Part shown: in pieces, positions 1 to 64,000 of the stretch | Layout of the letters: every line of letters begins with the position of its first letter | Numbering within the stretch: position 1 is the stretch's first letter | NCBI RefSeq assembly: GCF_004698125.1 | Contig: NZ_ML214297.1 | Location: forward strand, 1,178,001-1,242,000 | Direction: 5' to 3' | Origin: Halosimplex halophilum | Lineage (GTDB): Archaea > Halobacteriota > Halobacteria > Halobacteriales > Haloarculaceae | Length of the DNA stretch: 64,000 nucleotides | Made by a program: the position numbers and the translations under genes | Notes under the pieces: generated by a model | Seen by the model: the letters and a program-made list of their open reading frames with translations, nothing else | Told to the model about the DNA's origin: nothing | Database searches by the model: none

Positions 1-196
1 GGACCAGGTCGCCCCGGTCCATGTACTCGCCGGGCGTGTCGTACTCGGTGTCCATGTCGCTGATGTCCATCTCCTTGTTCGCCCGCAGGGCGTCGCCCGT
101 CGTGACGTGTTCGACGCCGAATTCGTCGGCGAGACGCTCGCTCTGGGTGCCCTTGCCGGCGCCCGGCGGACCGAGAATCAGGATCTTCGGGTTCAT
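1..196 (-). CDS. adk: Adenylate kinase, N-terminal part (runs off the window)
   Basis: Converts ATP + AMP to 2 ADP in the cytoplasm. The visible 65 codons begin [19 protein letters not shown]; the P-loop GPPGAGKGT is at residues 9-17, followed by the AMP-binding region with TTGDALRAN. The ATG is supported by a consensus TATAAA about 26 bases upstream, indicating a leaderless transcript. In many archaea adk directly follows secY; here secY ends about 40 kb away in the same orientation, and adk has its own promoter. The C-terminal two thirds lie outside the window. Confidence 0.95.
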
Positions 197-221
197 GTCG
201 CCCGCTTCGACGCACCGCCGC

Positions 222-227
222 TTTATA
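222..227 (-). promoter_or_regulatory. TATA box of adk
   Basis: TATAAA on the minus strand, 26-31 bases before the adk ATG. This spacing fits a haloarchaeal promoter whose transcript starts at or next to the start codon. Confidence 0.65.
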
Positions 228-343
228 GTGTCGTTCTCGTCGCCGACCGCGGGGCGCCGGGAGCGGCGGCGACCGGCGGCCGGGGCCCCGGGCGGCGCTC
301 CCGTCGGTGGACTTACCACCTCGCCGCGCGGACGCCGACCCGT

Positions 344-1051
344 ATGGACGAACGCGTCCGGCGGACGGTCGAGACCTACGAACGGGTCGCCGACACCTAC
401 GAGGAGATCCACGGCGACCGCTCGGTCGTCGCCGACATCGTCGAGCAGTTCGTGACCGCGGTCGGCCGGGCCGACACGTGGACCCGCGCCGACGGGAGCG
501 ACTCCACGGGTCCGCCGCGGGTCCTCGACGTGGGGTGTGGCCCGGGCTGGGAGTCGGCGGCCTTCGCCGAGGCCGGCTTCGAGGTCGTCCCGTTCGACCT
601 CACGCGGTCGTTCCTCGGGCAGGCGCGCGAGCGCGTCCCGGAGGCGACGCCCGTCCGCGGGGACATGCGAGCGCTCCCGTTCGCCGACGGCGGCTTCGAC
701 GGGCTGTGGGCCTGCGCGTCGCTGTTGCACGTCCCCGAGCGCGAGGTCCCCGGGACCCTCGCCGAGTTCGAACGGGCGCTCGCCGACGGCGGCGTCACAG
801 TGGTCTCGCTGAAGGCCGCCGGCACCGACGACGAGGCGGCCGCCGGCACGGCGGGCGGGGGCGACCGCGCGGGCGTCGACCGCAGTCCCTACGACGACGA
901 CCGCCGCCACTTCGAGCGCTACGGCCCCGATCGCGTCCGCGAACTGTTCGCGAACGCGGGCTTCGAGGTGGTCTCGGTCGAGACGGACGACGGGGACGGC
1001 ACCGGCTCCGAGGACGCGTGGGTGGCCGTGACCGCGCGGGCCGGGGACTGA
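344..1051 (+). CDS. Class I SAM-dependent methyltransferase
   Basis: A 235-residue cytosolic protein with a Rossmann methyltransferase fold. Motif I (VLDVGCGPG) is at about residues 60-68, followed by an acidic strand end (VPFDLT) and the [18 protein letters not shown] segment typical of the Methyltransf_11/25 families. The frame stays open upstream, but the ATG at 344 starts a good N-terminal helix ([17 protein letters not shown]) and has a TATA-like ACTTACC about 30 bases before it. It is divergent from adk. The substrate (small molecule, quinone or RNA) cannot be told from sequence. A low-complexity Gly/Ala insert lies around residues 165-180. Confidence 0.85.
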
Positions 1052-1082
1052 GGTCACAGCCGGCCGACCGGCGACCGGCGAG

Positions 1083-2570
1083 TCACAGCCAGCCGACCAG
1101 CGGCGCGACCAGCAGGGTCACCCACAGCAGGGTCCCGGCGGCGACGAGCGGGTTGACCGTCTCGGTCGACGACCGGCGGCTGACCGCCCCCGCGGCGAGC
1201 AGGCCGATCGCGACGACGACGCCGACCCGGTGGAGCACCACGTCGAGCGACAGCACCGTGACGCCGAGCGCCCGGTAGTCGACGACGATCGCCGCCCCGA
1301 CGCCGAGGGCCGCGACCGAGAAACTCCTGACCGGGTCCAGGTCCCGGCCGAACACGTGGGCGACGGCGGGGAGCCCCAGCGCCAGGACCGGGTACAGCCC
1401 GGCGGCGATGACCTTCGGCGAGATGTCGGCGAAGCGGTTCTCGAGCGCGATCCCGCCGAACCGGACCGACAGGTAACAGCCGAACAGCGCCGCGAACAGC
1501 AGGGCGTACGAGAGCCCGCGGACGACGAGCAGGGCGTCCTCGCGGTCGAGCCACCCGCGCGCGAGCAGCCCGGAGACGACCGCCCGCTTCGCCGCCCCGA
1601 CGGGGCCCGCGCTCGCCCGCAGCGACCGGTCGAACTCGCGGGGGGACGGCCGGTTCCCGGCCGTCGCGGTGCGCCGCCGGACGAGCGCCGTCGCGTCGCG
1701 GCCGGCGACCAGCCCCACCGCTGCGAGGCCGGACCCGATACCCCCGGCGCCGAGCAGGCCGACGAAGTCGACGACCGTCGCCCAGCCGTCCGAGCCCAGC
1801 GCCCGGCGGTTCCCGAGGTACATCCGCCAGACGGTCTCGACCGAGGGCTCGCCCATGAACTCCCGTTCCAGCCGGTCGCGCGTCGCGTCGGTCGCGTGGA
1901 CGGTGTGGCGCAGGCGGAACCAGTCCCAGTGGTCGCTGTGGGCCTGGACGGCGACCCACTCGTCGGACTCGAACGGCGACTCGTAGATCCGGAGGTGGTC
2001 GCGGGCGCCGAAGTAGTTCCCGTCGTGTAGCTGGTAGGTCTCGTCGATCCACCGCCCGCCGACGTTGCGCTCGCCGTGGCCGGTGTACGGCGCCGCGCGG
2101 TAGGGCCGGCGCGTCTCGTTTGGCCCCGGCTCGGTCAGGACGTAGTTGTGGACGTAGAGATAGCGCGTCGCGCCGCGCGCGGCGGCCCACTCGACGACCG
2201 TGCCGTTCGCCCCGGCCGCGGCCGCGGACTCCCCCGCGGTCGTCGGCCCCACGTCCTGCCACTCGGCGGTCGTCTCGTTCCAGGTGGCGCCGCCCCGCTC
2301 GGTCAGGAAGTACCGGACGGTCTCGGCGTCGGCGTAGACCACGAGGTTGATCGCGAGGGTCCGCCCGCTCGCGGACCGGCGGGTGCTCGTGTACGGCCAG
2401 AAGACGTTCTCGCCCGGCCGGGGCTCGACCAGCTTCGCCGGCGTCGTCCCCACCCGGGGGTCGTCCGGCCCCGCCGCCGAGAGAGCGAGCGACCCCGCGC
2501 CCGCGACCAGCACGACGGCGACGAGCAGGCCGAGCGCGACCGAGGTCGACGGTGGCCACGGCTGCTCCAC
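1083..2570 (-). CDS. Haloarchaeal multi-pass membrane protein, function unknown
   Basis: 495 residues. An N-terminal hydrophobic segment (about residues 8-31) is a signal or anchor. An extracellular domain of roughly 200 residues follows, rich in Trp/Tyr/Arg and acidic residues. After this come about seven hydrophobic helices from residue 255 to the end, broken by a charged loop around 290-330. The start is GTG: a TATTAG box about 25 bases upstream suits a leaderless transcript, and no better ATG exists. I do not recognise a family. It ends just before the convergent methyltransferase and lies downstream of, and in the same direction as, the Trk genes but with its own promoter, so it need not be part of potassium transport. 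Confidence 0.75.
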
Positions 2571-2591
2571 GCGCGCCGTATGCGGTCGACG

Positions 2592-2599
2592 CTAATACG
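2592..2599 (-). promoter_or_regulatory. TATA-like box upstream of the GTG-started membrane protein
   Basis: On the minus strand this reads GTATTAG, about 25 bases before the GTG codon. It supports GTG as the true start of a leaderless mRNA. Confidence 0.4.
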
Positions 2600-2680
2600 C
2601 GTTCCGGGGGTCGTGCGGGCGACCGCCCGCTCGCCGACGCCCGTCGGTCCGCCGACGCGACGGCCGCCGGTCCACCGAGG

Positions 2681-4183
2681 TCACGACCGCCAGAACGCCG
2701 GCGTCAGCAGGACGAGCACCGGGATGATCTCGATGCGTCCGACCCACATCAGCACGATGAAGGCGACCTTCGTCGTCGCCGGGAACCACGCGTAGTCCCC
2801 GTACGGTCCGGCCGCCCCGAAGGCGGGACCGATGTTGAGGAACGTCGCCGCCGACGCCCCCATCGCCTCGAACTCGCCGATCTGCTTCCCGGCCCGCGCG
2901 GCGTCGGTGACGACGAACACCGTCAGGAGCACGAAGACGATGCCACTCAGGAGGACGTAGGCGTACACGTCGCGGACGACCTCCTCGTCGACGACCTGCC
3001 CGGACAGCCGCACCGGCCGTATCGCGTCGGGGTGGATCTCGCGAAACAGGTCCCGGCGGAACGACTTGACGACGACCAGCCAGCGCAGCGTCTTGATCGA
3101 ACACGTCGTGCTGCCGGCCATCCCGCCGGAGAACATCGCGAGGAAGAGCATGTGCTTGGCCGCCGCCGACCACCCGTTGAAGTCGACCGTCGCGTAGCCC
3201 GTCGTCGTCAGGATGGACACGACCTGGAACAGCGAGTGGCGGGCCACCCGCTCGACCCGGGTGAACTCCCCGGAGGCGACCAGAAAGGCCGCGGTCAGCC
3301 CCGTCAGCCCGAGCACCACCGCGAGGTAGAAGCGGAACTCGTCGCTGTCGACCAGCCGCGAGGGGTCGCCCCGCGTCAGGTGGTACAGCAACACGAAGTT
3401 CGTCGCGCCGAGGAACATGAACGGGATCGTCGCCCACTGGACCGCCGGCGAGAACGCGCCCAGGCTCCCGGCCCGCGGCGAGAACCCGGCCGTCGAGACA
3501 GCGGTGAACGCGTGGGCCACCGCGTCGTAGAGCGTCACCTCCGGCCCGAGGCCGACCGCGCCGATGGCCAGCCACGTCGCGACCATCAGCCCGGTCAGCC
3601 CGGCGTAGAGCCAGCCGAGCAGGCGGGCCGTCTCCTCGATCGAGGGTGTGAGCTTGTTCACGTCCCGGGTCTGGGACTCGGTCTCCATGAGCTGGGCGCC
3701 ACCGATCGACAGCTGCGAGAGGACGGCCACGGCGATGACGAGGATGCCGAGCCCGCCCATCCACTGCAGGAGCGCCCGCCAGAGGTGGATCGCCCGGCTG
3801 TGGGTGTCGAAGTCTGCGACGACGGTCGCGCCCGTGGTCGTGACGCCGCTGGTCGACTCGAACAGCGCGTTGACGGGGCTCGCGAGGTTCCCCTCGCCGG
3901 CGATCAGGAACGGGACCGCGCCGACGACGGCGATGGCCAGCCACGTCAGCGCGACCATCAGGAACCCCTCGCGGATGCCCAGATCGTCTCTGCCGAGCCG
4001 TTCGAGCGCGATCCCGGCGCCCAGCGTCAGGACCGCGGTCGCCAGGAAGGGGACGAGCGGCTCGCGGTACCACAGCGCGACGAGCGCCGTCCCGACCAGC
4101 GGCGCCGTCAGCGCCTTCAGGACGGTCCCGACGAGGCTCAGGCTGGTCGCCCAGTCGACCCTGAGTTCGCCGACGACCCTCAT
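2681..4183 (-). CDS. trkH: TrkH-family potassium uptake channel subunit
   Basis: 500-residue integral membrane protein of the Trk/Ktr/HKT superfamily, the K+-conducting subunit. The four M1-P-M2 repeats are visible through their filter segments: TSGVTTTG near residue 113, STAGFSPRAG near 265, LTTTGYATVDF near 380 and NIGPAFGAAG near 460, each with the conserved filter glycine. A cytoplasmic loop (RRDLFREIHPDAIRPVRLSG) matches the family. The gene follows trkA with a 7-base gap, so subunit and gating protein are co-transcribed. ATG at 4183 is preferred over the adjacent GTG. It is clearly related to the second TrkH in this window. Confidence 0.93.
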   Translation of the reverse strand: MRVVGELRVDWATSLSLVGTVLKALTAPLVGTALVALWYREPLVPFLATAVLTLGAGIALERLGRDDLGIREGFLMVALTWLAIAVVGAVPFLIAGEGNLASPVNALFESTSGVTTTGATVVADFDTHSRAIHLWRALLQWMGGLGILVIAVAVLSQLSIGGAQLMETESQTRDVNKLTPSIEETARLLGWLYAGLTGLMVATWLAIGAVGLGPEVTLYDAVAHAFTAVSTAGFSPRAGSLGAFSPAVQWATIPFMFLGATNFVLLYHLTRGDPSRLVDSDEFRFYLAVVLGLTGLTAAFLVASGEFTRVERVARHSLFQVVSILTTTGYATVDFNGWSAAAKHMLFLAMFSGGMAGSTTCSIKTLRWLVVVKSFRRDLFREIHPDAIRPVRLSGQVVDEEVVRDVYAYVLLSGIVFVLLTVFVVTDAARAGKQIGEFEAMGASAATFLNIGPAFGAAGPYGDYAWFPATTKVAFIVLMWVGRIEIIPVLVLLTPAFWRS

Positions 4184-4190
4184 CACGCGC

Positions 4191-5522
4191 TCACAGCTTC
4201 TCGGTCACTTCGTCGAGTACCTCGGTGTCGACGAAGACGATCACGTGGTCGCCCTCCCGGACGACCGTGTCACCGCGCGGCGTGATGTGCTCGTCGCCGC
4301 GGGTGATCGCGCCGATGACGACGCCCTCGGGGATGTCGGCGGCCGACTCGCGGATCGACCGGTCGACGAGGACGCTCTCGGCGTCGATCTCCAGTTCGAG
4401 CACCTCGGCCCTGTCCCCCTCGATGATCGAGACGTTCTCCGCGCGGCGGGCGCGGGTGAACCGGGTGATCTCCTCGGCGGTCGCCTTCCGCGGGCTGACG
4501 GCCACGTCGACGCCGACGGCCTCGAACAGCTCCGCGAAATCGCCCGTGTTGACGACGGTGATCGCCCGCTTGGTGCCCTTTCGCTTGGCGAGCAGCGTCG
4601 CGAGCAGGTTCTGCTGGTCGTTGGTCAGCGCGGCGACGATCACGTCGGCCTTCCCGACGTTCTCCCGTTCGAGCAGTTCCTGGTCGGTCGCGTCGCTGTT
4701 CAGGACGGTGGTGTTGGGCAGCTTCTCGGCGAGCCAGCGGGCCCGGTCCTCGTCCTGTTCGATCAGCCGCGGGGAGAAGCCACGCTCTTCGAGCAACCGG
4801 GCGGTCTGGTAGCCGATCTCCCCGCCGCCGACGATGACGATGTCCTCCGGCCCCCGCTCCCTGGGGGCGATCTCGGAGCTGAAATCGCGGATGCTCTCGG
4901 GGCTGCCGATGGCGACGACCTCGTCGCCGGCCCGTAGCCGGGTGTCACCGCGGGGGATCACCACCTCGTCCTCGCGGATGATGGCGGCGAAGGTCAGCGA
5001 GTCGAAGCGGTCGGCCTCGGCGACGGTCTGGTCGGCGACCGGGCTCTCCGCGGGGATCTCGAACTCCGTCATCTGGACGAGCCCGTCGGCGAACGTGTCC
5101 ACGTCCTGGGCGGTCGGCAGGCCCGCCAGCCCGACGATGGCCTCCGCGGTCAGCAGGTCCGAACAGACCATGAAGTCGACCCCGAAGGCGCCGCGGGCGC
5201 GCTGCCAGGCGGTGAGGTACTTCGGGCTCTTGACGCGAGCGATGGTGAACGCGTCGCTGACGACGTTGGCCGCGCCGCAGGTCACGATGTTCGTCTCGTC
5301 GTCGTCGGTGCTGGCGATCACCATGTCGGCGTCGGCCACGCCGGCCTCCTCGAGCGTCTCGACGTCGCTCCCGTCGCCCTCGATCGGCAGCACGTCCAGC
5401 GAGTAGGTGAGCGACTCGACGCGGTCGCTGTCGATGTCGACGACGACCACGTCGTGGGACTCGGCGAGGCTCTCGGCGATCGTCGACCCCACCTCGCCGG
5501 CGCCGACGATCACCACGCGCAT
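4191..5522 (-). CDS. trkA: Trk potassium uptake system NAD-binding gating protein TrkA
   Basis: 443-residue peripheral cytoplasmic protein that binds NAD(H) and gates TrkH. It contains two RCK units in tandem: a Rossmann RCK_N starting with the dinucleotide motif GAGEVG at residues 7-12, an RCK_C at about 140-220, a second RCK_N with GGGEIG near 230, and a final RCK_C at about 365-443. Length and layout match archaeal TrkA. The open frame extends eight codons further up, but ATG 5522 begins the canonical MRVVIVGAGEVG and has GGAGG about 8 bases upstream. First gene of the trkA-trkH operon. RCK_C domains of related bacterial proteins bind c-di-AMP; whether this one does is unknown. Confidence 0.95.
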   Translation of the reverse strand: MRVVIVGAGEVGSTIAESLAESHDVVVVDIDSDRVESLTYSLDVLPIEGDGSDVETLEEAGVADADMVIASTDDDETNIVTCGAANVVSDAFTIARVKSPKYLTAWQRARGAFGVDFMVCSDLLTAEAIVGLAGLPTAQDVDTFADGLVQMTEFEIPAESPVADQTVAEADRFDSLTFAAIIREDEVVIPRGDTRLRAGDEVVAIGSPESIRDFSSEIAPRERGPEDIVIVGGGEIGYQTARLLEERGFSPRLIEQDEDRARWLAEKLPNTTVLNSDATDQELLERENVGKADVIVAALTNDQQNLLATLLAKRKGTKRAITVVNTGDFAELFEAVGVDVAVSPRKATAEEITRFTRARRAENVSIIEGDRAEVLELEIDAESVLVDRSIRESAADIPEGVVIGAITRGDEHITPRGDTVVREGDHVIVFVDTEVLDEVTEKL

Positions 5523-5674
5523 GTGCGGCCCTCCGCGTGCATGCACCGGGCTTTACGCGGCGGGCCTAAGTGGATTTCCCTCGGTGGCGGAGCGTGACAC
5601 GGCCGCCGGCAGCGCCGCGAACACGGGCGCCAGCCGGGGCGAGTCGCCGCCGACGAACGCTCCGGCCGGTCCTC

Positions 5675-6871
5675 TCACCGGGAGGCCGGGACGTACGGCG
5701 ACAGCCGCCCGGTCAACCGGTCGGAGTGCTGGATGAGGACCGTCCCGACGACGCTCATCACGAGGACGTACCCGACGGCGAACGGCGGTATCACCGTCGA
5801 GACGGGTTCGGGCGCGCCGACGGCGAGCGTCGCGATGACCAGCGAGAACTCCCCGCGGGGGACCAGCCCGATCCCCGTCCGCAGCGAGCGCACCGGCGAG
5901 AGGTCGTAGAACCGACCCGACACCGTGCCGCTGACGAGTTTGGTCACCGTCGAGGCGAGGACCGCCGCGCCGAGCAGCCCGGCGACGGTCGTGACGACGG
6001 TCACGTCGATCGTCAGCCCGATCGAGAAGAAGAAAAACGCCGCGAACAGGTCCCTGACGGGCGCGATCTGGTGTTCGATCCGGTCGACGTGGTCGGTCTG
6101 GCTGAACGCCGCGCCGACGAAGAAGGCCGCGACCGCCTCGCTGAGACCGAGCGTCAGGGCGGCGCCGGCGACGAGCGTCGTCGCCGCCAGCACGCCGATC
6201 ATGAACAGCTCGTCCGGGCCGAGGTCGAAGGCCCGATCGATGACGGCGGTACCCCCCCAGGCCGCGACGCCGAGGACGCCCAGGAAGGCGAAGGCGACGC
6301 CCACGTCCGCCGCGACCGCCGCGACGTCGCCGCTCCCGCCGACCAGCGCCGCCATCACGGCCAGGTAGACGGCGATGAAGAGGTCCTCGTAGACGAGCGT
6401 CCCGAGGATCGGCCCGCTCTCGGCGTTGGCGATCCACCCCTCCTCGATGAGCGACTTCGTCACGATGGCCGACGAGGAGATGTAGACGACGCCCGCGACG
6501 AACAGCGTCGTGACCGGATCCAGCCCGAACGCCAGCCCGATCGCGATCCCGACGCCGAAGTTGAGCGCGAGGTCGACGGTCCCCGCGGCCAGGATCCGCC
6601 GCCGGTCGGCGAGGAGCTTGTCGACGCTGAACTCCAGCCCGAGGAAGAAGAGCAGGAGGACGACCCCCAGTTCCGCGAGCACGTCGATGTACTCCGTCTC
6701 CGGGACGAGCGTAAGCGAGACGCCCAGGACTGACGTGGGTTCGTGCGGGCCGACGACGATGGCGGCGACGATGTACGCCGGGATCACCGACAGCGAAATC
6801 CTATGGGCGACGTATCCGACCGCCGCGAGCGCGGCGAGCGCGATCCCGACCTCGACCAGCGCCTCGCTCAT
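5675..6871 (-). CDS. CPA2-family K+(Na+)/H+ antiporter, KhtU/KefB-like
   Basis: 398-residue membrane protein with about twelve helices, beginning MSEALVEVGIALAALAAVGY. The LGVVLLLFFLGLEFS segment (around residue 65) and FVAGVVYISSSAIVTKSL (around 120) are family hallmarks of CPA2 exchangers of the KefB/KhtU/NapA type. No fused RCK domain is present; that role is supplied by the upstream KhtT-like gene, with which it overlaps by ATGA, so translation is probably coupled. Likely function is potassium (or sodium) efflux in exchange for protons, the counterpart of the Trk uptake genes next door. Ion choice is inference. Confidence 0.9.
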   Translation of the reverse strand: MSEALVEVGIALAALAAVGYVAHRISLSVIPAYIVAAIVVGPHEPTSVLGVSLTLVPETEYIDVLAELGVVLLLFFLGLEFSVDKLLADRRRILAAGTVDLALNFGVGIAIGLAFGLDPVTTLFVAGVVYISSSAIVTKSLIEEGWIANAESGPILGTLVYEDLFIAVYLAVMAALVGGSGDVAAVAADVGVAFAFLGVLGVAAWGGTAVIDRAFDLGPDELFMIGVLAATTLVAGAALTLGLSEAVAAFFVGAAFSQTDHVDRIEHQIAPVRDLFAAFFFFSIGLTIDVTVVTTVAGLLGAAVLASTVTKLVSGTVSGRFYDLSPVRSLRTGIGLVPRGEFSLVIATLAVGAPEPVSTVIPPFAVGYVLVMSVVGTVLIQHSDRLTGRLSPYVPASR

Positions 6872-7353
6872 CCGTCCCCGCCGATCAGCGCCTCGAACCC
6901 CGACTGCTCCTCGCGCGTGCCGAGCGTGACGAGCGTGTCGCCGGCCCGAATCCGCGTGTCGGGCGTCGGGTTCGGGATCGTCTCCTCGCCGCGCTGGATC
7001 GCGATGATGGACGCGCCGGTCCGCTGTCTGATCGACGCCGTCTCGAGTGAGACGCCCGCCAGTTCCGCCTCGTCGTCGACCTCGTGCCACTCGATGATCG
7101 CCTCGCCGAGCGGCACCGCCACCTCGTCGAGTTCGACCGGCTGGAAGTACGCCCCCTCCAGGATCGACCCGAACTTGCGCGCCTGGTCGCCCGACAGCGT
7201 GAACAGCTGCTCGCTGTCGGCGTCCTCGTCTGGCCGCAGGTACACGTCCCGCTTCCCGTCGTGGTGGAGCACGACGACCAGTCGCTGTCCGCCGTCGATC
7301 TCCATCTCGAACTTCCGCCCGACCCCGGGCACCTCCGTCTCGTAGATGGTCAT
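6868..7353 (-). CDS. KhtT-like RCK_C regulatory subunit of the adjacent antiporter
   Basis: 161-residue cytoplasmic protein with two parts: an N-terminal segment (about 1-70) of the AmMst/KhtT N type beginning MTIYETEVPGVGRKFEM, and a TrkA-C (RCK_C) domain at about 80-157 that includes GASIIAIQRGEETIPNPTPDTRIRAGD. The same layout is found in B. subtilis KhtT, which controls KhtU and senses pH and c-di-AMP. The gene overlaps the antiporter start by 4 bases, forming a two-gene operon. A 6-base inverted repeat (CCCGAC-N5-GTCGGG) lies immediately upstream of the ATG at 7355-7371 and could affect initiation. Confidence 0.88.
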   Translation of the reverse strand: MTIYETEVPGVGRKFEMEIDGGQRLVVVLHHDGKRDVYLRPDEDADSEQLFTLSGDQARKFGSILEGAYFQPVELDEVAVPLGEAIIEWHEVDDEAELAGVSLETASIRQRTGASIIAIQRGEETIPNPTPDTRIRAGDTLVTLGTREEQSGFEALIGGDG

Positions 7354-7437
7354 GGCCCGACGTTGGGTCGGGTGGCAAGTAAGTAGTACCGGCGGCCGCC
7401 GCGTCGCGCCCGCCCCGCGCCGGTCAGCGCACCGCCG

Positions 7438-9003
7438 TCACGTCCGCCAGTACGCCGGCGTCAGGATGACGAGCACCGAGAGGATCTCCAGCCGACCGAT
7501 CCACATCAGGAAGACCATGTACAGCTTCGCCGGGGCGGAGAACAGCTCGAAGTTGTTCATCGGCCCGACCGCGCCGAAGCCCGGGCCGATGTTGCCCAGC
7601 GTCGCGATGGCGACGCTCATCGCCTCCAGCCCGGTCAGGTTCATCTCGTCGACGAACAGGCTGTCGACGTACAGCAGCACCGTCGAGACGGCGAACAGCG
7701 AGAGGAAGATCATGATGAAGACGAACACGTCCCGGAGCGTCCCCTCGTCGACGGCCTCGTCGCCGACCCGGACCGGCTTGACGGCCTCCGGGTGGATCGA
7801 CGTGAACAGCGACCGCGCCATCGCCTTCCGGACGAGCACCCAGCGGACGATCTTGATCGACCCGGCCGCGGACCCCGCGGACCCGCCCAGGAAGAAGGCG
7901 AAGAGCAGGACCGTCTGGGCGGCGGGGTGCCAGTAGTTGAAGTCCATGCTCGCGTACCCCGTCGTCGTCACGATGGCGGCGACCTGAAAGGTCGCCTGCC
8001 GAAGCGAGTTCTCCAGGTTCCCCGGGATGGGGGCGATGTTCGGCGCGGCCGAGGCGACGCCCAGGCCGGTGAACAGGAGGGCCGCGATGACGGCGGTGAC
8101 GCCGGCCATCAGCCCGAGGTACGACCGGAACTCGGCGTTGTCGGTCAGCCGGTCGACCTGCCCGTCGAGCGCGTACCAGAACAGCGCGAAGTTGGTCCCG
8201 GCGACGACCATGAACGGGACGACCGCCCACTGGACCGCCGGCGTGAACGCCTCGATGCTGCGCCCCTCGGGCGAGAACCCGCCGGTCGGCATCGTCGTCA
8301 GCGCGTGGGCGACGGCGTTGTACACCCCCATGTTCGGCGCGAGCCCGACGACGTTGAGCGCGTAGTAGACCAGCGCCGCCAGGACGGTGAACCCGGCGTA
8401 GATCTTCCACAGCGCCCGCGCGGTCTCCTGGATGCGCGGCGTGAGCTTCTCGATGGAGATGCCGGGGGCCTCCTCGTTCATGATCTGGGCGCCGCCGACC
8501 GACAGCTCCGGGAGGATCGCGACCATCAACACGAGGATCCCCATCCCGCCGAGCCACTGGGAGAGCTGGCGCCACATCAGCAGCGCGTGGGAGTGGGTCT
8601 CGAAGGAGATGCTGTTCATGACCGTCGATCCCGTGGTCGTGAACCCGCTCATGCTCTCGAAGAGGGCGTTGACGACCCCGTCGATGGTGTGCGCCCCGAC
8701 GCTGCCGTTGCCGGCGACGAGGTACGGGACCGTCCCGAGGACCGGGATCACGAGCCACGAGAGGCTCACCAGCAGGAACGCCTCGCGGTGGCCGAGTTCG
8801 CTGTCCCTCGGGGAGAGCTGTTCGAGGCCGAACCCGACCGCGACCATGACCGCGCTGGCCGCGACGAACGGGAGCACGCTCTCGCCGTAGTAGATAGCGA
8901 CGAGCACCGGGAACAGCGGCGCGGCCGCCAGGTACTTGACGACCGTCCCGACCAGCGAGAGGCTGAGACGATAGTCGACGTACCGATCGGTGACGACCGC
9001 CAT
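7438..9003 (-). CDS. trkH: Second TrkH-family potassium uptake channel subunit
   Basis: 521-residue K+ channel subunit of the Trk family. Its four filter segments are visible: SGFTTTGSTV near residue 120, TTMPTGGFSPEG near 245, VTTTGYASMDF near 360 and NIGPGFGAVGPMN near 480. The open frame runs 87 codons further upstream, but that part is low-complexity and overlaps the divergent uspA promoter; ATG 9003 gives MAVVTDRYVDYRLSLSLVG, which aligns with the start of the first TrkH. No trkA is attached, so it either shares the trkA at 4191-5522 or is gated by another RCK/USP protein of this island. Divergent from the uspA cassette. Confidence 0.93.
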   Translation of the reverse strand: MAVVTDRYVDYRLSLSLVGTVVKYLAAAPLFPVLVAIYYGESVLPFVAASAVMVAVGFGLEQLSPRDSELGHREAFLLVSLSWLVIPVLGTVPYLVAGNGSVGAHTIDGVVNALFESMSGFTTTGSTVMNSISFETHSHALLMWRQLSQWLGGMGILVLMVAILPELSVGGAQIMNEEAPGISIEKLTPRIQETARALWKIYAGFTVLAALVYYALNVVGLAPNMGVYNAVAHALTTMPTGGFSPEGRSIEAFTPAVQWAVVPFMVVAGTNFALFWYALDGQVDRLTDNAEFRSYLGLMAGVTAVIAALLFTGLGVASAAPNIAPIPGNLENSLRQATFQVAAIVTTTGYASMDFNYWHPAAQTVLLFAFFLGGSAGSAAGSIKIVRWVLVRKAMARSLFTSIHPEAVKPVRVGDEAVDEGTLRDVFVFIMIFLSLFAVSTVLLYVDSLFVDEMNLTGLEAMSVAIATLGNIGPGFGAVGPMNNFELFSAPAKLYMVFLMWIGRLEILSVLVILTPAYWRT

Positions 9004-9154
9004 GAGACAACTGTCACGGACCGGGCGGTGGAAGATGTACGTTTCGGAACCGGCGCGCGGCCGCGGCCACCGGGCACGGATCCCGGAGCGGACGCGGGCC
9101 GGCCGCTGGACGCCGATTTCGAACCGTCCCGCTCGCGGCCGTCGGACAAAGTGG

Positions 9155-9160
9155 TTAAGT
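9155..9160 (+). promoter_or_regulatory. TATA-like box before the first uspA cassette
   Basis: TTAAGT, centred about 27 bases before an ATG at 9184 and about 110 bases before the uspA ATG. Its spacing fits transcription beginning at the 9184 ATG, not at uspA itself. Confidence 0.35.
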
Positions 9161-9183
9161 TGGGTCGCTCGTAGGGAACGACC

Positions 9184-9270
9184 ATGGAACGGTTCGTCTC
9201 CCCCGGGACACGTCAGTCGACGGCAGGACCGGAACCGAGCTGCGACCGCGGGCGGGGACGGCAACGATGA
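9184..9270 (+). CDS. Possible 28-residue leaderless upstream ORF coupled to uspA
   Basis: A short ORF starting MERFVSPGTRQ and ending in an arginine-rich tail, with its TGA overlapping the ATG of uspA as ATGA. A TATA-like box sits at leaderless spacing before its ATG. Translation here would deliver ribosomes to the uspA start, which lacks a clear Shine-Dalgarno sequence. The peptide has no recognisable family. It may instead be simply the 5' leader of the uspA mRNA. Confidence 0.3.
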   Translation: MERFVSPGTRQSTAGPEPSCDRGRGRQR

Positions 9271-9713
9271 GCGCCCTCCTCGACCGGGTCGTCCTCCCGG
9301 TCGCGAACGAGGACGACGCCGCGGCGACCGCCCGCGCGCTCGACGGCCACGAGTTCGGGTCGATACTGGCCGTCCACGTCGTCGAGAAGGCCGGCGGTGC
9401 CCCCGACAAGGCCGGCGTCGAACAGCGGGAGGAGGCCGCCGAGGAGGCGTTCGCGGTCCTCGAAGCCTACTTCGGCGACGACGCCGACGTCGAGACGGAG
9501 ATCCGCTACGATACCGACGTGGCCGACGCCGTCTTCGCGGCCGCAGACGACTACGGCGCGTCGTCGATCGTCATCACCCCCCGCGGCGGGAGTCGGTGGA
9601 TCCAGCTGCTCACCGGCGACGTGGCCCTGTCGCTGGTGACCGAGACCGACCGACCCGTCGTCGTGTTGCCCGACATCGAACGAGCGGACGGTGGCGAGGA
9701 GGGACGAGAGTGA
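9267..9713 (+). CDS. Universal stress protein (UspA family), stand-alone
   Basis: 148-residue single USP domain, an alpha/beta nucleotide-binding fold, cytoplasmic. The first strand reads LDRVVLPVANEDDA and the C-terminal part VITPRGGSRWIQLLTGDVALSLV; the usual G-x2-G-x9-G(S/T) ATP motif is modified. It is the first gene of a cassette in which the next gene, an APC permease with two more USP domains, starts at a GTG overlapping its stop by 4 bases (GTGA). It is a paralogue of the 12974-13465 gene. Likely a regulatory partner of the permease. Confidence 0.88.
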   Translation: MSALLDRVVLPVANEDDAAATARALDGHEFGSILAVHVVEKAGGAPDKAGVEQREEAAEEAFAVLEAYFGDDADVETEIRYDTDVADAVFAAADDYGASSIVITPRGGSRWIQLLTGDVALSLVTETDRPVVVLPDIERADGGEEGRE

Positions 9714-11947
9714 GTGACGAGGAACTGGCCAAGGACCTGGGCCCGCTGGCGGCGCTGACGATCGGCGTCGGGACGATGATCGGCGCCGGGATCTTCGTCC
9801 TCCCGGGCGTCGCCATCGAGGAGGCCGGCAGCCTCGCCGTGGCGGCGTTCGTCCTCGGCGGAGTCATCGCGCTGTTCACCGCGATGTCGGCGAGCGAACT
9901 CGGAACGGCGATGCCGAAATCCGGCGGCGCGTACTTCTACGTCAACCACGCGCTGGGCCCGCTGTTCGGCTCGGTCGCCGGCTGGGCCAACTGGCTCGGC
10001 CTCGCCTTCGCCTCGGCGTTCTACATGTACGGGTTCGGCGACTACATGACCCAGATCATCGGGATCGAGGGAACCTACGGCGCCGGCCCCCTGCAGATCA
10101 CGGCGGTCAAACTCATCGCGCTGGCCGGCGCCGCCTTCTTCACGCTGGTCAACTACGTCGGCGCCAAGGAGACCGGCAGGCTCCAGAACGTCATCGTCGT
10201 CGTCCTCGTCGCCATCCTCACCGTCTTCACCATCTTCGGGTCGCTCCGGGCCGACCCGGCGAACCTCCCCGACCCCGCGGGCTACGGCCCCATGATGGCC
10301 ACTACGGGCCTGATATTCGTCTCCTACCTCGGGTTCGTCCAGATCACCAGCGTCGCCGAGGAGATCAAGAACCCGGGCAAGAACCTCCCGCGCGCGGTCA
10401 TCGGGAGCGTCCTCATCGTGACGACCATCTACGCGCTCGTCCTGCTGATCATGAGCGCCGCCGTCCCCCAGGGATTCGTCGCGGAGGTGTCCGCCGCGGG
10501 CGACACCGCCGTCGTCGAGGTCGGCCGCCAGATCCAGGGGACGGTCATGGCCGGTGCGCTCCTGTTCGGCGGGCTGCTCGCGACCGCGTCGTCGGCCAAC
10601 GCGAGCATCCTCGCCTCCTCGCGGATCAACTTCGCGATGGGGCGGGACAACATCGTCACGCCGAAGCTCAACGAGATCCACGACCGCTTCGCGACGCCGT
10701 ACCGCTCGATCGGGATCACGGGGCTGCTCATCCTCGTCTTTATCGTCTCAGCGGACCTGGAGCTGCTCTCCTCGATCGGCTCGGCGCTGCACCTCATCAT
10801 CTACGGTCTCCTGAACATCGCGCTGATCGTCATGCGGACCGCCGACCCCGAGGAGTACCGGCCCGACTACACCGTCCCGCTGTACCCGGTCGTCCCGATC
10901 CTCGGGACCCTCTCGTCGTTCGCGCTCCTGTATTTCATCATCGATCCCGCGAAGGTCGTCAGCGCCGTCCTCGTGGTCGGCGCGATGGCGTGGTACGTCT
11001 TCTACGCCCGGACCCGCACCGAGAAACAGGGGATCCTCTCGCAGTACATCCTCGAACGCTCCGAGGAGATGCCCGAGCCCGCCGTCTCCGCGGCCGCGGG
11101 CGTCGCCCCCGACGGCGGCGACTACCGCGTGATGGTCCCGCTGGCCAACCCCGAACACGAGGAGGACCTGATCACCCTCGCCAGCGCGCTGGCGAAAGCG
11201 AAGGGCGGGACGGTCGTCGCCACGCACATCGTCACGGTGCCCGACCAGACCTCGCTGGCCAGCGCCCGCGAGAACGCCGACGACATCGACGCCACCTCCG
11301 AGGCCCTGCTCGACCGCGCCCGGGCGAACGCCGAGACGTTCGGCGTCCCCGTCGAGACCCACACCATCCTCTCCCACCGCGGGTTCGAACAGATATTCGA
11401 CGCCGCCCGCACTCACGACGCCGACCAGGTCGTCATGGGCTGGGGGCCCGACGCCCACGGCTCCCCCGGCCGCGCCGAGTCGGCCTTCGACGAGATGGCC
11501 GGTGACCTCCCCGCGGACTTCCTCGTCCTCCGGGACCGCGGGCTGGACACCCAGCGCGTGCTCGTCCCCACGGCGGGCGGCCCGGACTCCGACCTCTCCG
11601 CGGAGATCGCCACGGTCCTCCGCCGGGAGTTCGGCGCCGAGGTGACCCTCCTGTACGTCGCCGACGAGGGCGAGAGCGCCGCGGGCGCGGACTTCCTCGC
11701 CGGCTGGGCCGGCGACCACGATCTGGGCGACGCGAACATGCGCGTCGAGACCGGCGACGTGGAGACCGCCATCGAGGCCGCCGCCGAAGACGCGACGCTG
11801 GTGATCCTCGGCGCCAGCGAGCGGGGCCTGCTCCAGCGCCTCGTCGGCGGGTCGGTCGTCATGGACGTGGTCGAGGACGTGGACTGTTCGGTCCTCCTCG
11901 CCGAGAAGCGCACCGAGCGGTCGCTCCGGGAGCGGCTGTTCGGCTGA
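9710..11947 (+). CDS. APC-family permease with two C-terminal USP domains
   Basis: 745-residue protein with an APC-superfamily transporter (about residues 10-435, twelve helices; the first contains the substrate-binding unwound motif GTMIGAGIFVLPG). Two cytoplasmic USP domains follow at about 467-610 and 614-740. The last one has a near-canonical nucleotide motif GASERGLLQRLVGGS. The GTG start is chosen because it overlaps the uspA stop (GTGA) and yields the sequence SDEELAKDLG, shared with the paralogue. Usually annotated as an amino-acid permease. Given the TrkH/TrkA/KhtTU neighbours and the similarity in layout to KimA (APC K+ symporter with a USP-like c-di-AMP domain), potassium is an alternative substrate. 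Confidence 0.9.
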   Translation: MSDEELAKDLGPLAALTIGVGTMIGAGIFVLPGVAIEEAGSLAVAAFVLGGVIALFTAMSASELGTAMPKSGGAYFYVNHALGPLFGSVAGWANWLGLAFASAFYMYGFGDYMTQIIGIEGTYGAGPLQITAVKLIALAGAAFFTLVNYVGAKETGRLQNVIVVVLVAILTVFTIFGSLRADPANLPDPAGYGPMMATTGLIFVSYLGFVQITSVAEEIKNPGKNLPRAVIGSVLIVTTIYALVLLIMSAAVPQGFVAEVSAAGDTAVVEVGRQIQGTVMAGALLFGGLLATASSANASILASSRINFAMGRDNIVTPKLNEIHDRFATPYRSIGITGLLILVFIVSADLELLSSIGSALHLIIYGLLNIALIVMRTADPEEYRPDYTVPLYPVVPILGTLSSFALLYFIIDPAKVVSAVLVVGAMAWYVFYARTRTEKQGILSQYILERSEEMPEPAVSAAAGVAPDGGDYRVMVPLANPEHEEDLITLASALAKAKGGTVVATHIVTVPDQTSLASARENADDIDATSEALLDRARANAETFGVPVETHTILSHRGFEQIFDAARTHDADQVVMGWGPDAHGSPGRAESAFDEMAGDLPADFLVLRDRGLDTQRVLVPTAGGPDSDLSAEIATVLRREFGAEVTLLYVADEGESAAGADFLAGWAGDHDLGDANMRVETGDVETAIEAAAEDATLVILGASERGLLQRLVGGSVVMDVVEDVDCSVLLAEKRTERSLRERLFG

Positions 11948-11993
11948 CCGCGCGGTCGCGCCCACCGGGGTTTCGGTCCCCGCCGACCGGCCG

Positions 11994-12743
11994 CTACCGC
12001 CCCGTGAACACGCGGAGGGTCTCCTCGGCGAGGCCCGTCCTGGAGAACAGCGTCACCGTCTCCCCGCCGGAGATGGCGGTCGTCCCGTCGGGCGTCACGC
12101 CCTCCTCGTCCTCGTCGCTGTCGAGCGACACGACGAGCACGTCCCTGTCGAGCAGGCCCTCGTCCGCCGCGTTCTCCAGGGTCTTCCCGACGATGGGCGC
12201 GTCGTCGCCGACCTGCAGTTCGACCACGTCGGCGTCGTCGCTGATGTCGGCGATGCCCGTCACCGGTTTCGCCGGGTCGTCGCCGTCGGCGCCGAACGGC
12301 TCGTAGGGCTGGAAGTGCTCGCGGTGCAGCAGGTCCTCGTCGTCGATGTGGACCCCGATCGCCGCGATCTCCCGCGAGATGCGTCTGATATCGGCCATGT
12401 CCCTGCCGACGACGGTCACGTGGAGGTCCTCGTCGCCGGTCATGAGCTCCCGGACGTTGACCACCCCCGGGATATCGAGCACCCGCTGGGCGAAGCGCTT
12501 GCGGTCGGTCGCCGACGCCGTGCAGAGGAACAGGTTGGTGAGCCGACCGCCGAGTTTCTCGTAATCGACCTGGGCGTGGTACCCCTCGATCACGCCCTCC
12601 GCTTCGAGACGGCGGATCCGGTTCCGTATCGTCGCCGGCGACACGTCGACCTCGGCGGCGATGTCCGGCGCCGACGTGTGTCGCGCGTCCTCCGCGAGCA
12701 TATAGACGATCCGCCTGTCGATCTCGTCGAACCGATCGCTCAT
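11994..12743 (-). CDS. Lrp/AsnC-type regulator fused to a TrkA-C (RCK_C) domain
   Basis: 249-residue transcription regulator. Residues about 5-50 form the AsnC winged helix (DIAAEVDVSPATIRNRIRRL), 65-140 an AsnC/Lrp ligand domain (RAM), and 165-245 an RCK_C domain (VVELQVGDDAPIVGKTLENA... TTAISGGETVTLFS). ATG 12743 starts MSDRFDEIDRRI; a TATA box 23-30 bases upstream supports it. It lies between the two uspA-permease cassettes, divergent from the second. The RCK_C module suggests that it senses the same ligand as TrkA and KhtT and controls ion-transport genes. Control of the neighbouring cassette is inference. Confidence 0.9.
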   Translation of the reverse strand: MSDRFDEIDRRIVYMLAEDARHTSAPDIAAEVDVSPATIRNRIRRLEAEGVIEGYHAQVDYEKLGGRLTNLFLCTASATDRKRFAQRVLDIPGVVNVRELMTGDEDLHVTVVGRDMADIRRISREIAAIGVHIDDEDLLHREHFQPYEPFGADGDDPAKPVTGIADISDDADVVELQVGDDAPIVGKTLENAADEGLLDRDVLVVSLDSDEDEEGVTPDGTTAISGGETVTLFSRTGLAEETLRVFTGR

Positions 12744-12765
12744 ACTTATACGTACGATCGGATCG

Positions 12766-12773
12766 AAAATAAG
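12766..12773 (-). promoter_or_regulatory. TATA box of the Lrp-RCK_C gene
   Basis: Minus-strand CTTATTTT, 23-30 bases before the ATG, consistent with a leaderless transcript. Confidence 0.5.
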
Positions 12774-12920
12774 CACCCCTGTTTCGTCGGCTTCCGTTCC
12801 GCGAGCGACCGTTTCTCGCCCACATCACTCGTCGTGGAGACCGACAGGACCGGAAACGAGCGGATAGCGGTCGTCTCACGGTCTGGAAACGATCGCTGAA
12901 AATTCAGCGCAAGATACGAA

Positions 12921-12937
12921 CGATAGCCCAGCTATCG
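12921..12937. promoter_or_regulatory. Perfect inverted repeat, candidate operator upstream of uspA2
   Basis: CGATAGC-CCA-GCTATCG, a perfect 7-base inverted repeat. It ends four bases before the TATA-like CGTATTTTAC (12941-12950) of the second uspA cassette, where a bound regulator would touch the BRE/TATA region. Lrp-family proteins bind such dyads, and the Lrp-RCK_C gene is divergently encoded 180 bases away. Binding is inferred. Confidence 0.5.
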
Positions 12938-12940
12938 GAA

Positions 12941-12950
12941 CGTATTTTAC
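12941..12950 (+). promoter_or_regulatory. TATA box of the second uspA cassette
   Basis: CGTATTTTAC, 24-33 bases before the ATG of the stand-alone uspA, so the transcript is probably leaderless. Confidence 0.5.
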
Positions 12951-12973
12951 GGATTCGATGTATCTAGCGGAGT

Positions 12974-13465
12974 ATGTCCGAGCCCAGAGACGGAGAACGG
13001 GACGTGATGACGCACGCGCTCGTCCCGGTGGCCGACGAGTCGGACGCGAGGGCGACGGCCAGGGCTCTCGCGCCGCACGACCCCGACCGGGTGACCGTCA
13101 CGTACGTCGTCGAGAAGGGCGGCGGCGTGCCGGACAAGACCCCGGTCGAACAGAGCGAGGCGGTCGCGAACGAGGCGTTCGAGGCCTTCCGCGAGGAGTT
13201 CCCGTCGGCGGACGACCGTATGCTGTACGACTCCGACGTGGTCGACGCGATCGTCCGGACGGCCGACGAGGTCGACGCGTCGGCGATCGCGTTCCGCCCG
13301 CGAGGTGGCAACCGGCTGGTCCAGTTCCTGGCCGGCGACAAGACGCTCCGGCTCGTCACCGAGTCCGACCGACCGGTCGTGACGCTCCCCGACCCCGAGA
13401 CGGACGCCGAGGTCGAGGAGGTCACGCCGGAGGACCCGACCGAGACGGGGGACGAGCCGGAATGA
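12974..13465 (+). CDS. Universal stress protein (UspA family), stand-alone paralogue
   Basis: 163-residue single USP domain starting after a short N-terminal tail; strand 1 is MTHALVPVADESDA and the C-terminal core includes FRPRGGNRLVQFLAGDKTLRLV. An acidic tail of about 20 residues follows. As in the first cassette, it precedes and overlaps (ATGA) an APC permease carrying two USP domains, and residues such as RPVV(T/V)LPD are shared with the first copy. The TATA box and upstream dyad make this the first gene of its transcript. Confidence 0.88.
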   Translation: MSEPRDGERDVMTHALVPVADESDARATARALAPHDPDRVTVTYVVEKGGGVPDKTPVEQSEAVANEAFEAFREEFPSADDRMLYDSDVVDAIVRTADEVDASAIAFRPRGGNRLVQFLAGDKTLRLVTESDRPVVTLPDPETDAEVEEVTPEDPTETGDEPE

Positions 13466-15711
13466 GCGGCGACGAGGAACTCGCGAAGGACCTGGGCCTG
13501 CTGTCGGCGATGACGATCGGGATCGGGACGATGATCGGCGCCGGGATCTTCGTCCTCCCGGGGGTCGCCGCCCAGGAGGCCGGACCGGTCGTCGTCGCCT
13601 CCTTCCTCGTCGGCGGCGTCGTCGCGATGATCAACGCCTTCTCGGTCTCCGAACTCGGGACGGCGATGCCCAAGGCCGGGGGCGGCTACTACTACATCAA
13701 CCGCTCGCTCGGTCCGCTGTTCGGCTCGATCGCCGGCATGGGCGACTGGATGGGGCTCGCCTTCGCCTCCGCCTTTTACTGCATCGGGTTCGGCCAGTAC
13801 CTCACCACGCTGGTCCCGATCCCCGGCTTCCTGTTCCTCGCGGACATCCAGGTCGGCGCGCTGATCGCGGGCCTGATCTTCGTCGCCGTCAACTACGTCG
13901 GCGCGAAGGAGACCGGCGGCGTCCAGACGGTGATCGTCCTCACCCTCCTGTCGATCCTGAGCGTCTTCGCCGTGGTCGGCTGGCTATCCTTCGACTACGC
14001 CGTCCTCGTCGGCGAGGGCGGGCTCTCCCCGATGGGCTACGGCGCCATCCTCCCCGGGACCGCGGTCGTGTTCGTCTCGTTCCTCGGCTACGCCAAGATC
14101 GCGACCGTCGCGGAGGAACTGAAGAACCCGGGGCGGAACCTCCCGATCGCCGTCATCGGGAGCGTCGCCCTCGTGACCGTCGTCTACGGGATCCTCGTGA
14201 CGATCATGCTCGGGGTCGTCCCGTGGCCGGACCTGAGCCGGGACGCCCCCGTCGCCCAGGTGACCGAGATCGCGTTCCCCGGCGGACTGACCGGCGTGGC
14301 GGTGACGGTCGTGACGCTCGCGGCGCTGCTGGCGACCGCGTCGTCGGCCAACGCGAGCATCCTCGCCTCGGCGCGGATCAACTTCGCGATGGGGCGGGAC
14401 GGCATCGTCACCGACTGGCTCAACGACATCCACCCCTCCTTCGCCACGCCCTACCGGTCGATCCTCGTCACCGGGGCCGTGATCCTCGTGTTCATCGCGG
14501 CGCTGGGCAAGCAACTCGAAGTGCTCGCGAAGGCCGCCAGCGTCCTCCACCTCATCGTCTACGCGCTGATCAACGTCGGCCTCGTCGTCTTCCGGGAGGC
14601 CGACGTCGAGGAGTACGACCCCGACTTCACGGTGCCGTTCTACCCCGTGACGCCGATCCTCGGCGCGGTGGCCTCCCTGGCACTCGTGACGTTCATGGAC
14701 CCGATCGAGATCGGCCTCTCGATGGCGTTCGTCGCGACCGCCGTGGTCTGGTATCTCGTCTACGCCCGCCGGCACACGGTCTACGAGGGCGCGCTCGGCG
14801 AGTTCGTGACCGAACGCTCCGAGGAGATGCCCGACATCGCGGTCTCCGCGGCGGAGACGGTCGCGCCGGACGGCGGCGACTACCGCGTGATGGTCCCGCT
14901 GGCCAACCCCGAACACGAGAAGCACCTCATCACGCTGGCGAGCGCGGTCGCCAAACAGCGCGGCGGGTCGGTCCTCGCGACGCACATCGTCACGGTGCCC
15001 GACCAGACGCCCCTGGACCGCGCCCGCGACCGGGCCGACGACATCGACGCCACCTCGCAGGGCCTGCTCGACCGCGCCCGCGAGGACGCCGAGACCTTCG
15101 GCGTCCCCGTCGAGACGACCACCATCGTCTCCCACCAGGGCTACGAGGCCGTCTTCGACGCGGCCCGCACACACGAGGCGGACCTCGTGGTGATGGGCTG
15201 GGGACCGGACTCGCACTGGTCGCCCGGCCGGGCCGAGTCGGCCATCGACGACGTGACCGGCGACCAGCCCTGCGACTTCCTCGTCCTCCGGGACCGCGGG
15301 CTGGACACCTCGCGGATCCTCGTCCCGACGGCCGGCGGCCCGGACTCGGACCTGAGCGCGGCGGTGGCGACCGACCTGCGCCGGGAGTTCGACGCCGACG
15401 TGACGCTGCTGTACGTCGCCGACGAGGGCGAGAGCGCCGCGGGCGCGGACTTCCTCGCCGACTGGGCCAACGACCACGACCTCGGGAACGCGAAGCTCAC
15501 CGTGGAGACCGGCGACGTGGAGACGGCGATCGAGACCGCCGCCGAAGACGCCACGCTGGTCGTCCTCGGGGCGAGCGAGCGCGGCCTGCTCCAGCGACTC
15601 GTCGGCGGGTCTGTCGTCATGGACGTGGTCGAGGACGTGGACTGCTCGGTCCTGCTCGCCGAGAAGCGCACCGAGCGGTCGCTCCGGGAGCGACTGTTCG
15701 GCAGTCAGTAG
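13462..15711 (+). CDS. APC-family permease with two C-terminal USP domains, second copy
   Basis: 749-residue paralogue of the permease at 9710. Transporter helices span about residues 10-440, with GTMIGAGIFVLPG in the first; USP domains lie at about 470-612 and 617-745. Conservation with the first copy is uneven: the last ~130 residues are almost identical (for example the segment from AEDATLV to the C terminus), while the transmembrane part differs substantially. This suggests either strong constraint or gene conversion on the USP end. ATG overlaps the uspA stop. The 3' end overlaps the convergent dam gene by 7 bases. Substrate as uncertain as for copy one. Confidence 0.9.
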   Translation: MSGDEELAKDLGLLSAMTIGIGTMIGAGIFVLPGVAAQEAGPVVVASFLVGGVVAMINAFSVSELGTAMPKAGGGYYYINRSLGPLFGSIAGMGDWMGLAFASAFYCIGFGQYLTTLVPIPGFLFLADIQVGALIAGLIFVAVNYVGAKETGGVQTVIVLTLLSILSVFAVVGWLSFDYAVLVGEGGLSPMGYGAILPGTAVVFVSFLGYAKIATVAEELKNPGRNLPIAVIGSVALVTVVYGILVTIMLGVVPWPDLSRDAPVAQVTEIAFPGGLTGVAVTVVTLAALLATASSANASILASARINFAMGRDGIVTDWLNDIHPSFATPYRSILVTGAVILVFIAALGKQLEVLAKAASVLHLIVYALINVGLVVFREADVEEYDPDFTVPFYPVTPILGAVASLALVTFMDPIEIGLSMAFVATAVVWYLVYARRHTVYEGALGEFVTERSEEMPDIAVSAAETVAPDGGDYRVMVPLANPEHEKHLITLASAVAKQRGGSVLATHIVTVPDQTPLDRARDRADDIDATSQGLLDRAREDAETFGVPVETTTIVSHQGYEAVFDAARTHEADLVVMGWGPDSHWSPGRAESAIDDVTGDQPCDFLVLRDRGLDTSRILVPTAGGPDSDLSAAVATDLRREFDADVTLLYVADEGESAAGADFLADWANDHDLGNAKLTVETGDVETAIETAAEDATLVVLGASERGLLQRLVGGSVVMDVVEDVDCSVLLAEKRTERSLRERLFGSQ

Positions 15712-16640
15712 TCGTCGAGCGCTCGCTGGTCCGGCCCGCGCCGCTCGCTCTCCGGGACGTTCGTCGCCACGATCTCGTCGACCTCGCCCCGGGAACTCGC
15801 GTCGCTGTTTATCGCCCGCGTGGCGCCCTCCCGTTCGACGAAAAAGCCCGCCTCGGCGTAGCGGTCGTACGTGACGCCGCTGTTCGAGAGGACCACGGAG
15901 ACGCCCCGTTCGTCCAGTTCGACGGCCACCTCCAGCAGCCGCTCCTGGTCGGCGCGGTCGAAGCCCGCGGCGCTGTACTCCGCGAAGTCCGCGGTCGGGC
16001 TCATCGGCTCGTAGGGCGGGTCGAAGTACACCAGGTCGCCCGGCTCGGCCGCCTCCAGCACGTACGAGAAGTCGCCGTTGCGCAGCTCGGCCCCGTCGAG
16101 CGCCGCGGCGGCCGCGCGGACCCGGTCGGCCTGCACCCAGTCGGGGTCGGCGTAGCGGCCGATCGGGACGTTGAACCCGCCGTCGGCGTTCTCGCGGTAG
16201 AGCCCGTTGTAGCAGGTCCGATTCAGGTACAGCAACAGCGCTGCCTCCTCCAGGCGGTCGTCGTCGCGCTCGGGCCACCCGTCGCCGTAGGCGCGCTCGT
16301 TGAAGCGCGCCCGTTGCTGGTAGTAGTACTGCTCGACCTCGGCCCCGCGGCGCGTCTCCTCGGCGAACGGCAGGTCTGGATCGGGGTCGGCCTCGGGGTC
16401 ACGGAACTCGCGCAGGCGGTCGATCAGCGCCTCGGGGCGGTCGCGCACCTGCTCGTAGAAGTTCACCAGCCGGGGGTTGGTGTCGTTGACCGTCGCTTCG
16501 GCCGGCTCGAGGTCGAAGAAGACCGCGCCGCCGCCGAAGAACGGTTCGTGGTAGCGGTCGAACGACTCGGGGAAGCGGGCGTACAGCTCGTCGAGCAGCT
16601 GCCGCTTGCCCCCGGCCCACTTCAGTACCGGCTTGGCCAT
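15705..16640 (-). CDS. dam: DNA adenine methyltransferase (Dam/D12 class)
   Basis: 311-residue N6-adenine methyltransferase of the D12 class. It begins MAKPVLKWAGGKRQLLDEL, carries the SAM motif EPFFGGGAVFFDL at about 36-48, and the catalytic motif DPPY near residue 208. The region between them (LNRTCYNGLYREN) is typical of Dam-type target recognition. The Dam similarity suggests GATC as target, not proven. No restriction enzyme gene lies beside it, so it is an orphan methylase. Its 3' end overlaps the convergent permease gene by 7 bases. The frame remains open upstream, but ATG 16640 begins the family-typical KWAGGK. Confidence 0.9.
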   Translation of the reverse strand: MAKPVLKWAGGKRQLLDELYARFPESFDRYHEPFFGGGAVFFDLEPAEATVNDTNPRLVNFYEQVRDRPEALIDRLREFRDPEADPDPDLPFAEETRRGAEVEQYYYQQRARFNERAYGDGWPERDDDRLEEAALLLYLNRTCYNGLYRENADGGFNVPIGRYADPDWVQADRVRAAAAALDGAELRNGDFSYVLEAAEPGDLVYFDPPYEPMSPTADFAEYSAAGFDRADQERLLEVAVELDERGVSVVLSNSGVTYDRYAEAGFFVEREGATRAINSDASSRGEVDEIVATNVPESERRGPDQRALDDY

Positions 16641-16758
16641 CCACCGGACGGTGGGCGGACACCCTCTTAAGCGCCCGGCATCGCCGGCGGACTCCGACCG
16701 GTCGGCCTCCGATCGACCGGCCACTCGGAGCCGCTCGACCGCTCGCTCCGCCGCCCGA

Positions 16759-17259
16759 TCAGTCCCCGTCGGCGGGGAAGAACAGTTCCGGCTCCTCGTG
16801 GCTGAACGTGACGTACTCCTCGGCGAGGTTCCGGACGTGGGTGTAGACGCGGCCCTCGCCGGCGGCGACCTCGCCCAGCCCCTCGACCGCGGCGTCGTCG
16901 TAGTAGAGCGGACAGCAGACCGCCCGCTCGCCGCCTTCGTCCTTGAGCACGACGAGCGCGAAGTGGATACCGCTCTCGACGCGGTAGACGTCGTGTTCGT
17001 CGAAGTCACCGGCGTCGACCCACTCGCGCAGCCGCTCGAACTCGTCGTCGGGGACGAGCACGTCGAACCCCCAGCGGTCGCCGGTGACGGCGGTCACGTC
17101 GCCCGGGTGCAACTGGAGCGTCTCCCAGCCCGCGTCCTCGAACTCCGCGGCCGTGGCCTCCATGTCGCCGATCAGGTCCTCCCAGTGCTCGCGGACCGCG
17201 CTCGCCGCGCCCGTCCCCGCGAACGCCGGCCCGCCCGCGGCGTCCTCGTCGTCGGTCAT
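16759..17259 (-). CDS. Conserved haloarchaeal protein of unknown function
   Basis: 166-residue acidic soluble protein beginning MTDDEDAAGGPAFAG. No membrane segment or catalytic motif is apparent. The core contains ETLQLHPGDVTAVTGDRWGFDVLVPDDEF and the C-terminal part CCPLYYDDAAVEGL...THVRNLAEEYVTFSHEEPELFF, which looks like a compact alpha/beta domain conserved in halophilic archaea (resembles annotated DUF7529 proteins, from memory). The start was taken at the ATG after which composition becomes protein-like. It lies upstream of dam, same direction, about 120 bases away. Confidence 0.75.
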   Translation of the reverse strand: MTDDEDAAGGPAFAGTGAASAVREHWEDLIGDMEATAAEFEDAGWETLQLHPGDVTAVTGDRWGFDVLVPDDEFERLREWVDAGDFDEHDVYRVESGIHFALVVLKDEGGERAVCCPLYYDDAAVEGLGEVAAGEGRVYTHVRNLAEEYVTFSHEEPELFFPADGD

Positions 17260-17350
17260 GCCCGGGAGTCCGGGCGGCCCCGCGGAAAAGGTGTCGGCTC
17301 TCACCGGCCCTGTCCGGTGTCTTCTGGTTCGTCTCGAACCGGGTGGACCG

Positions 17351-17674
17351 CTACGCCCACCCGTCGGGGACGGTTTCGACGATCTCGCTGGCGTTCTCGT
17401 AGACAGCGTCGATACGCTCGACCGCCTCGACGACAGTCCCAGGGGACGGATCCTCGATCTGGCTGTAGAAGAGCAGTCCGTGGTCCCCGCCATCGACGTA
17501 GAAATCGTCGTCGTTAGTGAAGACGACCCAGCCGTTGGTTTCGGCATAGGCCGCGATCTCCGCGTCCGTCGCGTCGTGTTCCAGAACGTCTTCGACGGTC
17601 GTCACGGTCGCGTTCCCGTCGGCCAGCGCACGCAGATACTTCTCCGGGACGTTCTGGTCGCAGAGTATCCGCAT
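17351..17674 (-). CDS. DUF5615 PIN-like protein, probable toxin of a TA pair
   Basis: 107-residue PIN-like (Mut7-C/DUF5615) domain. It starts MRILCDQNVPEKYLRAL with the first acidic residue of the fold, has EHDATDAEIAAYAETNGWVVFTNDDDFY with further acidic residues (DAEIA, TNDDDF), and ends with AVERIDAVYENASEIVE. Families with this layout are ribonuclease-like partners of DUF433 antitoxins. The DUF433 gene lies directly upstream, its TAG adjoining this ATG without any gap, so the two are co-translated. RNase activity is inferred from the family. Confidence 0.85.
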   Translation of the reverse strand: MRILCDQNVPEKYLRALADGNATVTTVEDVLEHDATDAEIAAYAETNGWVVFTNDDDFYVDGGDHGLLFYSQIEDPSPGTVVEAVERIDAVYENASEIVETVPDGWA

Positions 17675-17947
17675 CTATTCCGCGCGACTCTCGGCCCGGA
17701 TCGACTGGCGACGAGCTCGCTTCTGTTTCCGCAGGGTGTCCATCAGTTCAGGATGCTCGTCGTAGTACTCGACGGCTGCCCGGACCTGAGCGGCGTCAAG
17801 CCCCAACTGCTCGGCGGCGTCCCCCTCCGACCAGTCCCCCCGCCGGACCGCCTCGCCGACCTGGAAAACGCCCACACGCGTCCCCTCGATGCGGGGCTTC
17901 CCGTGCAGTACGTCGGCCGTCTTCACGATCCGAACAGCAGTACTCAT
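17675..17947 (-). CDS. DUF433 antitoxin-like protein
   Basis: 90-residue DUF433 protein: an N-terminal strand region (VRIVKTADVLHGKPRIEGTR), the G-T-R-(V/I) turn of the family, then a small helix-turn-helix-like part (DWSEGDAAEQLGLDAAQVRAAVEYYDEH) ending in the characteristic E(L)xxYY-type motif. A basic C-terminal tail follows. It is the first gene of a pair with the DUF5615 PIN-like protein. A TATA box at leaderless distance and an inverted repeat at the transcription start suggest autoregulation. Antitoxin role is inferred from gene pairing. Confidence 0.85.
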   Translation of the reverse strand: MSTAVRIVKTADVLHGKPRIEGTRVGVFQVGEAVRRGDWSEGDAAEQLGLDAAQVRAAVEYYDEHPELMDTLRKQKRARRQSIRAESRAE

Positions 17948-17963
17948 GGTAGCTACTACTACC
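17948..17963. promoter_or_regulatory. Inverted repeat at the DUF433 start, candidate autoregulatory operator
   Basis: GGTAG-N6-CTACC, immediately before the DUF433 ATG and overlapping the expected transcription start. Its position suits autorepression by the antitoxin. Confidence 0.4.
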
Positions 17964-17973
17964 GGCCAACGCG

Positions 17974-17979
17974 AAATAA
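17974..17979 (-). promoter_or_regulatory. TATA box of the DUF433/DUF5615 pair
   Basis: TTATTT on the minus strand, 27-32 bases before the ATG. Confidence 0.5.
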
Positions 17980-18021
17980 GCGTTCGGACGATAGGCGTCG
18001 CAACTCGCACGCCTCCCAGAC

Positions 18022-19401
18022 TCAATCGTCACCGGCCGCTTCGTCACCGACCGTCTCGCCCCCGGACCGCTCCGCGGCCGCGTCGATGGGGTCGGAGTCC
18101 CAGTAGGGGTGGTCGTCGACCAGCCGGAAACACGCCGCCCGCTGGCCCGGCGCGTCGCCGTCGTAGTCGTCGGGCGCCTCCGCGCGGCAGGCCTCCCGGG
18201 CGTGCGGACACCGGGTGTGGAACCGGCAGCCCGCCGGCGGGTCCCGCGGCGAGGGCACGTCGCCTTTCAGCGGGTCGACCCGGCGGCCCTGCTCGCTGGT
18301 GTCGGCGCGGGGGACGCTCTCCAGCAGCGCCCGCGTGTAGGGGTGCTGGGGGTCCTCGAAGATGGCGTCGACCGGGCCCCGTTCGACGATCTCGCCGAGG
18401 TACATCACCGCGACGCGGTCGGAGATGTGCCGGACCACACTGAGGTCGTGGGCGATGAACAGGTAGGTCAGCCCCATCTCCGCCTGCAGGTCGTCGAGGA
18501 GGTTGAGGATCTGCGCCTGGACGCTCACGTCCAGCGCGCTCACGGGCTCGTCGAGCACGAGGAAGTCCGGTTCGAGCGCCAGCGCCCGGGCGATGCCGAG
18601 CCGCTGGCGCTGGCCGCCGGAGAACTCGTGGGGGTAGCGGTCGACCTGGTCGGCCGACAGCCCGACCCGCTCCAGCAGTTCCTTCGCCTGGTCGCGCCGT
18701 ATCTCGTCGATCGACCGGTCGACCCGCACTTCCACGACCACTTGGTCGTCGCCGCTCCCGCCGCCATTACCGCCATTACCACCATCTGACGCCGCCGATC
18801 CGCCGCCCCGGACCACCTCGGCGGCCAGGTCCTCGGCGACGGTCGCGGACAGCTCCCCGCCGCGGCGCCGGACCGTCACGTGGACGGTGGCGACGCCGTC
18901 GACGGCGTCGACCACGCGGTCGGCGTCGTCGGCCACGCGGACCTCGACCCGGTCGGCGTCGATGCCGTCGACGTTCACCTCGGCCTCGGTCCGCACGTCG
19001 GGGTCGGTCTCGGGCAGCCCGTGGATCACGAGCGGTTCGGTGACGATGGCCCCGGCGGTCTGGCGCGGGTCGAGGCTGGAAAAGGGGTCCTGGAACACCA
19101 CGCCCGCGCGGCGGCGGAACGCCGCCACGTCGTCGCGGTCGAACACCGACTCGCCGTCGAAGCGCACGTCCCCGGCGGTCGGGTCCTGCAGCGCGAGCAG
19201 CGTCTCGCCGGTCGTCGACTTGCCACAGCCCGACTCGCCGACCAGCCCGAGCGTCTCGCCCTCGGCGACCTCGAAGCTCACGCCGTCGACCGCCCTGACG
19301 CTCCGGCTCTCGGCGCCGAGCAACCGGTCCAGTAGCGAGTCGTCGTCCGCGAAGTGCTTCTTCAGCCCCTCGACTTCCACCAGCGGGCGGTCCTCACTCA
19401 C
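18022..19401 (-). CDS. dppF: Peptide-type ABC importer ATPase DppF/OppF with an inserted domain
   Basis: 459-residue ATPase of a dipeptide/oligopeptide importer. Walker [10 protein letters not shown] is at about 55-63, the Q-loop [10 protein letters not shown] near 103, signature SGGQRQR near 261, Walker B DFLVLDEP next, H-loop FIAHD, and the oligo_HPY tail with [10 protein letters not shown]. Between Q-loop and signature there is an insertion of roughly 100 residues (about 134-234): two beta-rich segments ([16 protein letters not shown] and [11 protein letters not shown]) and a Gly/Asn/Ser linker. Such ATPases are normally about 330 residues. GTG 19401 is taken as start; GTG 19410 is also possible. 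Last gene of the operon, overlapping dppD. Confidence 0.9.
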
Positions 19402-20626
19402 GGCGACCACCTCCGTTCGACCCGCCGTCGAGCTCCCCGCTCCCGTCGAAGAAGCCGTCGGGGAGCGCGGCGGCCTCGCTGTACTCGCGCTCGGCGAGGA
19501 CGCACCTGGCGCCGTGCTCGCCGCCGAGGTCGAACTCCGGCGGCTTCTCCAGGCAGTGCTCCATCGCCTTCGGGCAGCGGTCGGCGAAGTAACACCGGTC
19601 GTCCATCTCCTCGTCGCGCAGGCTCGGGACCGACCCCTCGATGGGTTGTAATCGCGCCGCCGGGTCCGCCAGATCGGGGATCGACCCGACGAGCCCCTCG
19701 GTGTAGGGGTGGACCGACTCCTCGAAGATGTCTTCGAGCGTCCCGCGCTCGACGATCTCGCCGGCGTACATGACGCAGACCCGGTCGCTCATCCGCGCGA
19801 TGACGCCCAGGTCGTGGGTGATGAGCAGGACGCTCATGTCCCGCTCGGCCTGGATCTCCCGGAGGAGTTCGAGGATCTGCGCCTGGATGGTCACGTCCAG
19901 CGCGGTCGTCGGCTCGTCGGCGACCAAGAGGTCGGGCTCGCCGGCCAGCGCCTGGGCGATCATCGCCCGCTGGAGCATCCCGCCGGAGAACTCGTGGGGG
20001 TACTGCTCGGCCCGCTCAGCGGGGTCGGGGATGCCGACCTGCTCCAGCAGTTCGACCGCCCGGTCGTGGCTCTCCGGGTCCGTGTAGTCGCGGCCGGGGA
20101 CGACCCCGTCCAGCAGGTACGACCCCAGGCCGTACCCCTGCGTGCGCGAGCGGGTCGAGCGGGGGCGGGCGCTCGCGCGGCGCTGGACCTCGACGGCCTC
20201 GGCGATCTGCTCGCCGACCGTCAGCGACGGGTTGAAACTGCTCATCGGGTCCTGGAAGATCATGCTGAACGACGGCCCCCGCAGCGACCGCCGCACCCGC
20301 TCGGGCAACTCCAGCAGGTCGACCATCTCCCCGTCGGCGGCGTCCGGGAACTCCTCGGCCAGCTCGGGGTCGCGGTAGCGGATCTCCCCCTCGGTCACCC
20401 GGCCCGGCGACTCGACGAGGTCGACCAGCGAGAGGGCCGTGACCGATTTCCCGGAGCCCGACTCGCCGACGATCCCCAGCACCTCCCCCTCGCGCACGTC
20501 GAAGTCGACCGACTCGACGGCGTTGACCTGCCCCCGCTCGGTGAAGAAGCGGGTCGACAGATCGCGGACCTGGAGGAGGTCGCGGGCGTCGCTGTCGACA
20601 TCGGTGTCAGTATCCGCGTCGCTCAT
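19394..20626 (-). CDS. dppD: Peptide-type ABC importer ATPase DppD/OppD
   Basis: 410-residue ATPase. Walker A GESGSGKS at about 54-61, Q-loop [10 protein letters not shown], signature SGGMLQR (the usual SGGMxQR of DppD), Walker B LLVADEP, H-loop LITHDLG, and the oligo_HPY region with [16 protein letters not shown], whose cysteines in relatives bind an iron-sulfur cluster. There is a short insert around residues 150-175 ([20 protein letters not shown]) between Q-loop and helical domain. It is the partner NBD of DppF; together they power the DppBC pore. Start ATG overlaps the dppC stop by one base. Confidence 0.93.
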
Positions 20627-21756
20627 CAGACGCCACCCCCTTCACCCTCGATGCCGGGGTCCAGCGCGTCGCGGAACCAGTCGCCGATGAGGTTGATGCC
20701 GATGACCGTGAGGACGATGGCCAGCCCCGGCATCGCGGCGATCCACCACGCGGTCGTCTGGTACTCCCGGCCCTGGGAGATGTCGAAGCCCCACGAGAGG
20801 GTCGTCCCGGAGAACCCGAGGAAGGATAGGGCGCTCTCCAGCAGGATGATCGCCGCCACCTGGATCGTCGCCAGCACCAGAATGGGCGTGAGGCTGTTGG
20901 GCAGGACGTGCTTGCGGATGACGAACCGGTCGGAGGCGCCCAGCGACTCCGCGGCGGTGACGTACTCCTCCTCGCGGACGGACAGCGCCTCCCCGCGGGC
21001 GACGCGGGCGAACCACACCCAGTTGACCAGCCCGACCACGACGATAACGGTCCCGGGGAGCGTGAACGTCTCCGGCATCCCGGTCGGGTAGGTCAGCCCG
21101 CCGGGCAGCGATATCGCCCCGCGTATCACCGGTGCGATCCCGGTCACCACGAACGGGTCCGGGACCGCGACGCTCGCCTCGCCCCACAGCCCCACCAGCG
21201 CGATCGCCAGCACGAGCGACGGGAACGCGAGGCTCACGTCCGCGATCCGCATCAGCAGGTCGTCGACCCGGCCGCTGTAGTACCCCGAGACCAGCCCCGT
21301 CGGCACGCCCAGCAACATCGCAAGAGTCGTCCCCAGCAGGCCGACCAGCAGCGACGTGCGCGCCCCGTAGATCACCCGCGAGAGCATATCGCGGCCGAGC
21401 CCGTCGGTCCCCAGCGGGTGGGCGGTCGTCGCGTTTACCATGACGGTCTCGTTGGTGATCTGCAGGCTCCCGTTGACCATCTCCTGGCCGGTCTGTGTCT
21501 CGGTGCGGCTGAACCCCAGCGGCGGCTGTTGCTCGTTCTCGAGGTTCTGGTTCGTCGGGTTCCACGGCGCGACCAGCGGCGCGAACACCGCCAGCGCGAC
21601 CATCAGCGTGATCAGGGCGATCCCGAGTTTCGCCAGGAAGCTGCGGTCGAACTCCCGGCGGAGGTTGCGCCGCGTCCGCGGCGACACCGACGAGCGCAGC
21701 GCCGATGCGAGTCGGACGGGGTTCAGATACCGGAGCAGCGTGTCGAGTCGTCCCAT
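20626..21756 (-). CDS. dppC: Peptide-type ABC importer permease DppC
   Basis: 376-residue membrane permease. After a basic N-terminal region, TM1 lies at about 43-63 (LGIALITLMVALAVFAPLVA), then an extracellular loop enlarged to about 75 residues (including ENEQQPPLGFSRTETQTG and NATTAHPLGTDGLGRD), followed by five helices of the BPD_transp_1 domain. The EAA coupling loop is EYVTAAESLGASDRFVIRKHVLPN. Start and stop overlap its neighbours by one base each (ATGA-type), so the operon is tightly coupled. Confidence 0.93.
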   Translation of the reverse strand: MGRLDTLLRYLNPVRLASALRSSVSPRTRRNLRREFDRSFLAKLGIALITLMVALAVFAPLVAPWNPTNQNLENEQQPPLGFSRTETQTGQEMVNGSLQITNETVMVNATTAHPLGTDGLGRDMLSRVIYGARTSLLVGLLGTTLAMLLGVPTGLVSGYYSGRVDDLLMRIADVSLAFPSLVLAIALVGLWGEASVAVPDPFVVTGIAPVIRGAISLPGGLTYPTGMPETFTLPGTVIVVVGLVNWVWFARVARGEALSVREEEYVTAAESLGASDRFVIRKHVLPNSLTPILVLATIQVAAIILLESALSFLGFSGTTLSWGFDISQGREYQTTAWWIAAMPGLAIVLTVIGINLIGDWFRDALDPGIEGEGGGV

Positions 21757-22778
21757 CAGTCCATCACCTGTGGATCCAGCGTCGCGTACAGCGCGTCGAC
21801 GACGATGTTCACGACCACGAAACCGATGCCGATGACCACCAGACAGCCCTGGATGAGCGGCCAGTCGCGGTTGCCGATGGCGTCGATGACCAGCGTCCCC
21901 AGCCCCGGCCAGTCGAAGACCGCCTCGGTGATCACCGCGCCGCCGACGAGCGTCCCCATCTGGAGGCCGACGACCGTGATCACGGGGATGAGCGTGTTCC
22001 GCAGCGCGTGGCGGTACCGCACCAGCGTCTCGGGCAGCCCCTTCGCCCGCGCCGCGCGGACGTAGCCCTGGCCGAGCTGGTCGAGCATCCCCGAGCGGGT
22101 CAGCCGGGTGATCAGCGCCGTGAAGTACGTCCCCAGGGTGATCGCCGGCAGCGTGATGTACAGCAGCCACGACCGCAGGTCGGCCAGGAACCCGGACACG
22201 TCCAGCGGCGCGGCGTAGCCCTGCTGGGGCCCCGCGATCACCACCAGGTTCCCGAGGGCGTCGAGCAGCCCGACCGGGCGCGTGCTCGTCGGGAACACGT
22301 CGAACTGCACGGCGAAGACGATGACGAGCATCACGCCCAGCCAGAAGTTCGGCGTCGAGATGCCGACCAGCGAGAACAGCGTCGCGCCGTAGTCGGCCGG
22401 GCCGTGCCGGTGGGTCGCACTGACCACGCCCAGCGGGATCGAGAGCACGACCGCCACGAACGTCGCGGCCAGCGCCAGCTCCAGGGTGGCCGGCACCTTC
22501 GCCAGCACGCGCGGCCGGACAGGCGTCCGCGACCGGTAGGAGTAGCCCATGTCGCCGGTCAGCAGATCCGCGACGTAGTCGACGTACTGGACGTACAGCG
22601 GCCTGTTCAGCCCCAGGTTCTCGGCGATCCGGCGGCGGGTGGCCTGGCTGGCGTCCAGCGGCGCGATGAAGTCGACCGGGCTCCCCGGCGTCACGTACCG
22701 CAGCAGGAAGACGACGGTCACGACACCAAGCACGACCGCCAGCCCCTGCAGCGCCCGCCGCGCCAGGAACCGACCCAT
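21756..22778 (-). CDS. dppB: Peptide-type ABC importer permease DppB
   Basis: 340-residue membrane permease with six helices. The N-terminal TM1 and the extracellular loop with FIAPLDASQATRRRIAENLG and PLYVQYVDYVADLL are those of DppB/OppB. The EAA loop is QGYVRAARAKGLPETLVRYRHALRN. ATG 22778 (MGRFLARRALQGLAVVLG) is preferred to a GTG three codons earlier. It forms the pore with DppC. Follows the substrate-binding protein after a 52-base gap. Confidence 0.92.
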   Translation of the reverse strand: MGRFLARRALQGLAVVLGVVTVVFLLRYVTPGSPVDFIAPLDASQATRRRIAENLGLNRPLYVQYVDYVADLLTGDMGYSYRSRTPVRPRVLAKVPATLELALAATFVAVVLSIPLGVVSATHRHGPADYGATLFSLVGISTPNFWLGVMLVIVFAVQFDVFPTSTRPVGLLDALGNLVVIAGPQQGYAAPLDVSGFLADLRSWLLYITLPAITLGTYFTALITRLTRSGMLDQLGQGYVRAARAKGLPETLVRYRHALRNTLIPVITVVGLQMGTLVGGAVITEAVFDWPGLGTLVIDAIGNRDWPLIQGCLVVIGIGFVVVNIVVDALYATLDPQVMD

Positions 22779-22830
22779 CGACGCCACGCTACCGCCCCCG
22801 CTCCGGCGCGTGCGCCCGCGTCGGCGACAT

Positions 22831-24507
22831 CTAGCTGTCGGTCCCGGTCTCCCCGCCGCCCATGCTCTGGGCCTCGTTGATCAGCTCGTCGACCCGCTCG
22901 TTCTTGTAGGAGGTCAGCGCCCCGTCGGAGGTCAGCAGCGGGATGATCGTCTGACTCGCGTCGAAGGTGGCGTTGCCCCAGCCGATGAGGTAGAACGCCG
23001 GCCCCGTCGTGATGTCGCCGTCGAGCAACACGTCGGTCAGGTTCCCGAAGTCGCGCTGGTTGACCGACGCCGAGACGTTTTCCAGGTCGTCGATGTAGCC
23101 GACGACCGCCTGGGCGATCTCCAGGTCCTTCAGGTACCGGCCGTTCGGCGTGTGCAACTCGATCTCCGCGCCCGCGTAGCCGCTCTCCTCGACCAGCCGC
23201 TCGGCCTCCTCGGGGTCGTGCGGATAGGGGTCCAGCTCCGAGTTGTACCCGGTAAAGCCCTCCAGCGTCGGCTGTCCCGTCCCGTCGCCGAACCCGGAGA
23301 GGACGCTCTCGACGATGCTCTCCAGGTCGACGGCGTAGTTCATCGCCCGCCGGAACTCGACGGAGTCGAACGGTTCCCGGTCGTAGATCATCGCGTTGTA
23401 GATGATACGGGTGCTCGGGACCGCGCTGATCTCCGCGTTGTCGGCCTGGTCGACCTGGCTGATGTTCTGTGGCGGGACGTTGACGATCACGTCCGTCTCG
23501 CCGCTGACCAGCTGGTTGACCCGCGTGCTCGCCTCGCTCGCGGCCGTGATCACCAGCTCGTCGGCCGGCGCGCCGTCCTTCCAGTAGTCGCCGTACGCCT
23601 CGAAGGTGACCGACACGTCCTGCTCGTAGTCGGCCAGCTGGAACGGGCCCGTCCCGTTCATGTGCGTGTTGATGTACGCCTCGTCGTTGCTCTCGACCCA
23701 CGACTTGTTCATCACGTCGCAGTAGGTCGCGAACAGCGCGAACACGATGGGGTTGATCCCCTCGGACTCGACGATCACGGCGCTGTCGCCGTCCGCGGGT
23801 TCGGCCCCGGTCACGCCCGCGAGCTGGTCGGACTGGGGGCTGTCCAGCCCGCCGACCTCCGGGTCGACGATCCGGTTGATCGAGAAGGCCACGTCCTCCT
23901 TGGTCAGCGAGTCGCCGCTGTGGAACGAGACGCCCGACCGGAGCTCGAACCGCACGCGCCCGGCTTCGAGCCGCTCGTAGCCCGTCGCCAGCTCCTGGAT
24001 GACCTTCCCCTCGCGGTCGCGCGACAGCAGCCCCTCGTAGGCCTGCAACACGATGTTGTCCGTCGGCGTCTCGCGGTGGTCGTGGGGGTCCAGCCCCGAG
24101 TCCATGGCCGACTGGGTGATCTGTACCGTGTCGGTGTCGCCCGTCGGCTCGATGGCGTACCCGTCGATGCGCTCGTCGCGGCGGGCCTCCCAGTCCACGT
24201 CGGTCGACTTGCCGTAGACGGAGTACTGGCGGTTCAGGAAGATCCACGGCGCCTCCTCGTGGAGCAGGCGGTTGGCCCGTTCGAGGTAGCCGACCCGCGT
24301 CTCCGGCTCCGGGAGCGGCGTCCCCGTCTCGGTGCCGGTGTCGCCACCGTCACCGCCGTCGCCGCCGCCTCCGCCGCCGTCTCCACCATCGCCGCCGTCG
24401 CCCTCCGTCGGCGTCTCCTCGCCGCCCGAACAGCCCGCGACCGCGGCCGCTCCCGCGGCGGTCCCGGCCAGCTTCAGGAAATTCCGTCTGTCGATATCTC
24501 GTGCCAT
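22831..24507 (-). CDS. dppA: Peptide-type ABC importer substrate-binding lipoprotein, apparently circularly permuted
   Basis: 558-residue extracellular SBP_bac_5 protein. A Tat signal (RRNFLKLAGTAAGAAAVAGC, lipobox Cys 26) anchors it to the membrane. A Gly/Asp linker spans about 27-68. Residues 69-121 (RVGYLERANRLLHEEAPWIF...ARRDERIDGYAIEP) look exactly like the C-terminal end of this family (the EEAPWIFL and G/W-RPDERID segments). The ordinary N-terminal part starts only at about 125 (DTVQITQSAMDSGLDPHD) and the protein stops abruptly after SYKNERVDELINEAQS, where the moved segment would normally follow. The other substrate-binding protein of this window is not rearranged. ATG 24507 is preferred for a standard Tat signal. 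Confidence 0.92.
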   Translation of the reverse strand: MARDIDRRNFLKLAGTAAGAAAVAGCSGGEETPTEGDGGDGGDGGGGGGDGGDGGDTGTETGTPLPEPETRVGYLERANRLLHEEAPWIFLNRQYSVYGKSTDVDWEARRDERIDGYAIEPTGDTDTVQITQSAMDSGLDPHDHRETPTDNIVLQAYEGLLSRDREGKVIQELATGYERLEAGRVRFELRSGVSFHSGDSLTKEDVAFSINRIVDPEVGGLDSPQSDQLAGVTGAEPADGDSAVIVESEGINPIVFALFATYCDVMNKSWVESNDEAYINTHMNGTGPFQLADYEQDVSVTFEAYGDYWKDGAPADELVITAASEASTRVNQLVSGETDVIVNVPPQNISQVDQADNAEISAVPSTRIIYNAMIYDREPFDSVEFRRAMNYAVDLESIVESVLSGFGDGTGQPTLEGFTGYNSELDPYPHDPEEAERLVEESGYAGAEIELHTPNGRYLKDLEIAQAVVGYIDDLENVSASVNQRDFGNLTDVLLDGDITTGPAFYLIGWGNATFDASQTIIPLLTSDGALTSYKNERVDELINEAQSMGGGETGTDS

Positions 24508-24532
24508 GTTTCCTTCCGTGGCTTGGGACACA

Positions 24533-24540
24533 CTAATAAG
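24533..24540 (-). promoter_or_regulatory. TATA box of the first peptide-importer operon
   Basis: CTTATTAG on the minus strand, 26-33 bases before the dppA ATG; a purine-rich GGAAGG lies between. Confidence 0.5.
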
Positions 24541-24664
24541 CTGTGACGATATCGGGGTCCACGGACGTACACCCGAGCGGCGACCGCCCTCTGCCGTCGT
24601 GGGCCCCCGTTCCGCCGCGACCAGTGCCGTCGCTATCTTTCAACAGCGAGAGAATCCCGTCGTC

Positions 24665-24683
24665 GACGGCGCTTCGCGCCGTC
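24665..24683. repeat. Perfect hairpin 1 of a tandem pair
   Basis: An 8-base stem (GACGGCGC / GCGCCGTC) with a TTC loop. It lies 120 bases before the truncated tnpA, in what is probably the left-end region of the IS remnant; IS200/IS605 transposases recognise hairpins near the ends. Confidence 0.5.
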
Positions 24684-24688
24684 TGCCC

Positions 24689-24707
24689 GTGGCGTCTTCG
24701 ACGCCAC
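24689..24707. repeat. Perfect hairpin 2 of a tandem pair
   Basis: A second 8-base stem (GTGGCGTC / GACGCCAC) with the same TTC loop, five bases after the first. The two share loop and size but not stem sequence, which argues for a conserved structure more than a simple duplication. Confidence 0.5.
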
Positions 24708-24805
24708 GCTGTTCACGGCGGGCGTGAATCTCGTAAGCCCGGCGCGACAGTCCACGCGGGTCTGCCCGACTGAATACCCCACGGCACAATAGATGTTTAA
24801 ATTGG

Positions 24806-25130
24806 ATGTCATATGTCTGGTGGGGTCAAATAGAGTATCACCTGCAATCTGGATCGCACACGGTCTACGCGCTCCAATACCGCTTCGTGACCCTCACGAA
24901 GCACCGCGCCGGTATCCTCACCGATGAGCGGCTGGAGCGCGTGGCTGAAGTCGCTCACGGGATTGCAGAGGACTTCGAGGCCGACATCAAAAACGTGGAC
25001 GGCGGCACCGACCACGTTCACATCCTGTTCACGACCAAACCCACCACCGACCTCACGAAGTTCATCAACTCGCTCAAGGGTGTCACCTCGCGCCGGATTC
25101 GGCAGGAGTACCCCGAGGTGAAACAGACGC
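24806..25130 (+). pseudogene. tnpA: Truncated IS200/IS605 TnpA (Y1 HUH transposase)
   Basis: The frame encodes about 108 residues of a single-strand transposase, including IEYHLQSGSHTVYALQYRF, GILTDERLERVAEVAHGIA and the HUH motif HVHIL. It then stops matching the family after YPEVKQT: the part that should hold the catalytic tyrosine and last helix (about 40 residues) is missing. The open frame continues, but as antisense of the neighbouring oppF. No tnpB is present. It sits between two importer operons and appears immobile. Confidence 0.85.
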
Positions 25131-25138
25131 GCCGCTCC

Positions 25139-26434
25139 TCACCGCACTCCGTCGTGATCTGGGTGGTCGCCGTGGTGGCGGTGACAGCGGCTCTCGCGCG
25201 CGTCCGTCTCGACGAGCCCGGGGTCGGCGGTAGTACACACGCTCCCGAAGGCGTCGTCCAGACGGTCCAGCGCCGCTTCCGGTCCCCGGTCGCGGTAGGC
25301 CGCGAAGACGGCATCTATCGCGTCCGACGCCTCGGGGCCGGGATCGATCCCATCGAAAAGGTCTGCACGGAGTTCGTTCCCCCCCGTCCGTGAGCCGCGA
25401 CCGAGGAGTGACAGCACTCGTGCCCCGAGCGAGTCATGCTGGACGGTCCGCTCGCGGAGCACCGACCGGAGCGCCTGGACGGCTTCAGCGGTCTCCGGTC
25501 CGGTATCAACGCCCTCGTGTATCGCCACGGGACAGCGACTCGCGAACGGGCAACCCGCTGGGGGGTGGCGTGGATCGGGGGGCGACCCGCGGAGCGAAAC
25601 GGGATTCAGTTCCACGTCGGGGTCGGGTTCGGGGATCGCGGTCAAGAGCGACTCAGTGTACGGGTTTGCGGGGTCGTCCAGCACCGCGTCGACGGGCCCC
25701 CGCTCCATCACCTCCCCAAGGTATAGGACAACCACCCGATCGGCGATGTGTCTGACCACACCGAGGTCGTGGGTGATGAAAAGGTACGTCAGCCCCATCT
25801 CCGCCTGCAACTCGTCGAGCAACGAGAGGATCTGGGCCTGCACGGACACGTCGAGCGCGCTCACCGGCTCGTCGAGGACCAAGAAGTCCGGCTCCAGCGC
25901 CAGCGCGCGTGCGATGGCGACGCGCTGGCGCTGACCGCCCGAGAATTGGTGGGGGTAGCGGGCGTACCGGTCGGGGGACAGCCCCACCGCGTCGAGCAGG
26001 TCGAACACCCGTTCGCGGCGCTCGGGCGCCGTCTTCCAACCGTGGATGTCGAGCGGCTCTCTGATTATCTCGCCAACGGTCTGGCGGTCGTTCAGGCTCG
26101 ATTCGGGGTCCTGAAACACCATCTGACAACGCTGGCGGTATCGAGTGAGCGCCTCACCGCCCACCTGGGAGATGTCCCGGCCGTCGAACTCGATGGTCCC
26201 GTCGCTCGGCCGGTCGAGACGGGCGAGCGAGCGCCCGAGCGTCGTCTTCCCGGAACCGGATTCGCCGACGACCGCAAGGGTCTCACCGCGCTTGACCGAG
26301 AGGGAGACGCCGTCGACCGCCTTGACCGGCGGGTCCGAGAGGACACCACCCTCGTCGTAGTACTTGCGGACGTTCTCGGCTTCGAGCAGCGTTTCGCCGA
26401 CGACGGTGTCCGTCTCACCACGTAGCGCGCTCAT
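25139..26434 (-). CDS. oppF: Second peptide-type ABC importer ATPase OppF
   Basis: 431-residue ATPase. Walker [10 protein letters not shown] at about 56-64, Q-loop [10 protein letters not shown], signature SGGQRQR, Walker [10 protein letters not shown]-loop FITHDLG, then the oligo_HPY region with [12 protein letters not shown]-terminal extension of about 110 residues ends in [11 protein letters not shown]...[10 protein letters not shown], an extension I associate with haloarchaeal peptide ATPases. Its stop codon lies within about 10 bases of the end of the IS remnant, so the last residues may have been replaced by the insertion or deletion event. It overlaps oppD by 4 bases. Confidence 0.9.
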
Positions 26435-27450
26435 CGCGTCACCTCCTCGTTATTACTGTGCCGGCTCGCCGCCTCCGCCCGCGTCGCACCCTCGGAATAC
26501 AGCAGGCAGGCCGCGTTGTGGTCCTCGCCGACGGGTTTCCGGTCGGGGTGGACCGACTCGCACTCCGCGGTCGCCTCGGGGCACCGGGGCGCGAACCGAC
26601 ACGCCGACGCCGCTTCGGTCGGCGTCGGTACCTCGCCGGGGATCGGGTCAAGATCGCGACGCTCCCGGACACTGGGGATGCTCGACAGCAGCCCCCGGGT
26701 GTAGGGGTGGGCGGGGTCGTCGAACAGTTCGCCGACGGGCCCGGACTCGACGATCTCACCCGCGTACATCACGTTCACTCGGTCGGCCGTCTGGGCGATC
26801 ACGCCTAGATCGTGCGTGATGAAGAGAACCCCCAAGTCCCGCTCGGCCTGGATCTCGTCGAGCAACGTGAGCAGATTGGCCTGCGTCGATACGTCGAGTC
26901 CCGTCGTCGGTTCGTCGCAAATGAGCAGATCCGGTTGACACGCCAGCGCGATCGCGATCAGGGCACGCTGGCGCTGCCCGCCGGAGAGTTCGTGGGGATA
27001 GGCGTCGAGGCGTCGTACTGGGTCAGGAATCCCGACAGATTCGAGCAGGTCGACCGCTTCCTCGCGAGCGGCTTCCCCTCGGAGGTCCCGCTGGTAGCGC
27101 AACCCTTCCTTGAGCTGGTTGCCGACGGTGTAGACGGGGTTCAGACTGGCCAGCGAGTCCTGAAACACCATCCCGACGCCGCCGCCCCGGACCGATCGGA
27201 GCTCTGACTCGGACTTGCCCAGCAGTTCCTCGCCACGGTAGCGGACGCTCCCTTCGACCGTCCCTGGGCCGTCGACGAGTCCGACGATCGAGCGTGCCGT
27301 CACCGTCTTCCCCGAGCCCGACTCCCCGACCAGCCCAAGCGTCTCGCCGCGTCCGATCTCGAATGAGACGCCGTCGACGGCACGAACGTCGCCGCCGTCG
27401 GTGTGGAACGTGGTCCGGAGGTCTTCGACGGCCAAGAGAGGGTCGCTCAT
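26431..27450 (-). CDS. oppD: Second peptide-type ABC importer ATPase OppD
   Basis: 339-residue ATPase. Walker A GESGSGKT at about 40-47, Q-loop FQDSLASLNP (the common P of QDP is Ser here), signature SGGQRQR, Walker B LLICDEP, H-loop FITHDLG, and an oligo_HPY tail with CRFAPRCPEATAEC. Length is normal for OppD. The open frame runs further up through oppC in another reading, but ATG 27450 starts MSDPLLAVEDLRTTF, standard for the family, and overlaps the oppC stop by one base. Confidence 0.93.
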   Translation of the reverse strand: MSDPLLAVEDLRTTFHTDGGDVRAVDGVSFEIGRGETLGLVGESGSGKTVTARSIVGLVDGPGTVEGSVRYRGEELLGKSESELRSVRGGGVGMVFQDSLASLNPVYTVGNQLKEGLRYQRDLRGEAAREEAVDLLESVGIPDPVRRLDAYPHELSGGQRQRALIAIALACQPDLLICDEPTTGLDVSTQANLLTLLDEIQAERDLGVLFITHDLGVIAQTADRVNVMYAGEIVESGPVGELFDDPAHPYTRGLLSSIPSVRERRDLDPIPGEVPTPTEAASACRFAPRCPEATAECESVHPDRKPVGEDHNAACLLYSEGATRAEAASRHSNNEEVTR

Positions 27451-28904
27451 CACGCACCACCTCCGCTGGAGGCGACGACCGTGCTCTCGCTGGACTCGCT
27501 CTGTGGGTCGATGGCGTCCCGGACTCCGTCGCCCAGCGCGTTGAATCCCGTGACAACCAGCACGATGAGCAGCCCCGGGATCAGGGCGATATGCCAGGAG
27601 ACGGAGTCCACGTACGGTTCGCCGGCGCTGATCGCCCGTCCCCACTCGGGGACCGGCGCGGTGACGCCCAGACCGAGAAACGACAGCCCCGCGACACCGA
27701 TGACGATCCCGCCGAGGATCATCGAGGCGTACACCAGCAGGTAGCCCGTCACGTACGGAAGGATGTGCCGGTACATCGTGACCCGGGCCGGTTCCCCGAA
27801 TCCGCGGGCGGCCTCCACCCAGGACTCGCGGGCGACCTGCATCGCGGGGCCGCGGATGGAGCGCCACAGCCCCGGCCACCCGGTCCCGGCGAAGACGAGG
27901 GCGATGAGCACGCCCCCGTTGTAGAGGTCGGCGATCCAGGTCCCCGACAGCACCACCGACAACAGGATGATGACCAGCAGCTGCGGCATCGCCTGGATCG
28001 AGTCCCCAGCGAGGACGAGCCCGAGGTCGACGCGCCCGCGATAGTACGCCGAGACGAGGGCTCCCCCGCCGGCGAGTACGACGCTCAGCCCGATCGACAG
28101 CAGTCCGATGAACAGCGACACCCGGGCGCCGGCCGCCATGAACATGAACAGGTCCTGGCCGTTCGGGAGCGTTCCGAAGGGGTGGAACCGGTCGTATCGG
28201 TCGTAGGTCAACACGCCGACGTTACGGGTCTCGATCCCCTGCGAAACCGTGTCGAGGTTCGCGGTCCCGACGGATACCTCCCGCAGTTGGCCGTCCTCGT
28301 AGTGGGTGATCGACTGCTCGTAGCGGTCGTAGATGTTCCGCTCGGCCGTCGTGGGGCTGACCGCCGGCGCGAACACCGCGAAGGTCAGGAACAGACAGAC
28401 CACCGCCAGCCCGAACAGCCCCCAGCCGTGGTCGGCAAACCGGTCGACCGTGTCGTCGAACGGAGTCCACTCCGCCGGACGGTAGGTGTATCGGTAGAGC
28501 CGGTAGCCGTGGACCGCCCACAGTCCCCAACAGGCAACGTAGCCGAACACCAGTCCGGCTCGCAGGGCCCAAGCGAGCGCGGGCGAGAGTCCCATGAACG
28601 TGCCGTGCCACCCCTCTCCGGGAACCTTGTACCCCTGGTTGGGGATCACGTCGCGCGACAGCAGGGTCGGAACGTCGGCCAGCGCGCGGCCGAACTCGGC
28701 GACGGTCGGTTGCCCCGGCACTGGGACGGCTCCCGCGAGAGCCCCCCACGGCACGAGACCGAGAAGGAACGACAACAGCGCACCGGCCTCCGGGAGGACC
28801 AGCGCGAGGCCGGCGCCGAGCCAGATGACCGCGGGGTAGGGGTTCGAACGCACCCGTTCGGAGAGCGACTCCCGCCGGATCCGTCGGTCGTTACTGTCGT
28901 TCAT
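27450..28904 (-). CDS. oppC: Second peptide-type ABC importer permease OppC, N-terminally extended
   Basis: 484-residue membrane permease, about 180 residues longer than a usual OppC. The extra N-terminal half contains two or three additional hydrophobic segments (AVIWLGAGLALVLPEAGALL and ALRAGLVFGYVACWGLWAVH) before the regular TM1 (GLFGLAVVCLFLTFAVFAP). The extracellular loop and BPD_transp_1 domain follow, with the coupling loop ESWVEAARGFGEPARVTMYRHILP. ATG 28904 is used; an upstream TTG is less likely. It overlaps the end of oppB by 14 bases. Confidence 0.9.
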   Translation of the reverse strand: MNDSNDRRIRRESLSERVRSNPYPAVIWLGAGLALVLPEAGALLSFLLGLVPWGALAGAVPVPGQPTVAEFGRALADVPTLLSRDVIPNQGYKVPGEGWHGTFMGLSPALAWALRAGLVFGYVACWGLWAVHGYRLYRYTYRPAEWTPFDDTVDRFADHGWGLFGLAVVCLFLTFAVFAPAVSPTTAERNIYDRYEQSITHYEDGQLREVSVGTANLDTVSQGIETRNVGVLTYDRYDRFHPFGTLPNGQDLFMFMAAGARVSLFIGLLSIGLSVVLAGGGALVSAYYRGRVDLGLVLAGDSIQAMPQLLVIILLSVVLSGTWIADLYNGGVLIALVFAGTGWPGLWRSIRGPAMQVARESWVEAARGFGEPARVTMYRHILPYVTGYLLVYASMILGGIVIGVAGLSFLGLGVTAPVPEWGRAISAGEPYVDSVSWHIALIPGLLIVLVVTGFNALGDGVRDAIDPQSESSESTVVASSGGGA

Positions 28905-29910
28905 AGCCAACCCTCGGATCGATCAGCGTGTACATGATGTCTTGCGTGATGTTCACGGCGACGAGCACGACGATGAACACGAACATGAGCGACGCCGCGA
29001 GCGGGATGTCGCCCTGCACGGTCGCCCGGTAGAACAGGTACCCCAGACCGTTGATGCCGAAGATCAGTTCGACGAGGACGCTGCCGCCGACGAGGAGGAA
29101 CGCCTCGCTGGTGATGATCGGTACCAGCGGGATGAGCGCGTTGCGGAACACGTGTTTCCAGACGATGACCCGGTCGGGGACCCCGCGCATCTTCGCCGTC
29201 TCGACGTATTTCGCGTTGATCGATTCGAGGACCGCCGTCCGCCCGATCCGCATCTCGTTGCCCATCGACGCCGAGCCGAGCACCAGCGCGGCGGGCAGCA
29301 CCTTCTTGAACGCGACGCCGAAGTCCCCGAGGCTGTTTGCGTCGGCGATCCCGGGCGGGCCGACGACGCTCGTCTCGACGAGGAGGCGTTCCCAGCTGAT
29401 CCCGACGAGTTGCTCGGAACTCGACAGCAGACCCACGAGGATGATCGCCAGCCAGAAGTTCGGCATCGCGCGCCAGACGATCCCCGAGAACGAGGCCAGG
29501 TAGTCCCGGTAAGTGTTGACGTTCAGCCCAGCGTAAAACCCCAGGGGGACCCCGACGAGGATAGCGATGAGGACCGACCAGAGCCCGAGCCAGATCGTTC
29601 GCGGCGCGTAAATCGCGATGAGTTCCGTCGTCGGTGTGCCCGCCTGTAACACCCACGACTGGCCCAGGTTCAGCGTGAACATGTCGATCATGAAGTCAAC
29701 GTACTGTTCCCACAGCGGCTGGTCGAGGCCCAGGTCCTCGCGGATCAGTCGGTAGCGTTCCGACGATTGGGGGTTGCCCGTGACCCCGATGATAGCGGCC
29801 GCCGGGTTGATCGGTCCGACACGGATGATCAGAAACGTGAGGGATGTGCCGAAAAACAGGACCGGCAGCGACAGGCCAACCCGTTTGAGCAGGTATTTCC
29901 AGCGGTTCAT
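28891..29910 (-). CDS. oppB: Second peptide-type ABC importer permease OppB
   Basis: 339-residue permease with six helices, starting MNRWKYLLKRVGLSLPVLFF. The loop after TM1 (YRLIREDLGLDQPLWEQYVDFMIDM) and the coupling loop AKYVETAKMRGVPDRVIVWKHVFRN are those of the OppB family. Partner of OppC. Located between oppA (85 bases upstream) and oppC. Confidence 0.93.
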   Translation of the reverse strand: MNRWKYLLKRVGLSLPVLFFGTSLTFLIIRVGPINPAAAIIGVTGNPQSSERYRLIREDLGLDQPLWEQYVDFMIDMFTLNLGQSWVLQAGTPTTELIAIYAPRTIWLGLWSVLIAILVGVPLGFYAGLNVNTYRDYLASFSGIVWRAMPNFWLAIILVGLLSSSEQLVGISWERLLVETSVVGPPGIADANSLGDFGVAFKKVLPAALVLGSASMGNEMRIGRTAVLESINAKYVETAKMRGVPDRVIVWKHVFRNALIPLVPIITSEAFLLVGGSVLVELIFGINGLGYLFYRATVQGDIPLAASLMFVFIVVLVAVNITQDIMYTLIDPRVGYERQ

Positions 29911-29995
29911 TCGTGATTGTGAGAGTTTCGACTGCTTCGCGGTCCGCGGGTATCCGTTGGACCGGTGGTGTCCGACGAGGCGGTAATAGCGCAGG

Positions 29996-31906
29996 TCACT
30001 CCATCGAGAGCGTGTCGTACTGGAACTCGTGGAAGCTCGACGTCTTCACGCTCGTGTCGACCGCGTCGTACCAGTACTGCTGGGCAACGGGGTGGTAGTC
30101 GAGCAGTGCCGGCACGTCCTCCCAGTTACACTCCTCGATGGCGAGGTAGGCCTCGTTGCGGGCCTGTTGTTCGGCCTCGCTGGGGCCGAGGTTGTCCTGT
30201 ACCCTGGCCCATGCCTCGGAAGCGCGCGTCGCCGCCTCCGTCTGGGGGCCTTTCCCGTCGACGTCGCCCCAGCGGGTGAAGTTGCTCTCCGTCGGGTGCG
30301 CGAGCCGGAGCGTGTCCGCCGGCGAAGGGTAGGCGAGCCCGTTGCCCAGCGAGAAGAACTCCAGGCGGTTGTTGAGTGCGCCGTCGATGATCGCCGAGAA
30401 CGGCTCGCGCTCGATGGAGAGGTCGATGTGGGCGCTGCCCAGCTGTCCCTCCAGCACCTGCGCGATGCGGCCGTAGGCGTCGGGTTTGCGGTCGGTGTAG
30501 ATCGTGAACGTGAGTTCGTACGGCGAGTCGGCCCCGTACCCGGCGTCTTCCATCGTGGCGCGGGCCTCGTCCATGCGCGTCTCGTTGATGCCGTAGGGGT
30601 AGCCGTCCGCTCCGAACTCCGTCTGGGAGTTGGCCCCCTCGCGGGCGTGGGCGTCGTAGGCCTCGGCGCCGCCCGGGAAGACCGACGGCGGCGTGAAGTG
30701 ATACGCCGGCTGGCCGAGGTTCCGGAACCCCTGGCTGACGAACGTCTCCTGGTTGGCCACGTACGCTGTCGCCTGTCGAACCGGCTTGGGGACCTGATTG
30801 GTGTTGAAGATGAACCACGCGGTGTAGTTCGTCGGGTAGGTGCCGTAGTTGACCGTCGCACCGTTGTCGAGCGGCCCGTACTCGCCGACGGCCTGGCCGA
30901 ACTCCAACTGCTCCATGTTCGACACCTTCGAGGGGTCGAAGTTGGAGGTCGGCAGCCGGAACATGTCGGCGTTGCGGTTGTTGGCGTAGGTAACCCGCGC
31001 GTTCGGGTCCTCCAGGATCTGCATGGCGATCGTCGAGACGTTCGGCCCGTCGCCGTGGTAGTTCTCGAACGCGCTCAGCGACGCCGACGTACCCGAGGTG
31101 AAGCTCTCGAACGTAAAGGGCCCCGTCCCGACGGGGTTGCCCTGCGCGAACTCCTCGTAGGCCATCTCGCCGTCGTAGCCCTCGATGTCGCCGACGATCC
31201 CCTCGGGGATCGGCGCGAGCACGCCGTTCGAGAACTGATAGAGCGCGTCGTAGAACGGCTGGGCCAGCTCGACGCGGAGGGTGTAGTCGTCGACGGCCTC
31301 GACGCCCAGGCTCCCGGGGACGTAGTTGCCCTCGGAATCGGTTTCGTGGGCGAACTGGAACACCCCGCCGAGGATGAGGTCGGTCTCCTGGGTGTTCGGC
31401 GAGGCGGCGATGCGCTCCCAGGAGTAGACGAAGTCCTGTGCGGTGAGTTCGGTCCCGTCGTGGAACTGGACGCCCTCCTTCAGCGTGAACGTGTAGGTGG
31501 TGTTGTCCTCGGAGACCGAGTAGTCGGTCGCCAGGTTCAACTCCGGTTCCAGACTCCCACGGGGGAGGGTGGTGAGGGTGTCGTAGACCTGCTGTGTGAC
31601 CTTGGTCGAGCCGTCGCCCTTGATCACGATCGGATCGAACGAGTCCGTGCTGGAGATGGCCAGGTTCAGCGTCGACGCCGAACCGCTGTCGGTCTCGCTG
31701 CTGCTCTCGGTGTCGCTACCGTCGGAGCCGTCGCCGCTGTCACCGCTGTCGGAACCGTCCATCGGTGTCGACCCGCCGTCGCCCGACGCGTCCGTCCCGC
31801 CGCTGTTCGTGCTGTCCGACCCACACCCGGCCAGCATCGATGCTCCCACCGCCGTCCCTGACAGAAGTACCCGCCGACGCGAATACGCCCGCTTGTCCGA
31901 ATCCAT
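29996..31906 (-). CDS. oppA: Second peptide-type ABC importer substrate-binding lipoprotein
   Basis: 636-residue extracellular SBP_bac_5 protein. N-terminal Tat-type lipoprotein signal (SRRRVLLSGTAVGASMLAGC), a Ser/Asp/Gly-rich linker of about 60 residues, then the binding fold starting NLAISSTDSFDPIVIKGDG with TYTFTLKEGVQFHDG and an ordinary C terminus (NWEDVPALLDYHPVAQQYWYDAVD). Domain order is the normal one, unlike the first importer. ATG 31906 places the Arg-Arg motif close to the start and is supported by a TATA-like box 26-31 bases upstream. First gene of the A-B-C-D-F operon. Confidence 0.92.
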   Translation of the reverse strand: MDSDKRAYSRRRVLLSGTAVGASMLAGCGSDSTNSGGTDASGDGGSTPMDGSDSGDSGDGSDGSDTESSSETDSGSASTLNLAISSTDSFDPIVIKGDGSTKVTQQVYDTLTTLPRGSLEPELNLATDYSVSEDNTTYTFTLKEGVQFHDGTELTAQDFVYSWERIAASPNTQETDLILGGVFQFAHETDSEGNYVPGSLGVEAVDDYTLRVELAQPFYDALYQFSNGVLAPIPEGIVGDIEGYDGEMAYEEFAQGNPVGTGPFTFESFTSGTSASLSAFENYHGDGPNVSTIAMQILEDPNARVTYANNRNADMFRLPTSNFDPSKVSNMEQLEFGQAVGEYGPLDNGATVNYGTYPTNYTAWFIFNTNQVPKPVRQATAYVANQETFVSQGFRNLGQPAYHFTPPSVFPGGAEAYDAHAREGANSQTEFGADGYPYGINETRMDEARATMEDAGYGADSPYELTFTIYTDRKPDAYGRIAQVLEGQLGSAHIDLSIEREPFSAIIDGALNNRLEFFSLGNGLAYPSPADTLRLAHPTESNFTRWGDVDGKGPQTEAATRASEAWARVQDNLGPSEAEQQARNEAYLAIEECNWEDVPALLDYHPVAQQYWYDAVDTSVKTSSFHEFQYDTLSME

Positions 31907-31931
31907 GAACAGGGGAGCCTTCCGTCCGGCC

Positions 31932-31969
31932 TTAAATGTAGGTTTGTAATACAGTAATGAACACCTACA
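31932..31969 (-). promoter_or_regulatory. Promoter of the oppA operon with an inverted repeat
   Basis: ATTTAA (minus strand, 31932-31937) is 26-31 bases before the ATG. TGTAGGT at 31937-31943 and ACCTACA at 31963-31969 form a 7-base inverted repeat over the BRE side of the box; GTTTGT/ACAAAC hexamers are associated with both arms. It could be an operator for an unknown regulator. Confidence 0.45.
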
Positions 31970-32165
31970 GAACAAACATACCGGTCGGGTCAGATGTATA
32001 CGTTATATAGTTATAGATTAGCTACCGGGACGCTGCGAGGACCGACGCTTGTCAGGGCTGGACAAGATCGTCGAGAGGGCTGACGCGACCGGCTCGGCGA
32101 TGTCACTCCCGGTCAACGTGCTGCCACCGTTCACGTGCCGGCCCCGATCCACCCACTACCAGTCT

Positions 32166-33158
32166 TCAGACGAGCGGGAGCGACCCCATCACGTCCGCGG
32201 CGGCGTCGGTGAGCGTCCGATCGGTCGTCGAGTGGCGCGCCCGTGCCGCCTTCGTCCGCGCCATCGTCGTCGCGTCCGCGACCGGAACGAACCGAAGGCG
32301 ACACCCGGACGGGTCGGTCCGGACCAGCAGGTACCCCTGGGGGTAGGTACACAGCGGCGGCGCGCCGACGTACGCCCGGCCGTGACGACGGGCGAGCAGC
32401 GGGACGTGGAGGTGGCCGGTCAGGACGAGCGGAACGACTCCCTGTTCGAACACCGAGGCGAAATCGCGGACGATCCGTTTCGCTTGGACGACCGAGGGGT
32501 CGGCGACCAGCCGCCGGAGCCGTGCGACGACCGGCTGCGTCGGGTAGTGGAGACACAGCAGCGTCGGTTCGTCGGCCGAGACGCGGTCGCGGAGCGTCGC
32601 CAGCATGGCCGGGTCGAGGCTGCCCGCGGTCGCCGGCACTCCACGGACAGTCAGCTCGCCGACGGCGGCCGCGAGGGGATATGAGGCCCCGCCGAAGCGC
32701 TCGGCGAACGACGCGAGTTCGAGGCCGTCAGCTCCCTCGTAGGACGACAGGTCGTGATTGCCCGGCACCGCGTACAGCGGCGGATCGAGGTCGTCGAGAC
32801 GAACGGCGACCCGGTCGTACTCCGCCGACCGACCCCGATGGACGAGATCGCCCAGACAGACGACGGCGTCGATATCCCGGCGATTGATGTCCCGGACCGC
32901 CGCCCGCAGGTGTGTCGGTGTCCTGTGGAGCTGCTTGCTCGTCCGCGCCTCCGTCATCGAGAAGTGAACGTCCGAGAGGACCGCGATCCGGTGTGGGTCC
33001 TCCGTGCATGGGCGCGGGAGTCGGGCGAACAGACGGTCACCGTCGGGACAGGCGCGTGGCCGCTCGCCCTCTGGAGCGGGTAGCGACTGGTCTCCGTCGG
33101 GAGCGGGGACCGAACGGTCGCTCTCCGAACGCGCCGACGCTCCCGGCCGGTCGGTCAT
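32166..33158 (-). CDS. Calcineurin-like metallophosphoesterase
   Basis: 330-residue cytosolic phosphoesterase. The metal-binding motifs are all present: SDVHF (about 62), GDLVHRG (about 101), GNHD (about 133), a LHYP motif (about 200) and GHLHVP (about 245). The substrate is unknown; the set resembles cyclic-nucleotide or nucleotide phosphodiesterases, but this is not decisive. The first 45 residues hold three imperfect repeats of a Pro-Asp-Gly unit (VPAPDGDQS, LPAPEGER, CPDGDR) unlike the fold proper. The upstream TATA-like CTATTC suits ATG 33158. Divergent from the PP2C-like gene. Confidence 0.88.
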   Translation of the reverse strand: MTDRPGASARSESDRSVPAPDGDQSLPAPEGERPRACPDGDRLFARLPRPCTEDPHRIAVLSDVHFSMTEARTSKQLHRTPTHLRAAVRDINRRDIDAVVCLGDLVHRGRSAEYDRVAVRLDDLDPPLYAVPGNHDLSSYEGADGLELASFAERFGGASYPLAAAVGELTVRGVPATAGSLDPAMLATLRDRVSADEPTLLCLHYPTQPVVARLRRLVADPSVVQAKRIVRDFASVFEQGVVPLVLTGHLHVPLLARRHGRAYVGAPPLCTYPQGYLLVRTDPSGCRLRFVPVADATTMARTKAARARHSTTDRTLTDAAADVMGSLPLV

Positions 33159-33267
33159 TACCGGGTGCGTTCGCCGACAGGTGAATAGGCCTTGCGGAAG
33201 CCGCCGGGCCGTCCGTCGCGCTGGCCGCCGCGGGAACTTTCAAGTCCACGCCCGATGCACTCCCGCT

Positions 33268-34149
33268 ATGTCCGAGCTGCGGTTCGGTCGCGGGACGGTC
33301 GTCTCCGACACCGTCCGGGCGGTCAACGAGGACCTCGGCATCGCGCGGCCGACCGTTGCGTGGGTCCTCGACGGCGCGACCGGCGTCGGCGAGATCCGAC
33401 ACACGCCGGGGCGAACCGACGCCGAGTGGTACGTCGAGCGACTCTCCGGGGCGCTGCTCGACCGGGTTCACCGCACTGATGACTCGCTCACCGCGGTCGT
33501 CCGCGACGCCGTCAGCGAAGTAAGCGCGGCGTTCGAGTCAGTTGCGGGCGACGCCGACATCGACCCGGCCAGCGAGCCGTCGGCCGCCGGCGCCATAGTC
33601 AGAGTAGACGGCCCGACGCTGGAGTATCTCGTCCTCTGTGACTGCTCGCTGCTCGTTCATCGGAACGGCCAACTGGTCGACCACGTGACGGACGCGCGCA
33701 TCGAGTCGCTCGAAGCCCGGTCGCTGTCGGTGTTCAAGCGCCACCGGGCGAACGGACTCGACGCCGAGGACGCCCGGGAGGCGGTGGTCCCGACGCTTCG
33801 CAAGCACCGCCGGCGGAAGAACACGCCGGGCAACTACTGGGTATTGAGCACGGATCCCGACGCTGTCGACCACGCTCTGACTGGAACGGTCGCCGTCGAG
33901 GCCGGCGACAAGGTCTGTCTGCTCACCGACGGCCTGGCCCGGCTGGTCGACACCTACGATCACTTCGCGGACTGGGCTGGCGTCGCCGCGGCGCTCGACG
34001 ACGCGGGACCGGACGTGCTGTTAGAACCCCTGCGACGGATCGAACGTGCCGACCCCGAAGCCCGCACTCACCCGCGACTCAAATGTGCCGACGATGCGAC
34101 GCTCGTCCGACTCGGCATAGAGACGGTGGACGACCAGCGAAGGGTATAG
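33268..34149 (+). CDS. PP2C-like serine/threonine phosphatase
   Basis: 293-residue single-domain protein. PP2C metal-ligand motifs are recognisable: RAVNEDLG near residue 17, LDGATGVG near 34, CDCSLLVHRNG near 130 (GDSR position), LLTDGLARLVD near 222, and a final CADDATLVRL near 273. Metal-binding acidic residues therefore seem retained, though GDSR is changed to CDCS. Expected function is dephosphorylation of Ser/Thr residues on cytosolic proteins. TATA-like ACTTTCAAG about 30 bases before ATG 33268 supports the start. The open frame further upstream overlaps the divergent phosphoesterase and is ignored. Confidence 0.82.
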   Translation: MSELRFGRGTVVSDTVRAVNEDLGIARPTVAWVLDGATGVGEIRHTPGRTDAEWYVERLSGALLDRVHRTDDSLTAVVRDAVSEVSAAFESVAGDADIDPASEPSAAGAIVRVDGPTLEYLVLCDCSLLVHRNGQLVDHVTDARIESLEARSLSVFKRHRANGLDAEDAREAVVPTLRKHRRRKNTPGNYWVLSTDPDAVDHALTGTVAVEAGDKVCLLTDGLARLVDTYDHFADWAGVAAALDDAGPDVLLEPLRRIERADPEARTHPRLKCADDATLVRLGIETVDDQRRV

Positions 34150-34225
34150 TAGTTCAATCGTCCAATCTCTCGCTGCGCCGTGACAACTCAGAGACTATCG
34201 AGCCGGACAACCAGACCCGACAGCC

Positions 34226-35110
34226 TCATTGATTCGAAGCGAGTGCCTCGTCTTCGAATCCGCTCGCACGCACCCGGAGCGGGAACCAGCCCTCCTCGTC
34301 GATCCCCAGCAGCGCCTCGGAGAAGCCGTCCTCGTCGTTGCCTGCCTTCGCGGTCCGGATCCAGTTGATCTCGCGCTCGCTCAGCCCGAACCACTCGGCC
34401 AACTTGTCGGTCTCCTCCTGCACCCGGTGAATCAGCGTGAGCGAGCAAAGATCCGCGATGGTCCTCGCCTCGGGCGTCAGCGCGAACTCGCCGCCGGTCT
34501 GGGTGATGAACTGCAAGGAGAGGTCGTAGTGGCGACTGTGCCGGACCGCCGTCTCCAGAAACTCCAGCGACGTGGCGTCGTTCAGCAGGTAGTGCGCCTC
34601 GTCGATAGCGAAGACGACCCGCTTGTCCGTCCCCTTCGCACGCTCGTAGACGGCGTTGAACAGCACTGCATCATGAGACTCGTCTCCGAGCGACCCGTAG
34701 CGCCCTCCTCCTGATGAAGGTCGAGATACAGTACCGACGAATCCAGGTCGAAGCTCGTCCGCTCGGCGAGGTTGGCGAGGTCGCCGCCCTCGCGGAACGA
34801 CGGGCGGAGATCCGTCAGCAGCGACTGCGCGTCGCTCCGGACCTTCTCCTGTTCACCGTCGGTTGCGTAGCCGAACTCGTCCGGGGCGTCGAGCAGGTCT
34901 TCGAGGACGCCGATCACGTCCCGAACGGTCGGCGATTCGTTGTCGTGGGTCGACGGATCCCGAGTGATCCCCTGTCGCTCGTAGGCCTCCTGAACCGCTC
35001 GCCGCAGCGTCTGTTTGCGGTCGCCCACCGGGTTGGACGCGATGTGCTCGAAAAACGTCTCGAAGAACGTGAGATTCCCTTGCTGGCCCCTCTCAGTGTG
35101 CGGTCAAGAT
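34226..35110 (-). pseudogene. Broken VirB4/TraC-like conjugation ATPase, C-terminal fragment
   Basis: Two frames together encode one protein end. The upstream frame (from about 35110) reads TFFETFFEHIASNP, RKQTLRRAVQEAYERQGIT and YLDLHQEEG...GRSETSLMM. The downstream frame (from 34666) continues LFNAVYERAKGTDKRVVFAIDEAHYLL, with the DEAH-type Walker B, and ends near SGFEDEALASNQ. They are joined by a frameshift near 34660-34690. The N-terminal half with the Walker A is absent and no start is apparent. This is the C-terminal ATPase part of haloarchaeal plasmid transfer proteins, left in a lower-GC patch. Remnant of an integrated element. Confidence 0.8.
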
Positions 35111-35415
35111 ACTGGCTTCATTCGATGGGATCGAGAGGCTCACCGGGTGGAAAATGGACCTGCATTCGAGGGGATTACCACTACTTGAGCTACTCCGCGA
35201 AAACACTGATTCGATTCCTGGCAAGTCCTATCCTGAACTATCGAGCACAGGAGCCACCGGAGACTGAACCGCTCGTTATCCTTGATTTCCGGTTCCGCTG
35301 TGGGGTTTCAGTACGAATCCCATGGAGAGGAAAATGCGAGGTCTGTAATCGTTTAGTAGTCTCATCGCGGCGGACCATCAGGATGGACTTCTGAACTCAT
35401 ATTGCAAGGCCTGAG
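35111..35415. other. Lower-GC stretch without a recognisable gene
   Basis: About 300 bases between the broken ATPase and the first mini zinc protein. Reading frames here are short and have no family resemblance. GC is clearly below the neighbourhood, as expected for remains of an integrated element. Confidence 0.5.
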
Positions 35416-35550
35416 TCAGAGCATGGTATCGGACCACTCGTGATCGCACTCTGAACATTCGAAGTACTGGAACACCTCGCTGTCTTCGACTTCACGCTTC
35501 ACCAGTTCCGCTAATCTGTAGTCACATTCCGGGCAGACTGCAAGCACCAT
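35416..35550 (-). CDS. 44-residue zinc-ribbon protein
   Basis: Starts MVLAVCPECDYRLAELVKR and ends with ECDHEWSDTML. Two knuckles CPEC (residues 6-9) and CSEC (about 34-37) followed by DHEW form a classic zinc ribbon. Haloarchaea carry many such mini proteins, some regulating motility or biofilm; no role can be assigned to this one. It is encoded just downstream of the other zinc mini-protein, in the same direction, with 15 bases between. Confidence 0.7.
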   Translation of the reverse strand: MVLAVCPECDYRLAELVKREVEDSEVFQYFECSECDHEWSDTML

Positions 35551-35565
35551 ATTGTTGTTTCTAAC

Positions 35566-35793
35566 TCATTTTCGTGAGGGGGTGTCCGATGGTTCTCGTT
35601 TCCATCTATCCCGGCATTCGATGCTGCAGAACGCGTACAGATGGAACTCGCCGTCATCGTCGAAGTCTGTCGCCACCGGGTGCCACACTGTCGGGTCGAT
35701 CCGGGCGCCGCAAGTCGTGCAGTGAGTGACTGTGGGTGCCTCTCCAGTGGCCTCCAGTGGTTCATCCGACGGGGAGCGGCCCCCCTTAGGCAT
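35566..35793 (-). CDS. 75-residue zinc-binding protein (DUF7576-like)
   Basis: Treble-clef-like mini protein. A CTTCGARID knuckle (around residue 24) pairs with FCSIECRDRW (around 55), giving CxxC...CxxxC with HPVATDFDDDGEFHLYAF between. This layout is shared by a haloarchaeal zinc family (DUF7576, from memory). ATG 35793 gives a short basic N-terminal tail. Likely co-transcribed with the 44-residue zinc ribbon downstream. Function unknown. Confidence 0.75.
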   Translation of the reverse strand: MPKGGRSPSDEPLEATGEAPTVTHCTTCGARIDPTVWHPVATDFDDDGEFHLYAFCSIECRDRWKREPSDTPSRK

Positions 35794-35844
35794 TTGCGCC
35801 CCCTTTCTCTGACCGCGAGTTACCCGTACCCATGTCCCTACACC

Positions 35845-36171
35845 TTAGTCCGGTGATTCCGCGGCGTTCGACGCACCGCTTGCCTGTCCACTCGGTACCG
35901 CTGTCTCTGCTGGCTCACCGCGCTCTGTGACGTTGATGGTCCCGTTCGCTTCCACGACGACGTGACACCCGGCCATCGGGAATGAGATCTGACCGTGTTC
36001 ACGGGTGGCCATCTGAGCATCGTCGGAGAAGATGGCCTCCAGGCAGTCCGGGTCAACCCGTGTGTAGAGTGGTTCCATCTCTAACGGGTCTTTCCCGGCC
36101 GTTACCGCGACTTCTGCGATGACTTGCTGGCTCACAGATTCCGACTCGCTGGTTTCAATGATGGAGGTCAT
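35845..36171 (-). CDS. HalOD1 output-domain protein
   Basis: 108-residue soluble protein with a haloarchaeal output domain 1. The core reads SVSQQVIAEVAVTAGKDPLEMEPLYTRVDPDCLEAIF, then the second half (ISFPMAGCHVVVEANGTINV), which is the typical HalOD1 fold, and a low-complexity tail. HalOD1 proteins are small output modules that act in haloarchaeal signalling, with mechanism unclear. It follows the Bat-type regulator (about 100 bases upstream, same direction), which suggests it belongs to the same pathway. ATG 36171 removes a 15-residue upstream extension lacking similarity. Confidence 0.82.
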   Translation of the reverse strand: MTSIIETSESESVSQQVIAEVAVTAGKDPLEMEPLYTRVDPDCLEAIFSDDAQMATREHGQISFPMAGCHVVVEANGTINVTERGEPAETAVPSGQASGASNAAESPD

Positions 36172-36275
36172 GGATTGCTCCTCACCACCTCGTATGAGCC
36201 GTCCCCGGTTACCCATTCTCAGTATTTGCCTACGGCGCGGGGTTCCGCGGTGTTATACTGATACGGGTGGGCGGT

Positions 36276-39200
36276 CTACCCGTCGCCGAACAGCATCGAG
36301 AAGAGTGTTTGCTCGCTATTCCGCACGTGCCGACTTACCGTTGGTTGCGACACACCTAGCATCTCGGCTATGTCTTCCGCGGAGTGCTCTCGTGGCTGTT
36401 CGAAGAATCCCGCAAAGTACGCCGTTTGCAGGACTTCCTGCTGGCGTTCGGTGAGACGATCAACGTACGCGCGCTCGAATTCAGCTCTTGACTGAACCGG
36501 TTCAGGTGACTCACGACGCGCGACGAGATCCACATCGTCCCCGTACCGGTCTCTGAACAGTTCAACGTATTCGCGGACAGACGCAGACTGCGGAATCCGC
36601 ACGGTTATCCGGCCTTCCTCCGGTGTAGCCCGAATATCCGCCGGGATCGCACCGCGCTCGACGAGTGACACGAGGAACGAGTCATCGGGGAGGAGCAACT
36701 CGACGATGATCTCGCCGTTCCGGTTGCGGATCAGTGTGAGATCGTCCCCGCCGACGTGCTGCTCGAAAAACGATTCAATGGTTTCGAAATCGAGACCGGT
36801 GAACGCCACGAAAACGCGCAATGAGCCTTCAACTCGGTTCCCAATATTTTCGAGGCGCACGCTCCCCCCGCGTTCTCGGAGTAGATTCATGAGTGGGTTC
36901 GAGAAATCCCGGATGACGAACTCAAGTTCGACCGAGTCCTCGGAAACGAGCGCATTGTAGCGCTCCATAGCGTTGAGCGCGTACCCGATCATCTCTCCGA
37001 GTTCGGTCAATACAGCCTCCTCCATCTCCGTGAAGACCTCGGGCTCGTTCGCGTAGAGATTCAACAGCCCATAGCACGTTCCGTTGTAGACCACAGGAAC
37101 GGCAATGCTCGCTCGGTACCCGCGCTGCATGGCTTCCTGTCGCCACGGCTCGAACGGCGGGTCGGACTGGAGATTGTTCTGAATCTGCGGCTCGTGCGAC
37201 CGGATCGCTCGGCCGGCCGGTCCTTGGCCCGTCTCGCTCGTGTCGGCTGTGACCTCGACGGTGTCGAGATATCCCTCTTCGACACCGGCAGAAGCCGTTG
37301 GGACGATGTCATCAGTGGCGAGATCGCGCTCGCCGAACCAGACGAATCGATAGGGGTCACTATTCGCCAGCCGATCCACGACGAGTCGTTGGATCTCAGC
37401 TTTCGAGGTCGCGTCCATCAGCGCTTGCGTGATATCACGAATCTCTTCGTTCACCCGCTGTACGCGCTGTAACTGGTTGTTTTTCGTCTCTAACTCCGAC
37501 TTCTGCGTACGGAGTTCTTCTTCACGGTCTAATCGGTCAAAGACCGCTTCGATATTTCCAGCCAGATTTTCGGCGAGGCGGACGTCTGTCTCGGAGAACG
37601 CATTTATCTCGGTTGCTCCGCTGATGAATACGCCGTGCTGGTCTAGCGGAAGGATGATAGCGCTCGACAACGCCGTTTCATCGGCGTCCAAATCAGTCTC
37701 CGCGTGGATATCGTTGTAGATCTGGGGTTGGTTCTGGACGAACGCTTGCCACGGCAGATCGCGTTCGGAGGCGAACAAGGGGTTGTCCCCGACGAGGTCC
37801 TCTACTTGTGGGGTACGCGCACAGGGGTCGAGGCGACCCGTCTCAGGATCGTACCGTTCAACAGTTGTGACGGGTAGGTCGAGAATCTCTTGGGCTCCAG
37901 TTACTGCGTGTTCACACGCAGATTCGAACGATTCGACGTCGGTGAGTTCCTGCCCGAGCTCGTTCAGCCGTTCGAGCCGGTCAGCCCGTCGTTTCCGTTC
38001 AGTAACGTCCTCGAAGGCGAACACCGCTCTCGTCACGTCGCCATCAGGACCGCGGAGCGGTGTGCCGTGAACAGCAAGCCACCGCTGATCGCCGTCGGGG
38101 TACTCAACCCCAACGTCGGACTTTACTTCCTCGCCGTTGCGGAGCACCGTCCGGTAGGGATGCTCGGCGTCGGTGACGGGCTCCCCGTCGGCGTTGAGCA
38201 CGGTGAACGATATGTCTCCGGCCGAGGGGTACTGCCCGTTCTCGTCGGGTTCGATGCGCAGCAGTTCCTCTGCCCGCTCGTTCACGTAGTCGAATTCCCC
38301 CCGGACATTGAGGACGACGATGCCGGCAGGCGTCGTCTGTAGAATGTTCGAGACAAGGTCGCGTTCTTCTCGGAGGGTCTCTTCGGCGCGCTTGCGCGCC
38401 ATGAGGAGACCGAGATCTGCCGCGACTGCCTGGGTGACTTCGACCATTCGCTCGTCCACGTTCTGCTCTTCCTGCATGTAGAAGACGAGGACGGCAACGA
38501 CAGTGCCGTTGGTTCTGATCGGAACGCCAAGCGTCGCTTTGAATCCGGCATTGGTGGCGGCAGGTGCGCGTTCGAAGACGCTTCCGTCGGCGGAAGCGAC
38601 GTTCGGAATCCACTCGGACTCACCGGTTTGCCAGACGCGCCCGACAAGCCCGTTCCCGGATTCGAAACGCAGGTCCGCAGAGGCCTCTCGATAGGCGGAA
38701 CAATCAACGTCCGCTGCCTCCCACCACGAATCCCACTCGATGCTCTCGCCGTCAGCGGCCGGAATCCAGGCTTCCCCGTGCACCCAATTCATCGATTCGC
38801 CGATGAGCCGAAGTGTCGCCGTGAGTCCCTCGGAGAGATCCTCGGCTTTGGCGATCTCGTCTTTCGTGGCGTGAAGCAGGTCGCGTTCAGCTTCGAGCGT
38901 CCGGCGGTCAGAGATGTCCCGTAGCACACCGGTGAAGTACTGCTCGCCACCAAGCTCGAACTCGCTAAACGAGATGCTGAGCGGCACCTCGTGGCCGTCT
39001 TTGTGCTGGCCGGGAAGCTCAATATGCTCCCAATCGAGGGTCTGCTCGCCGGTGGTCAGGTATCGGTCTACGGCTTCCAAGTGCCGGGTCTTGAGATTCC
39101 CCGGCATTAAACGCGTCAATCGTTCACCGCGTACCTCCTCAGGGCTGTAGCCGAGAATATCTTCGAGTGCGGGATTGGAAAACTGAATCCGGCTCTGTGA

Positions 39201-39281
39201 ATCGATGATGATGAGCGCATCTGTCAGTGTCTCGGTGAGGGCATCGAAGCGCGCGTCTGCAGTTGAGTCGTCGAAATCCAT
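36276..39281 (-). CDS. Bat-type multi-sensor regulator (PAS-GAF-PAS-GAF-GAF-Bat-HTH_10)
   Basis: 1001-residue cytosolic sensor-transcription factor. PAS 1 at about 10-135 (ALIIIDSQSRIQFSNPALED), GAF 1 at 150-300, PAS 2 at 310-435 with its PAC ending AFEDVTERKRR, GAF 2 at 440-590, a coiled-coil (EELRTQKSELETKNNQLQRV), GAF 3 at 620-780, then the bacterio-opsin activator domain (790-930) and the HTH-10 at about 935-990 (LTERQQEVLQTAYFAGFF... SAEDIAEMLGVSQPTVSRHV). No histidine-kinase domain is present, so it joins sensing and DNA binding in one chain. GC is lower than in flanking genes. The signal is unknown. Confidence 0.92.
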   Translation of the reverse strand: MDFDDSTADARFDALTETLTDALIIIDSQSRIQFSNPALEDILGYSPEEVRGERLTRLMPGNLKTRHLEAVDRYLTTGEQTLDWEHIELPGQHKDGHEVPLSISFSEFELGGEQYFTGVLRDISDRRTLEAERDLLHATKDEIAKAEDLSEGLTATLRLIGESMNWVHGEAWIPAADGESIEWDSWWEAADVDCSAYREASADLRFESGNGLVGRVWQTGESEWIPNVASADGSVFERAPAATNAGFKATLGVPIRTNGTVVAVLVFYMQEEQNVDERMVEVTQAVAADLGLLMARKRAEETLREERDLVSNILQTTPAGIVVLNVRGEFDYVNERAEELLRIEPDENGQYPSAGDISFTVLNADGEPVTDAEHPYRTVLRNGEEVKSDVGVEYPDGDQRWLAVHGTPLRGPDGDVTRAVFAFEDVTERKRRADRLERLNELGQELTDVESFESACEHAVTGAQEILDLPVTTVERYDPETGRLDPCARTPQVEDLVGDNPLFASERDLPWQAFVQNQPQIYNDIHAETDLDADETALSSAIILPLDQHGVFISGATEINAFSETDVRLAENLAGNIEAVFDRLDREEELRTQKSELETKNNQLQRVQRVNEEIRDITQALMDATSKAEIQRLVVDRLANSDPYRFVWFGERDLATDDIVPTASAGVEEGYLDTVEVTADTSETGQGPAGRAIRSHEPQIQNNLQSDPPFEPWRQEAMQRGYRASIAVPVVYNGTCYGLLNLYANEPEVFTEMEEAVLTELGEMIGYALNAMERYNALVSEDSVELEFVIRDFSNPLMNLLRERGGSVRLENIGNRVEGSLRVFVAFTGLDFETIESFFEQHVGGDDLTLIRNRNGEIIVELLLPDDSFLVSLVERGAIPADIRATPEEGRITVRIPQSASVREYVELFRDRYGDDVDLVARRESPEPVQSRAEFERAYVDRLTERQQEVLQTAYFAGFFEQPREHSAEDIAEMLGVSQPTVSRHVRNSEQTLFSMLFGDG

Positions 39282-39568
39282 GGTCTGGACAACGATCCTC
39301 CCGTTCCGGAGAGGGCAACCGGCAGGAAATAACGTCCACCAGCTAGTGTAACGACAGATCTTCCCTAAATCGGAGGAATCGTTGTTTGAGTATACTATCG
39401 CCCTGTGACCGGGTAAGCTGAGAGCCTAATACGTTAGAATATCCGCTGGCAAACTTCCCCGTCCAGATACTCGGGGTAACGTCTATCGGTCCTCTGTCTC
39501 TAAAGCAGTTAGTATCCGCTGCTGCGCTGCAGTACAGACATGAAGTCCCACGTCTCACCTCCTCTCGG

Positions 39569-39980
39569 TCACTCATCTCTAGTCTCTCGCGCTGATGCCG
39601 TGGCTGGCGATGGATCCTGCGCGGTCTCCTCGCTCGCGGGCAAGTGATGGAAGAGAACGCGGATAACCGCGTCGGCGTCGTCCGATAGTCGGACGGTATC
39701 TGTATCCTGGCTGTACTCGACGACACCTGACTCGGCTAATTTCGGGATGTGTGCGTGCCAGAGCGACGAATACATCCGCAACACTTCCTCTCCGGAGACC
39801 TCTGTGAGTGATGCCCCCTTCTCGTGACACGTGACTTCATCGGCAGGGTCAGCTAGTGCAAGACTGCCATGTTCGTCGAGACAGCTGGGATACTCCGCCG
39901 ACGCTGATGAGCAGGAAGGTCTAGATAGTGTCGAGAGAAACGGAACTCCGCGTTTCAGCCGTCACTTCGTGATCACTCAT
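39569..39980 (-). pseudogene. Decayed DUF7344 winged-helix gene
   Basis: An N-terminal start MSDHEVTAETRSSVSLDTI is followed by a TAG in frame. The expected continuation (DL..AHQRRR, then CLDEHGSLALADPADEV) is found only by changing frame twice within about 60 bases. The rest, EVLRMYSSLWHAHIPKLAESGVVEYSQDTDTVRLSDDADAVI, is intact and typical of the haloarchaeal DUF7344 DNA-binding family. The gene therefore appears to carry two frameshifts. An internal start would give only the second half of the domain, about 72 residues, which could still be made. Confidence 0.75.
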
Positions 39981-40002
39981 TACCCCGTATCGAGGTGAAG
40001 AA

Positions 40003-40008
40003 AATATA
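40003..40008 (+). promoter_or_regulatory. TATA box of the HVO_A0114-like gene
   Basis: AATATA, about 82 bases before the ATG. Transcription would start around 40030, at a palindrome. Confidence 0.4.
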
Positions 40009-40017
40009 CAGTGCGTG

Positions 40018-40031
40018 CTTCGAATTCGAAG
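40018..40031. promoter_or_regulatory. Perfect 14-base palindrome, candidate operator
   Basis: CTTCGAATTCGAAG lies 10-23 bases after the TATA-like box and before the gene for a DNA-binding protein, where bound repressor would block transcription start. Suggests autoregulation. Confidence 0.5.
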
Positions 40032-40089
40032 TCATTTCCTCCGTCTCGTGGAACTGGCCGGAGTCGGACGCCGTCGGGAGGAACAACCC

Positions 40090-40494
40090 ATGCCCACGCC
40101 CAAAGTCACTGTCGGCGAACGTGATCGTCTCGATCAGCGTACGCGACGCCGTATCAAGGCCGCTCAGGAGGGGGAAGACCTCGATGACGCCCAGCCGGTC
40201 CTGACCTTCGGATCGTACGCGAAACTCAGCCGGCTCCTCAGCCAGAAGAATCTAGAACGCCTGGATGCCCTCTTCGAGTACGAACCCGATAGCATCCGAG
40301 AAGCGAGCGAACTGGTGGACCGGGACTACAAGCAGGTACATCGGGACCTCCCGGAGCCCGGAGACATCGGCGTCATCGAGTTCGAAGGCGGCGGTTCCGG
40401 GCGAACGAAGAGACCGGTACTGGCCTACGACGGCCTCGGGATCGACGTTCCATTCACTGGCTCGGAAGATACTGTCGGCACAGCGGCGCCGTGA
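40090..40494 (+). CDS. HVO_A0114-type putative DNA-binding protein (antitoxin-like)
   Basis: 134-residue soluble protein. A basic N-terminal region (MPTPKVTVGERDRLDQRTRRR) precedes a helical segment FGSYAKLSRLLSQKNLERLDALFEYEPDSIREASELVDRDYKQVHRDL, an HTH of the MarR/ArsR-like kind, and a C-terminal wing (GDIGVIEFEGGGSGRTKRPVLAYDGLGIDVPF). The layout is that of the haloarchaeal HVO_A0114 family, often paired with RelE-like toxins; none is seen here. ATG 40090 is preceded by GGGAGGA at a suitable distance. Convergent with secY, 54 bases apart. Confidence 0.8.
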   Translation: MPTPKVTVGERDRLDQRTRRRIKAAQEGEDLDDAQPVLTFGSYAKLSRLLSQKNLERLDALFEYEPDSIREASELVDRDYKQVHRDLPEPGDIGVIEFEGGGSGRTKRPVLAYDGLGIDVPFTGSEDTVGTAAP

Positions 40495-40548
40495 AAGAAT
40501 CGGAAATTCGGGGGCGATGCCCGCTGACGGCCGTGGTCGTTCGGTACT

Positions 40549-42033
40549 TCAGCCGAACATCTGGCGCATCATGGGATGCATCTCCATGAGCTGCTCCTCG
40601 GCGATCTCCTCGTAGATCTTGTAGGTGATAGACACCGTTAGCAGCAGCCCCGTCCCGGAGACTTCACCGATGGTCCCCATCATGTTGGCGAGCACGGCCA
40701 GCAGGCCGACCAGTGCGCCGCCGATGACGGTCACCTGCGGGATGTACCGCTCGAGCACCTTCTCGATGACGCTGGTGTTGCGCCGGAAGCCGGGGATCTC
40801 CATCCCGGAGTTGTGGATCTGCTGGGCGGTCGCCTCCGGGCCCATGTCGGTGGTCTCGACCCAGAAGATGGCGAAGATGGCGCCGCCGATGACCATGAAC
40901 GTCAGGTCGACGCCGACGCGCAGGGCGATCTGCCACGGCGCGTTGGTCGTCTGGCCGAGCCACCACATCCACTGTTCGGGGTTCCGGACGGGGGCCATGT
41001 AGTAGAACAGACCGCCGACCGGGTTGGCGACGCCGCCCGCCGACTCCTGGTAGGTGCCCAGCCACGCGGGGAGGCTCCCCAGCTGGGCGTGGAGGATCCG
41101 GCCCAGGAACTGGATGTTGGCCTGCAGCGCGCGGACGAGGATCATCGGCAGGACGCTCGCGTAGATGAGCTTCACCGGGAAGCGACCGCGGGCGCCCTTG
41201 ACCCGGGTGTTCGACAGCGGGATCTCCACGCGGACGCTCTCAGCGTAGACGACGACCACGAAGATGAGCACCGTTGTGATCATCGCGAGGATGTCACCCT
41301 GACCGAAGATGAGCGTCTGGAGTCCGCTCCCGAGGAGCGGCCCGACATCGGCGCTCCCGGTGACAACCCCGATCCAGTACGGGATGAGACCGATCTCGTT
41401 GGGGTTGCCGATGAAGCTCGTCGAGACGAGCCCGCCGATCAGCCGCTGGCTGACGCCGGCGATGATGAACAGGCCGATCCCGGAGCCGACCCCCCACTTG
41501 GAGATGACCTCGTCCATGTAGAGGATGAGGACACCGCCGACGAAGATCTGTGCGAACAGCAGCCACTGCACGCCGAACGCCCCGCCGGGGAACGACTGGG
41601 CCAGCGACTCGCTGGCCGGCAGGAACCCGCCCGCGAACACCATCGGCAGGCCGGTCAGGCAGATCATCACGAGCACCAGGAACTTCTGGAGCCCCTGGTA
41701 GAGCACCTGGTCCCGGGGGTTGTTCTGCGTGTCGAGGCCGAGCAGGTCGGCACCGCCGAGCAGCTGCAACACGATGCTCGCAGTGACGATCGGTCCGATA
41801 CCGAGCTGCATGATCGTGCCCTGTCCGCCGGCGAGGATCGAACGGAACTGGCCGAAGACGTCCTGACCCTGGCCGCTCCCGAGACCGAACAGGAAGACGT
41901 TCGTCAGGAAGAAGTACAGCACCAGCACGCCGGCCGTCCAGCCGAGCTTGCGCTTGAAGGGGACGTGCCCCTCCGGACGCTGGACGGTGGGCATGCGGGT
42001 GAGTACCGGTTCGGCGGTGTCCTTCCAGCCCAT
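40549..42033 (-). CDS. secY: Preprotein translocase channel SecY
   Basis: 494-residue polytopic channel of the Sec translocon with ten helices. N-terminal MGWKDTAEPVLTRMPTVQRPEGHVPFKRKL, the plug region after TM1 and the cytoplasmic loops with ESVRVEIPLSNTRVKGARGRFPVKLIYASVLP (TM6-7 region, split here for length) are characteristic of archaeal SecY. The last gene of the ribosomal operon, two bases after L15. In many archaea adk is next; here the transcription unit meets a convergent gene. Confidence 0.97.
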   Translation of the reverse strand: MGWKDTAEPVLTRMPTVQRPEGHVPFKRKLGWTAGVLVLYFFLTNVFLFGLGSGQGQDVFGQFRSILAGGQGTIMQLGIGPIVTASIVLQLLGGADLLGLDTQNNPRDQVLYQGLQKFLVLVMICLTGLPMVFAGGFLPASESLAQSFPGGAFGVQWLLFAQIFVGGVLILYMDEVISKWGVGSGIGLFIIAGVSQRLIGGLVSTSFIGNPNEIGLIPYWIGVVTGSADVGPLLGSGLQTLIFGQGDILAMITTVLIFVVVVYAESVRVEIPLSNTRVKGARGRFPVKLIYASVLPMILVRALQANIQFLGRILHAQLGSLPAWLGTYQESAGGVANPVGGLFYYMAPVRNPEQWMWWLGQTTNAPWQIALRVGVDLTFMVIGGAIFAIFWVETTDMGPEATAQQIHNSGMEIPGFRRNTSVIEKVLERYIPQVTVIGGALVGLLAVLANMMGTIGEVSGTGLLLTVSITYKIYEEIAEEQLMEMHPMMRQMFG

Positions 42034-42035
42034 GG

Positions 42036-42533
42036 TTATGAGTCGTCTTGCTCGTCGGGTGTATCCTTGTCGGTTTCCGCGGCGCGGGCCTGCCCGGCCT
42101 CGGTCAGCTCGACCGAGCCGCCCGCGTCCTCGACCTTCTCCTCGGCCGCCGCCGAGAAGGCGTCGGCGACCAGGTGCAGCTCGTTGCGCACCTGACCGGC
42201 GCCGAGCACCTTCACCACGTCGACCTCGTAGCCGTCCTCGACGACGTCACGCGCGTCGATGGCGTAGCCGTCGCCCTCCTCGTCGGCGACGCCCTCGGCC
42301 GCCAGCAGCGCGGCGTCCTCGTCGAGCTCGCGGACGTCGACCTCCGCGACCTCGTCCTGGACGTCGTCGGGTCGTTCGAACCCGTGTTTGTCCCACGGGC
42401 CGTGGTTGTGCATCTCGTGTTTGCGGCTGCCCGCGTTGCCCCGGCCGCCGCGGTGGCCGGCGCCGCGGCGGTTCTTGTGGGAGCCGCCGCCGTGCGTGCG
42501 GGAGCCGCGCTGTCGTTTCTTCTTGGATGTCAT
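42036..42533 (-). CDS. rpl15: Ribosomal protein uL15 (L15)
   Basis: 165-residue large-subunit protein. The basic Gly-rich start (MTSKKKRQRGSRTHGGGSHK, GAGHRGGRGNAGS) binds 23S rRNA; the C-terminal half includes VDVVKVLGAGQVRNELHLVADAFS. The acidic tail (DKDTPDEQDDS) is a halophile adaptation. Overlaps the L30 stop by 4 bases. Confidence 0.97.
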   Translation of the reverse strand: MTSKKKRQRGSRTHGGGSHKNRRGAGHRGGRGNAGSRKHEMHNHGPWDKHGFERPDDVQDEVAEVDVRELDEDAALLAAEGVADEEGDGYAIDARDVVEDGYEVDVVKVLGAGQVRNELHLVADAFSAAAEEKVEDAGGSVELTEAGQARAAETDKDTPDEQDDS

Positions 42534-42994
42534 CGCATCGCCTCCAGGAGGTCGTCGATGGCCTCGGTGTCGTGCTTGCCGAGCTGGCCGCCCTCCTTGG
42601 TGGGGTGTTTGATGCCGTCGTGGCCGCCGCGGGGCGGGTGCAGGCGCAGCGTCGGCGCCAGCCCCTGCTCGCGCAGCGTCGTCTCCTCGTCGACCAGCGC
42701 CTCGGCGAGCTCCTCGACGCTCATGTAGTCGGTGTTGGCCACGACCCACGAGTCGTCGATGTCGGCCTCGCCCTCCAGCGGCTCGCCGCGCCGTTCGAGC
42801 AGCAGCTCGACCGTCTCGACGCTGGGTTCGCCGTAGGCCACGTAGTCGTTGACCTTCGTGATCATCCCGCGGTACGCCTCCGTCTCCGGGACGAACGCGG
42901 CGTGGTTGACGTTGTGGACGTTCAGCATCTCCAGCGTGTCCCGGACGTCCTGGTTCATGTTGACCTCGCCGCGGAGCTGGACGAGCGCTTGCAT
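42530..42994 (-). CDS. rpl30: Ribosomal protein uL30 (L30)
   Basis: 154-residue archaeal-type L30, longer than the ~60-residue bacterial form. Starts [24 protein letters not shown] with the ferredoxin-like core and carries the archaeal C-terminal helical extension (RLHPPRGGHDGIKHPTKEGG). Start overlaps the S5 stop by one base, end overlaps L15. Confidence 0.97.
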   Translation of the reverse strand: MQALVQLRGEVNMNQDVRDTLEMLNVHNVNHAAFVPETEAYRGMITKVNDYVAYGEPSVETVELLLERRGEPLEGEADIDDSWVVANTDYMSVEELAEALVDEETTLREQGLAPTLRLHPPRGGHDGIKHPTKEGGQLGKHDTEAIDDLLEAMR

Positions 42995-43626
42995 CACTCG
43001 ATCACCTCGCGCTTCTCCCAGGTCTCCTGGGGGACGCGGGCCTCGGCGGTGTTCTGGAGCGCGTTGAACGTCGCCTTCGCGAAGTTGACCGTCGTGCGGG
43101 TGTTGCCCGACGAGCGCGTCCAGATGTCCTCGATGCCCGCGAGTTCGAGCACGTGGCGGACGGTCTCTCCGCCCGCGAGCCCGAGCCCGCGCGGGGCGGG
43201 CTGCAGTTCGACCTCGACGCTGCCGGCCTTGCCGGTCGTCCGGAGCGCGACGGTGTGGGGGCGCCCACAGCCACACTCCCAGGACCCGCAGCCCCGCGAG
43301 ACGTCGATGAGGTTCAGCTTCGCCACCTCGATGGCCTTCTGGATGGCGCCGCCGACCTGGTCGTCGCGGCCCTCCGCGTAGCCGACGAGGCCGTCGCGGT
43401 TGCCCACGACGACCACGCAGCGGAACTTCACGCGGCGGCCCGAGTCGGTCATCCGCTGGACCATGTTGATGTCCAGCACCTCGTCCTCCAGCCCGGGGAC
43501 GAGCTGGTCGACGATCTCCGGTTCCTTGAGCGGCAGGCCGGAGTTGAGGGCGTCCTGCATCGAGTCGATCTCGCCCTCGGCGACCGCGTGGCCGAGCCGT
43601 GTCCGCGGCTCCCAGCCGTTACTCAT
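42994..43626 (-). CDS. rps5: Ribosomal protein uS5 (S5)
   Basis: 210-residue small-subunit protein involved in decoding fidelity. Double-stranded-RNA-binding N-terminal domain ([23 protein letters not shown]) followed by the archaeal [13 protein letters not shown] loop with cysteines and the C-terminal [23 protein letters not shown]. Overlaps neighbours by 4 and 1 bases. Confidence 0.97.
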
Positions 43627-44183
43627 AGTTCATCCGCCTCCAGCAGTTGTTCTCGCATGTCGTCGAAGTGCTCCGGTAGGTCCGTTGCGTCGAAGTCCCC
43701 GCCGTACAGCCCGTCGTCGAGCTGCTCGGCGTACTCGGCGATGTGCTCGCCGCGCGTGCGCGACCAGTCCGCGAGTACGCTGTCGTTGTGGGGAACGTCG
43801 AGTCCCGCGTCGATTGCACCTTCCTGTACCGCGAATACTTTGCTACCCGGCGTCGGGGAGTTGAGGCCGATGTCGAGGACGGCCTCGTCGAGGCCGGCCT
43901 CCGTCGCGCGCAGCCCCGCGAGGACGCCGGTCAGGTAGGCCGCGGGCATGTTGCCCGTCGGCGCCTCCCAGCCGTACTCCTCGAGGTCGCTCGAGTGCGC
44001 GCTCGCGACCGTCTCATCGCCGCTCGGTCCGGTGGTGATCAGCTGCGCCGTGACGTGCCGGTTGCTCTTTCGAGCCACCAGGCGCGGTTTGCCGGATTTC
44101 AGCAGGCGCAACCTCTGATGGTAGTCCGTTCGGGCCTCGCGGCGACGCCGCATCGGCACCGTGTAGCGTGGTCCTGTCGCCAT
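43623..44183 (-). CDS. rpl18: Ribosomal protein uL18 (L18)
   Basis: 186-residue 5S rRNA-binding protein. Starts [20 protein letters not shown]; the core has [30 protein letters not shown] and the archaeal-eukaryotic C-terminal extension ([25 protein letters not shown]). The open frame goes further up inside L19e, but this ATG overlaps the L19e stop by one base and fits the family. Confidence 0.97.
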
Positions 44184-44620
44184 TAGTTGTCCTCCAGTGT
44201 TCGTTCGATGTCCGCGACGCTGTCGAACTCCCCGCCGCTCGCGCGGTCGTAGAGCTCGCGGTAGCGAGACTTGGATATCTCGCCGGAATCGCGCAGCTCG
44301 CGGAGCTTCTCGCGCTGTGCGCGGATCTGCGATTCCCACTTGTCCTTCTCGTTCTCTCGGCCGCCCGCGGTCCCCTTCCGGGACCCCTGTCCCTTCTGGT
44401 GACCGTAGGCGCGTTTCTCCTGTCGCTCGCGGGCGCGACCGCGGGAGTTGCCCTTCGGCGCCTCCGCGCGGATCGCTCCCTCGTCGACGAGCTCGCGGAT
44501 GTCCTCGCGCGTGATGGCGTCCGCGAGTTCGCCCTGGCGTTCCGGATCGAGCCAGATCTTGTTCTCGCCGACGTCCAGCACGTCGGCCGCCATTCGCTTC
44601 TGTGCGCTCAGGTCAGTCAT
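44183..44620 (-). CDS. rpl19e: Ribosomal protein eL19 (L19e)
   Basis: 145-residue archaeal/eukaryotic large-subunit protein. Helical, with [28 protein letters not shown], the basic middle [22 protein letters not shown] and a short C-terminal helix region. Overlaps L32e by 8 bases. Confidence 0.97.
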
Positions 44621-45458
44621 CGACTTCGACCTCCTCGTAGGTGGGGTTGAGGACCTTGATCTGCCGGTCCTCGGCCTCGTCTTCGATGCGCTCGCGCTTG
44701 CGGCCGCCGACCTTCGAGGCGATGCGGACGGCCTGGGTGTCGCCGTCCACGTCCTCGAGGTCGTCGACGTTGTGCACGCGGACCTCCTCGAAGCCCGAGG
44801 GGTGCAGGCCGCGGACCGCCGTCGGCGTGCGGAAGCCCGCCTCGACGGTGTCGCCCTTGCCCTTGATACCGATCCGCTGCTTCGAGAGCGTCCCCCGGGG
44901 CTTGCGCCACGAGGTGCCGACGCGCTTTTTCTTGTGGTGGTCCTGGCGGTTGAACTGCGGCTTGCTCGTCTTCCGTCGCTCGTCGAGCAGCCGCTCGGTG
45001 TTCTCGTCGATGTCCGGCTCGAAGTCGACCTCGATGCGCGGGCGCAGCTCGGTCTCGACGTCCTCGGCCGGCTCCTCCTCAGCCTCTTCGGTCTCTTCCT
45101 CTTCGACCTCGGCCTCGGTCTCCTCGGCGACCTCGAGGCCGCCCACGTCGGCCTTGATGCGGGCCGCCAGCGCGTTGCCCACCACGTCGGCGAGCTCCTC
45201 CTGGCTGGCGCCGCGCACGTCGTCGACCGTCTCGTAGCCGGCGTCCTCGAGGTCGGAGGCCCGGGAGGGGCCGACGCCGCTGATGTCCTCCAGCTCCTCG
45301 AACTCCTCGTCGGCCTCGGCCTCCTCGGCGAGGTCCTCCTCGTCTTCGGCCGGCTCGGGCTCGCCGAGTTCGTCGTCGGCGGCCTCCTGCTGCGGGAGGC
45401 CCTCCTCGTCGGCGTCCGCCTCGTCGCCGGGATCGTTGTCTGGTGTCTCGTCTGCCAT
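44613..45458 (-). CDS. rpl32e: Ribosomal protein eL32 (L32e) with a long N-terminal extension
   Basis: 281 residues; the L32e domain itself is only about the last 130 (from [21 protein letters not shown] to [13 protein letters not shown]). Before it come about 45 very acidic residues and a helix-hairpin-helix unit at about 50-95 ([30 protein letters not shown]), then another acidic region with EEE repeats. Haloarchaeal L32e proteins are known to carry such extensions, but this one is at the long end. The HhH unit may bind nucleic acid or other proteins outside the ribosome core. Confidence 0.96.
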
Positions 45459-45994
45459 CAGGCGTCACCTCGGGTCGGCTTCTGTGTGATGTAGACCCCG
45501 TCCTGGAAGACGCGAACGTCCTTGTCAGTGACGCGGGTCAGCTGTTCGATGTCCGCCGCCGTCTGGCCGACGGCTTCCACGTCGGGACCGGACAGCGTGA
45601 TCGTCTCCTCGGAGACGGATACGTCGGTGTCCCCGTGGATCTCGGTGCGGCGCGGGGCGCGCTCCCCGAGGAAGTTCTCGATGACGACCTCGTCGCCATC
45701 GACGTCGACCTGCATCGGGAAGTGGGAGTAGAAGACCTCCATCTCGTACTCCCAGCCCTCCGTCACGCCGTGGAACATGTTCCGAACGTGGCTCTCGAAG
45801 GTCCCCAGCGTCGACATCGTCTTGGCGTCGTCTTCCTCGCTCTCGATGACGACGGCGTCGCCGTCGACCGAGACCGACACGTCGGGGTACCAGAGCCGTC
45901 GGGTCACGCTCCCGTTCGGACCCTCGACTGTGAGTTCGAGATGGTCCATCTCGGCGCTCGCCTCGTCTGGAATCTGTAGTTCTGTGCGTGGCAT
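45458..45994 (-). CDS. rpl6: Ribosomal protein uL6 (L6)
   Basis: 178 residues with two L6 repeats: the first starts [20 protein letters not shown], the second carries [12 protein letters not shown]-like and [19 protein letters not shown] segments and ends [14 protein letters not shown] large open frame upstream is shadow of S8. Start shares one base with the S8 stop. Confidence 0.97.
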
Positions 45995-46386
45995 TAGTAT
46001 ACGTACGCGATGACCTGGCCACCGACGCCCTCCTCGCGGGCCTCGTAGTGGCTCATGATCCCGTGGCTGGTCGTGACGACGAGCGTCCCGTAGTCGCGGG
46101 CGGGGAGGAACCGCTTCTCCCACTTCTCGAACTCGTCGGCGCCCGCCGAGTAGCGGGGCGTGACCGGGCCACACTCGTTTATCGCTCCTTTCAGTTCGAC
46201 CTCGAACTTGCCGGCCTTGCCGTCGTCGACGAACTCGAAGCCGTCGATGTACCCGCGGTCGTAGAAGACCTCGAGCACGCTGCCGATCTCGTTCGAGGCG
46301 GGTGATACCTCGTGGTCGAGATGCCCGACGCTCTCGGCGTTGTCGAGCCCCGAGAGCGCGTTGGCGAGTGGGTCGTTTCCTGTCAT
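45994..46386 (-). CDS. rps8: Ribosomal protein uS8 (S8)
   Basis: 130-residue 16S rRNA-binding protein. [21 protein letters not shown], then the beta-rich middle and the C-terminal signature [30 protein letters not shown]. Overlaps the S14 stop by 4 bases. Confidence 0.97.
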
Positions 46387-46565
46387 GAGTACTTCCTGAA
46401 GCCCATGCTTCGCGAGATCTCTCGGAAGCACTGGCGACACAGCCAGATGTCGTACTTGCCGACCAGTCCCTGCTCGCGCCCGCAGCGCTGACAGGACTCC
46501 AGCTGGCCGGTCCGCTTTGCAACCTGCTCGCCGGTCTTCTCGGGCTCTGATTCGCTCTCGCTCAT
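46383..46565 (-). CDS. rps14: Ribosomal protein uS14 (S14), zinc-binding type
   Basis: 60-residue protein of the zinc-dependent S14 type. Starts [20 protein letters not shown]; zinc is bound by SCQRCG and LCRQCF (two CxxC knuckles about 15 residues apart), and the end is [13 protein letters not shown]. It overlaps L5 and S8 by 4 bases each. Confidence 0.96.
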
Positions 46566-47092
46566 TCGCTCACCTCCACGTCGAACGTCCCCTCGACGAA
46601 CCGCACCGCGTCCGCCACGTCCAGCCGGTGGCTCGACGGGATCTGTCGGGACGCCTTGTCTCGCTTCGATACGCGGTAGCCCGGCCGGACCAGGTTGACC
46701 GTCACGTCCAGCCCGTAGATGCCGGTCGTCGGGTCGTACTCCTGGCTCGGGAAGTCGGTGTGTTCCTCGACGCCGAAGCTGAAGTTGCCCGTGTCGTCGA
46801 ACTGCGACTCCGACAGGTCGACCAGCCCCAGGGCCGTCTCGAGGAACTCGTGGGCCTCGTCGTCGCGCAGCGTGACCTTCGCGCCGATCGGGTCGCCCTG
46901 GCGGATGCCGAACTCGCCGACGGTCGCCTGGGCCTGCGTGCGGACGGGCTGTTGCCCGGCCACGTCGGCCAGGATCTCCTCGGCGTCCGCCAGTTCGCGG
47001 CCGCCCTCGCCGACGCCCATGTGGACGACGACCTTCTCGACGCGCGGCTCGCGCATCTCGTGGAACTCCGAATCGGCGGTCTCGGAGCTCAT
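46562..47092 (-). CDS. rpl5: Ribosomal protein uL5 (L5)
   Basis: 176-residue 5S rRNA-binding protein of the central protuberance. [47 protein letters not shown] and [20 protein letters not shown] are family hallmarks. Overlaps S4e and S14 by 4 bases. Confidence 0.97.
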
Positions 47093-47853
47093 TCGTCGTC
47101 ACCTCCCTCCTCGACGTCGGCCGCGGCCTCGGCGGTCGCGTCCTCGGGGCTCTCGCCCTCGTCGTCGGTGAAGTTCTCGTCGATGACGACGACGTACTCC
47201 TCGACCGTCTCGAAGCCGCCGTCGTCCTGTTCGACGATCACGTTGTTGGAGGCGCTGCCGGGCGTGACCTGGATCTCGTCGATCTCGCCGACCTCGCCCG
47301 CGTGGGCGCCGTCGACGGCCGTCACCAGCGCGCCCTCCTCGTACTCGAAGTGGGCGACGATCTCGCCGTCGTCGTTCGAGACGACCACGGAGTCGCCGCC
47401 GTCGTAGGGGGCGCCCTCGTCGACGACCAGCGTCTGCCCGTCGTGCAGCGTCAGCTGCACGTCGCCGCCGGGCACCGTCTTCTTGTTCACGATCTTGCCC
47501 AGCGTGGAGTCCGCGGCCTCCTCGTCGATGGGGGTCAGCGAGAGCCGACCGCCCTCGCCGGGGAACACGCGGTAGTACTCCTCGCGCTCGACGAACGCCA
47601 GGATGTCGAACATCCCGACCGGACGCTCCTCGTCGGAGACCGCCTTGCCGTTGATCAGGACGCTGTCCTGCTCTAAGGCGTAGCGGGCCTCCTTGCGGCT
47701 GTCCGCGTAGCCGAGCACGTCCCGCAGGACGATGAGCAGGGGCACCCCCGCCTCGCCGTGCGGGCCGGCGTCGGCCTTGACGGTGAACGTCTCGGTCTTG
47801 CGCTCGATCGGCCAGCTGTTCGGCACCGAGAGTCGCTTCTGATGTTTCGTCAT
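47089..47853 (-). CDS. rps4e: Ribosomal protein eS4 (S4e)
   Basis: 254-residue archaeal/eukaryotic small-subunit protein. [19 protein letters not shown] at the start, an S4-type RNA-binding region ([28 protein letters not shown]), a middle domain and a C-terminal KOW region. About 30 acidic residues form the C-terminal tail, a halophile feature. Confidence 0.97.
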
Positions 47854-48212
47854 GCGCTGTCCTCCTCCGATTCGAGACGCTGCTGGCGCCGGTCGTCGTC
47901 GAGGTTCAGGTCCGTGACCCGCAGGTTCGAGGCGTCGACCGGACGGGGAACCTCCTCCCCGTCAGCGGCCTCGACCGTCACGTCCTCGACCCTGACCGCG
48001 GTCTCGGAGAGGTCCACGTCGATGACCTCGCCGGTCTCGCCGGCGAAGTCGCCGCGCAGCACCTCGACCGTGTCGCCCTCGTTGACGCGCACGTTGCGCT
48101 GCCCGTACTCGTCACGGAGGTCCTGGGCGAGGGTCGCCCGGACCTTCTCGTGGCGCTCGTGCAGCGGCGCCGTAGCGTCGTCCGTCCGCTGTTTGCGTGG
48201 TTGCTCGCTCAT
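47850..48212 (-). CDS. rpl24: Ribosomal protein uL24 (L24)
   Basis: 120-residue assembly-initiator protein of the large subunit. Basic N-terminal region ([20 protein letters not shown]), then the KOW motif [20 protein letters not shown] and an [23 protein letters not shown] tail. ATG overlaps L14 by 4 bases. Confidence 0.97.
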
Positions 48213-48607
48213 ACTATCATCGTCGCCGTCGAGGCGACCGATCCGAATCGCTCCGCGACCTCGCGGGCGATCGGTCCTTTCAGTTCGGTCCCGCGGGGGT
48301 CCTCGTTGTCGTCGACGACGACCGCCGCGTTGTCCTCGAACTTCACGCGGGTCCCGTCCGGGCGGCGGATCGGCTTGCGCTGGCGGACGACGACCGCCTC
48401 CAGCACCTGCCGCCGCATCTCCGGGGTCCCCTTCGTGACCGAGACGGTGATCTTGTCACCGATACCCGCCTTCGGGTGGCGGTTCTTCGCTCCCGAGTAG
48501 CCGGCGATGGAGATGACCTTCAGCTCGCGTGCGCCCGTGTTGTCGGCGCAGTTGATCAGCGAGCCCTTCTCCAGGCCCTGGGTCACGTCAGCCTTCATCG
48601 CCTCCAT
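48209..48607 (-). CDS. rpl14: Ribosomal protein uL14 (L14)
   Basis: 132-residue large-subunit beta-barrel protein near the subunit interface. Contains [35 protein letters not shown] and the C-terminal [19 protein letters not shown]. Start shares one base with the S17 stop. Confidence 0.97.
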
Positions 48608-48933
48608 CAGTCGTCACCTCCCGCGCGGGAGACCACGACGTGGCTCTTCGTCTTCGAGAGCGGTCGACACTCCGCGATCGTCACTGTATCGCCCTCGTCG
48701 AGGTCGAGACACTCGGGTGCGTGGGCCGGAACACGGCTCCGCCGTTTCATCAGGCGGTCGTATTTCGGCACCGGCACGTCGTACTCTCGCTCGACGACGA
48801 CGGTCTTGTCCATGTCGGTCGACGCGACTGTGCCCTCGAGCGTCTGCCCGCGCACCGAAAGGGTGCCGTGGAACGGGCAGTTCTCGTCGTCACAGGCCGC
48901 GTCGGGTTCTTGTACGTTCAATCCTAGCGCCAT
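48607..48933 (-). CDS. rps17: Ribosomal protein uS17 (S17)
   Basis: 108-residue OB-fold protein. The archaeal-type start has [20 protein letters not shown], then [20 protein letters not shown] and [30 protein letters not shown]. Overlaps the rnp1 gene by 10 bases. Confidence 0.97.
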
Positions 48934-49274
48934 TTGCTATCACCAGATTTCTCCGTTCGTCGTGCAGGCCGTGCGACCAGCCTGCGCCCTTCGACGGTCA
49001 CGACCTCGGCCGGGGCGTCGCCCGCCCCGGGGAGCGTGAACTCGAAGGTGGTCCCCGCCTTGGGGACCGTCGCCACCCGATCCGCTCGCTCGGCGGACCC
49101 GCTGTCCGCTCGCTCCGAGGACTCGCCGCCCTCGCGCTCGATCCCGAGGGTGTTGGTCGTCTCCGCGACGACCTGCCCCTCGATGTCGAGCAGGTCGGGG
49201 TTGTCGCCCGCGCGGACGCGGGCCGCGAGCCCGACCAGTTCGTGTCTCGCCAGCGTCTCGGGTGTCAGCGGCAT
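48924..49274 (-). CDS. rnp1: Ribonuclease P protein component 1 (Rpp29/Rnp1)
   Basis: 116-residue RNase P subunit that helps the RNA cleave tRNA 5' leaders. Starts [20 protein letters not shown], with the Sm-like core split: [17 protein letters not shown], a Ser/Ala/Asp/Glu insertion of about 20 residues ([12 protein letters not shown]), then [14 protein letters not shown] and [18 protein letters not shown]. Location between L29 and S17 is standard for archaea. A larger open frame upstream is a shadow of L29; ATG 49274 overlaps the L29 stop by one base. Confidence 0.93.
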
Positions 49275-49489
49275 TATTCGGACTCCTCGAGGTCGCCTTC
49301 TTCCCGCTGGACCGTCTTGATCCGCGCGATGGCCTTCCGGAGCTCCTTGATGCGACCCGGGTTCTCCGGGGCGCCGCCCGCGGCCTTGACGGCCCGGTCG
49401 TTCAGGAGTTCGGTCTCCAGCTCCTCCAGCTCCGCCTCGCGCTCGGCGGGCGTCATGTCGCGGATCTCCTCGGTGTAGAGGACGGTCAT
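49274..49489 (-). CDS. rpl29: Ribosomal protein uL29 (L29)
   Basis: 71-residue two-helix protein near the exit tunnel. [24 protein letters not shown] and [18 protein letters not shown] are typical. Overlaps the S3 stop by 4 bases. Confidence 0.97.
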
Positions 49490-50457
49490 TGCTCACCCTC
49501 CTCGTCGTCGGCGTCGGACGCCTCGTCGGCCGCGTCGGCCTCGGCGTCCTCGGCGTCTTCCATCTCCTCGACGAGCTCCTCGGCTTCCGCCTCGGTCTCC
49601 TCGTCGAGCTCCTCGTCGACGGCCTCGTCGAGGCCCTCGAGCTCCTCGTCGATGTCCTCGTCGTCGGGCACGTCCACGTCGTCGAACTCCTCGGTCTCCT
49701 CGGCGGCCTCCTCGATGACCTCCTCGTCGACCTCGGGCTCGGCCGGCTCCTCGTCGGTCTCCGGCTCGGTCACCGGTTCGGCGTCGGCCTCGTCGGGCTC
49801 GCCCTCGAGGAGCTGTTCGACGGACTCGTCGTCGACGTCCTCGACGTAGTCCTCGACTTCCACGTCCTCGTAGACCTCGAAGTCGTCGGGCAGCTCGGCG
49901 TCCGGCGGGATGATCTTCACCTGCACCCCGATGGTGCCGAGCTTCATGACCGCGGTCCCGATACCGTGGTCGACGATGTCCTCGGCGGGTTCGCCGTTGT
50001 GCTTGATGTACCCGCGGTTGAACTTCTCCACGCGCGAGCGGGCGCCCGTGACCTTCCCCGAGAGGACGATCTCGGCGCCCTTCGCGCCGGACTCCATGAT
50101 CCGGTCGATCGTGGTGTGACCGGCCTTCCGGAAGTACCAGCCGCGTTCGAGGGCGTTGGCCAGGCGGTCGGCGACGATCCGGGCGTTCAGGTCCGGCTCG
50201 TCGACCTCCTGGACGTCGACCTGCGGGTCCTCGAGGTCGAACCGCTCCTCGAGCTCCGTCGTGATCTTGCGGATGTTCTTCCCGCCCTTGCCGATGACCA
50301 TGCCGGGCTTCTCGGCCTTGAGGACGATCTGGGTGCCCATCGGGGTCTTGGCGACCTCCATGCCGCCGTAGCCCGCGCGGCCCAGCTCGTCGGCGAAGAA
50401 CTCGTCGATCTGGGTCCGCTGGAGGCCGTCCTCGATGAACTGCTGTTCGTCGGCCAT
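49486..50457 (-). CDS. rps3: Ribosomal protein uS3 (S3) with a long acidic tail
   Basis: 323 residues. Residues 1-200 are a regular S3: the N-terminal KH type 2 domain ([22 protein letters not shown], with its GKGG) and the C-terminal domain including [30 protein letters not shown]. From about 205 on, the remaining ~120 residues are almost only Glu, Asp, Ala and Val. Halophile S3 proteins have an acidic tail; at this length it is notable. Confidence 0.97.
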
Positions 50458-50924
50458 TACTGCTCCTCCTCCGGTTCTTCGAGGATCAGTTCCACGTCGA
50501 CCTGCGGGGAGTTCCAGGGCGAGGCCCGCCCCATCGCGCGGGGCTTGCGGCCCTGGGACTCGCCGACCTTGTGGGCGGCGACGTGCATGATCTCCATCGA
50601 CTCGCCGTCGAAGCCCTGCTCGTCGGCGTTGCCGACGGCGTTCTCGAGCAGGTCGAGGAAGCCCTCGCTGGCCTTCTCGGGGTAGCGGCCGGCGTCCCAG
50701 CCGTCGATGTCGTTGCGGTGGCCGACGCCCGAGTTGTGCTCGCGGAAGGGCACCGACTGCTCTTCGGCGATGACCGCCTCGAGGTACTCGACGGCCTCGG
50801 CGGCCGTCTTCCCCTTGATCTCGCGGGCGATGGCCTTGCTGTGCTTGTGGCTCATCTGACGCTCCCGAAGCATCGCTTTCGCCGTGGTCTCCGGGTCGGC
50901 GTCGACTGAGTAGCTGATTCCCAT
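50457..50924 (-). CDS. rpl22: Ribosomal protein uL22 (L22)
   Basis: 155-residue exit-tunnel protein. MGISYSVDADPETTAKAMLRER, HKHSKAIAREIKGKTAAEAVEYLEAV and the tunnel hairpin with GRKPRAMGRASPWNSP. Between S19 and S3 in the usual order. Confidence 0.97.
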   Translation of the reverse strand: MGISYSVDADPETTAKAMLRERQMSHKHSKAIAREIKGKTAAEAVEYLEAVIAEEQSVPFREHNSGVGHRNDIDGWDAGRYPEKASEGFLDLLENAVGNADEQGFDGESMEIMHVAAHKVGESQGRKPRAMGRASPWNSPQVDVELILEEPEEEQ

Positions 50925-50925
50925 G

Positions 50926-51348
50926 TTATTTGAGCGGTACGAACTTCGAGGAGCGCGTGGCCCCGATGCCGGCCTGGCCGTGCTCGACGGAGGTCCGTGT
51001 CAGCTGGAACTCGCCGAGGTAGTGGCCGAGCATCTCCGGCTCGACCTTCACTCGCTCGAAGCTCTGGCCGGTGTAGACGGCGAAGGTCAGCCCGACCATC
51101 TCCGGCACGATCGGCATGTCGCGCAGGTGCGTGCGGATGGGGTCGTTGGCCGTCTCCTCCTCGCCGGCCTCGCGGGCCTCTTCGAGCAGCTTCTCCTTCT
51201 CGACGGAGAGGCCACGCGTGATACTTCGCCGCTGTCGAGCGGGCAGCAGTTCCGCGACTTCCTCGAGGTCCATCTCCTGCAGCTCCTCGAGCGTGTGGCC
51301 ACGGTAGGTGAACTCACCCTCGTGACCGATCTGGTACTCTGAACTCAT
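50926..51348 (-). CDS. rps19: Ribosomal protein uS19 (S19)
   Basis: 140-residue archaeal-type S19 with its N-terminal extension ([29 protein letters not shown]). The core holds [24 protein letters not shown] and the C-terminal [33 protein letters not shown], which approaches the decoding-side RNA. Confidence 0.97.
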
Positions 51349-52067
51349 TTGTTACCACCTCGGCCGGTGCGGCGCGAGGAGATGTCGCCCACCTTCCGGC
51401 CCGGCGGGGCGTCCCGCGAGACGGACTTGGGCTTGCCGGGGTGCTGGCGACCGCCCCCACCGAAGGGGTGGTCGACGGCGTTCATGGCCACGCCGCGAAC
51501 GTTGGGCCACTTGGTCCCCCGTGCTTTCATCTTGTGATGTTTGTTGCCGGCCTTGACGAACGGCTTCTCCGTCCGGCCGCCGCCGGCCACGACGCCGATC
51601 GTCGCGCGGCACTCCGGGTCCAGCCGCTTGGTCTCCCCGGAGGGGAGCGTCACGACCGCCACGTTGCGGTCGTGGGTCAGCAGCTGGGCGTTGACGCCCG
51701 ACGCGCGGGCGAACTTCCCGCCGTCGCCGGGGTTGGCCTCGACGTTGCAGACGGGGACGCCCTCCGGGATCTCCGCCAGCGGGAGCGTGTTCCCGGGCGC
51801 GATCTCGGCGCTGACGCCCACCTGGATGCGGTCGCCGACGCCGACGCCCTCGGGCGCGAGGACGAGCCGCTGGTCGCCGTCCTCGAACTCGATGGCCGCG
51901 ACGGGCGCCGAGCGGGCCGGGTCGTGTTCGATGTCCACGATCCGCCCCTCGACGATGTCGCCGTCTTCGACCTTGCGGTGCGACAGTTCGGCCTTGTAGC
52001 GGTGCGACGGCGCTCGGAACGTCGAGGTGCCGCGACCGCGTCGTTGTCCCTGGATTCGTCGTCCCAT
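51345..52067 (-). CDS. rpl2: Ribosomal protein uL2 (L2)
   Basis: 240-residue large-subunit protein close to the peptidyl-transferase centre. [57 protein letters not shown] and the conserved [33 protein letters not shown] with the catalytic-centre histidine. Overlaps S19 by 4 bases. Confidence 0.98.
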
Positions 52068-52069
52068 GG

Positions 52070-52324
52070 TCAGAACACCCCGATCCTCGAGGCCACGTCC
52101 TCGGCCTCGTCGTCCTCAGAGAGCTTGACGTACGCCTTCTTCTCGCCGTCCGGCTGGACCTGCGTCTGCACGTCCACGACCGTCACGTCGAACTGCTCGG
52201 AGACCGCGTCGGCGATCTCCGGCTTGGCGGCGTCGCCGGCGACGACGAACTGGAGCTTGTTCTGGAAGTCCAGGTCGTCCATCGCCTTCTCCGTCATGTT
52301 CGGGTACTTGATGATATCACTCAT
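52070..52324 (-). CDS. rpl23: Ribosomal protein uL23 (L23)
   Basis: 84-residue exit-tunnel protein, a docking site for SRP. MSDIIKYPNMTEKAMDDLD, EQFDVTVVDVQTQVQPDGEKKAYVKL and an acidic end are typical. Overlaps the L4 stop by 4 bases. Confidence 0.97.
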   Translation of the reverse strand: MSDIIKYPNMTEKAMDDLDFQNKLQFVVAGDAAKPEIADAVSEQFDVTVVDVQTQVQPDGEKKAYVKLSEDDEAEDVASRIGVF

Positions 52325-53064
52325 CGCTCGGCCACCTCCGCGACGGCCGATTCGGTCCAGACGGTGAGGCGACCGGCGTCGCCGCCGGGCGCCAGGTCCT
52401 CCGCGTTGACCTGGGCCGCGGTCGTCACGTCAGCGCCCGCGAGGTTGCGGGCGGCCTTCGAGGGCTCCTCGCTCGTCACGAAGAGGATCGACTTCGCGCG
52501 GTTGTACTTGCGCCCGCGGGTCGTCCCGCGGCCGGCACGAACCGTCGCGTCGTCGGCGCGCTCGATGTCGGCGTCGACGCCGAGCGACTCCAGCACGTCG
52601 ACGACCTCCTGGGTCTTCACGAGGTCCTCGAAGTCGTCGGAGACGACCAGCGGGAGCTCGACGTCGTCGTCGAAGTCGTGGCCGCGGTCGGCCACCGTGT
52701 CGGCGTCCGCCGTGGCCGCGACGGCCGAGCGGACGGCGAGTTTCTTCTCCTTCGTGTTGATGTCGAGCCCGCGGTCCTTCTCCGCTTTCGGCGGGTGCGC
52801 GCGGCGACCGCCGACGGTCTGGGGGACGCGTCGCCCCTGGCCGTTCTCCCGGGGGACGTGGGCCATGCCGCGGCCGCTCCCCTGGGACTCGGCGGGCGTG
52901 CGCAGCCCCGCGTAGTCGTCGCTGCCGTAGTCCTGCTTCCGGTTGGCCTGGGCGGCGTTGACGGCCCGCCGGATCAGGTCCGGGCGGTAGGCCGTCTCGA
53001 ACACCTCGGGGAGCTCGAGGCTCCCGTCGTCGTCGCCGTCCAGGTCGCGTACTGTCGTTTCCAT
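52321..53064 (-). CDS. rpl4: Ribosomal protein uL4 (L4)
   Basis: 247-residue protein whose long loop lines the exit tunnel. ETAYRPDLIRRAVNAAQANRKQDYG, the loop SRGMAHVPRENGQGRRVPQTVGGRRAHPPKAEK-type segment (position about 68-105), and the C-terminal Rossmann-like part with SILFVTSEEPSKAARNLAGADV. Follows L3 with a 3-base gap. Confidence 0.97.
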   Translation of the reverse strand: METTVRDLDGDDDGSLELPEVFETAYRPDLIRRAVNAAQANRKQDYGSDDYAGLRTPAESQGSGRGMAHVPRENGQGRRVPQTVGGRRAHPPKAEKDRGLDINTKEKKLAVRSAVAATADADTVADRGHDFDDDVELPLVVSDDFEDLVKTQEVVDVLESLGVDADIERADDATVRAGRGTTRGRKYNRAKSILFVTSEEPSKAARNLAGADVTTAAQVNAEDLAPGGDAGRLTVWTESAVAEVAER

Positions 53065-53067
53065 GCG

Positions 53068-54117
53068 TTAGTCCTCCTGTGATGTCGCGGCGCGTCCGCG
53101 ACCGCCCTGGTTGGACTGGGTCGAGACGTACCGGACCTCGGGGTCGAGGCGGGGCTGGTCGTTCGGCCGGACCGCCGGCCGGAAGCGCACGACGCGCTGG
53201 TCCGGACCGGGGACCGAGCCCTTGACGAGCGTGTACGGCCCGTCGACCTCGCCGTAGTTGACGAAGCCGCCCTCGACGGTGGCGTCGTCGCCCTCGCCGA
53301 TGTCGATGAGCCGTTTGTTCAGCTCGGTGCGCTGGTGGTAGCCGGTCTGCCCCTGCTGGGGGACCGTCGAGCGCACGCGCGAGGGGTTCCACGGGCCGAG
53401 GTTGCCGATGCGTCGGCGCCAGCCCTGGCGGGCGTGTTTGCCCTTCCGCTTCTGGACGCCCCAGCGTTTGACGGGGCCCTGGGTCCCTTTCCCCTTGGTG
53501 ACCGCGGCCACGTCGGCGTACTCGCCGGCGCGGAACACGTCGGTCATCGAGTGCTCGCCGCCGTCGGCGACCAGATCGAGCCCGAAGTCGAGGCGGTCGG
53601 ACAGGGAGCCACCGCCGACCCGGGTCTCCATGACCTCGGGTTTCTTGCGCGGGACGCCGGGGATCTCGGTCGGGACGGTGTGCGTGATGACGCGCACGTC
53701 CCCGAGGTCGCCCGACTCGTGTGCTTCGCGGATCTGTTCCTCTGCGGCGTCAGCGTCGTGGTCCTCCGGCACGTCGAGGGTCCGGTCGAGCTCCCCGTGG
53801 AACTCGTCGGCCCACACCTCCGTGAGGGGACGCTGGCCGTACGGCGTGTCTTCGTAGGCTCGGAGCGCGACCGCGCGCATCGGCGGCGTCTCGACGACCG
53901 TCACCGGGACGGTCTCCTCCATCCCCTCGCGGGGGGAGTCGGGCTCGTCGTTGATCAGCACGACGTGCGTCATGCCGGCCTTGTAGCCGGCGAAGCCCTG
54001 GAGACCCGGCTGGCCGTCGTCGTCGGGCCAGCTGTTGAACCGCGGGGTCTCACTCGCCGCTCGCGTACGCGGGCCGAAGCCCAGCGAGCCTTTGCGTGGT
54101 CTGTTCGTACCTGGCAT
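53068..54117 (-). CDS. rpl3: Ribosomal protein uL3 (L3)
   Basis: 349-residue assembly-initiator protein. MPGTNRPRKGSLGFGPRTRA, HVVLINDEPDSPREGMEE, FDVFRAGEYADVAAVTKGKGTQGPVKRWG-type core (residues about 195-225) and NKRLIDIGEGDDATVEGGFVNYG. First ribosomal gene after the SPOUT methyltransferase, 5 bases behind its stop. Confidence 0.97.
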   Translation of the reverse strand: MPGTNRPRKGSLGFGPRTRAASETPRFNSWPDDDGQPGLQGFAGYKAGMTHVVLINDEPDSPREGMEETVPVTVVETPPMRAVALRAYEDTPYGQRPLTEVWADEFHGELDRTLDVPEDHDADAAEEQIREAHESGDLGDVRVITHTVPTEIPGVPRKKPEVMETRVGGGSLSDRLDFGLDLVADGGEHSMTDVFRAGEYADVAAVTKGKGTQGPVKRWGVQKRKGKHARQGWRRRIGNLGPWNPSRVRSTVPQQGQTGYHQRTELNKRLIDIGEGDDATVEGGFVNYGEVDGPYTLVKGSVPGPDQRVVRFRPAVRPNDQPRLDPEVRYVSTQSNQGGRGRAATSQED

Positions 54118-54122
54118 TTGTC

Positions 54123-55037
54123 TTACCTCGTCAGCCTGAGGGGCGAGAGCGTGGCGAACACCGCTTCCTCCGTTCGCACGACCTCGCTACCCTGGTCCGG
54201 AACCGTGTTGAGCCAGAGGTCGAACCTGTCGTCGCCTGTCTCCGCCGCGACGGCCTCCGGGTCCTCGCCGAGGATGGGGGGCAACCCCCGTTCCGGCGCG
54301 CCGAAGGCGACCGTCAGGTCACCCAGGGGCGCCGCCTCGTCGCCGGATGCGTCAGTGTCGTCGGATCCGCCCGACCCGGTACCGGACGCGTCGCCATCGT
54401 CGCCGCCACGAAGCCGTGCGACCAGCTGGTCGAGCTTCGTGACGGTCAGCTCCTCGCCGTAGCGAGAGGCCGCGATGGTCAGTCCGGCGTCGGGACGCGC
54501 GAGCGCGTCGTCGATCTCGGCCGAGTCGACGACGAACCCTGCCGCGGGCTCGTCGACGAGCTTCGCCCGAACCGGTCGTCGCGAAGAGACCCTGACGGAG
54601 ACGCGCTCCCCCTCCCCGACCTCCATTCCGGAGGGGACGGGCAGGGAGACTGGGTGTTGCAGGCCGCAATTGACCCGTACGCGTCCATCAGCACCGACCT
54701 CGGTCACGATTCCCTGTCTTAACGACCCCGATTCGTCCGAACCGGAGCCGGTCCGTGAACGGACCCGGAGCGCCGGCAGGACCCCCGCGTACTCCAGTTC
54801 GTCCCGCCTGTCCCATACCTCCTTTCGGAGGTAGGGGGGTGTGGCGGCGTACCGCAGCACCGTTTCGACGAACCCGGCACCTCGCTTCTCGACCCCGTCG
54901 GGGTCGGGATAGACCGTCAACCGGTCCACCCGGAAGACCGCGGCCGCGCGGGCCACGTATCCGACCTTGCGAGTCGCCTCGCGTTTGTCTTCGGCCTCCC
55001 GGGTGAGGGATGCCGGCACGAGCACGCTGGTGGTCAT
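54123..55037 (-). CDS. SPOUT-class putative RNA (uridine-N3) methyltransferase
   Basis: 304-residue protein of the COG2106 family. N-terminal SPOUT half (TSVLVPASLTREAEDKREATRKVGYVARAAAVFRVDRLTVY, residues 4-44), an inserted OB/TRAM-like domain at about 105-160 (GIVTEVGADGRVRVNCGLQHPVSL), then the knot half with LTVAFGAPERGLPPIL and DLWLNTVPDQGSEVVRTEEAVFATL. Related archaeal/eukaryotic proteins methylate rRNA. Its place as first gene of the ribosomal operon fits an rRNA substrate. A Gly/Ser/Asp linker (about 210-235) interrupts the fold. ATG has a 5' leader of about 35-40 bases after the TATA box. Confidence 0.88.
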   Translation of the reverse strand: MTTSVLVPASLTREAEDKREATRKVGYVARAAAVFRVDRLTVYPDPDGVEKRGAGFVETVLRYAATPPYLRKEVWDRRDELEYAGVLPALRVRSRTGSGSDESGSLRQGIVTEVGADGRVRVNCGLQHPVSLPVPSGMEVGEGERVSVRVSSRRPVRAKLVDEPAAGFVVDSAEIDDALARPDAGLTIAASRYGEELTVTKLDQLVARLRGGDDGDASGTGSGGSDDTDASGDEAAPLGDLTVAFGAPERGLPPILGEDPEAVAAETGDDRFDLWLNTVPDQGSEVVRTEEAVFATLSPLRLTR

Positions 55038-55090
55038 GCCGTGACGCTTCCGCGCCGCGCCACTAGACTGTAGCGATACATCCCCAGCCC

Positions 55091-55100
55091 ACCCTTAAAA
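55091..55100 (-). promoter_or_regulatory. TATA box of the ribosomal operon
   Basis: TTTTAAGGGT on the minus strand, about 55-63 bases before the SPOUT methyltransferase ATG, giving a short 5' leader. It abuts and partly shares the T-run of the terminator-like element just upstream. Confidence 0.5.
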
Positions 55101-55120
55101 AAAGCGCGCTTCACGCGCGC
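55097..55120 (-). terminator. Hairpin followed by T7, terminator-like
   Basis: On the minus strand GCGCGC-GTGAA-GCGCGC is followed by TTTTTTT. It stands between a small minus-strand ORF and the ribosomal promoter, so it probably ends transcription coming from upstream. Its T-run overlaps the TATA element. Confidence 0.5.
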
Positions 55121-55147
55121 GGAGGGACGCGTTCACATGCCCCCCGT

Positions 55148-55309
55148 TCACACGGAGGCCACGCGACGGGCCCGATACGTCCCGGACAGCCGCCGCTTCG
55201 CGTCGAGGTAGTATTCGCCGGGTCCGGCAGTCGCGACGGAACGGCCGAGCCCGGAACGCCACCGCCCCGTCTCCCGGAACTCTACCGTCCTGTCTCGATG
55301 TCCGCGCAC
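55148..55309 (-). CDS. Possible 53-residue hypothetical protein
   Basis: A GTG-started frame, (M)RGHRDRTVEFRETGRW and further GEYYLDAKRRLSGTYRARRV, with protein-like alternation and a stop just before the terminator-like hairpin. No family recognised. The frame continues upstream without an ATG, in antiparallel shadow of the zinc-ribbon gene. May be a tiny beta-rich domain co-transcribed with that gene. Confidence 0.35.
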   Translation of the reverse strand: MRGHRDRTVEFRETGRWRSGLGRSVATAGPGEYYLDAKRRLSGTYRARRVASV

Positions 55310-55358
55310 GCGGCGTGGTCGGGTGGACTCGCGCGCGAGCGTCCCGCCGGCGCGCCGC

Positions 55359-55481
55359 TCAGTCGTGGCTCGGTATCGTCTCGTCGCAGACCGGGCAGCT
55401 GCCGCGGCCCTGCCCGGGGTCGAGGTCGTTCGGCTGGCCTGTCCACCCGCAGACTGGACACTGGACGGGGTCGCCTGGCAT
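55359..55481 (-). CDS. 40-residue zinc-ribbon protein
   Basis: MPGDPVQCPVCGWTGQPNDL at the start and SCPVCDETIPSHD at the end: two CPVC knuckles about 20 residues apart form a rubredoxin-like zinc ribbon. A TATA-like GCTTTTCC lies about 30 bases before ATG 55481, which suggests a leaderless message. Mini zinc proteins are common in haloarchaea. No specific function can be given. Confidence 0.7.
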   Translation of the reverse strand: MPGDPVQCPVCGWTGQPNDLDPGQGRGSCPVCDETIPSHD

Positions 55482-55610
55482 AACGCGTCTGGACACGCGT
55501 CGCCGGCCGGAAAAGCGTGGTGGCAGGCGACCGGCGGACGCGACCGTCCGCCCCGGCGAATCGACAGCCTGCGCCGTCGTCGCCGTCGCCGGTCCGACCG
55601 ATTCGGAAGT

Positions 55611-55617
55611 CTTTTAT
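55611..55617 (+). promoter_or_regulatory. TATA box of the tRNA-Gly gene
   Basis: CTTTTAT, about 60 bases before the mature tRNA 5' end; the primary transcript would carry a leader of about 35 bases for RNase P. Confidence 0.5.
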
Positions 55618-55677
55618 CCCTTTCCGCCAGTCGTTTACGATGTGAGGCGCACCGGGCGACCGGGCGACGCCGAGCGT

Positions 55678-55748
55678 GCGACGGTAGTGTAGTGGTATCA
55701 CAGGACCCTGCCACGGTCCTAACGCGAGTTCAAATCTCGCCCGTCGCA
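55678..55748 (+). tRNA. tRNA-Gly (anticodon GCC)
   Basis: 71 nt. Acceptor GCGACGG pairs with CCGTCGC, discriminator A; D-arm TAGTGTAGTGGTATCAC; anticodon arm GGACC-CTGCCAC-GGTCC with anticodon GCC; T-arm GCGAG-TTCAAAT-CTCGC. CCA is not encoded. No intron. The last 11 bases plus 3 more are repeated 133 bases downstream. Confidence 0.95.
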
Positions 55749-55751
55749 CTT
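55738..55751 (+). repeat. Direct repeat copy 1 (tRNA-Gly 3' end)
   Basis: CGCCCGTCGCACTT, the 3' end of the tRNA gene and three bases after it. An identical copy lies at 55871-55884. Duplicated tRNA ends are the usual trace of integrase-type insertion. Confidence 0.6.
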
Positions 55752-55809
55752 TTCCACAATTCGACGGCGCGGAGTCCCGTCTCCGCGCCTCACTGAAAAA
55801 TCGCTCCGA

Positions 55810-55869
55810 GATCTGAAGTAGCTCGGTCGCGCAGCGAGGTGAGCGAGCACGTCCGGGCTACTTCAGATC
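55810..55869. repeat. Hairpin-forming 13-base inverted repeat
   Basis: GATCTGAAGTAGC and its exact reverse complement separated by 34 bases. It ends one base before the second tRNA-end copy. Could be a terminator, an end of a mobile element or an RNA structure. Confidence 0.6.
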
Positions 55870-55870
55870 C

Positions 55871-55884
55871 CGCCCGTCGCACTT
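55871..55884 (+). repeat. Direct repeat copy 2 (tRNA-Gly 3' end, att-like)
   Basis: CGCCCGTCGCACTT, identical to the end of tRNA-Gly 133 bases upstream. Interpretable as the remaining attachment site of a lost integrative element. Confidence 0.55.
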
Positions 55885-56072
55885 CTCGTCCCCACGTCAC
55901 GAGCGGACGCGCTACGCTGTCCTGTTGGTCCTTGAGCGGGCCCGTCCGCACGACGCATCGCTCGGACGGGTTCGACCGGACGAGAGACTCGCGGTAAAGC
56001 GGCGCCTACGGCTGATACGGTGAGAGTACCCGGTCCAAGTAGGGGTCCGGTGGCACCGAGCGGGAACGGGGA

Positions 56073-56246
56073 TCAGTCCGCGTGCCGGGCGTCGCGCGCG
56101 TTCCGGCGGAGTTCCGCCTTCCGTTCCTCGATGGCGCCTTCCAGCGCGGCGCGCAGGTCGACGCCGGTCGCCTCGTCCAGCGCCTGCTGCAGTTTCGCGA
56201 GCGTCTCGTCCTCCTCGTAGGAGGGCGAGTCCGGTAGGCCGGACAT
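56073..56246 (-). CDS. 57-residue helical mini protein
   Basis: MSGLPDSPSYEEDETLAKLQ followed by QALDEATGVDLRAALEGAIEERKAELRRN, a charged two-helix peptide. The start was chosen at the first ATG after a non-protein-like upstream part. It looks like a real haloarchaeal small protein with conserved-type composition but I recognise no family. Neighbours give no clue. Confidence 0.6.
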   Translation of the reverse strand: MSGLPDSPSYEEDETLAKLQQALDEATGVDLRAALEGAIEERKAELRRNARDARHAD

Positions 56247-56414
56247 ACTCAACGGACTTCCGAGGTCGGTACTTAAGCTTTCGGTCCGGGTATCTCGCCT
56301 GAGAACCCCGCAACCAGCCGGCAGCCACTCGGTCCCGGTCCGTGCCGGGCGGGTTCGGACGCCCGTTCGAGCGACGGCGGAGCGCCTTTGACCCGCGCAG
56401 CCGTACCCTCGGGC

Positions 56415-56732
56415 ATGACGGTCATCGGCTTTCTGAGCGTGGCACCGGTCATCGAGGGCAGCATGTCCGAGGAGGTCGCGAAGGCGGTCGCGGCGCTCGA
56501 CGACTTCGACGTGGGGTACGAGACGACGCCGATGGGGACGGTCATCGAGGCCGACGACTCGGCCGAGCTGTTCGCGGCCGCGCAGGCCGCCCACGAGGCC
56601 GTCGACGCCGACCGCGTGAGCACGTTCCTGAAGGTGGACGACAAGCGGACCGTCGACCGGTCCGCCGGCGAGAAGGTCGACGCCGTCGAGGAACACCTCG
56701 GGCGGGAAGCGAGACGCGAGCGGTCGGAGTGA
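56415..56732 (+). CDS. MTH1187/YkoF-type thiamine-binding family protein
   Basis: 105-residue alpha/beta ferredoxin-like protein of the MTH1187 (DUF77) family. MTVIGFLSVAPVIEGSMSEE, DVGYETTPMGTVIEADDSAEL and AAHEAVDADRVSTFLKVDDKR match the family layout; relatives form tetramers and some bind thiamine or its precursor. ATG 56415 starts the first strand directly. About 120 bases before mch, same direction. Confidence 0.85.
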   Translation: MTVIGFLSVAPVIEGSMSEEVAKAVAALDDFDVGYETTPMGTVIEADDSAELFAAAQAAHEAVDADRVSTFLKVDDKRTVDRSAGEKVDAVEEHLGREARRERSE

Positions 56733-56850
56733 CGGCCGGACAGCTGCGGCCGTCCGACCGGTCGGGCGGCGCGGACGACCCGCCCGGGCGGGCCGGGCGG
56801 TCCGCATCGGCGAACCGAAGACCGAAGGCCCAGCGGCGTGGATGCGGGGT

Positions 56851-57783
56851 ATGGAGAGTCTCAACCGGACCGCGACGGATCTGGTCGACGAGGCGCTGGA
56901 CTTCGCCGACGAGCTGAACGTCGCGGCCCACCAGCTGGACAGCGACGCGCTGGTCGTCGACTTCGGCGTCGACGTGCCGGGCGGCGTCGAGGCCGGGCTG
57001 ATGCTCGCGGAGATCCAGACCGCCGGGCTCGCGACCGTCGAGAGCGACCTCGGCGAGGTCGCCGGCGCGCCGCTGACCCACGTCGAACTGTCGACCGACC
57101 ACCCGGCGCTGGCACTGCTGTGCTCGCAGAAGGCCGGCTGGGAACTCAGCGTCGACGGCTTCGAGGGGCTGGGCAGCGGCCCCGCCCGCGCGCTCGTCGC
57201 CGAAGAGGACGAGTTCGGGCGCGTCGGCTACGAGGACGACTTCGAGTTCGCCGTCCTCGCGATAGAGACCGAGGAGGTCCCCGGCGAGGCCGTCGTCGAA
57301 CACGTCGCCGAGCGGGCGGGCGTCGCCGAGAGCGGCGTGTTCGTCCAGGCGTTCTCGACGGCCAGTCTCACCGGTAGCGTCGCGATGGCCGCCCGCGCCG
57401 CCGAGCTCGCGACGTTCCGCCTCTCGGAGCTGGGCTACGACCCGCTGGACGTCCTCTCGGTGACGGGCTCGGCGCCGGTCGCGCCGGTCGCCGACGACGA
57501 GGAGACGGCGATCGCGCGGACCAACGACGCGCTGGCCTACGGCGGTCAGGCACACCTCGTCGTCGACGAACCGTTCGACCGGTTCGACGAGGTGCCCTCG
57601 ACCGCGACCGACGAGTACGACACGCCGTTCGCCGAGATCTTCGCCGACGCCGACTGGGACTTCTACGAGGTGCCCGAGTCGGTGTTCGCGCCCGCGCAGG
57701 TGACGATCGACGTGGTCGGCGGCGACACGCACGTCCTCGGCGACGTGAACGACGAGCGGCTCGCCGAGAGCTTCGGGCTCTAG
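56851..57783 (+). CDS. mch: Methenyltetrahydromethanopterin cyclohydrolase
   Basis: 310-residue cytosolic enzyme that interconverts N5,N10-methenyl- and N5-formyl-tetrahydromethanopterin (in haloarchaea likely tetrahydrofolate-type C1 carriers). Starts MESLNRTATDLVDEALDFAD; contains the characteristic LSTDHPALALLCSQKAGWEL, LGSGPARALVAEEDEF and TASLTGSVAMAARAAELATFRL segments. ATG 56851 fits the family better than the ATG three codons earlier. Haloarchaea are not methanogens; retention of mch indicates a C1 interconversion role. Next gene begins one base after its stop. Confidence 0.92.
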   Translation: MESLNRTATDLVDEALDFADELNVAAHQLDSDALVVDFGVDVPGGVEAGLMLAEIQTAGLATVESDLGEVAGAPLTHVELSTDHPALALLCSQKAGWELSVDGFEGLGSGPARALVAEEDEFGRVGYEDDFEFAVLAIETEEVPGEAVVEHVAERAGVAESGVFVQAFSTASLTGSVAMAARAAELATFRLSELGYDPLDVLSVTGSAPVAPVADDEETAIARTNDALAYGGQAHLVVDEPFDRFDEVPSTATDEYDTPFAEIFADADWDFYEVPESVFAPAQVTIDVVGGDTHVLGDVNDERLAESFGL

Positions 57784-57784
57784 C

Positions 57785-58276
57785 GTGCGCTACAAGATCG
57801 TCCCGCCGGTCCGCGACGTGGCCTTTCTGGAGGCCGCCCAGCGGGCCCTGCCGCTGGTCCCGGGGACGGTCGAGGACTGCTGTCTCCGGATCGTCGACGA
57901 GACGGCCGCGCCCTCCCGGGACGCCGCCCGCGAGTACCTGACCTTCCTCCAGGCGCTCGAACTCGCGGAGGAGACGCCGCGGGGGTTCAGGCGACGGCGC
58001 GTCGACGCCGACGAGGCGGTCCTCGCCGACGCCTTCGAGCGGCGGGTGTTCGGCGCGCGCGAACTCCTCGACGCGCTCCGGGGCGCGGGGTCGCTGACCG
58101 TCGACGAGGCGTTCGACGGGATGCGCGAGCACGTCCCCCGCTGGGAGCGCGACCGCCACACCGACTGGGAGGGCGAATGGCGCGAGCGGACCGAGCGGCT
58201 GCTCGGGTGGAGCGTCGCGTTCGGGGCGGCGACCCGAGACGACGGCGACCGCTATCGGCCGATCGAACGCTCGTAG
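57785..58276 (+). CDS. Conserved haloarchaeal protein, function unknown
   Basis: 163 residues, GTG start directly after the mch stop. Helical, with MRYKIVPPVRDVAFLEAAQRALPLVP at the start, a winged-helix-like part (AAREYLTFLQALELAEETPRGFRRRRVDADEAVL) and a tryptophan-rich C-terminal part (HVPRWERDRHTDWEGEWRERTERLLGW, positions about 120-147). I know no function. Its tight link to mch suggests co-expression. Codon use matches the neighbours. Confidence 0.75.
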   Translation: MRYKIVPPVRDVAFLEAAQRALPLVPGTVEDCCLRIVDETAAPSRDAAREYLTFLQALELAEETPRGFRRRRVDADEAVLADAFERRVFGARELLDALRGAGSLTVDEAFDGMREHVPRWERDRHTDWEGEWRERTERLLGWSVAFGAATRDDGDRYRPIERS

Positions 58277-58300
58277 ACCGGCCGTCTCTGTCCGGCCGGT

Positions 58301-58702
58301 CTACCTGTCGCCGATCCACTGCCGGGCCTCGGCCATGTCCGAAGTCAGGAACGGCTCCGCGCCGCTGGGATCCGCCCCGTCCATCATGCTCTCCACGTCC
58401 ATCTCCGAGATCACGCTGTCCGGGTGGACGATCGCGGAGTACTCGAGACCGACATCGAGCGCGCGCGGCATCCAGTCGTTCCGTAGCCACTCCTGGTCCT
58501 CGGCGTCGTGGGCGTTGACGTTGCGCGTGTCGGTCAACGCCTTGGTGGCGTTTTTCCGTTTGATGGCGTCGAGTAGTGCCTCGCAGGCGTCCCTGAACGT
58601 CTGGCCCGAGACGTACTCGTCCCAGGTGAACACGACCGCGTCGATGTCGTCGTCCCATTCGATAGTGTAGTTCGCCGCGTCCTCGATGGTCTCGGCGGAC
58701 AT
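58301..58702 (-). CDS. STAS/SpoIIAA-like domain protein
   Basis: 133-residue soluble protein. The fold is suggested by YTIEWDDDIDAVVFTWDEYVSGQTF, KRKNATKALTDTRN (strand-loop with the conserved D of the STAS-like family) and VGLEYSAIVHPDSVISEMDVE. Similar small proteins in bacteria and archaea are annotated STAS/SEC14 and have no defined role. ATG 58702 is preferred because a TATA-like TTTATC lies about 30 bases upstream. Divergent from the HTH-10 regulator. Confidence 0.7.
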   Translation of the reverse strand: MSAETIEDAANYTIEWDDDIDAVVFTWDEYVSGQTFRDACEALLDAIKRKNATKALTDTRNVNAHDAEDQEWLRNDWMPRALDVGLEYSAIVHPDSVISEMDVESMMDGADPSGAEPFLTSDMAEARQWIGDR

Positions 58703-58869
58703 ACCCGGTAGAATCCGGTTGTCCGTGATAAATCGAACTCGCCGAGTATCACTCGCAAAAACGGGGCGCCCCGACGCCGGCCGCACGCGCGACCGGGCCG
58801 ACGAGAGCGCGTCTGCGTCCGTCGTGTCGAACCGAAACTCCTTAGCTATGTCCAACTAATCGAACGGAC

Positions 58870-59589
58870 ATGCGGGAGTTCGAGTTCGTCCTCACCTACC
58901 GGGAGGGCGCCGACGAGTTGATGGACGTGTTCCGCGAGCGGTCGGGGCTGCGGACCCAGACGGCGGCGTGTTTCGCCAACGACCGGTCGATGTGGCGCGT
59001 CGACCACGTGCTCGGGCCGGCCGAGGCGCTCGACGCCGTCGAGGCGCAGTTCCTCGACGAGACGACGTGCAACGAGTGTCTGGACGTGGCGGGCTGTGAC
59101 TCCACCCGGGAGTACCAGGTCATCAGCTCCGAACCCGAGCACCGCGTCTACTTCACCCGCCGCGAGGAGATCCAGCACTGCCATTCGATCCCCTACCTCG
59201 CCGTCGACCACGTCGGCGACGGTCTGCTGATCGAGGCCGAGCGGTGCGACGACGAGTACGTCTGGCGGCTGCTCATCCCGGACGACTGCGCCGTGGGCGA
59301 GCTGTACGACCGGATCGACGAGCGCCTTCGGGACGGCATCTCGCTGGAACTCGGCCACGTCTCCGACCCGCAGAACTGGAACGGCGGGTTCGGCACCGCG
59401 GGGCTGCTGACGCCGGAGGAGCGGGAGACCGTCGCCGCTGCCGTCCGCGCAGGCTACTACGGCACGCCGCGGGACGCGACCGTCGCCGACCTGGCCGACG
59501 AACTGGACACCCCGCACTCGACGGTCCAGTACCGCCTCCAGCGCGCCGAGGAGAAGATCGTCAGCCGCTTCGCCTCCGAGACGCTCTGA
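58870..59589 (+). CDS. HTH-10 (Bat-type) transcription regulator with a cysteine cluster
   Basis: 239-residue regulator. The N-terminal two thirds are the sensor-like Bat domain; the C-terminal HTH_10 lies at about 175-235 (LTPEERETVAAAVRAGYYG... LADELDTPHSTVQYRLQRAEEKI). The sensor part holds Cys34, Cys67, Cys70, Cys76 (TTCNECLDVAGC) and an HCH at 103-105, a plausible metal or iron-sulfur site of the kind proposed for redox/oxygen-responsive haloarchaeal regulators such as DmsR. TATA-like TTAGCTA about 28 bases upstream supports a leaderless ATG. Confidence 0.88.
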   Translation: MREFEFVLTYREGADELMDVFRERSGLRTQTAACFANDRSMWRVDHVLGPAEALDAVEAQFLDETTCNECLDVAGCDSTREYQVISSEPEHRVYFTRREEIQHCHSIPYLAVDHVGDGLLIEAERCDDEYVWRLLIPDDCAVGELYDRIDERLRDGISLELGHVSDPQNWNGGFGTAGLLTPEERETVAAAVRAGYYGTPRDATVADLADELDTPHSTVQYRLQRAEEKIVSRFASETL

Positions 59590-59619
59590 CGGGTCCGCAG
59601 CGCAGTATCCGCCGGTAGC

Positions 59620-60267
59620 TCAGTTCTCGCCCGCGACGAGGTCAGCGACCATCTCGCTCACGTACTCGACCTCGTCGTCGTTGACGCCGTGGCCCATACC
59701 GGGGTAGATGCGCTCCTCCACGTCGGCGTCGAGTTGCTCCAGCACCTCCGTCGTCACGTGGACGCGCTCCTCGGGGATGTGCGGGTCCACGTCGCTGCAG
59801 CCGACGAACGAGGGGGTCCCCTCCAGCGACCCCTCGAACTCCTCGGGGTCGATCGTCTCGCCGATGAGTCCGCCGGAGAAGGCGACGTGGCCGCCGTACC
59901 GCCGCGGGTTGCGCGCCACGAACTCCGACCCGAGACACGCGCCCTGGGAGAACCCGAGGATCATGACTTTCTCCGTCGGGATCCCCGCCTCGTTCGCCTC
60001 GCCGAGGGCGTCCGCGATGGCCTGCAGGCCCGACGAGCGGCCGGGCTCGTTCGACTCGACGGGTTCGAGGAAGGAGTTGGGGTACCAGGTGTTGCGCGCG
60101 GCCTGCGGGGCCAGCAGGGCGAGGCCGTCCTCGTGGAGCTGTCGACCCATCTGCAGGATGCTCTCGGCGGTCGCGCCGCGGCCGTGGACCAGGATCATCG
60201 CGGCCTCCGCCTCGTCCAGCGGCGTCCCGCCGGTGGCGAGTTGCTGTCCCTGGTGAGGGCCGTCCAT
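59620..60267 (-). CDS. Phospholipase/carboxylesterase-family alpha/beta hydrolase
   Basis: 215-residue alpha/beta hydrolase of the Abhydrolase_2 (YpfH/YitV-like) type. Oxyanion region MILVHGRGATAESIL, nucleophile elbow GFSQG (Ser near residue 110), acid in PSFVGCSDVDPHIPEERV and His in GMGHGVNDDE. Cytosolic esterase of unknown substrate; in other genomes often near a dioxygenase or glyoxalase gene. The ATG directly follows the stop of a 24-codon ORF. Confidence 0.88.
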   Translation of the reverse strand: MDGPHQGQQLATGGTPLDEAEAAMILVHGRGATAESILQMGRQLHEDGLALLAPQAARNTWYPNSFLEPVESNEPGRSSGLQAIADALGEANEAGIPTEKVMILGFSQGACLGSEFVARNPRRYGGHVAFSGGLIGETIDPEEFEGSLEGTPSFVGCSDVDPHIPEERVHVTTEVLEQLDADVEERIYPGMGHGVNDDEVEYVSEMVADLVAGEN

Positions 60268-60342
60268 TCAGGCCACCTCCAGGGCGGAAACGGGGTGTTC
60301 GTCCGTCGGTGTCACGCCGAACGTCTCTCGGTGGGCGATCAT
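60268..60342 (-). CDS. Possible 24-residue ORF upstream of the esterase
   Basis: MIAHRETFGVTPTDEHPVSA and a short end, with its TGA directly adjoining the esterase ATG. Could be a leader peptide or the trimmed remains of a longer gene (a glyoxalase often precedes this esterase family). Support is only position and frame. Confidence 0.25.
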   Translation of the reverse strand: MIAHRETFGVTPTDEHPVSALEVA

Positions 60343-60494
60343 GGGTTTCCATACGGTGTCGCCCTACAAAGGCGCTCGCCGACATCGGCGCCACCCGATG
60401 ACATCAGGGTTACCGACCCGGCCCGCGGTCGCCCGGGGCACCTGGTCCCTGTGCGATCACCCGGGGCCTCGGATCCTCGTGCAGTCGCCCGGTG

Positions 60495-61337
60495 TCAGAG
60501 CCCCAGGATCTCCCGGGCCTGCGAGGTGTCGGCGACCTCGCGGCCGAGTTCCCCGGCGACGCGGACCACGCGTTCGACGAGTTGAGCGTTACTCTCGGCG
60601 AGTTCTCCCTTCCGGTAGTAGACGTTGTCCTCCAGGCCGACGCGGACGTTGCCCCCGAACAGGATCCCCATCGTCGCGAAGGGCAACTGGTGGCGGCCGA
60701 ACCCGAGGGTGTTGAACAGCGCGCCCTCGGGGAGGGTGTCGACGGCGTTCAGGAAGTTCCGGGGTCGCGGCCGGGTGAGCGTCCCCGGCCCGAAGATGAG
60801 CGTCGCGTAGACCGGGTCGGCCAGCTCGCGCCGCTCCAGCAGGCCGTGGACCTCGTTGCGGTGGCCGTCGTTGAACACCTCCAGTTCGGGCTTGATCCCG
60901 CGGTCGGCCATCTCGTCGTACAGCGCGTCGATGGTCGCGAGCGTGTTCTCGCTGGTGAGCCGGTCGTAGCGGTTCAGCGGCCCCATGTCCAGCGACGCCA
61001 TCTCCGGCGGCGGGTCGGTCCGCAGCGAGAGGTGGCGTTTCTCCGTGGGCGCCTGCGTCGCACCCGTCGTATGCTGGATGATCACGTCGTCGGTGTGCCG
61101 GCGGATCGCCTCGTCGATGGCCTGGAATCGCTCGGTCGAGAACGCCCGTTCGCCGTTGTCTTTCCGTGCGTGGACGTGGACGACCGACGCGCCTGCCGCC
61201 TCGACCTCTCCCGCGGCCTTCCCGATCTCCTCGGGCGTCTCGGGCAGGTTCGGGTTCGCCTCCTTGCCGTGGATCCCCCCGGTCAGCGCCGCCGTGACGA
61301 CGGCCGGCTCGTCCGCGAGGAAGCGCTCGTAGCTCAC
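60495..61337 (-). CDS. Beta-keto acid cleavage enzyme (BKACE, DUF849)
   Basis: 280-residue TIM-barrel enzyme that cleaves beta-keto acids with acetyl-CoA. ALTGGIHGKEANPNLPETPEE at the start includes the substrate site; the zinc ligands HVH are at 54-56, and later strands show QHTTGA, ASLDMGPLN, LEVFNDGHRNEV, ATLIFGPG and NVRVGLEDNVYYRKGELA. The specific substrate (3-keto-5-aminohexanoate or another) is not decided. The GTG start gives a standard N terminus and overlaps the preceding gene's stop by 4 bases. Confidence 0.9.
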   Translation of the reverse strand: MSYERFLADEPAVVTAALTGGIHGKEANPNLPETPEEIGKAAGEVEAAGASVVHVHARKDNGERAFSTERFQAIDEAIRRHTDDVIIQHTTGATQAPTEKRHLSLRTDPPPEMASLDMGPLNRYDRLTSENTLATIDALYDEMADRGIKPELEVFNDGHRNEVHGLLERRELADPVYATLIFGPGTLTRPRPRNFLNAVDTLPEGALFNTLGFGRHQLPFATMGILFGGNVRVGLEDNVYYRKGELAESNAQLVERVVRVAGELGREVADTSQAREILGL

Positions 61338-61567
61338 GAGTCGGTACCCCCTTCGTCGCTCTCGTCGCTCCCTCCGGGGGTCGCTTCGCCGTCGGCGTGG
61401 TCGCGGTAGATCTCGCAGTCCTCGGCGTGGTCGAGTTCGAACCGGTCGTTGCAGATGTCCGCGCGCATCGGCTGGACGAACCGTTCGGCGGCCTCGCAGT
61501 AGGCGCGCGCCTCGTCGAACGACCGCCCGTCGGCCGACTCCCGGTACGAGAGGAAGGGACAGGCCAT
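61334..61567 (-). CDS. 77-residue conserved protein upstream of the BKACE gene
   Basis: MACPFLSYRESADGRSFDEA, then AYCEAAERFVQPMRADICNDRFELDHAEDCEIYRD, then an acidic Gly/Ser tail. Cysteines at about 3, 24, 39 and 50 could bind a metal. I do not recognise a named family. It overlaps the GTG of the BKACE gene by 4 bases, so the pair is co-translated. Start: the ATG preceded at about 25-30 bases by a T-rich box (CCTTTTTGG). Confidence 0.7.
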   Translation of the reverse strand: MACPFLSYRESADGRSFDEARAYCEAAERFVQPMRADICNDRFELDHAEDCEIYRDHADGEATPGGSDESDEGGTDS

Positions 61568-61755
61568 GGCCGGGGTTGGGCGTACAGACCCAAAAAGGCC
61601 GACTGCCGTCCACGACTCGTTCGCGGTCGCGAACGCGGGCTCGGTGTCGAGCACGGTCGGTACGGGGACTGTGAACCGTACACCACTGGGACCGTCACCT
61701 GTAGAAATAATGTCAAGTAGTCCACTTTATTCGTCTCGGAAGCGTTCGATCACTG

Positions 61756-62259
61756 ATGAACGAGCATCCGGAGTCCGACGAGATACCGCGGCAGTCACGT
61801 CCCGAGACCATGGACGAGTACGGGATCCCCGAGAGCGGCGACGGGATGCTACCGTGGGAGTTCGTGGCGGATTCGATGTCCGCGGACCGGTTCTACTGGG
61901 TCACTACGATCCGCCCGGACGGGAAGCCGCACGCACGGCCCACGTGGGGCGTCTGGGTCGACGGGACGTTCTACTGCGGCGGCGGCGAGCGAACTCGCTG
62001 GGTGCGGAATCTCTCGACGAACCCGGCCATCACCGTCCACCGGGAGGACGCCGAGGAAGTCGTCATACTCGAGGGGACGGCGGAGCGTATCGACGAGGAG
62101 ACAGCCGACACCGCGCTCCTCGACCGGCTCGACGGTGCGTACGAGGAAAAGTACGATACCCCTCACGGAACGCCCTTCTTCGCCGTCCGGCCGGACAAGG
62201 TGTTCGCGTGGAGCGACTATCCCGCCGACGCGACCCGCTGGGAGTTCGCCGACGGGTGA
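61756..62259 (+). CDS. PPOX-class (pyridoxamine-oxidase-like) flavin/F420-binding protein
   Basis: 167-residue split-barrel protein. FYWVTTIRPDGKPHARPTWG and VWVDGTFYCGGGERTRWVRN form the cofactor-binding beta region; NPAITVHREDAEEVVILEGTAERI and TPFFAVRPDKVFAWSDYPADATRW complete it. Members use FMN or F420 for redox reactions or act as haem-handling proteins; the choice is open here. TATA-like CTTTATT about 30 bases before the ATG indicates a leaderless transcript. Confidence 0.85.
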   Translation: MNEHPESDEIPRQSRPETMDEYGIPESGDGMLPWEFVADSMSADRFYWVTTIRPDGKPHARPTWGVWVDGTFYCGGGERTRWVRNLSTNPAITVHREDAEEVVILEGTAERIDEETADTALLDRLDGAYEEKYDTPHGTPFFAVRPDKVFAWSDYPADATRWEFADG

Positions 62260-62379
62260 CGCTCGGTCCGCAGCGCGGGCCGGCGGAGCGACGGACCCGT
62301 CTCCCGCCCCTCGACCACTACGAGTCGGGGTTGACTGAGAGTCGCAACCTTGTTTACCGGACTCGGCGAGTCGGGGAGT

Positions 62380-63192
62380 ATGAACTTCTTCGACCGGCTG
62401 GCCGACCGCATCGCGACCGTCGACAGCGTCGTCTCGGTGGGACTTGACCCCGACCCCGCCCGGATCCCCGACCACCTGCACGACCACGACCTGCCCCGCT
62501 GGGCGTTCAACCGCCGCATCATCGACGCGACGCACGAACACGCCGCGGCGTTCAAGCCCAACGCCGCCTTCTACGAGGACCCCGACGGCTGGAAGGCGCT
62601 GCAGGAGACCGTCGCCTACGCCCACGGCAAGGGCGTGCCGGTCCTGCTGGACGCCAAGCGCGGCGACATCGGCAACACCGCCCGGAAGTACGCCGAACTG
62701 CTCGACGACGACGGCATGGGCATCGACGCCATCACCGTCAACCCCTACCTCGGCCGCGACGCGCTGGAACCGTTCCTCTCGCGGGAGGACAAGGGGGTCG
62801 TCGTCCTCTGTCGGACCTCCAACCCCGGCGGCGCCGACCTGCAGAACCTCGAACTCGACTCCGGAGAGCCGCTGTACGAGCGGGTGGCCGCGCTCGCCGA
62901 CCTGTGGAACGACAACGACAACGTCGGCCTCGTCGTCGGCGCCACCGCACCGGAGGAGCTGGAGGAGGTCCGCGAGATCGTCCCCGACATCCCGTTCCTC
63001 GTCCCGGGCGTCGGGGCACAGGGCGGCGACGCCGAGGCCGCCGTCGAGTACGGCCTCGCCGACGGCGTCGGCCTCGTCAACTCCTCGCGGGGCATCATCT
63101 TCGCCGGGGAGGACCAGGGCGAGGAGTTCGCCCAGGCGTCGGGACAGGCCGCCAAGCGGCTGAAGAAACGGCTGAACCAGTACCGGGAGTGA
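62380..63192 (+). CDS. pyrF: Orotidine 5'-phosphate decarboxylase
   Basis: 270-residue TIM-barrel enzyme for the last step of UMP synthesis. VVSVGLDPDPARIPDHL, KPNAAFYEDPDGWKALQE, the catalytic DAKRGDIGNTARKYA and the phosphate-binding VPGVGAQGGDAEAAVEYG are visible. It is of the longer type-2 subfamily. ATG 62380 starts MNFFDRLADRI and is preceded at about 33 bases by a TATA-like TTGTTTACC. Stand-alone gene. Confidence 0.95.
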   Translation: MNFFDRLADRIATVDSVVSVGLDPDPARIPDHLHDHDLPRWAFNRRIIDATHEHAAAFKPNAAFYEDPDGWKALQETVAYAHGKGVPVLLDAKRGDIGNTARKYAELLDDDGMGIDAITVNPYLGRDALEPFLSREDKGVVVLCRTSNPGGADLQNLELDSGEPLYERVAALADLWNDNDNVGLVVGATAPEELEEVREIVPDIPFLVPGVGAQGGDAEAAVEYGLADGVGLVNSSRGIIFAGEDQGEEFAQASGQAAKRLKKRLNQYRE

Positions 63193-63306
63193 CCGACCGA
63201 GGGCAACCGGGTGGGAGCGACCCGACTCGGGACGACCGGCCGCAGTGATCCTCCGGATCGTTCGTGTCGAAAAACACCAAGTAGCGGCGACGAGGTGATC
63301 GCGCGT

Positions 63307-63852
63307 ATGACTAACAAGCCGCCGGAGTACTGCCCTCACTGCGGGGGCGAACTGGCCGCGGTCGACCCGCCGACCGCCCACCGCTGCGAGGACTGCGAGG
63401 AGTTCGCGTTCTACAACCCGACGCCCGCCGCCCGGGTGGCCGTCGTCGACGGCGACGAACTGCTGCTCTGCGAGGTGGGCGTCCCCGGCGTTGCGAACAC
63501 CTGGGAGACGCCGGGCGGGCGGCTGGAGGCCGACGAGGACCCGCCCGTCGCGGCGGCGCGGGAGCTCCGCGAGGAGACGGGCCTGACCGTCGACCCCGAC
63601 GCGCTCGTCATGTTCGACGCCCGCAGCTACGAGTCGGTCCCCGACCAGTACACGACGAGGCTCTGCTACGCCGTCGACAGGGCGGCGACGGAGGGACAAC
63701 TACGGGCCGGCGCGGAACCCGACGGCGTCCGGTTCTGGTCGGCCGACTCGTTCGCCGACTCGGGGGCGACGCTCAGCGACCGCCAGCCCGCGGCGACGCG
63801 GGAGGTCTCGTGGTGGCTGGAGGGCGCCCGCGCGGCGCTCGACGAGTCGTGA
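63307..63852 (+). CDS. Nudix hydrolase with an N-terminal zinc ribbon
   Basis: 181 residues. A zinc ribbon (CPHC at 9-12, CEDC near 28) precedes a Nudix domain with box GRLEADEDPPVAAARELREE + TGL, matching GX5EX7REUXEEXGU. Nucleoside-diphosphate-linked substrates are expected; the ribbon resembles that of NADH pyrophosphatases, but their extra SQPWPFP motif is not seen. ATG preceded by GAGGTGATC, a good Shine-Dalgarno sequence. Confidence 0.88.
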   Translation: MTNKPPEYCPHCGGELAAVDPPTAHRCEDCEEFAFYNPTPAARVAVVDGDELLLCEVGVPGVANTWETPGGRLEADEDPPVAAARELREETGLTVDPDALVMFDARSYESVPDQYTTRLCYAVDRAATEGQLRAGAEPDGVRFWSADSFADSGATLSDRQPAATREVSWWLEGARAALDES

Positions 63853-63867
63853 CGAGGGGAGTCGCTC

Positions 63868-64000
63868 TCAGAACCGATAGGTGTCGACGCCGTCGGGGGC
63901 GTCGTCGCCGGTCCCGGTCGGGTCGGCCGGATCCCCGCCCTCGACCTCGGCGACGCACTCGCTGCAGATCCCCAGCTGTGTGTCGAAGTGGCGGTCGCAG
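63868..64000 (-). CDS. C-terminal end of a zinc-binding protein (runs off the window)
   Basis: The last 44 codons read CDRHFDTQLGICSECVAEVE followed by an acidic Gly/Asp/Pro tail ending VDTYRF. CDRH...CSEC is a zinc knuckle. The rest lies beyond the window edge, so the family cannot be named. Convergent with the Nudix gene, 15 bases apart. Confidence 0.65.
   Translation of the reverse strand, partial: CDRHFDTQLGICSECVAEVEGGDPADPTGTGDDAPDGVDTYRF

Follow-up and report, generated by a model that had tools for sequence, protein, structure and literature searches.

A naturally circularly permuted SBP_bac_5 lipoprotein at the head of a haloarchaeal Dpp/Opp-type importer operon, and permuted relatives with other breakpoints

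The P0001 gene, located on the reverse strand of a 64,000-nucleotide stretch of the Halosimplex halophilum genome (hereafter the window), heads a complete five-gene Dpp/Opp-type importer operon. An initial annotation had described a substrate-binding protein within an importer operon at this position; its reading frame, sequences and coordinates for P0001 are confirmed, and the complete Dpp/Opp-type gene set lies downstream. The features are given below with the evidence for each in parentheses.

22831..24507, minus strand: P0001, circularly permuted SBP_bac_5 lipoprotein gene, 558 aa (Pfam, BLASTP, wrap-around profile)
24430..24507, minus strand: P0001 twin-arginine (RRNF) signal and lipobox to Cys26, residues 1-26 (TAT_signal slightly below the Pfam cut-off; lipobox by eye)
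24316..24429, minus strand: P0001 Gly/Asp-rich tether linker, residues 27-64 (sequence)
24145..24315, minus strand: P0001 displaced C-terminal segment, residues 65-121 (identity to orthologue C-termini, dN/dS)
24127..24144, minus strand: P0001 short linker TGDTDT closing the old C- and N-termini (orthologue comparison)
22873..24126, minus strand: P0001 N-terminal strand and remaining fold, residues 128-545 (53-64% identity to normal-order orthologues)
22834..22872, minus strand: P0001 new C-terminal end, Gly/Glu/Thr-rich, residues 546-558 (sequence)
P0001 new-order junction sequence: RIDGYAIEPTGDTDTVQITQSAMDSGLDPHDHR
21756..22787, minus strand: DppB-like permease (PF00528, PF19300; next gene at permuted and normal-order orthologue loci)
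20626..21756, minus strand: DppC-like permease (PF00528, PF12911; 5' end placed by means of the OppC_N match, the ORF as listed starting at 22170)
19394..20626, minus strand: DppD-like ATPase (PF00005, PF08352)
18022..19410, minus strand: DppF-like ATPase (PF00005, PF08352)

The DppF-like ATPase contains a Gly/Ser/Asn-rich insertion of ~110 residues inside ABC_tran, the match spanning 249 residues for a 137-position profile. Approximately 300 bp upstream of the P0001 gene, between two importer operons, an IS200-type transposase ORF (24806-25393, plus strand) matches PF01797 over its first ~110 residues; its C-terminal part looks unrelated, and the ORF is possibly a truncated insertion.

P0001, whose lipobox reads AVAGC, has Pfam matches to SBP_bac_5 and TAT_signal only. 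The SBP_bac_5 match (PF00496) scores 206.9 bits against a cut-off of 32.4 and is confined to residues 169-529. It is silent on residues 69-121, and the order of the chain was therefore tested with full-length homologues. Among solved proteins, AccA aligns to P0001 in two parts, with residues 65-108 corresponding weakly to chain positions 433-476 (6.4 bits) and residues 152-459 to positions 29-347. The domain, homology outside the domain and the operon context place P0001 in SBP_bac_5 (cluster C); the usual N-to-C order is absent, and the family is defined by homology, order being merely typical. By homology P0001 falls outside type I/cluster B (MglB), and the PDB matches listed are cluster C proteins. 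The AlphaFold2 model of P0001, with a mean pLDDT of 51.8 and a pTM of 0.36, is too poor to carry a structural claim.

Comparison with normal-order homologues reveals two segments in swapped order. Against L048 (550 aa), BLASTP aligns residues 128-543 of P0001 to 74-487 (63% identity) and residues 69-121 to 497-549 (66%, E 1e-22). The same swapped two-segment pattern is obtained with L046, L047, L049, L051, L052, L053, L055, L056 and L096; the normal-order set thus comprises L046-L049, L051-L053, L055 and L056 from the same family, together with L096, which comes from another family of the same order. At least nine close homologues carry the equivalent of residues 69-121 (24145-24303) as an ordinary C-terminus, with 41-66% identity and E values of 1e-8 to 1e-22, and the P0001 core matches the normal-order orthologues from near their N-terminus onward. 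In the nearest orthologues (L046-L048), the moved segment is 60-66% identical and the core 63-64%. With tail and core identity about equal, it is the gene's own end that moved, not a piece borrowed from a distant gene.

For a wrap-around test, 19 normal-order proteins (E. coli DppA, GsiB, OppA and NikA, nine orthologues and six paralogues from the same genome) were used to build a profile, which was then doubled head to tail, and the bits gained over the best normal-order match were scored. P0001 runs unbroken over positions 426-907 of the doubled profile, starting at 426 in copy one and ending at 425 in copy two, with a gain of 49 bits. P0001 and 18 permuted orthologues gain 42-63 bits, against at most 3 bits for clearly normal-order proteins, E. 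coli controls included, L152 excepted. L152 passed the automatic threshold weakly (6.5 bits), yet its normal-order match is complete, and it was assigned to the normal-order proteins. P0001 ends at position 425 of the profile and its moved segment starts at 426, an exact complement; this breakpoint corresponds to mature residues ~450/451 of E. coli DppA. The initial annotation, which had the family's C-terminal segment ahead of the N-terminal strand and the chain ending where that segment would be expected, was right on both points, and the arrangement is a circular permutation. The second binding protein of the window (29996-31906) is in normal order by the wrap-around profile, as had also been proposed.

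Relatives of P0001 occur in 58 of the 146 genomes covered by a same-family search. Other genomes were checked for the permuted order, which extends over the whole length in 19 genomes from seven genera (loci L027-L045, 63-100% identical). Chance is excluded as the source of the P0001 order. In a carefully built tree of the shared core, the permuted P0001-type genes are nested within normal-order genes (joint clade support 100/100), so the permuted order is the derived one. Seventeen of the 19 form a single clade (100/99), with the divergent L044 and L045 apart, and a single origin for all 19 is not rejected (p-AU 0.08); by this tree, the order arose once or twice at the same breakpoint. At permuted and normal-order orthologue loci alike, the gene next to that of the binding protein encodes DppB (57-94% identity), which indicates that the rearrangement took place in situ. 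Measured against orthologues at 69-92% protein identity, dN/dS is 0.08-0.30 for the moved segment and 0.16-0.29 for the core, and both are under purifying selection. The new C-terminal end differs in length among the permuted orthologues. Five of them (L035, L037, L040, L042 and L043) bear long Gly/Ser/Asn-rich tails there that resemble lipoprotein linkers.

The H. halophilum genome holds 19 PF00496 matches in ~18 genes. A first hint of a permuted paralogue came from an ORF at C1:126356-128077, in which PF00496 profile positions 257-359 stand ahead of 1-260. Four further SBP_bac_5 paralogues with other breakpoints (L011, L012, L014 and L015) are permuted, each by a two-segment match in swapped order or by a wrap-around gain. 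The initial observation was correct but understated: with P0001, the genome encodes five permuted members of the family. L011, L012 and L015 have the second half first, an order termed class A, and L014 has the last ~60 residues first. Residues 286-641 of L012 match 82-422 of L098 (49%), and residues 67-275 match 426-629 (43%), in swapped positions; L014 is permuted by comparison with L018 and L013. Low wrap-around gains of 7-10 bits were obtained for L015, L099 and L138. The gain of L015 is the weakest (7 bits), and its assignment rests on the profile together with a full-length class-A profile match; that of L138 rests on the profile, and for L099 the two-segment BLASTP matches to L009 and to four close relatives confirm the permutation. 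L099 (G176:C1) and L014 (G000:C1:1317693) are separate permutations of the P0001 type, with the C-terminal unit first, in different SBP subfamilies and within normal-order relatives. P0001 itself is not class A: it breaks at 425|426, not at ~327-345, and groups with normal-order orthologues in the core tree.

Class A is widespread. Twenty regions from other haloarchaeal genomes, picked for a PF00496 match ending at ~257-297, are all second-half-first (21 ORFs, L069-L088). The class-A profile A3 matches at E<=1e-60 in 72 of 116 haloarchaeal genomes sampled across the class (~60%); nearly all A3 matches listed span moved segment and core in one piece, with just two or three starting at the core. 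Nearly full-length class-A profile matches were also observed in G264, G294 and G256, which belong to other orders of the same phylum, and this suggests that permuted SBPs may occur in other archaeal families of the phylum. Class A is further present in Pseudomonadota, Bacillota, Spirochaetota, Actinomycetota, Deinococcota and Chloroflexota, including plasmid genes of Nitratireductor, Neorhizobium, Ketogulonicigenium and Maritalea. It was found on contigs named Brevibacillus reuszeri, Anoxynatronum, Halomonas, Trueperaceae, Spirochaetaceae, Micromonosporaceae, Desulfobacteraceae, Acidiferrobacteraceae and Chloroflexi; some of the bacterial contigs are metagenome bins, possibly misnamed, and isolates are also represented. 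Residues 238-565 of one class A protein, L109 (WP_206544944.1), align to 22-345 of the solved AppA (1xoc; 110 bits) and residues 80-204 to 375-495 (35 bits). No permuted member is apparent among the 60 solved relatives listed, the best match starting near or beyond the class-A junction region.

On a 90-protein core tree, a quick tree with some weak branches, permuted and normal order require at least eight changes. One ancient permutation, with all permuted forms in a single clade, was rejected (p-AU 1.8e-69). Four permuted sets (the P0001 group, L012/L072/L073, L014 and L099) lie inside normal-order groups, and class A represents a further origin or more. The tree thus points to at least five independent origins within SBP_bac_5, which we treat as a working minimum and not as an exact count. 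The breaks occur in three stretches of the profile (~295-315, ~327-345 and ~400-433), which correspond to mature E. coli DppA residues ~320-338, ~350-361 and ~420-458. We take all three sites to lie in lobe II (DppA domain III, about 261-478).

Very probably, P0001 is a naturally circularly permuted SBP_bac_5 (cluster C) lipoprotein that works in a Dpp/Opp-type ABC importer. The ancestral gene, in normal order, would have had its old C-terminus (DAYAxxP-like) joined via the short linker TGDTDT to the old first strand (VQITQ), and its chain reopened in the loop ahead of the last helix-strand unit (profile 425|426), with the Tat signal, lipobox and Gly/Asp linker retained at the front. The likely product is the usual two-lobed clamp, unchanged, with the old termini sealed. 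The lipid anchor would then enter at a different point, presumably on lobe II, judging from the domain borders of DppA, and the anchor's former place would be taken by the closed old termini. P0001 is expected to bind a solute and hand it to the neighbouring DppB/DppC as the normal-order orthologues would. In-frame duplication followed by trimming is the textbook route to circular permutation, and nothing here contradicts such an origin; neither a duplication intermediate nor an extra tail copy was found, the tail copy having been sought within the 64-kb window.

Whether the permutations carry a function of their own is a separate matter from the permutation itself. One reading takes them for neutral accidents, real but tolerated by a fold with nearby termini and without functional consequence, and we regard it as evenly balanced between true and false. 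The old termini of P0001 are joined by only ~6 residues, and class A is represented in diderm Pseudomonadota by proteins that lack a lipobox, which means that membrane tethering is no general requirement. At least five origins with breakpoints limited to three positions of the fold suggest, on the other side, constraint or advantage. The adaptive reading, which the neutral one rivals, is a possibility that we hold with some doubt: permutation may be a recurrent, adaptive evolutionary mode in cluster C proteins, at least five events at three lobe II sites having put the anchor or N-terminus on the other lobe and so changed the presentation of the clamp to the permease or its closure on the ligand, with haloarchaea, whose binding proteins are Tat-exported, long-tethered lipoproteins, as a hot spot. 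Tethering, which Brautigam et al. considered as a possible reason for permutation in TpMglB-2 (PMC4990184), was rejected as the general reason: the haloarchaeal permuted SBPs are lipoproteins and most diderm class-A proteins are not.

For the P0001 order itself, an unlikely alternative is domain replacement: the gene would have gained its N-terminal segment from another SBP gene and lost its first C-terminus, so that it looks permuted although its own end never moved. Such an event would give the same order, and haloarchaeal genomes hold many potential donors, as the PF00496 census illustrates. The near match between the identities of segment and core to L046-L048 largely refutes it; the segment has no significant match to the C-termini of the other paralogues tested. 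Only a near-identical copy of this gene could have served as donor, and gaining the segment from such a copy would be equivalent to permutation by duplication. A DNA rearrangement, programmed or ongoing, that switches orders within populations is less probable still. Low-complexity repeats flank the junction and the IS200-type ORF lies nearby, but the window holds no second tail copy, the order is fixed in 19 genomes, and the breakpoint texts are no more alike than composition predicts. The initial annotation had singled out these Gly/Glu/Thr-rich texts as alike and as a possible site of recombination; shuffled sequences score as high 230 times in 2000 at the protein level and 273 times in 2000 at the codon level, and recombination through the breakpoint texts is unsupported. 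An assembly or reading artefact, or an ordinary N-terminal domain in a family with a naturally short C-terminus, is barely credible: GC-rich tandem Gly/Asp codons do adjoin the junction and P0001 by itself lacks a Pfam match over the moved segment, but 19 independent assemblies agree, which excludes misassembly, at least nine orthologues have residues 69-121 as their C-terminus, and independent paralogues with other breakpoints behave alike.

Permutation by circular rearrangement is known from another SBP. TpMglB-2 (Treponema pallidum Tp0684) is a naturally circularly permuted SBP lipoprotein of an ABC importer; its crystal structure has been solved, it binds D-glucose, and it was proposed to define a "Type Ic / Cluster Bc", with domain replacement raised as a possible route (PMC4990184). 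Like P0001, it is a circularly permuted binding lipoprotein of an ABC importer. It differs in having a type I/cluster B sugar-binding fold where P0001 is cluster C, in that its N-terminal part moved to the end whereas the C-terminal part of P0001 moved to the front, and in forming one described group, mostly from treponemes and Gram-positive bacteria. The novelty suggested initially for a permuted importer binding protein consequently does not extend to SBPs overall. It stands for SBP_bac_5, where no report of natural permutation was found in the open-access full-text literature, subscription papers lying outside the search. Within that scope, what is new here is permutation in SBP_bac_5, with repeated origin and wide spread.

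Within PF00496, the normal-order proteins DppA, OppA, GsiB and AppA are homologous to P0001 throughout and share its operon type and signal-to-permease context; P0001 differs in having the C-terminal ~55 residues first and the termini linked, and in ending at DppA ~450/451. The class A proteins (L109, L011, L012) are natural permutations in the same family, with an earlier break (DppA ~320-360), ~140-180 residues moved and distinct origins; class A also occurs in many bacteria, most diderm members being without a lipobox. Laboratory biosensors likewise combine circular permutation with Venus-flytrap proteins but are engineered, and it is mostly the inserted reporter, not the binding protein, that is permuted (PMC6335823).

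SBP_bac_5 is a large and much-studied family of transporter proteins, and none of the solved homologues listed appears permuted. Recurrent natural permutation at a few positions makes it possible to test how chain order affects folding and clamp closure, and how the position of the membrane tether affects substrate hand-over to the permease, questions usually studied with engineered proteins. Matched pairs are at hand in permuted and normal-order orthologues with 53-64% core identity in the same operon.

The fold search was run on the L012 model (AlphaFold2, pLDDT 71.5, pTM 0.68). A sequential structure search matched it to DppE/OppA/DppA over ~285 of ~500 columns with a target TM of 0.41, as expected where only the normal-order part can be aligned sequentially; the partial match is consistent with a permuted clamp, short of proof. 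This carries a warning for annotation. Domain searches cover part of a permuted protein and sequential structure searches align about half, so the permutation is missed and the label reads just "ABC transporter substrate-binding protein". An insertion of ~55-65 residues between profile positions ~57 and ~60 was also observed in L078, L079 and L103, the first two of which are second-half-first as well.

Follow-up and report, generated by a model that had tools for sequence, protein, structure and literature searches.

The 3' end of tRNA-Tyr is contained in the tandem units, known as rtT repeats, of the Escherichia coli tyrT locus, and these are, to our knowledge, confined to one locus and one bacterial group. 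They are the nearest known precedent for the haloarchaeal units described here; in both cases, tandem non-coding units follow a tRNA gene and each includes a piece of the tRNA 3' end. However, the haloarchaeal units are distributed across almost the whole class, follow at least 27 tRNA species, and possess a conserved hairpin core whose arms are fitted to each tRNA. A second comparison is provided by integrons. The integron R box is GTTRRRY, with crossover at G|TT. Integrons appear to resemble the units in their arrays, which have the newest member beside a fixed site, and in attC, an imperfect palindrome with an outer box, a spacer, a mismatched inner box and a tip whose length varies (PMC8946536); at the presumed crossover of the units, G|TT is also found. 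The palindrome, spacer, mismatch and tip look alike in both, although the T-T mismatch of the units was partly imposed by the search pattern. The units may work like attC sites but are not integrons, because the tests of box sequence, integrase and gene cassettes fail. Their T-arm motif, GTTCRA, has only GTT in common with GTTRRRY, the best universal recombinase candidate is below the IntI cut-off, and the units are nearly gene-free, use a tRNA where integrons use attI, and carry a 21-nt repeat.

Archaeal integrative elements that target tRNA genes (SNJ2-type and others) also act at the 3' end of the tRNA, of which they leave a repeat behind, but they are kilobases long, encode their own integrase and have att sites of variable length (PMC8371274; PMC7911831), whereas the units contain no integrase. 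The units keep the tRNA intact through a 3'-end direct repeat (nt 53-73), in common with elements moved by tyrosine recombinases. The PATEs and SMRs of Haloquadratum (PMC3119063) are likewise short and gene-free, have palindromes near their ends and are mobilised in trans, as the units may be; PATEs make no target duplication, however, while every unit has its 21-nt repeat. Moreover, unit-rich genomes exist without a Y1 transposase, and casposon or Cas1-type insertion differs from the units in that half of the unit-bearing genomes searched have no Cas1 homologue.

The window, that is, the whole stretch analysed, comprises 64,000 nt of Halosimplex halophilum (GCF_004698125.1, contig NZ_ML214297.1, 1,178,001-1,242,000), and positions are given in window coordinates. 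The initial annotation had reported a tRNA-Gly 3' end duplicated downstream behind a 13-base inverted repeat, and both its coordinates and the repeat proved correct. The sequence CGCCCGTCGCACTT occurs twice, at 55738-55751 and 55871-55884, with a spacing of 133 bp, and a perfect 13-bp inverted repeat (55810-55822 and 55857-55869), which forms part of a 26-nt palindrome of 85%, directly precedes its second copy. The duplicated tRNA end reaches further left than had been noted (55861-55881), and a second palindrome is present at 55766-55789. The parts behind tRNA-Gly(GCC) stand in the order small palindrome, large hairpin and copy of tRNA nt 53-73, which is also found behind tRNA-Gly and other tRNAs in relatives. 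The features are as follows.

55678..55748 (end 55748/9), plus strand: tRNA-Gly(GCC), nt 1-73, host of the unit (ARAGORN; Rfam RF00005, 67 bits)
55728..55748, plus strand: tRNA nt 53-73, the 21-nt block repeated behind the unit (from sequence; block edges set on 89 other loci)
55749..55881, plus strand: the unit, 133 bp, starting at tRNA nt 74 and closing with the second copy (from sequence; the median elsewhere is also 133 bp)
55766..55789, no strand: first palindrome (HP1), 9-bp perfect arms and loop TCCCGT (read from sequence)
55809..55870, plus strand: second hairpin (HP2), match to family model R1 (cmsearch, 35.1 bits, E 3.2e-6)
55810..55822, plus strand: left arm of HP2, the T-arm copied in inverted orientation (from sequence)
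55823..55856, plus strand: core of HP2, type GGTCGCGCAGCG...GAGCACGTCC, a type also found at Asp, Arg, Met, Val and Gly tRNAs
55857..55869, plus strand: right arm of HP2, sharing bases with the T-arm portion of the second copy (from sequence)
55861..55881, plus strand: second copy of tRNA nt 53-73, 18/21 identical (from sequence)

We tentatively favour the reading that this feature is one unit of a family of small non-coding cassettes, common to Halobacteria, which a recombinase would insert at tRNA T-arms and which carry an attC-like hairpin. The window hairpin was recognised by model R1, built solely from other loci, with 35.1 bits (E 3.2e-6 in 238,735 bases). The 133-nt unit folded as RNA gave a z value of -5.5 (0 of 200 shuffles as good), and HP2 folded as single-stranded DNA gave -2.7 (1 of 200). 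The right arm of the window HP2 is an exact mirror of the left one, while congeners keep mismatches there, which suggests correction of the palindrome. Apart from the tRNA, the only Rfam match in the window was the L4 ribosomal protein leader RF03135 (54592-54691, 71.8 bits), upstream of ribosomal protein genes; this leader, described for Archaeoglobi, is also present behind the same tRNA locus in two congeners.

The distribution of the family was determined with a search pattern comprising the hairpin plus the T-arm, in which GAAC, AGTCGC, CGTCT and GTTCRA were fixed, and therefore those columns give no independent evidence. The scan returned at least 121 matches in at least 120 stretches. 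Among the 121 matches listed (named genomes), 100 are preceded by a same-strand tRNA at a distance of 30-340 bp, with 27 or more tRNA species represented; the others are 12 chance matches in bacteria and 9 haloarchaeal ones, four of which are located no more than about 100 bp from an end of the examined DNA. Sixty of the 100 tRNA-linked loci, picked by hand, were used to build the covariance model R1, which matched 190 of 194 Halobacteria genomes, with 1 to at least 26 matches in each of the 190, and 31 of the 196 genomes of a phylum-wide sample, all 31 being Halobacteria of the order to which the window belongs. Full counts in three genomes were 10, 22 and 32. The best 30 R1 loci of the Halobacteria survey included 26 within 205 bp of a tRNA, and 37 of the 39 R1 matches examined in three genomes follow a tRNA, at distances of up to 347 bp. 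An R1 match is not always a unit, since a dispersed repeat without the T-arm in genome G183 has the same core. This repeat, from the same order as the window, occurs away from tRNAs in at least seven copies in the one genome (L454-L462, e.g., L454 2090-2132) and consists of a hairpin core GGAAGTCGCAGC...AACGTCTTCC, followed in most copies by GGGACTCAAAGGGGC.

At two sets of tRNA loci that were not selected for the feature, a copy of the tRNA end was found within 500 bp in 11 of 28 and 10 of 26 cases (about 40%), whereas foreign tRNA queries at the same stringency gave 0 copies. In these counts, as in those of array polarity below, copies that are the ends of other same-strand tRNA genes were masked. 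The 89 units measured span 97-410 bp (median 133 bp) and are typically about 100-150 bp long. Rfam searches of units at 8 loci gave no match at E 0.5, and no description of such units was found in the open-access PMC literature, though subscription papers could hold one. The units thus constitute a class-wide, tRNA-linked family with no Rfam entry and no description found in open-access PMC.

The repeated block runs from tRNA nt 53 to nt 73, and its edge is sharp. At 89 of the 100 loci, identity at nt 73 was 93% against 44% expected, while at nt 74 it was 51% against 49%; leaving out 11 loci (identity below 17/21 or no T-arm) raises identity within the block, while its edges are unaffected. 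The left arm of HP2 is an inverted T-arm that tracks the tRNA-specific bases, agreeing at 4.85 of the 6 outer positions compared with 4.16 ± 0.06 after permutation (0 of 2000). Over 22 pairs in 60 sequences, 93.6% of cells pair, compared with 81.1% when shuffled, and 172 two-sided changes were counted against 57; slid structures reached at most 50% pairing. The inner helix is variable in sequence yet Watson-Crick paired (98/99 and 96/99 at the two best pairs). Of 99 cores, 83 have the tip C(GNA)G on the tRNA strand and 3 have it on the other strand, with 27 expected from shuffles. Loops of the d(GNA) type form very stable DNA mini-hairpins. The tip is strand-specific and therefore points to a single strand, but DNA energies calculated with ViennaRNA, by which the tRNA strand was more stable in only 40 of 99 cores, did not favour that strand, which counts against recombination through such a hairpin. 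Stems are more frequent in the spacers of other units than in shuffled sequence, and two palindromes lie near the unit ends. An outer inverted copy of the acceptor stem, expected for attC-like outer boxes, was dropped as a unit feature, the signal being weak (z 3-4 versus 1.5-2.5 in controls); this also argues against a cassette.

The units vary between close relatives. Among eight Halosimplex genomes, the tRNA-Gly(GCC) locus has one unit in G000, G003, G005 and G006, three in G004 and none in G002 and G007, and G001 reads N. At the empty site of G002, the DNA that follows the tRNA runs on, as far as the next gene, like that beyond the last copy of G006. The two flanks join exactly, and therefore the occupied form differs by one unit plus the 21-nt repeat, gained or lost. 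The unit is polymorphic among congeners and belongs to no Rfam family; it is thus neither ancient and invariant nor part of a known RNA. In G003, the repeat extends 53 nt further into the flank, which looks like a tandem duplication and counts against insertion of cassettes. Two or more copies at up to 6 mismatches were present in 79 of 241 loci. In 59 arrays (copies with up to 3 mismatches), the tRNA-adjacent copy was the better match in 24 and the far copy in 0, with 35 ties.

Sequence is also shared between loci. In the window's genome, two tRNA-Asp genes have a common first unit (145/148 identical), whereas their upstream (75/155) and downstream (89/161) flanks are unrelated; one of the two has two further units and a truncated fourth. 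Behind both tRNA-Asp arrays, a shared repeat GCTGAAAGCCCTCG...GATATCCGCGCTCT, unrelated to the units, was seen by eye (L195 1700-1900; L211, reverse strand, 2020-2240). Cores are common to different tRNA types and genera, with both arms fitted to the local tRNA, as in the pair formed by Gly-CCC in G183 and Asp in G000 (score 0.95). In a comparison using 39 of 42 matches, clustering of cores by genome or by tRNA showed no notable difference (means 0.32, 0.38 and 0.29). The shared cores and the tRNA-Asp unit with unrelated flanks indicate that sequence moves between places.

According to the mechanism that we propose, each unit follows tRNA nt 73, bears two palindromes and ends in a fresh copy of nt 53-73, and new units would enter directly behind the tRNA, so that arrays would be extended beside the tRNA and degrade with distance from it. 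A site-specific recombination event at the T-arm (box B) may account for insertion, the strands being exchanged at G53|T54 or close to it. HP2, which carries the T-arm once inverted and once direct as its two arms, may be the recognition site, like a folded integron attC; in attC terms, it would comprise an outer box, an unpaired spacer, an inner box with a conserved mismatch and a variable tip. The enzyme, most likely a tyrosine recombinase, would act in trans; the window unit has no integrase gene between its repeats, and the units (97-410 bp) are too short to hold one. The left arm may stay complementary because the palindrome is corrected or because the folded site is under selection. Several points count against this mechanism. 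No circular or excised form of a unit was seen; recombination between the 21-nt repeats could have removed a unit, so that the precise gain would in fact be a loss; and the polarity could have arisen if the tRNA converts the copy closest to it. Cargo of the integron kind is nearly lacking as well, with one possible case of a gene-bearing unit at L307 (2834-4784), where a gene pair is flanked by tRNA-Ala on one side and by a unit hairpin and its 3' copy on the other, and no extra att copy was seen. The pair consists of an Mnt-like nucleotidyltransferase (Pfam) and a 162-aa partner without a family match, which looks HEPN-like by eye.

The alternative ranked next, which we regard as unlikely, is a target-duplicating insertion. 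An unrecognised transposase, an IS200/IS605-type Y1 enzyme (the units being PATE-like) or a Cas1-like integrase would cut the tRNA gene at nt 52/53 and again behind nt 73, leaving the 21-bp block as a target-site duplication. This agrees with the sharpness of the block on any tRNA and with the two palindromes near the unit ends, a trait described for the Haloquadratum PATEs (PMC3119063), but according to the same source IS605-type elements make no target duplication. The distribution of the enzymes does not follow that of the units. The Y1_Tnp profile was found in 27 of 40 genomes searched, being absent from 13 of the 36 unit-bearing ones, among them the unit-rich G120, G175, G166 and G069 (22 to at least 26 R1 matches), but present in all four without R1 matches. 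In the window's genome, the sole Y1 match found was partial (24860-25129 of the window, model positions 1-90 of 121). Cas1 was found in 21 of the 40 and is missing from 18 of the 36, including the window's genome and the unit-rich G168, G183, G091, G071 and G166. Furthermore, plain duplication leaves the fit of the internal left arm to each tRNA unexplained. A Xer-like tyrosine recombinase occurred in all 33 genomes searched; since these include four without R1 matches, its presence discriminates nothing, and it was rejected as a discriminator. The best universal candidate among these genes reached 19.9 bits against TIGR02249, for which the cut-off is 265, and 109 against XerA_Arch, for which it is 220. 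With Y1_Tnp and Cas1 patchy and the Xer-like gene universal, a tyrosine recombinase is thus a possible unit-moving enzyme.

A role as RNA was also proposed in the initial annotation, and we rank it lower and consider it improbable. The unit would be co-transcribed with the tRNA, and the hairpin would control processing, termination or a different RNA, rather like the rtT RNA of E. coli, whose transcript is mentioned in PMC2965389. The same-strand position of 100 of the 121 listed matches close to a tRNA, the strong covariation, the strand-specific GNA tip and the RNA fold of the window unit are all in line with such a role. The wobble test, however, gave 39 G-T and 29 A-C pairs (p 0.27) in the outer arms of HP2, whereas the G-T to A-C ratio in tRNA stems at the same loci was 12:1 in the acceptor and 26:0 in the T stem; a tRNA was kept if 6 or more of its 7 acceptor pairs formed, which biases the acceptor count to G-T over A-C, and the T stem had no further filter. 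The arms are therefore not maintained as RNA stems are, which points to DNA. This indication and that of the tip hold together, pointing to DNA and to a single strand. In addition, there is no Rfam family for the unit, its presence varies between congeners, and only about 40% of tRNA genes have one.

Duplication by the host without mobility is placed third among the alternatives and seems quite improbable; here, tRNA genes would undergo tandem duplication and gene conversion, template switching would perfect the palindromes, and the units would slowly be built and trimmed. This process would account for the repeat of G003 that takes in the flank, the window hairpin resembles a perfected form of the imperfect arms of congeners, and conversion would also yield polarity. 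Nevertheless, cores common to tRNA types and genera, and one unit behind two tRNA-Asp genes with unrelated flanks, argue against it.

Large integrative elements with their own longer att copies are separate from the units. At L407, tRNA-Gly is followed first by an element of about 8.1 kb, next by a long att copy, which extends from the anticodon arm to nt 73, and finally by two intact units; the same long att copy and unit are present in Halorubrum rubrum (L322/L408), where the contig ends before the tRNA. In L322 (4522-7987), two genes like PADLOC PD-Lambda-4_A (5.5e-30 and 2e-8) immediately precede the att copy belonging to an element at tRNA-Gly(TCC), and these defence-like genes were rejected as cassette cargo, the longer att copy indicating an ordinary element. 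No large element bounded by unit hairpins was found in 20 stretches near integrases in four Halosimplex genomes. A pleolipovirus remnant was likewise discarded; the attP region of HRPV-9 has no T-arm hairpin, and HHPV3 showed no GTTCRA.TC site in the scan. In viral collections, none of the at least 120 stretches listed for a loose pattern had a T-arm, and the specific pattern gave five stretches in viral_contigs, none a real unit by eye. The hairpin had only partial matches of 18-24 nt in 50,697 phage records, and one unit searched against plasmids gave no match. The initial annotation had left a choice between an integration site that has lost its element and a very small element. The latter part is supported, as a defined unit of 97-410 bp that lies behind tRNAs across Halobacteria and is gained or lost between congeners, and the former is not: the scar of an ordinary integrative element whose body was lost is the least likely origin and a very improbable one, even with a tRNA 3'-end repeat at the expected place and at a site that archaeal integrases generally use (PMC8371274), given the compact units of one uniform type that occur in arrays and at 27 tRNA species, the longer att copies that the large elements at L407 and L322/L408 own upstream of units, the HRPV-9 attP region, and the lack of anything unit-like in the five viral_contigs matches.

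The insertion of hairpin cassettes by a recombinase at tRNA T-arms thus heads the ranking. Its wider form, which we consider possible though doubtful, is that a host recombinase adds such cassettes at the T-arm of almost any tRNA, in ordered, newest-first arrays whose arms are rewritten to the host tRNA and which occasionally carry genes; this would be an archaeal counterpart of the integron on tRNA platforms. If the units are an RNA feature instead, a class-wide tRNA-linked RNA has been missed so far. If they are mobile, insertion at essential genes would be ongoing throughout the class, with a record of the order of insertion, and the units would provide a testable system for how archaeal tRNA genes turn into integration hot spots.
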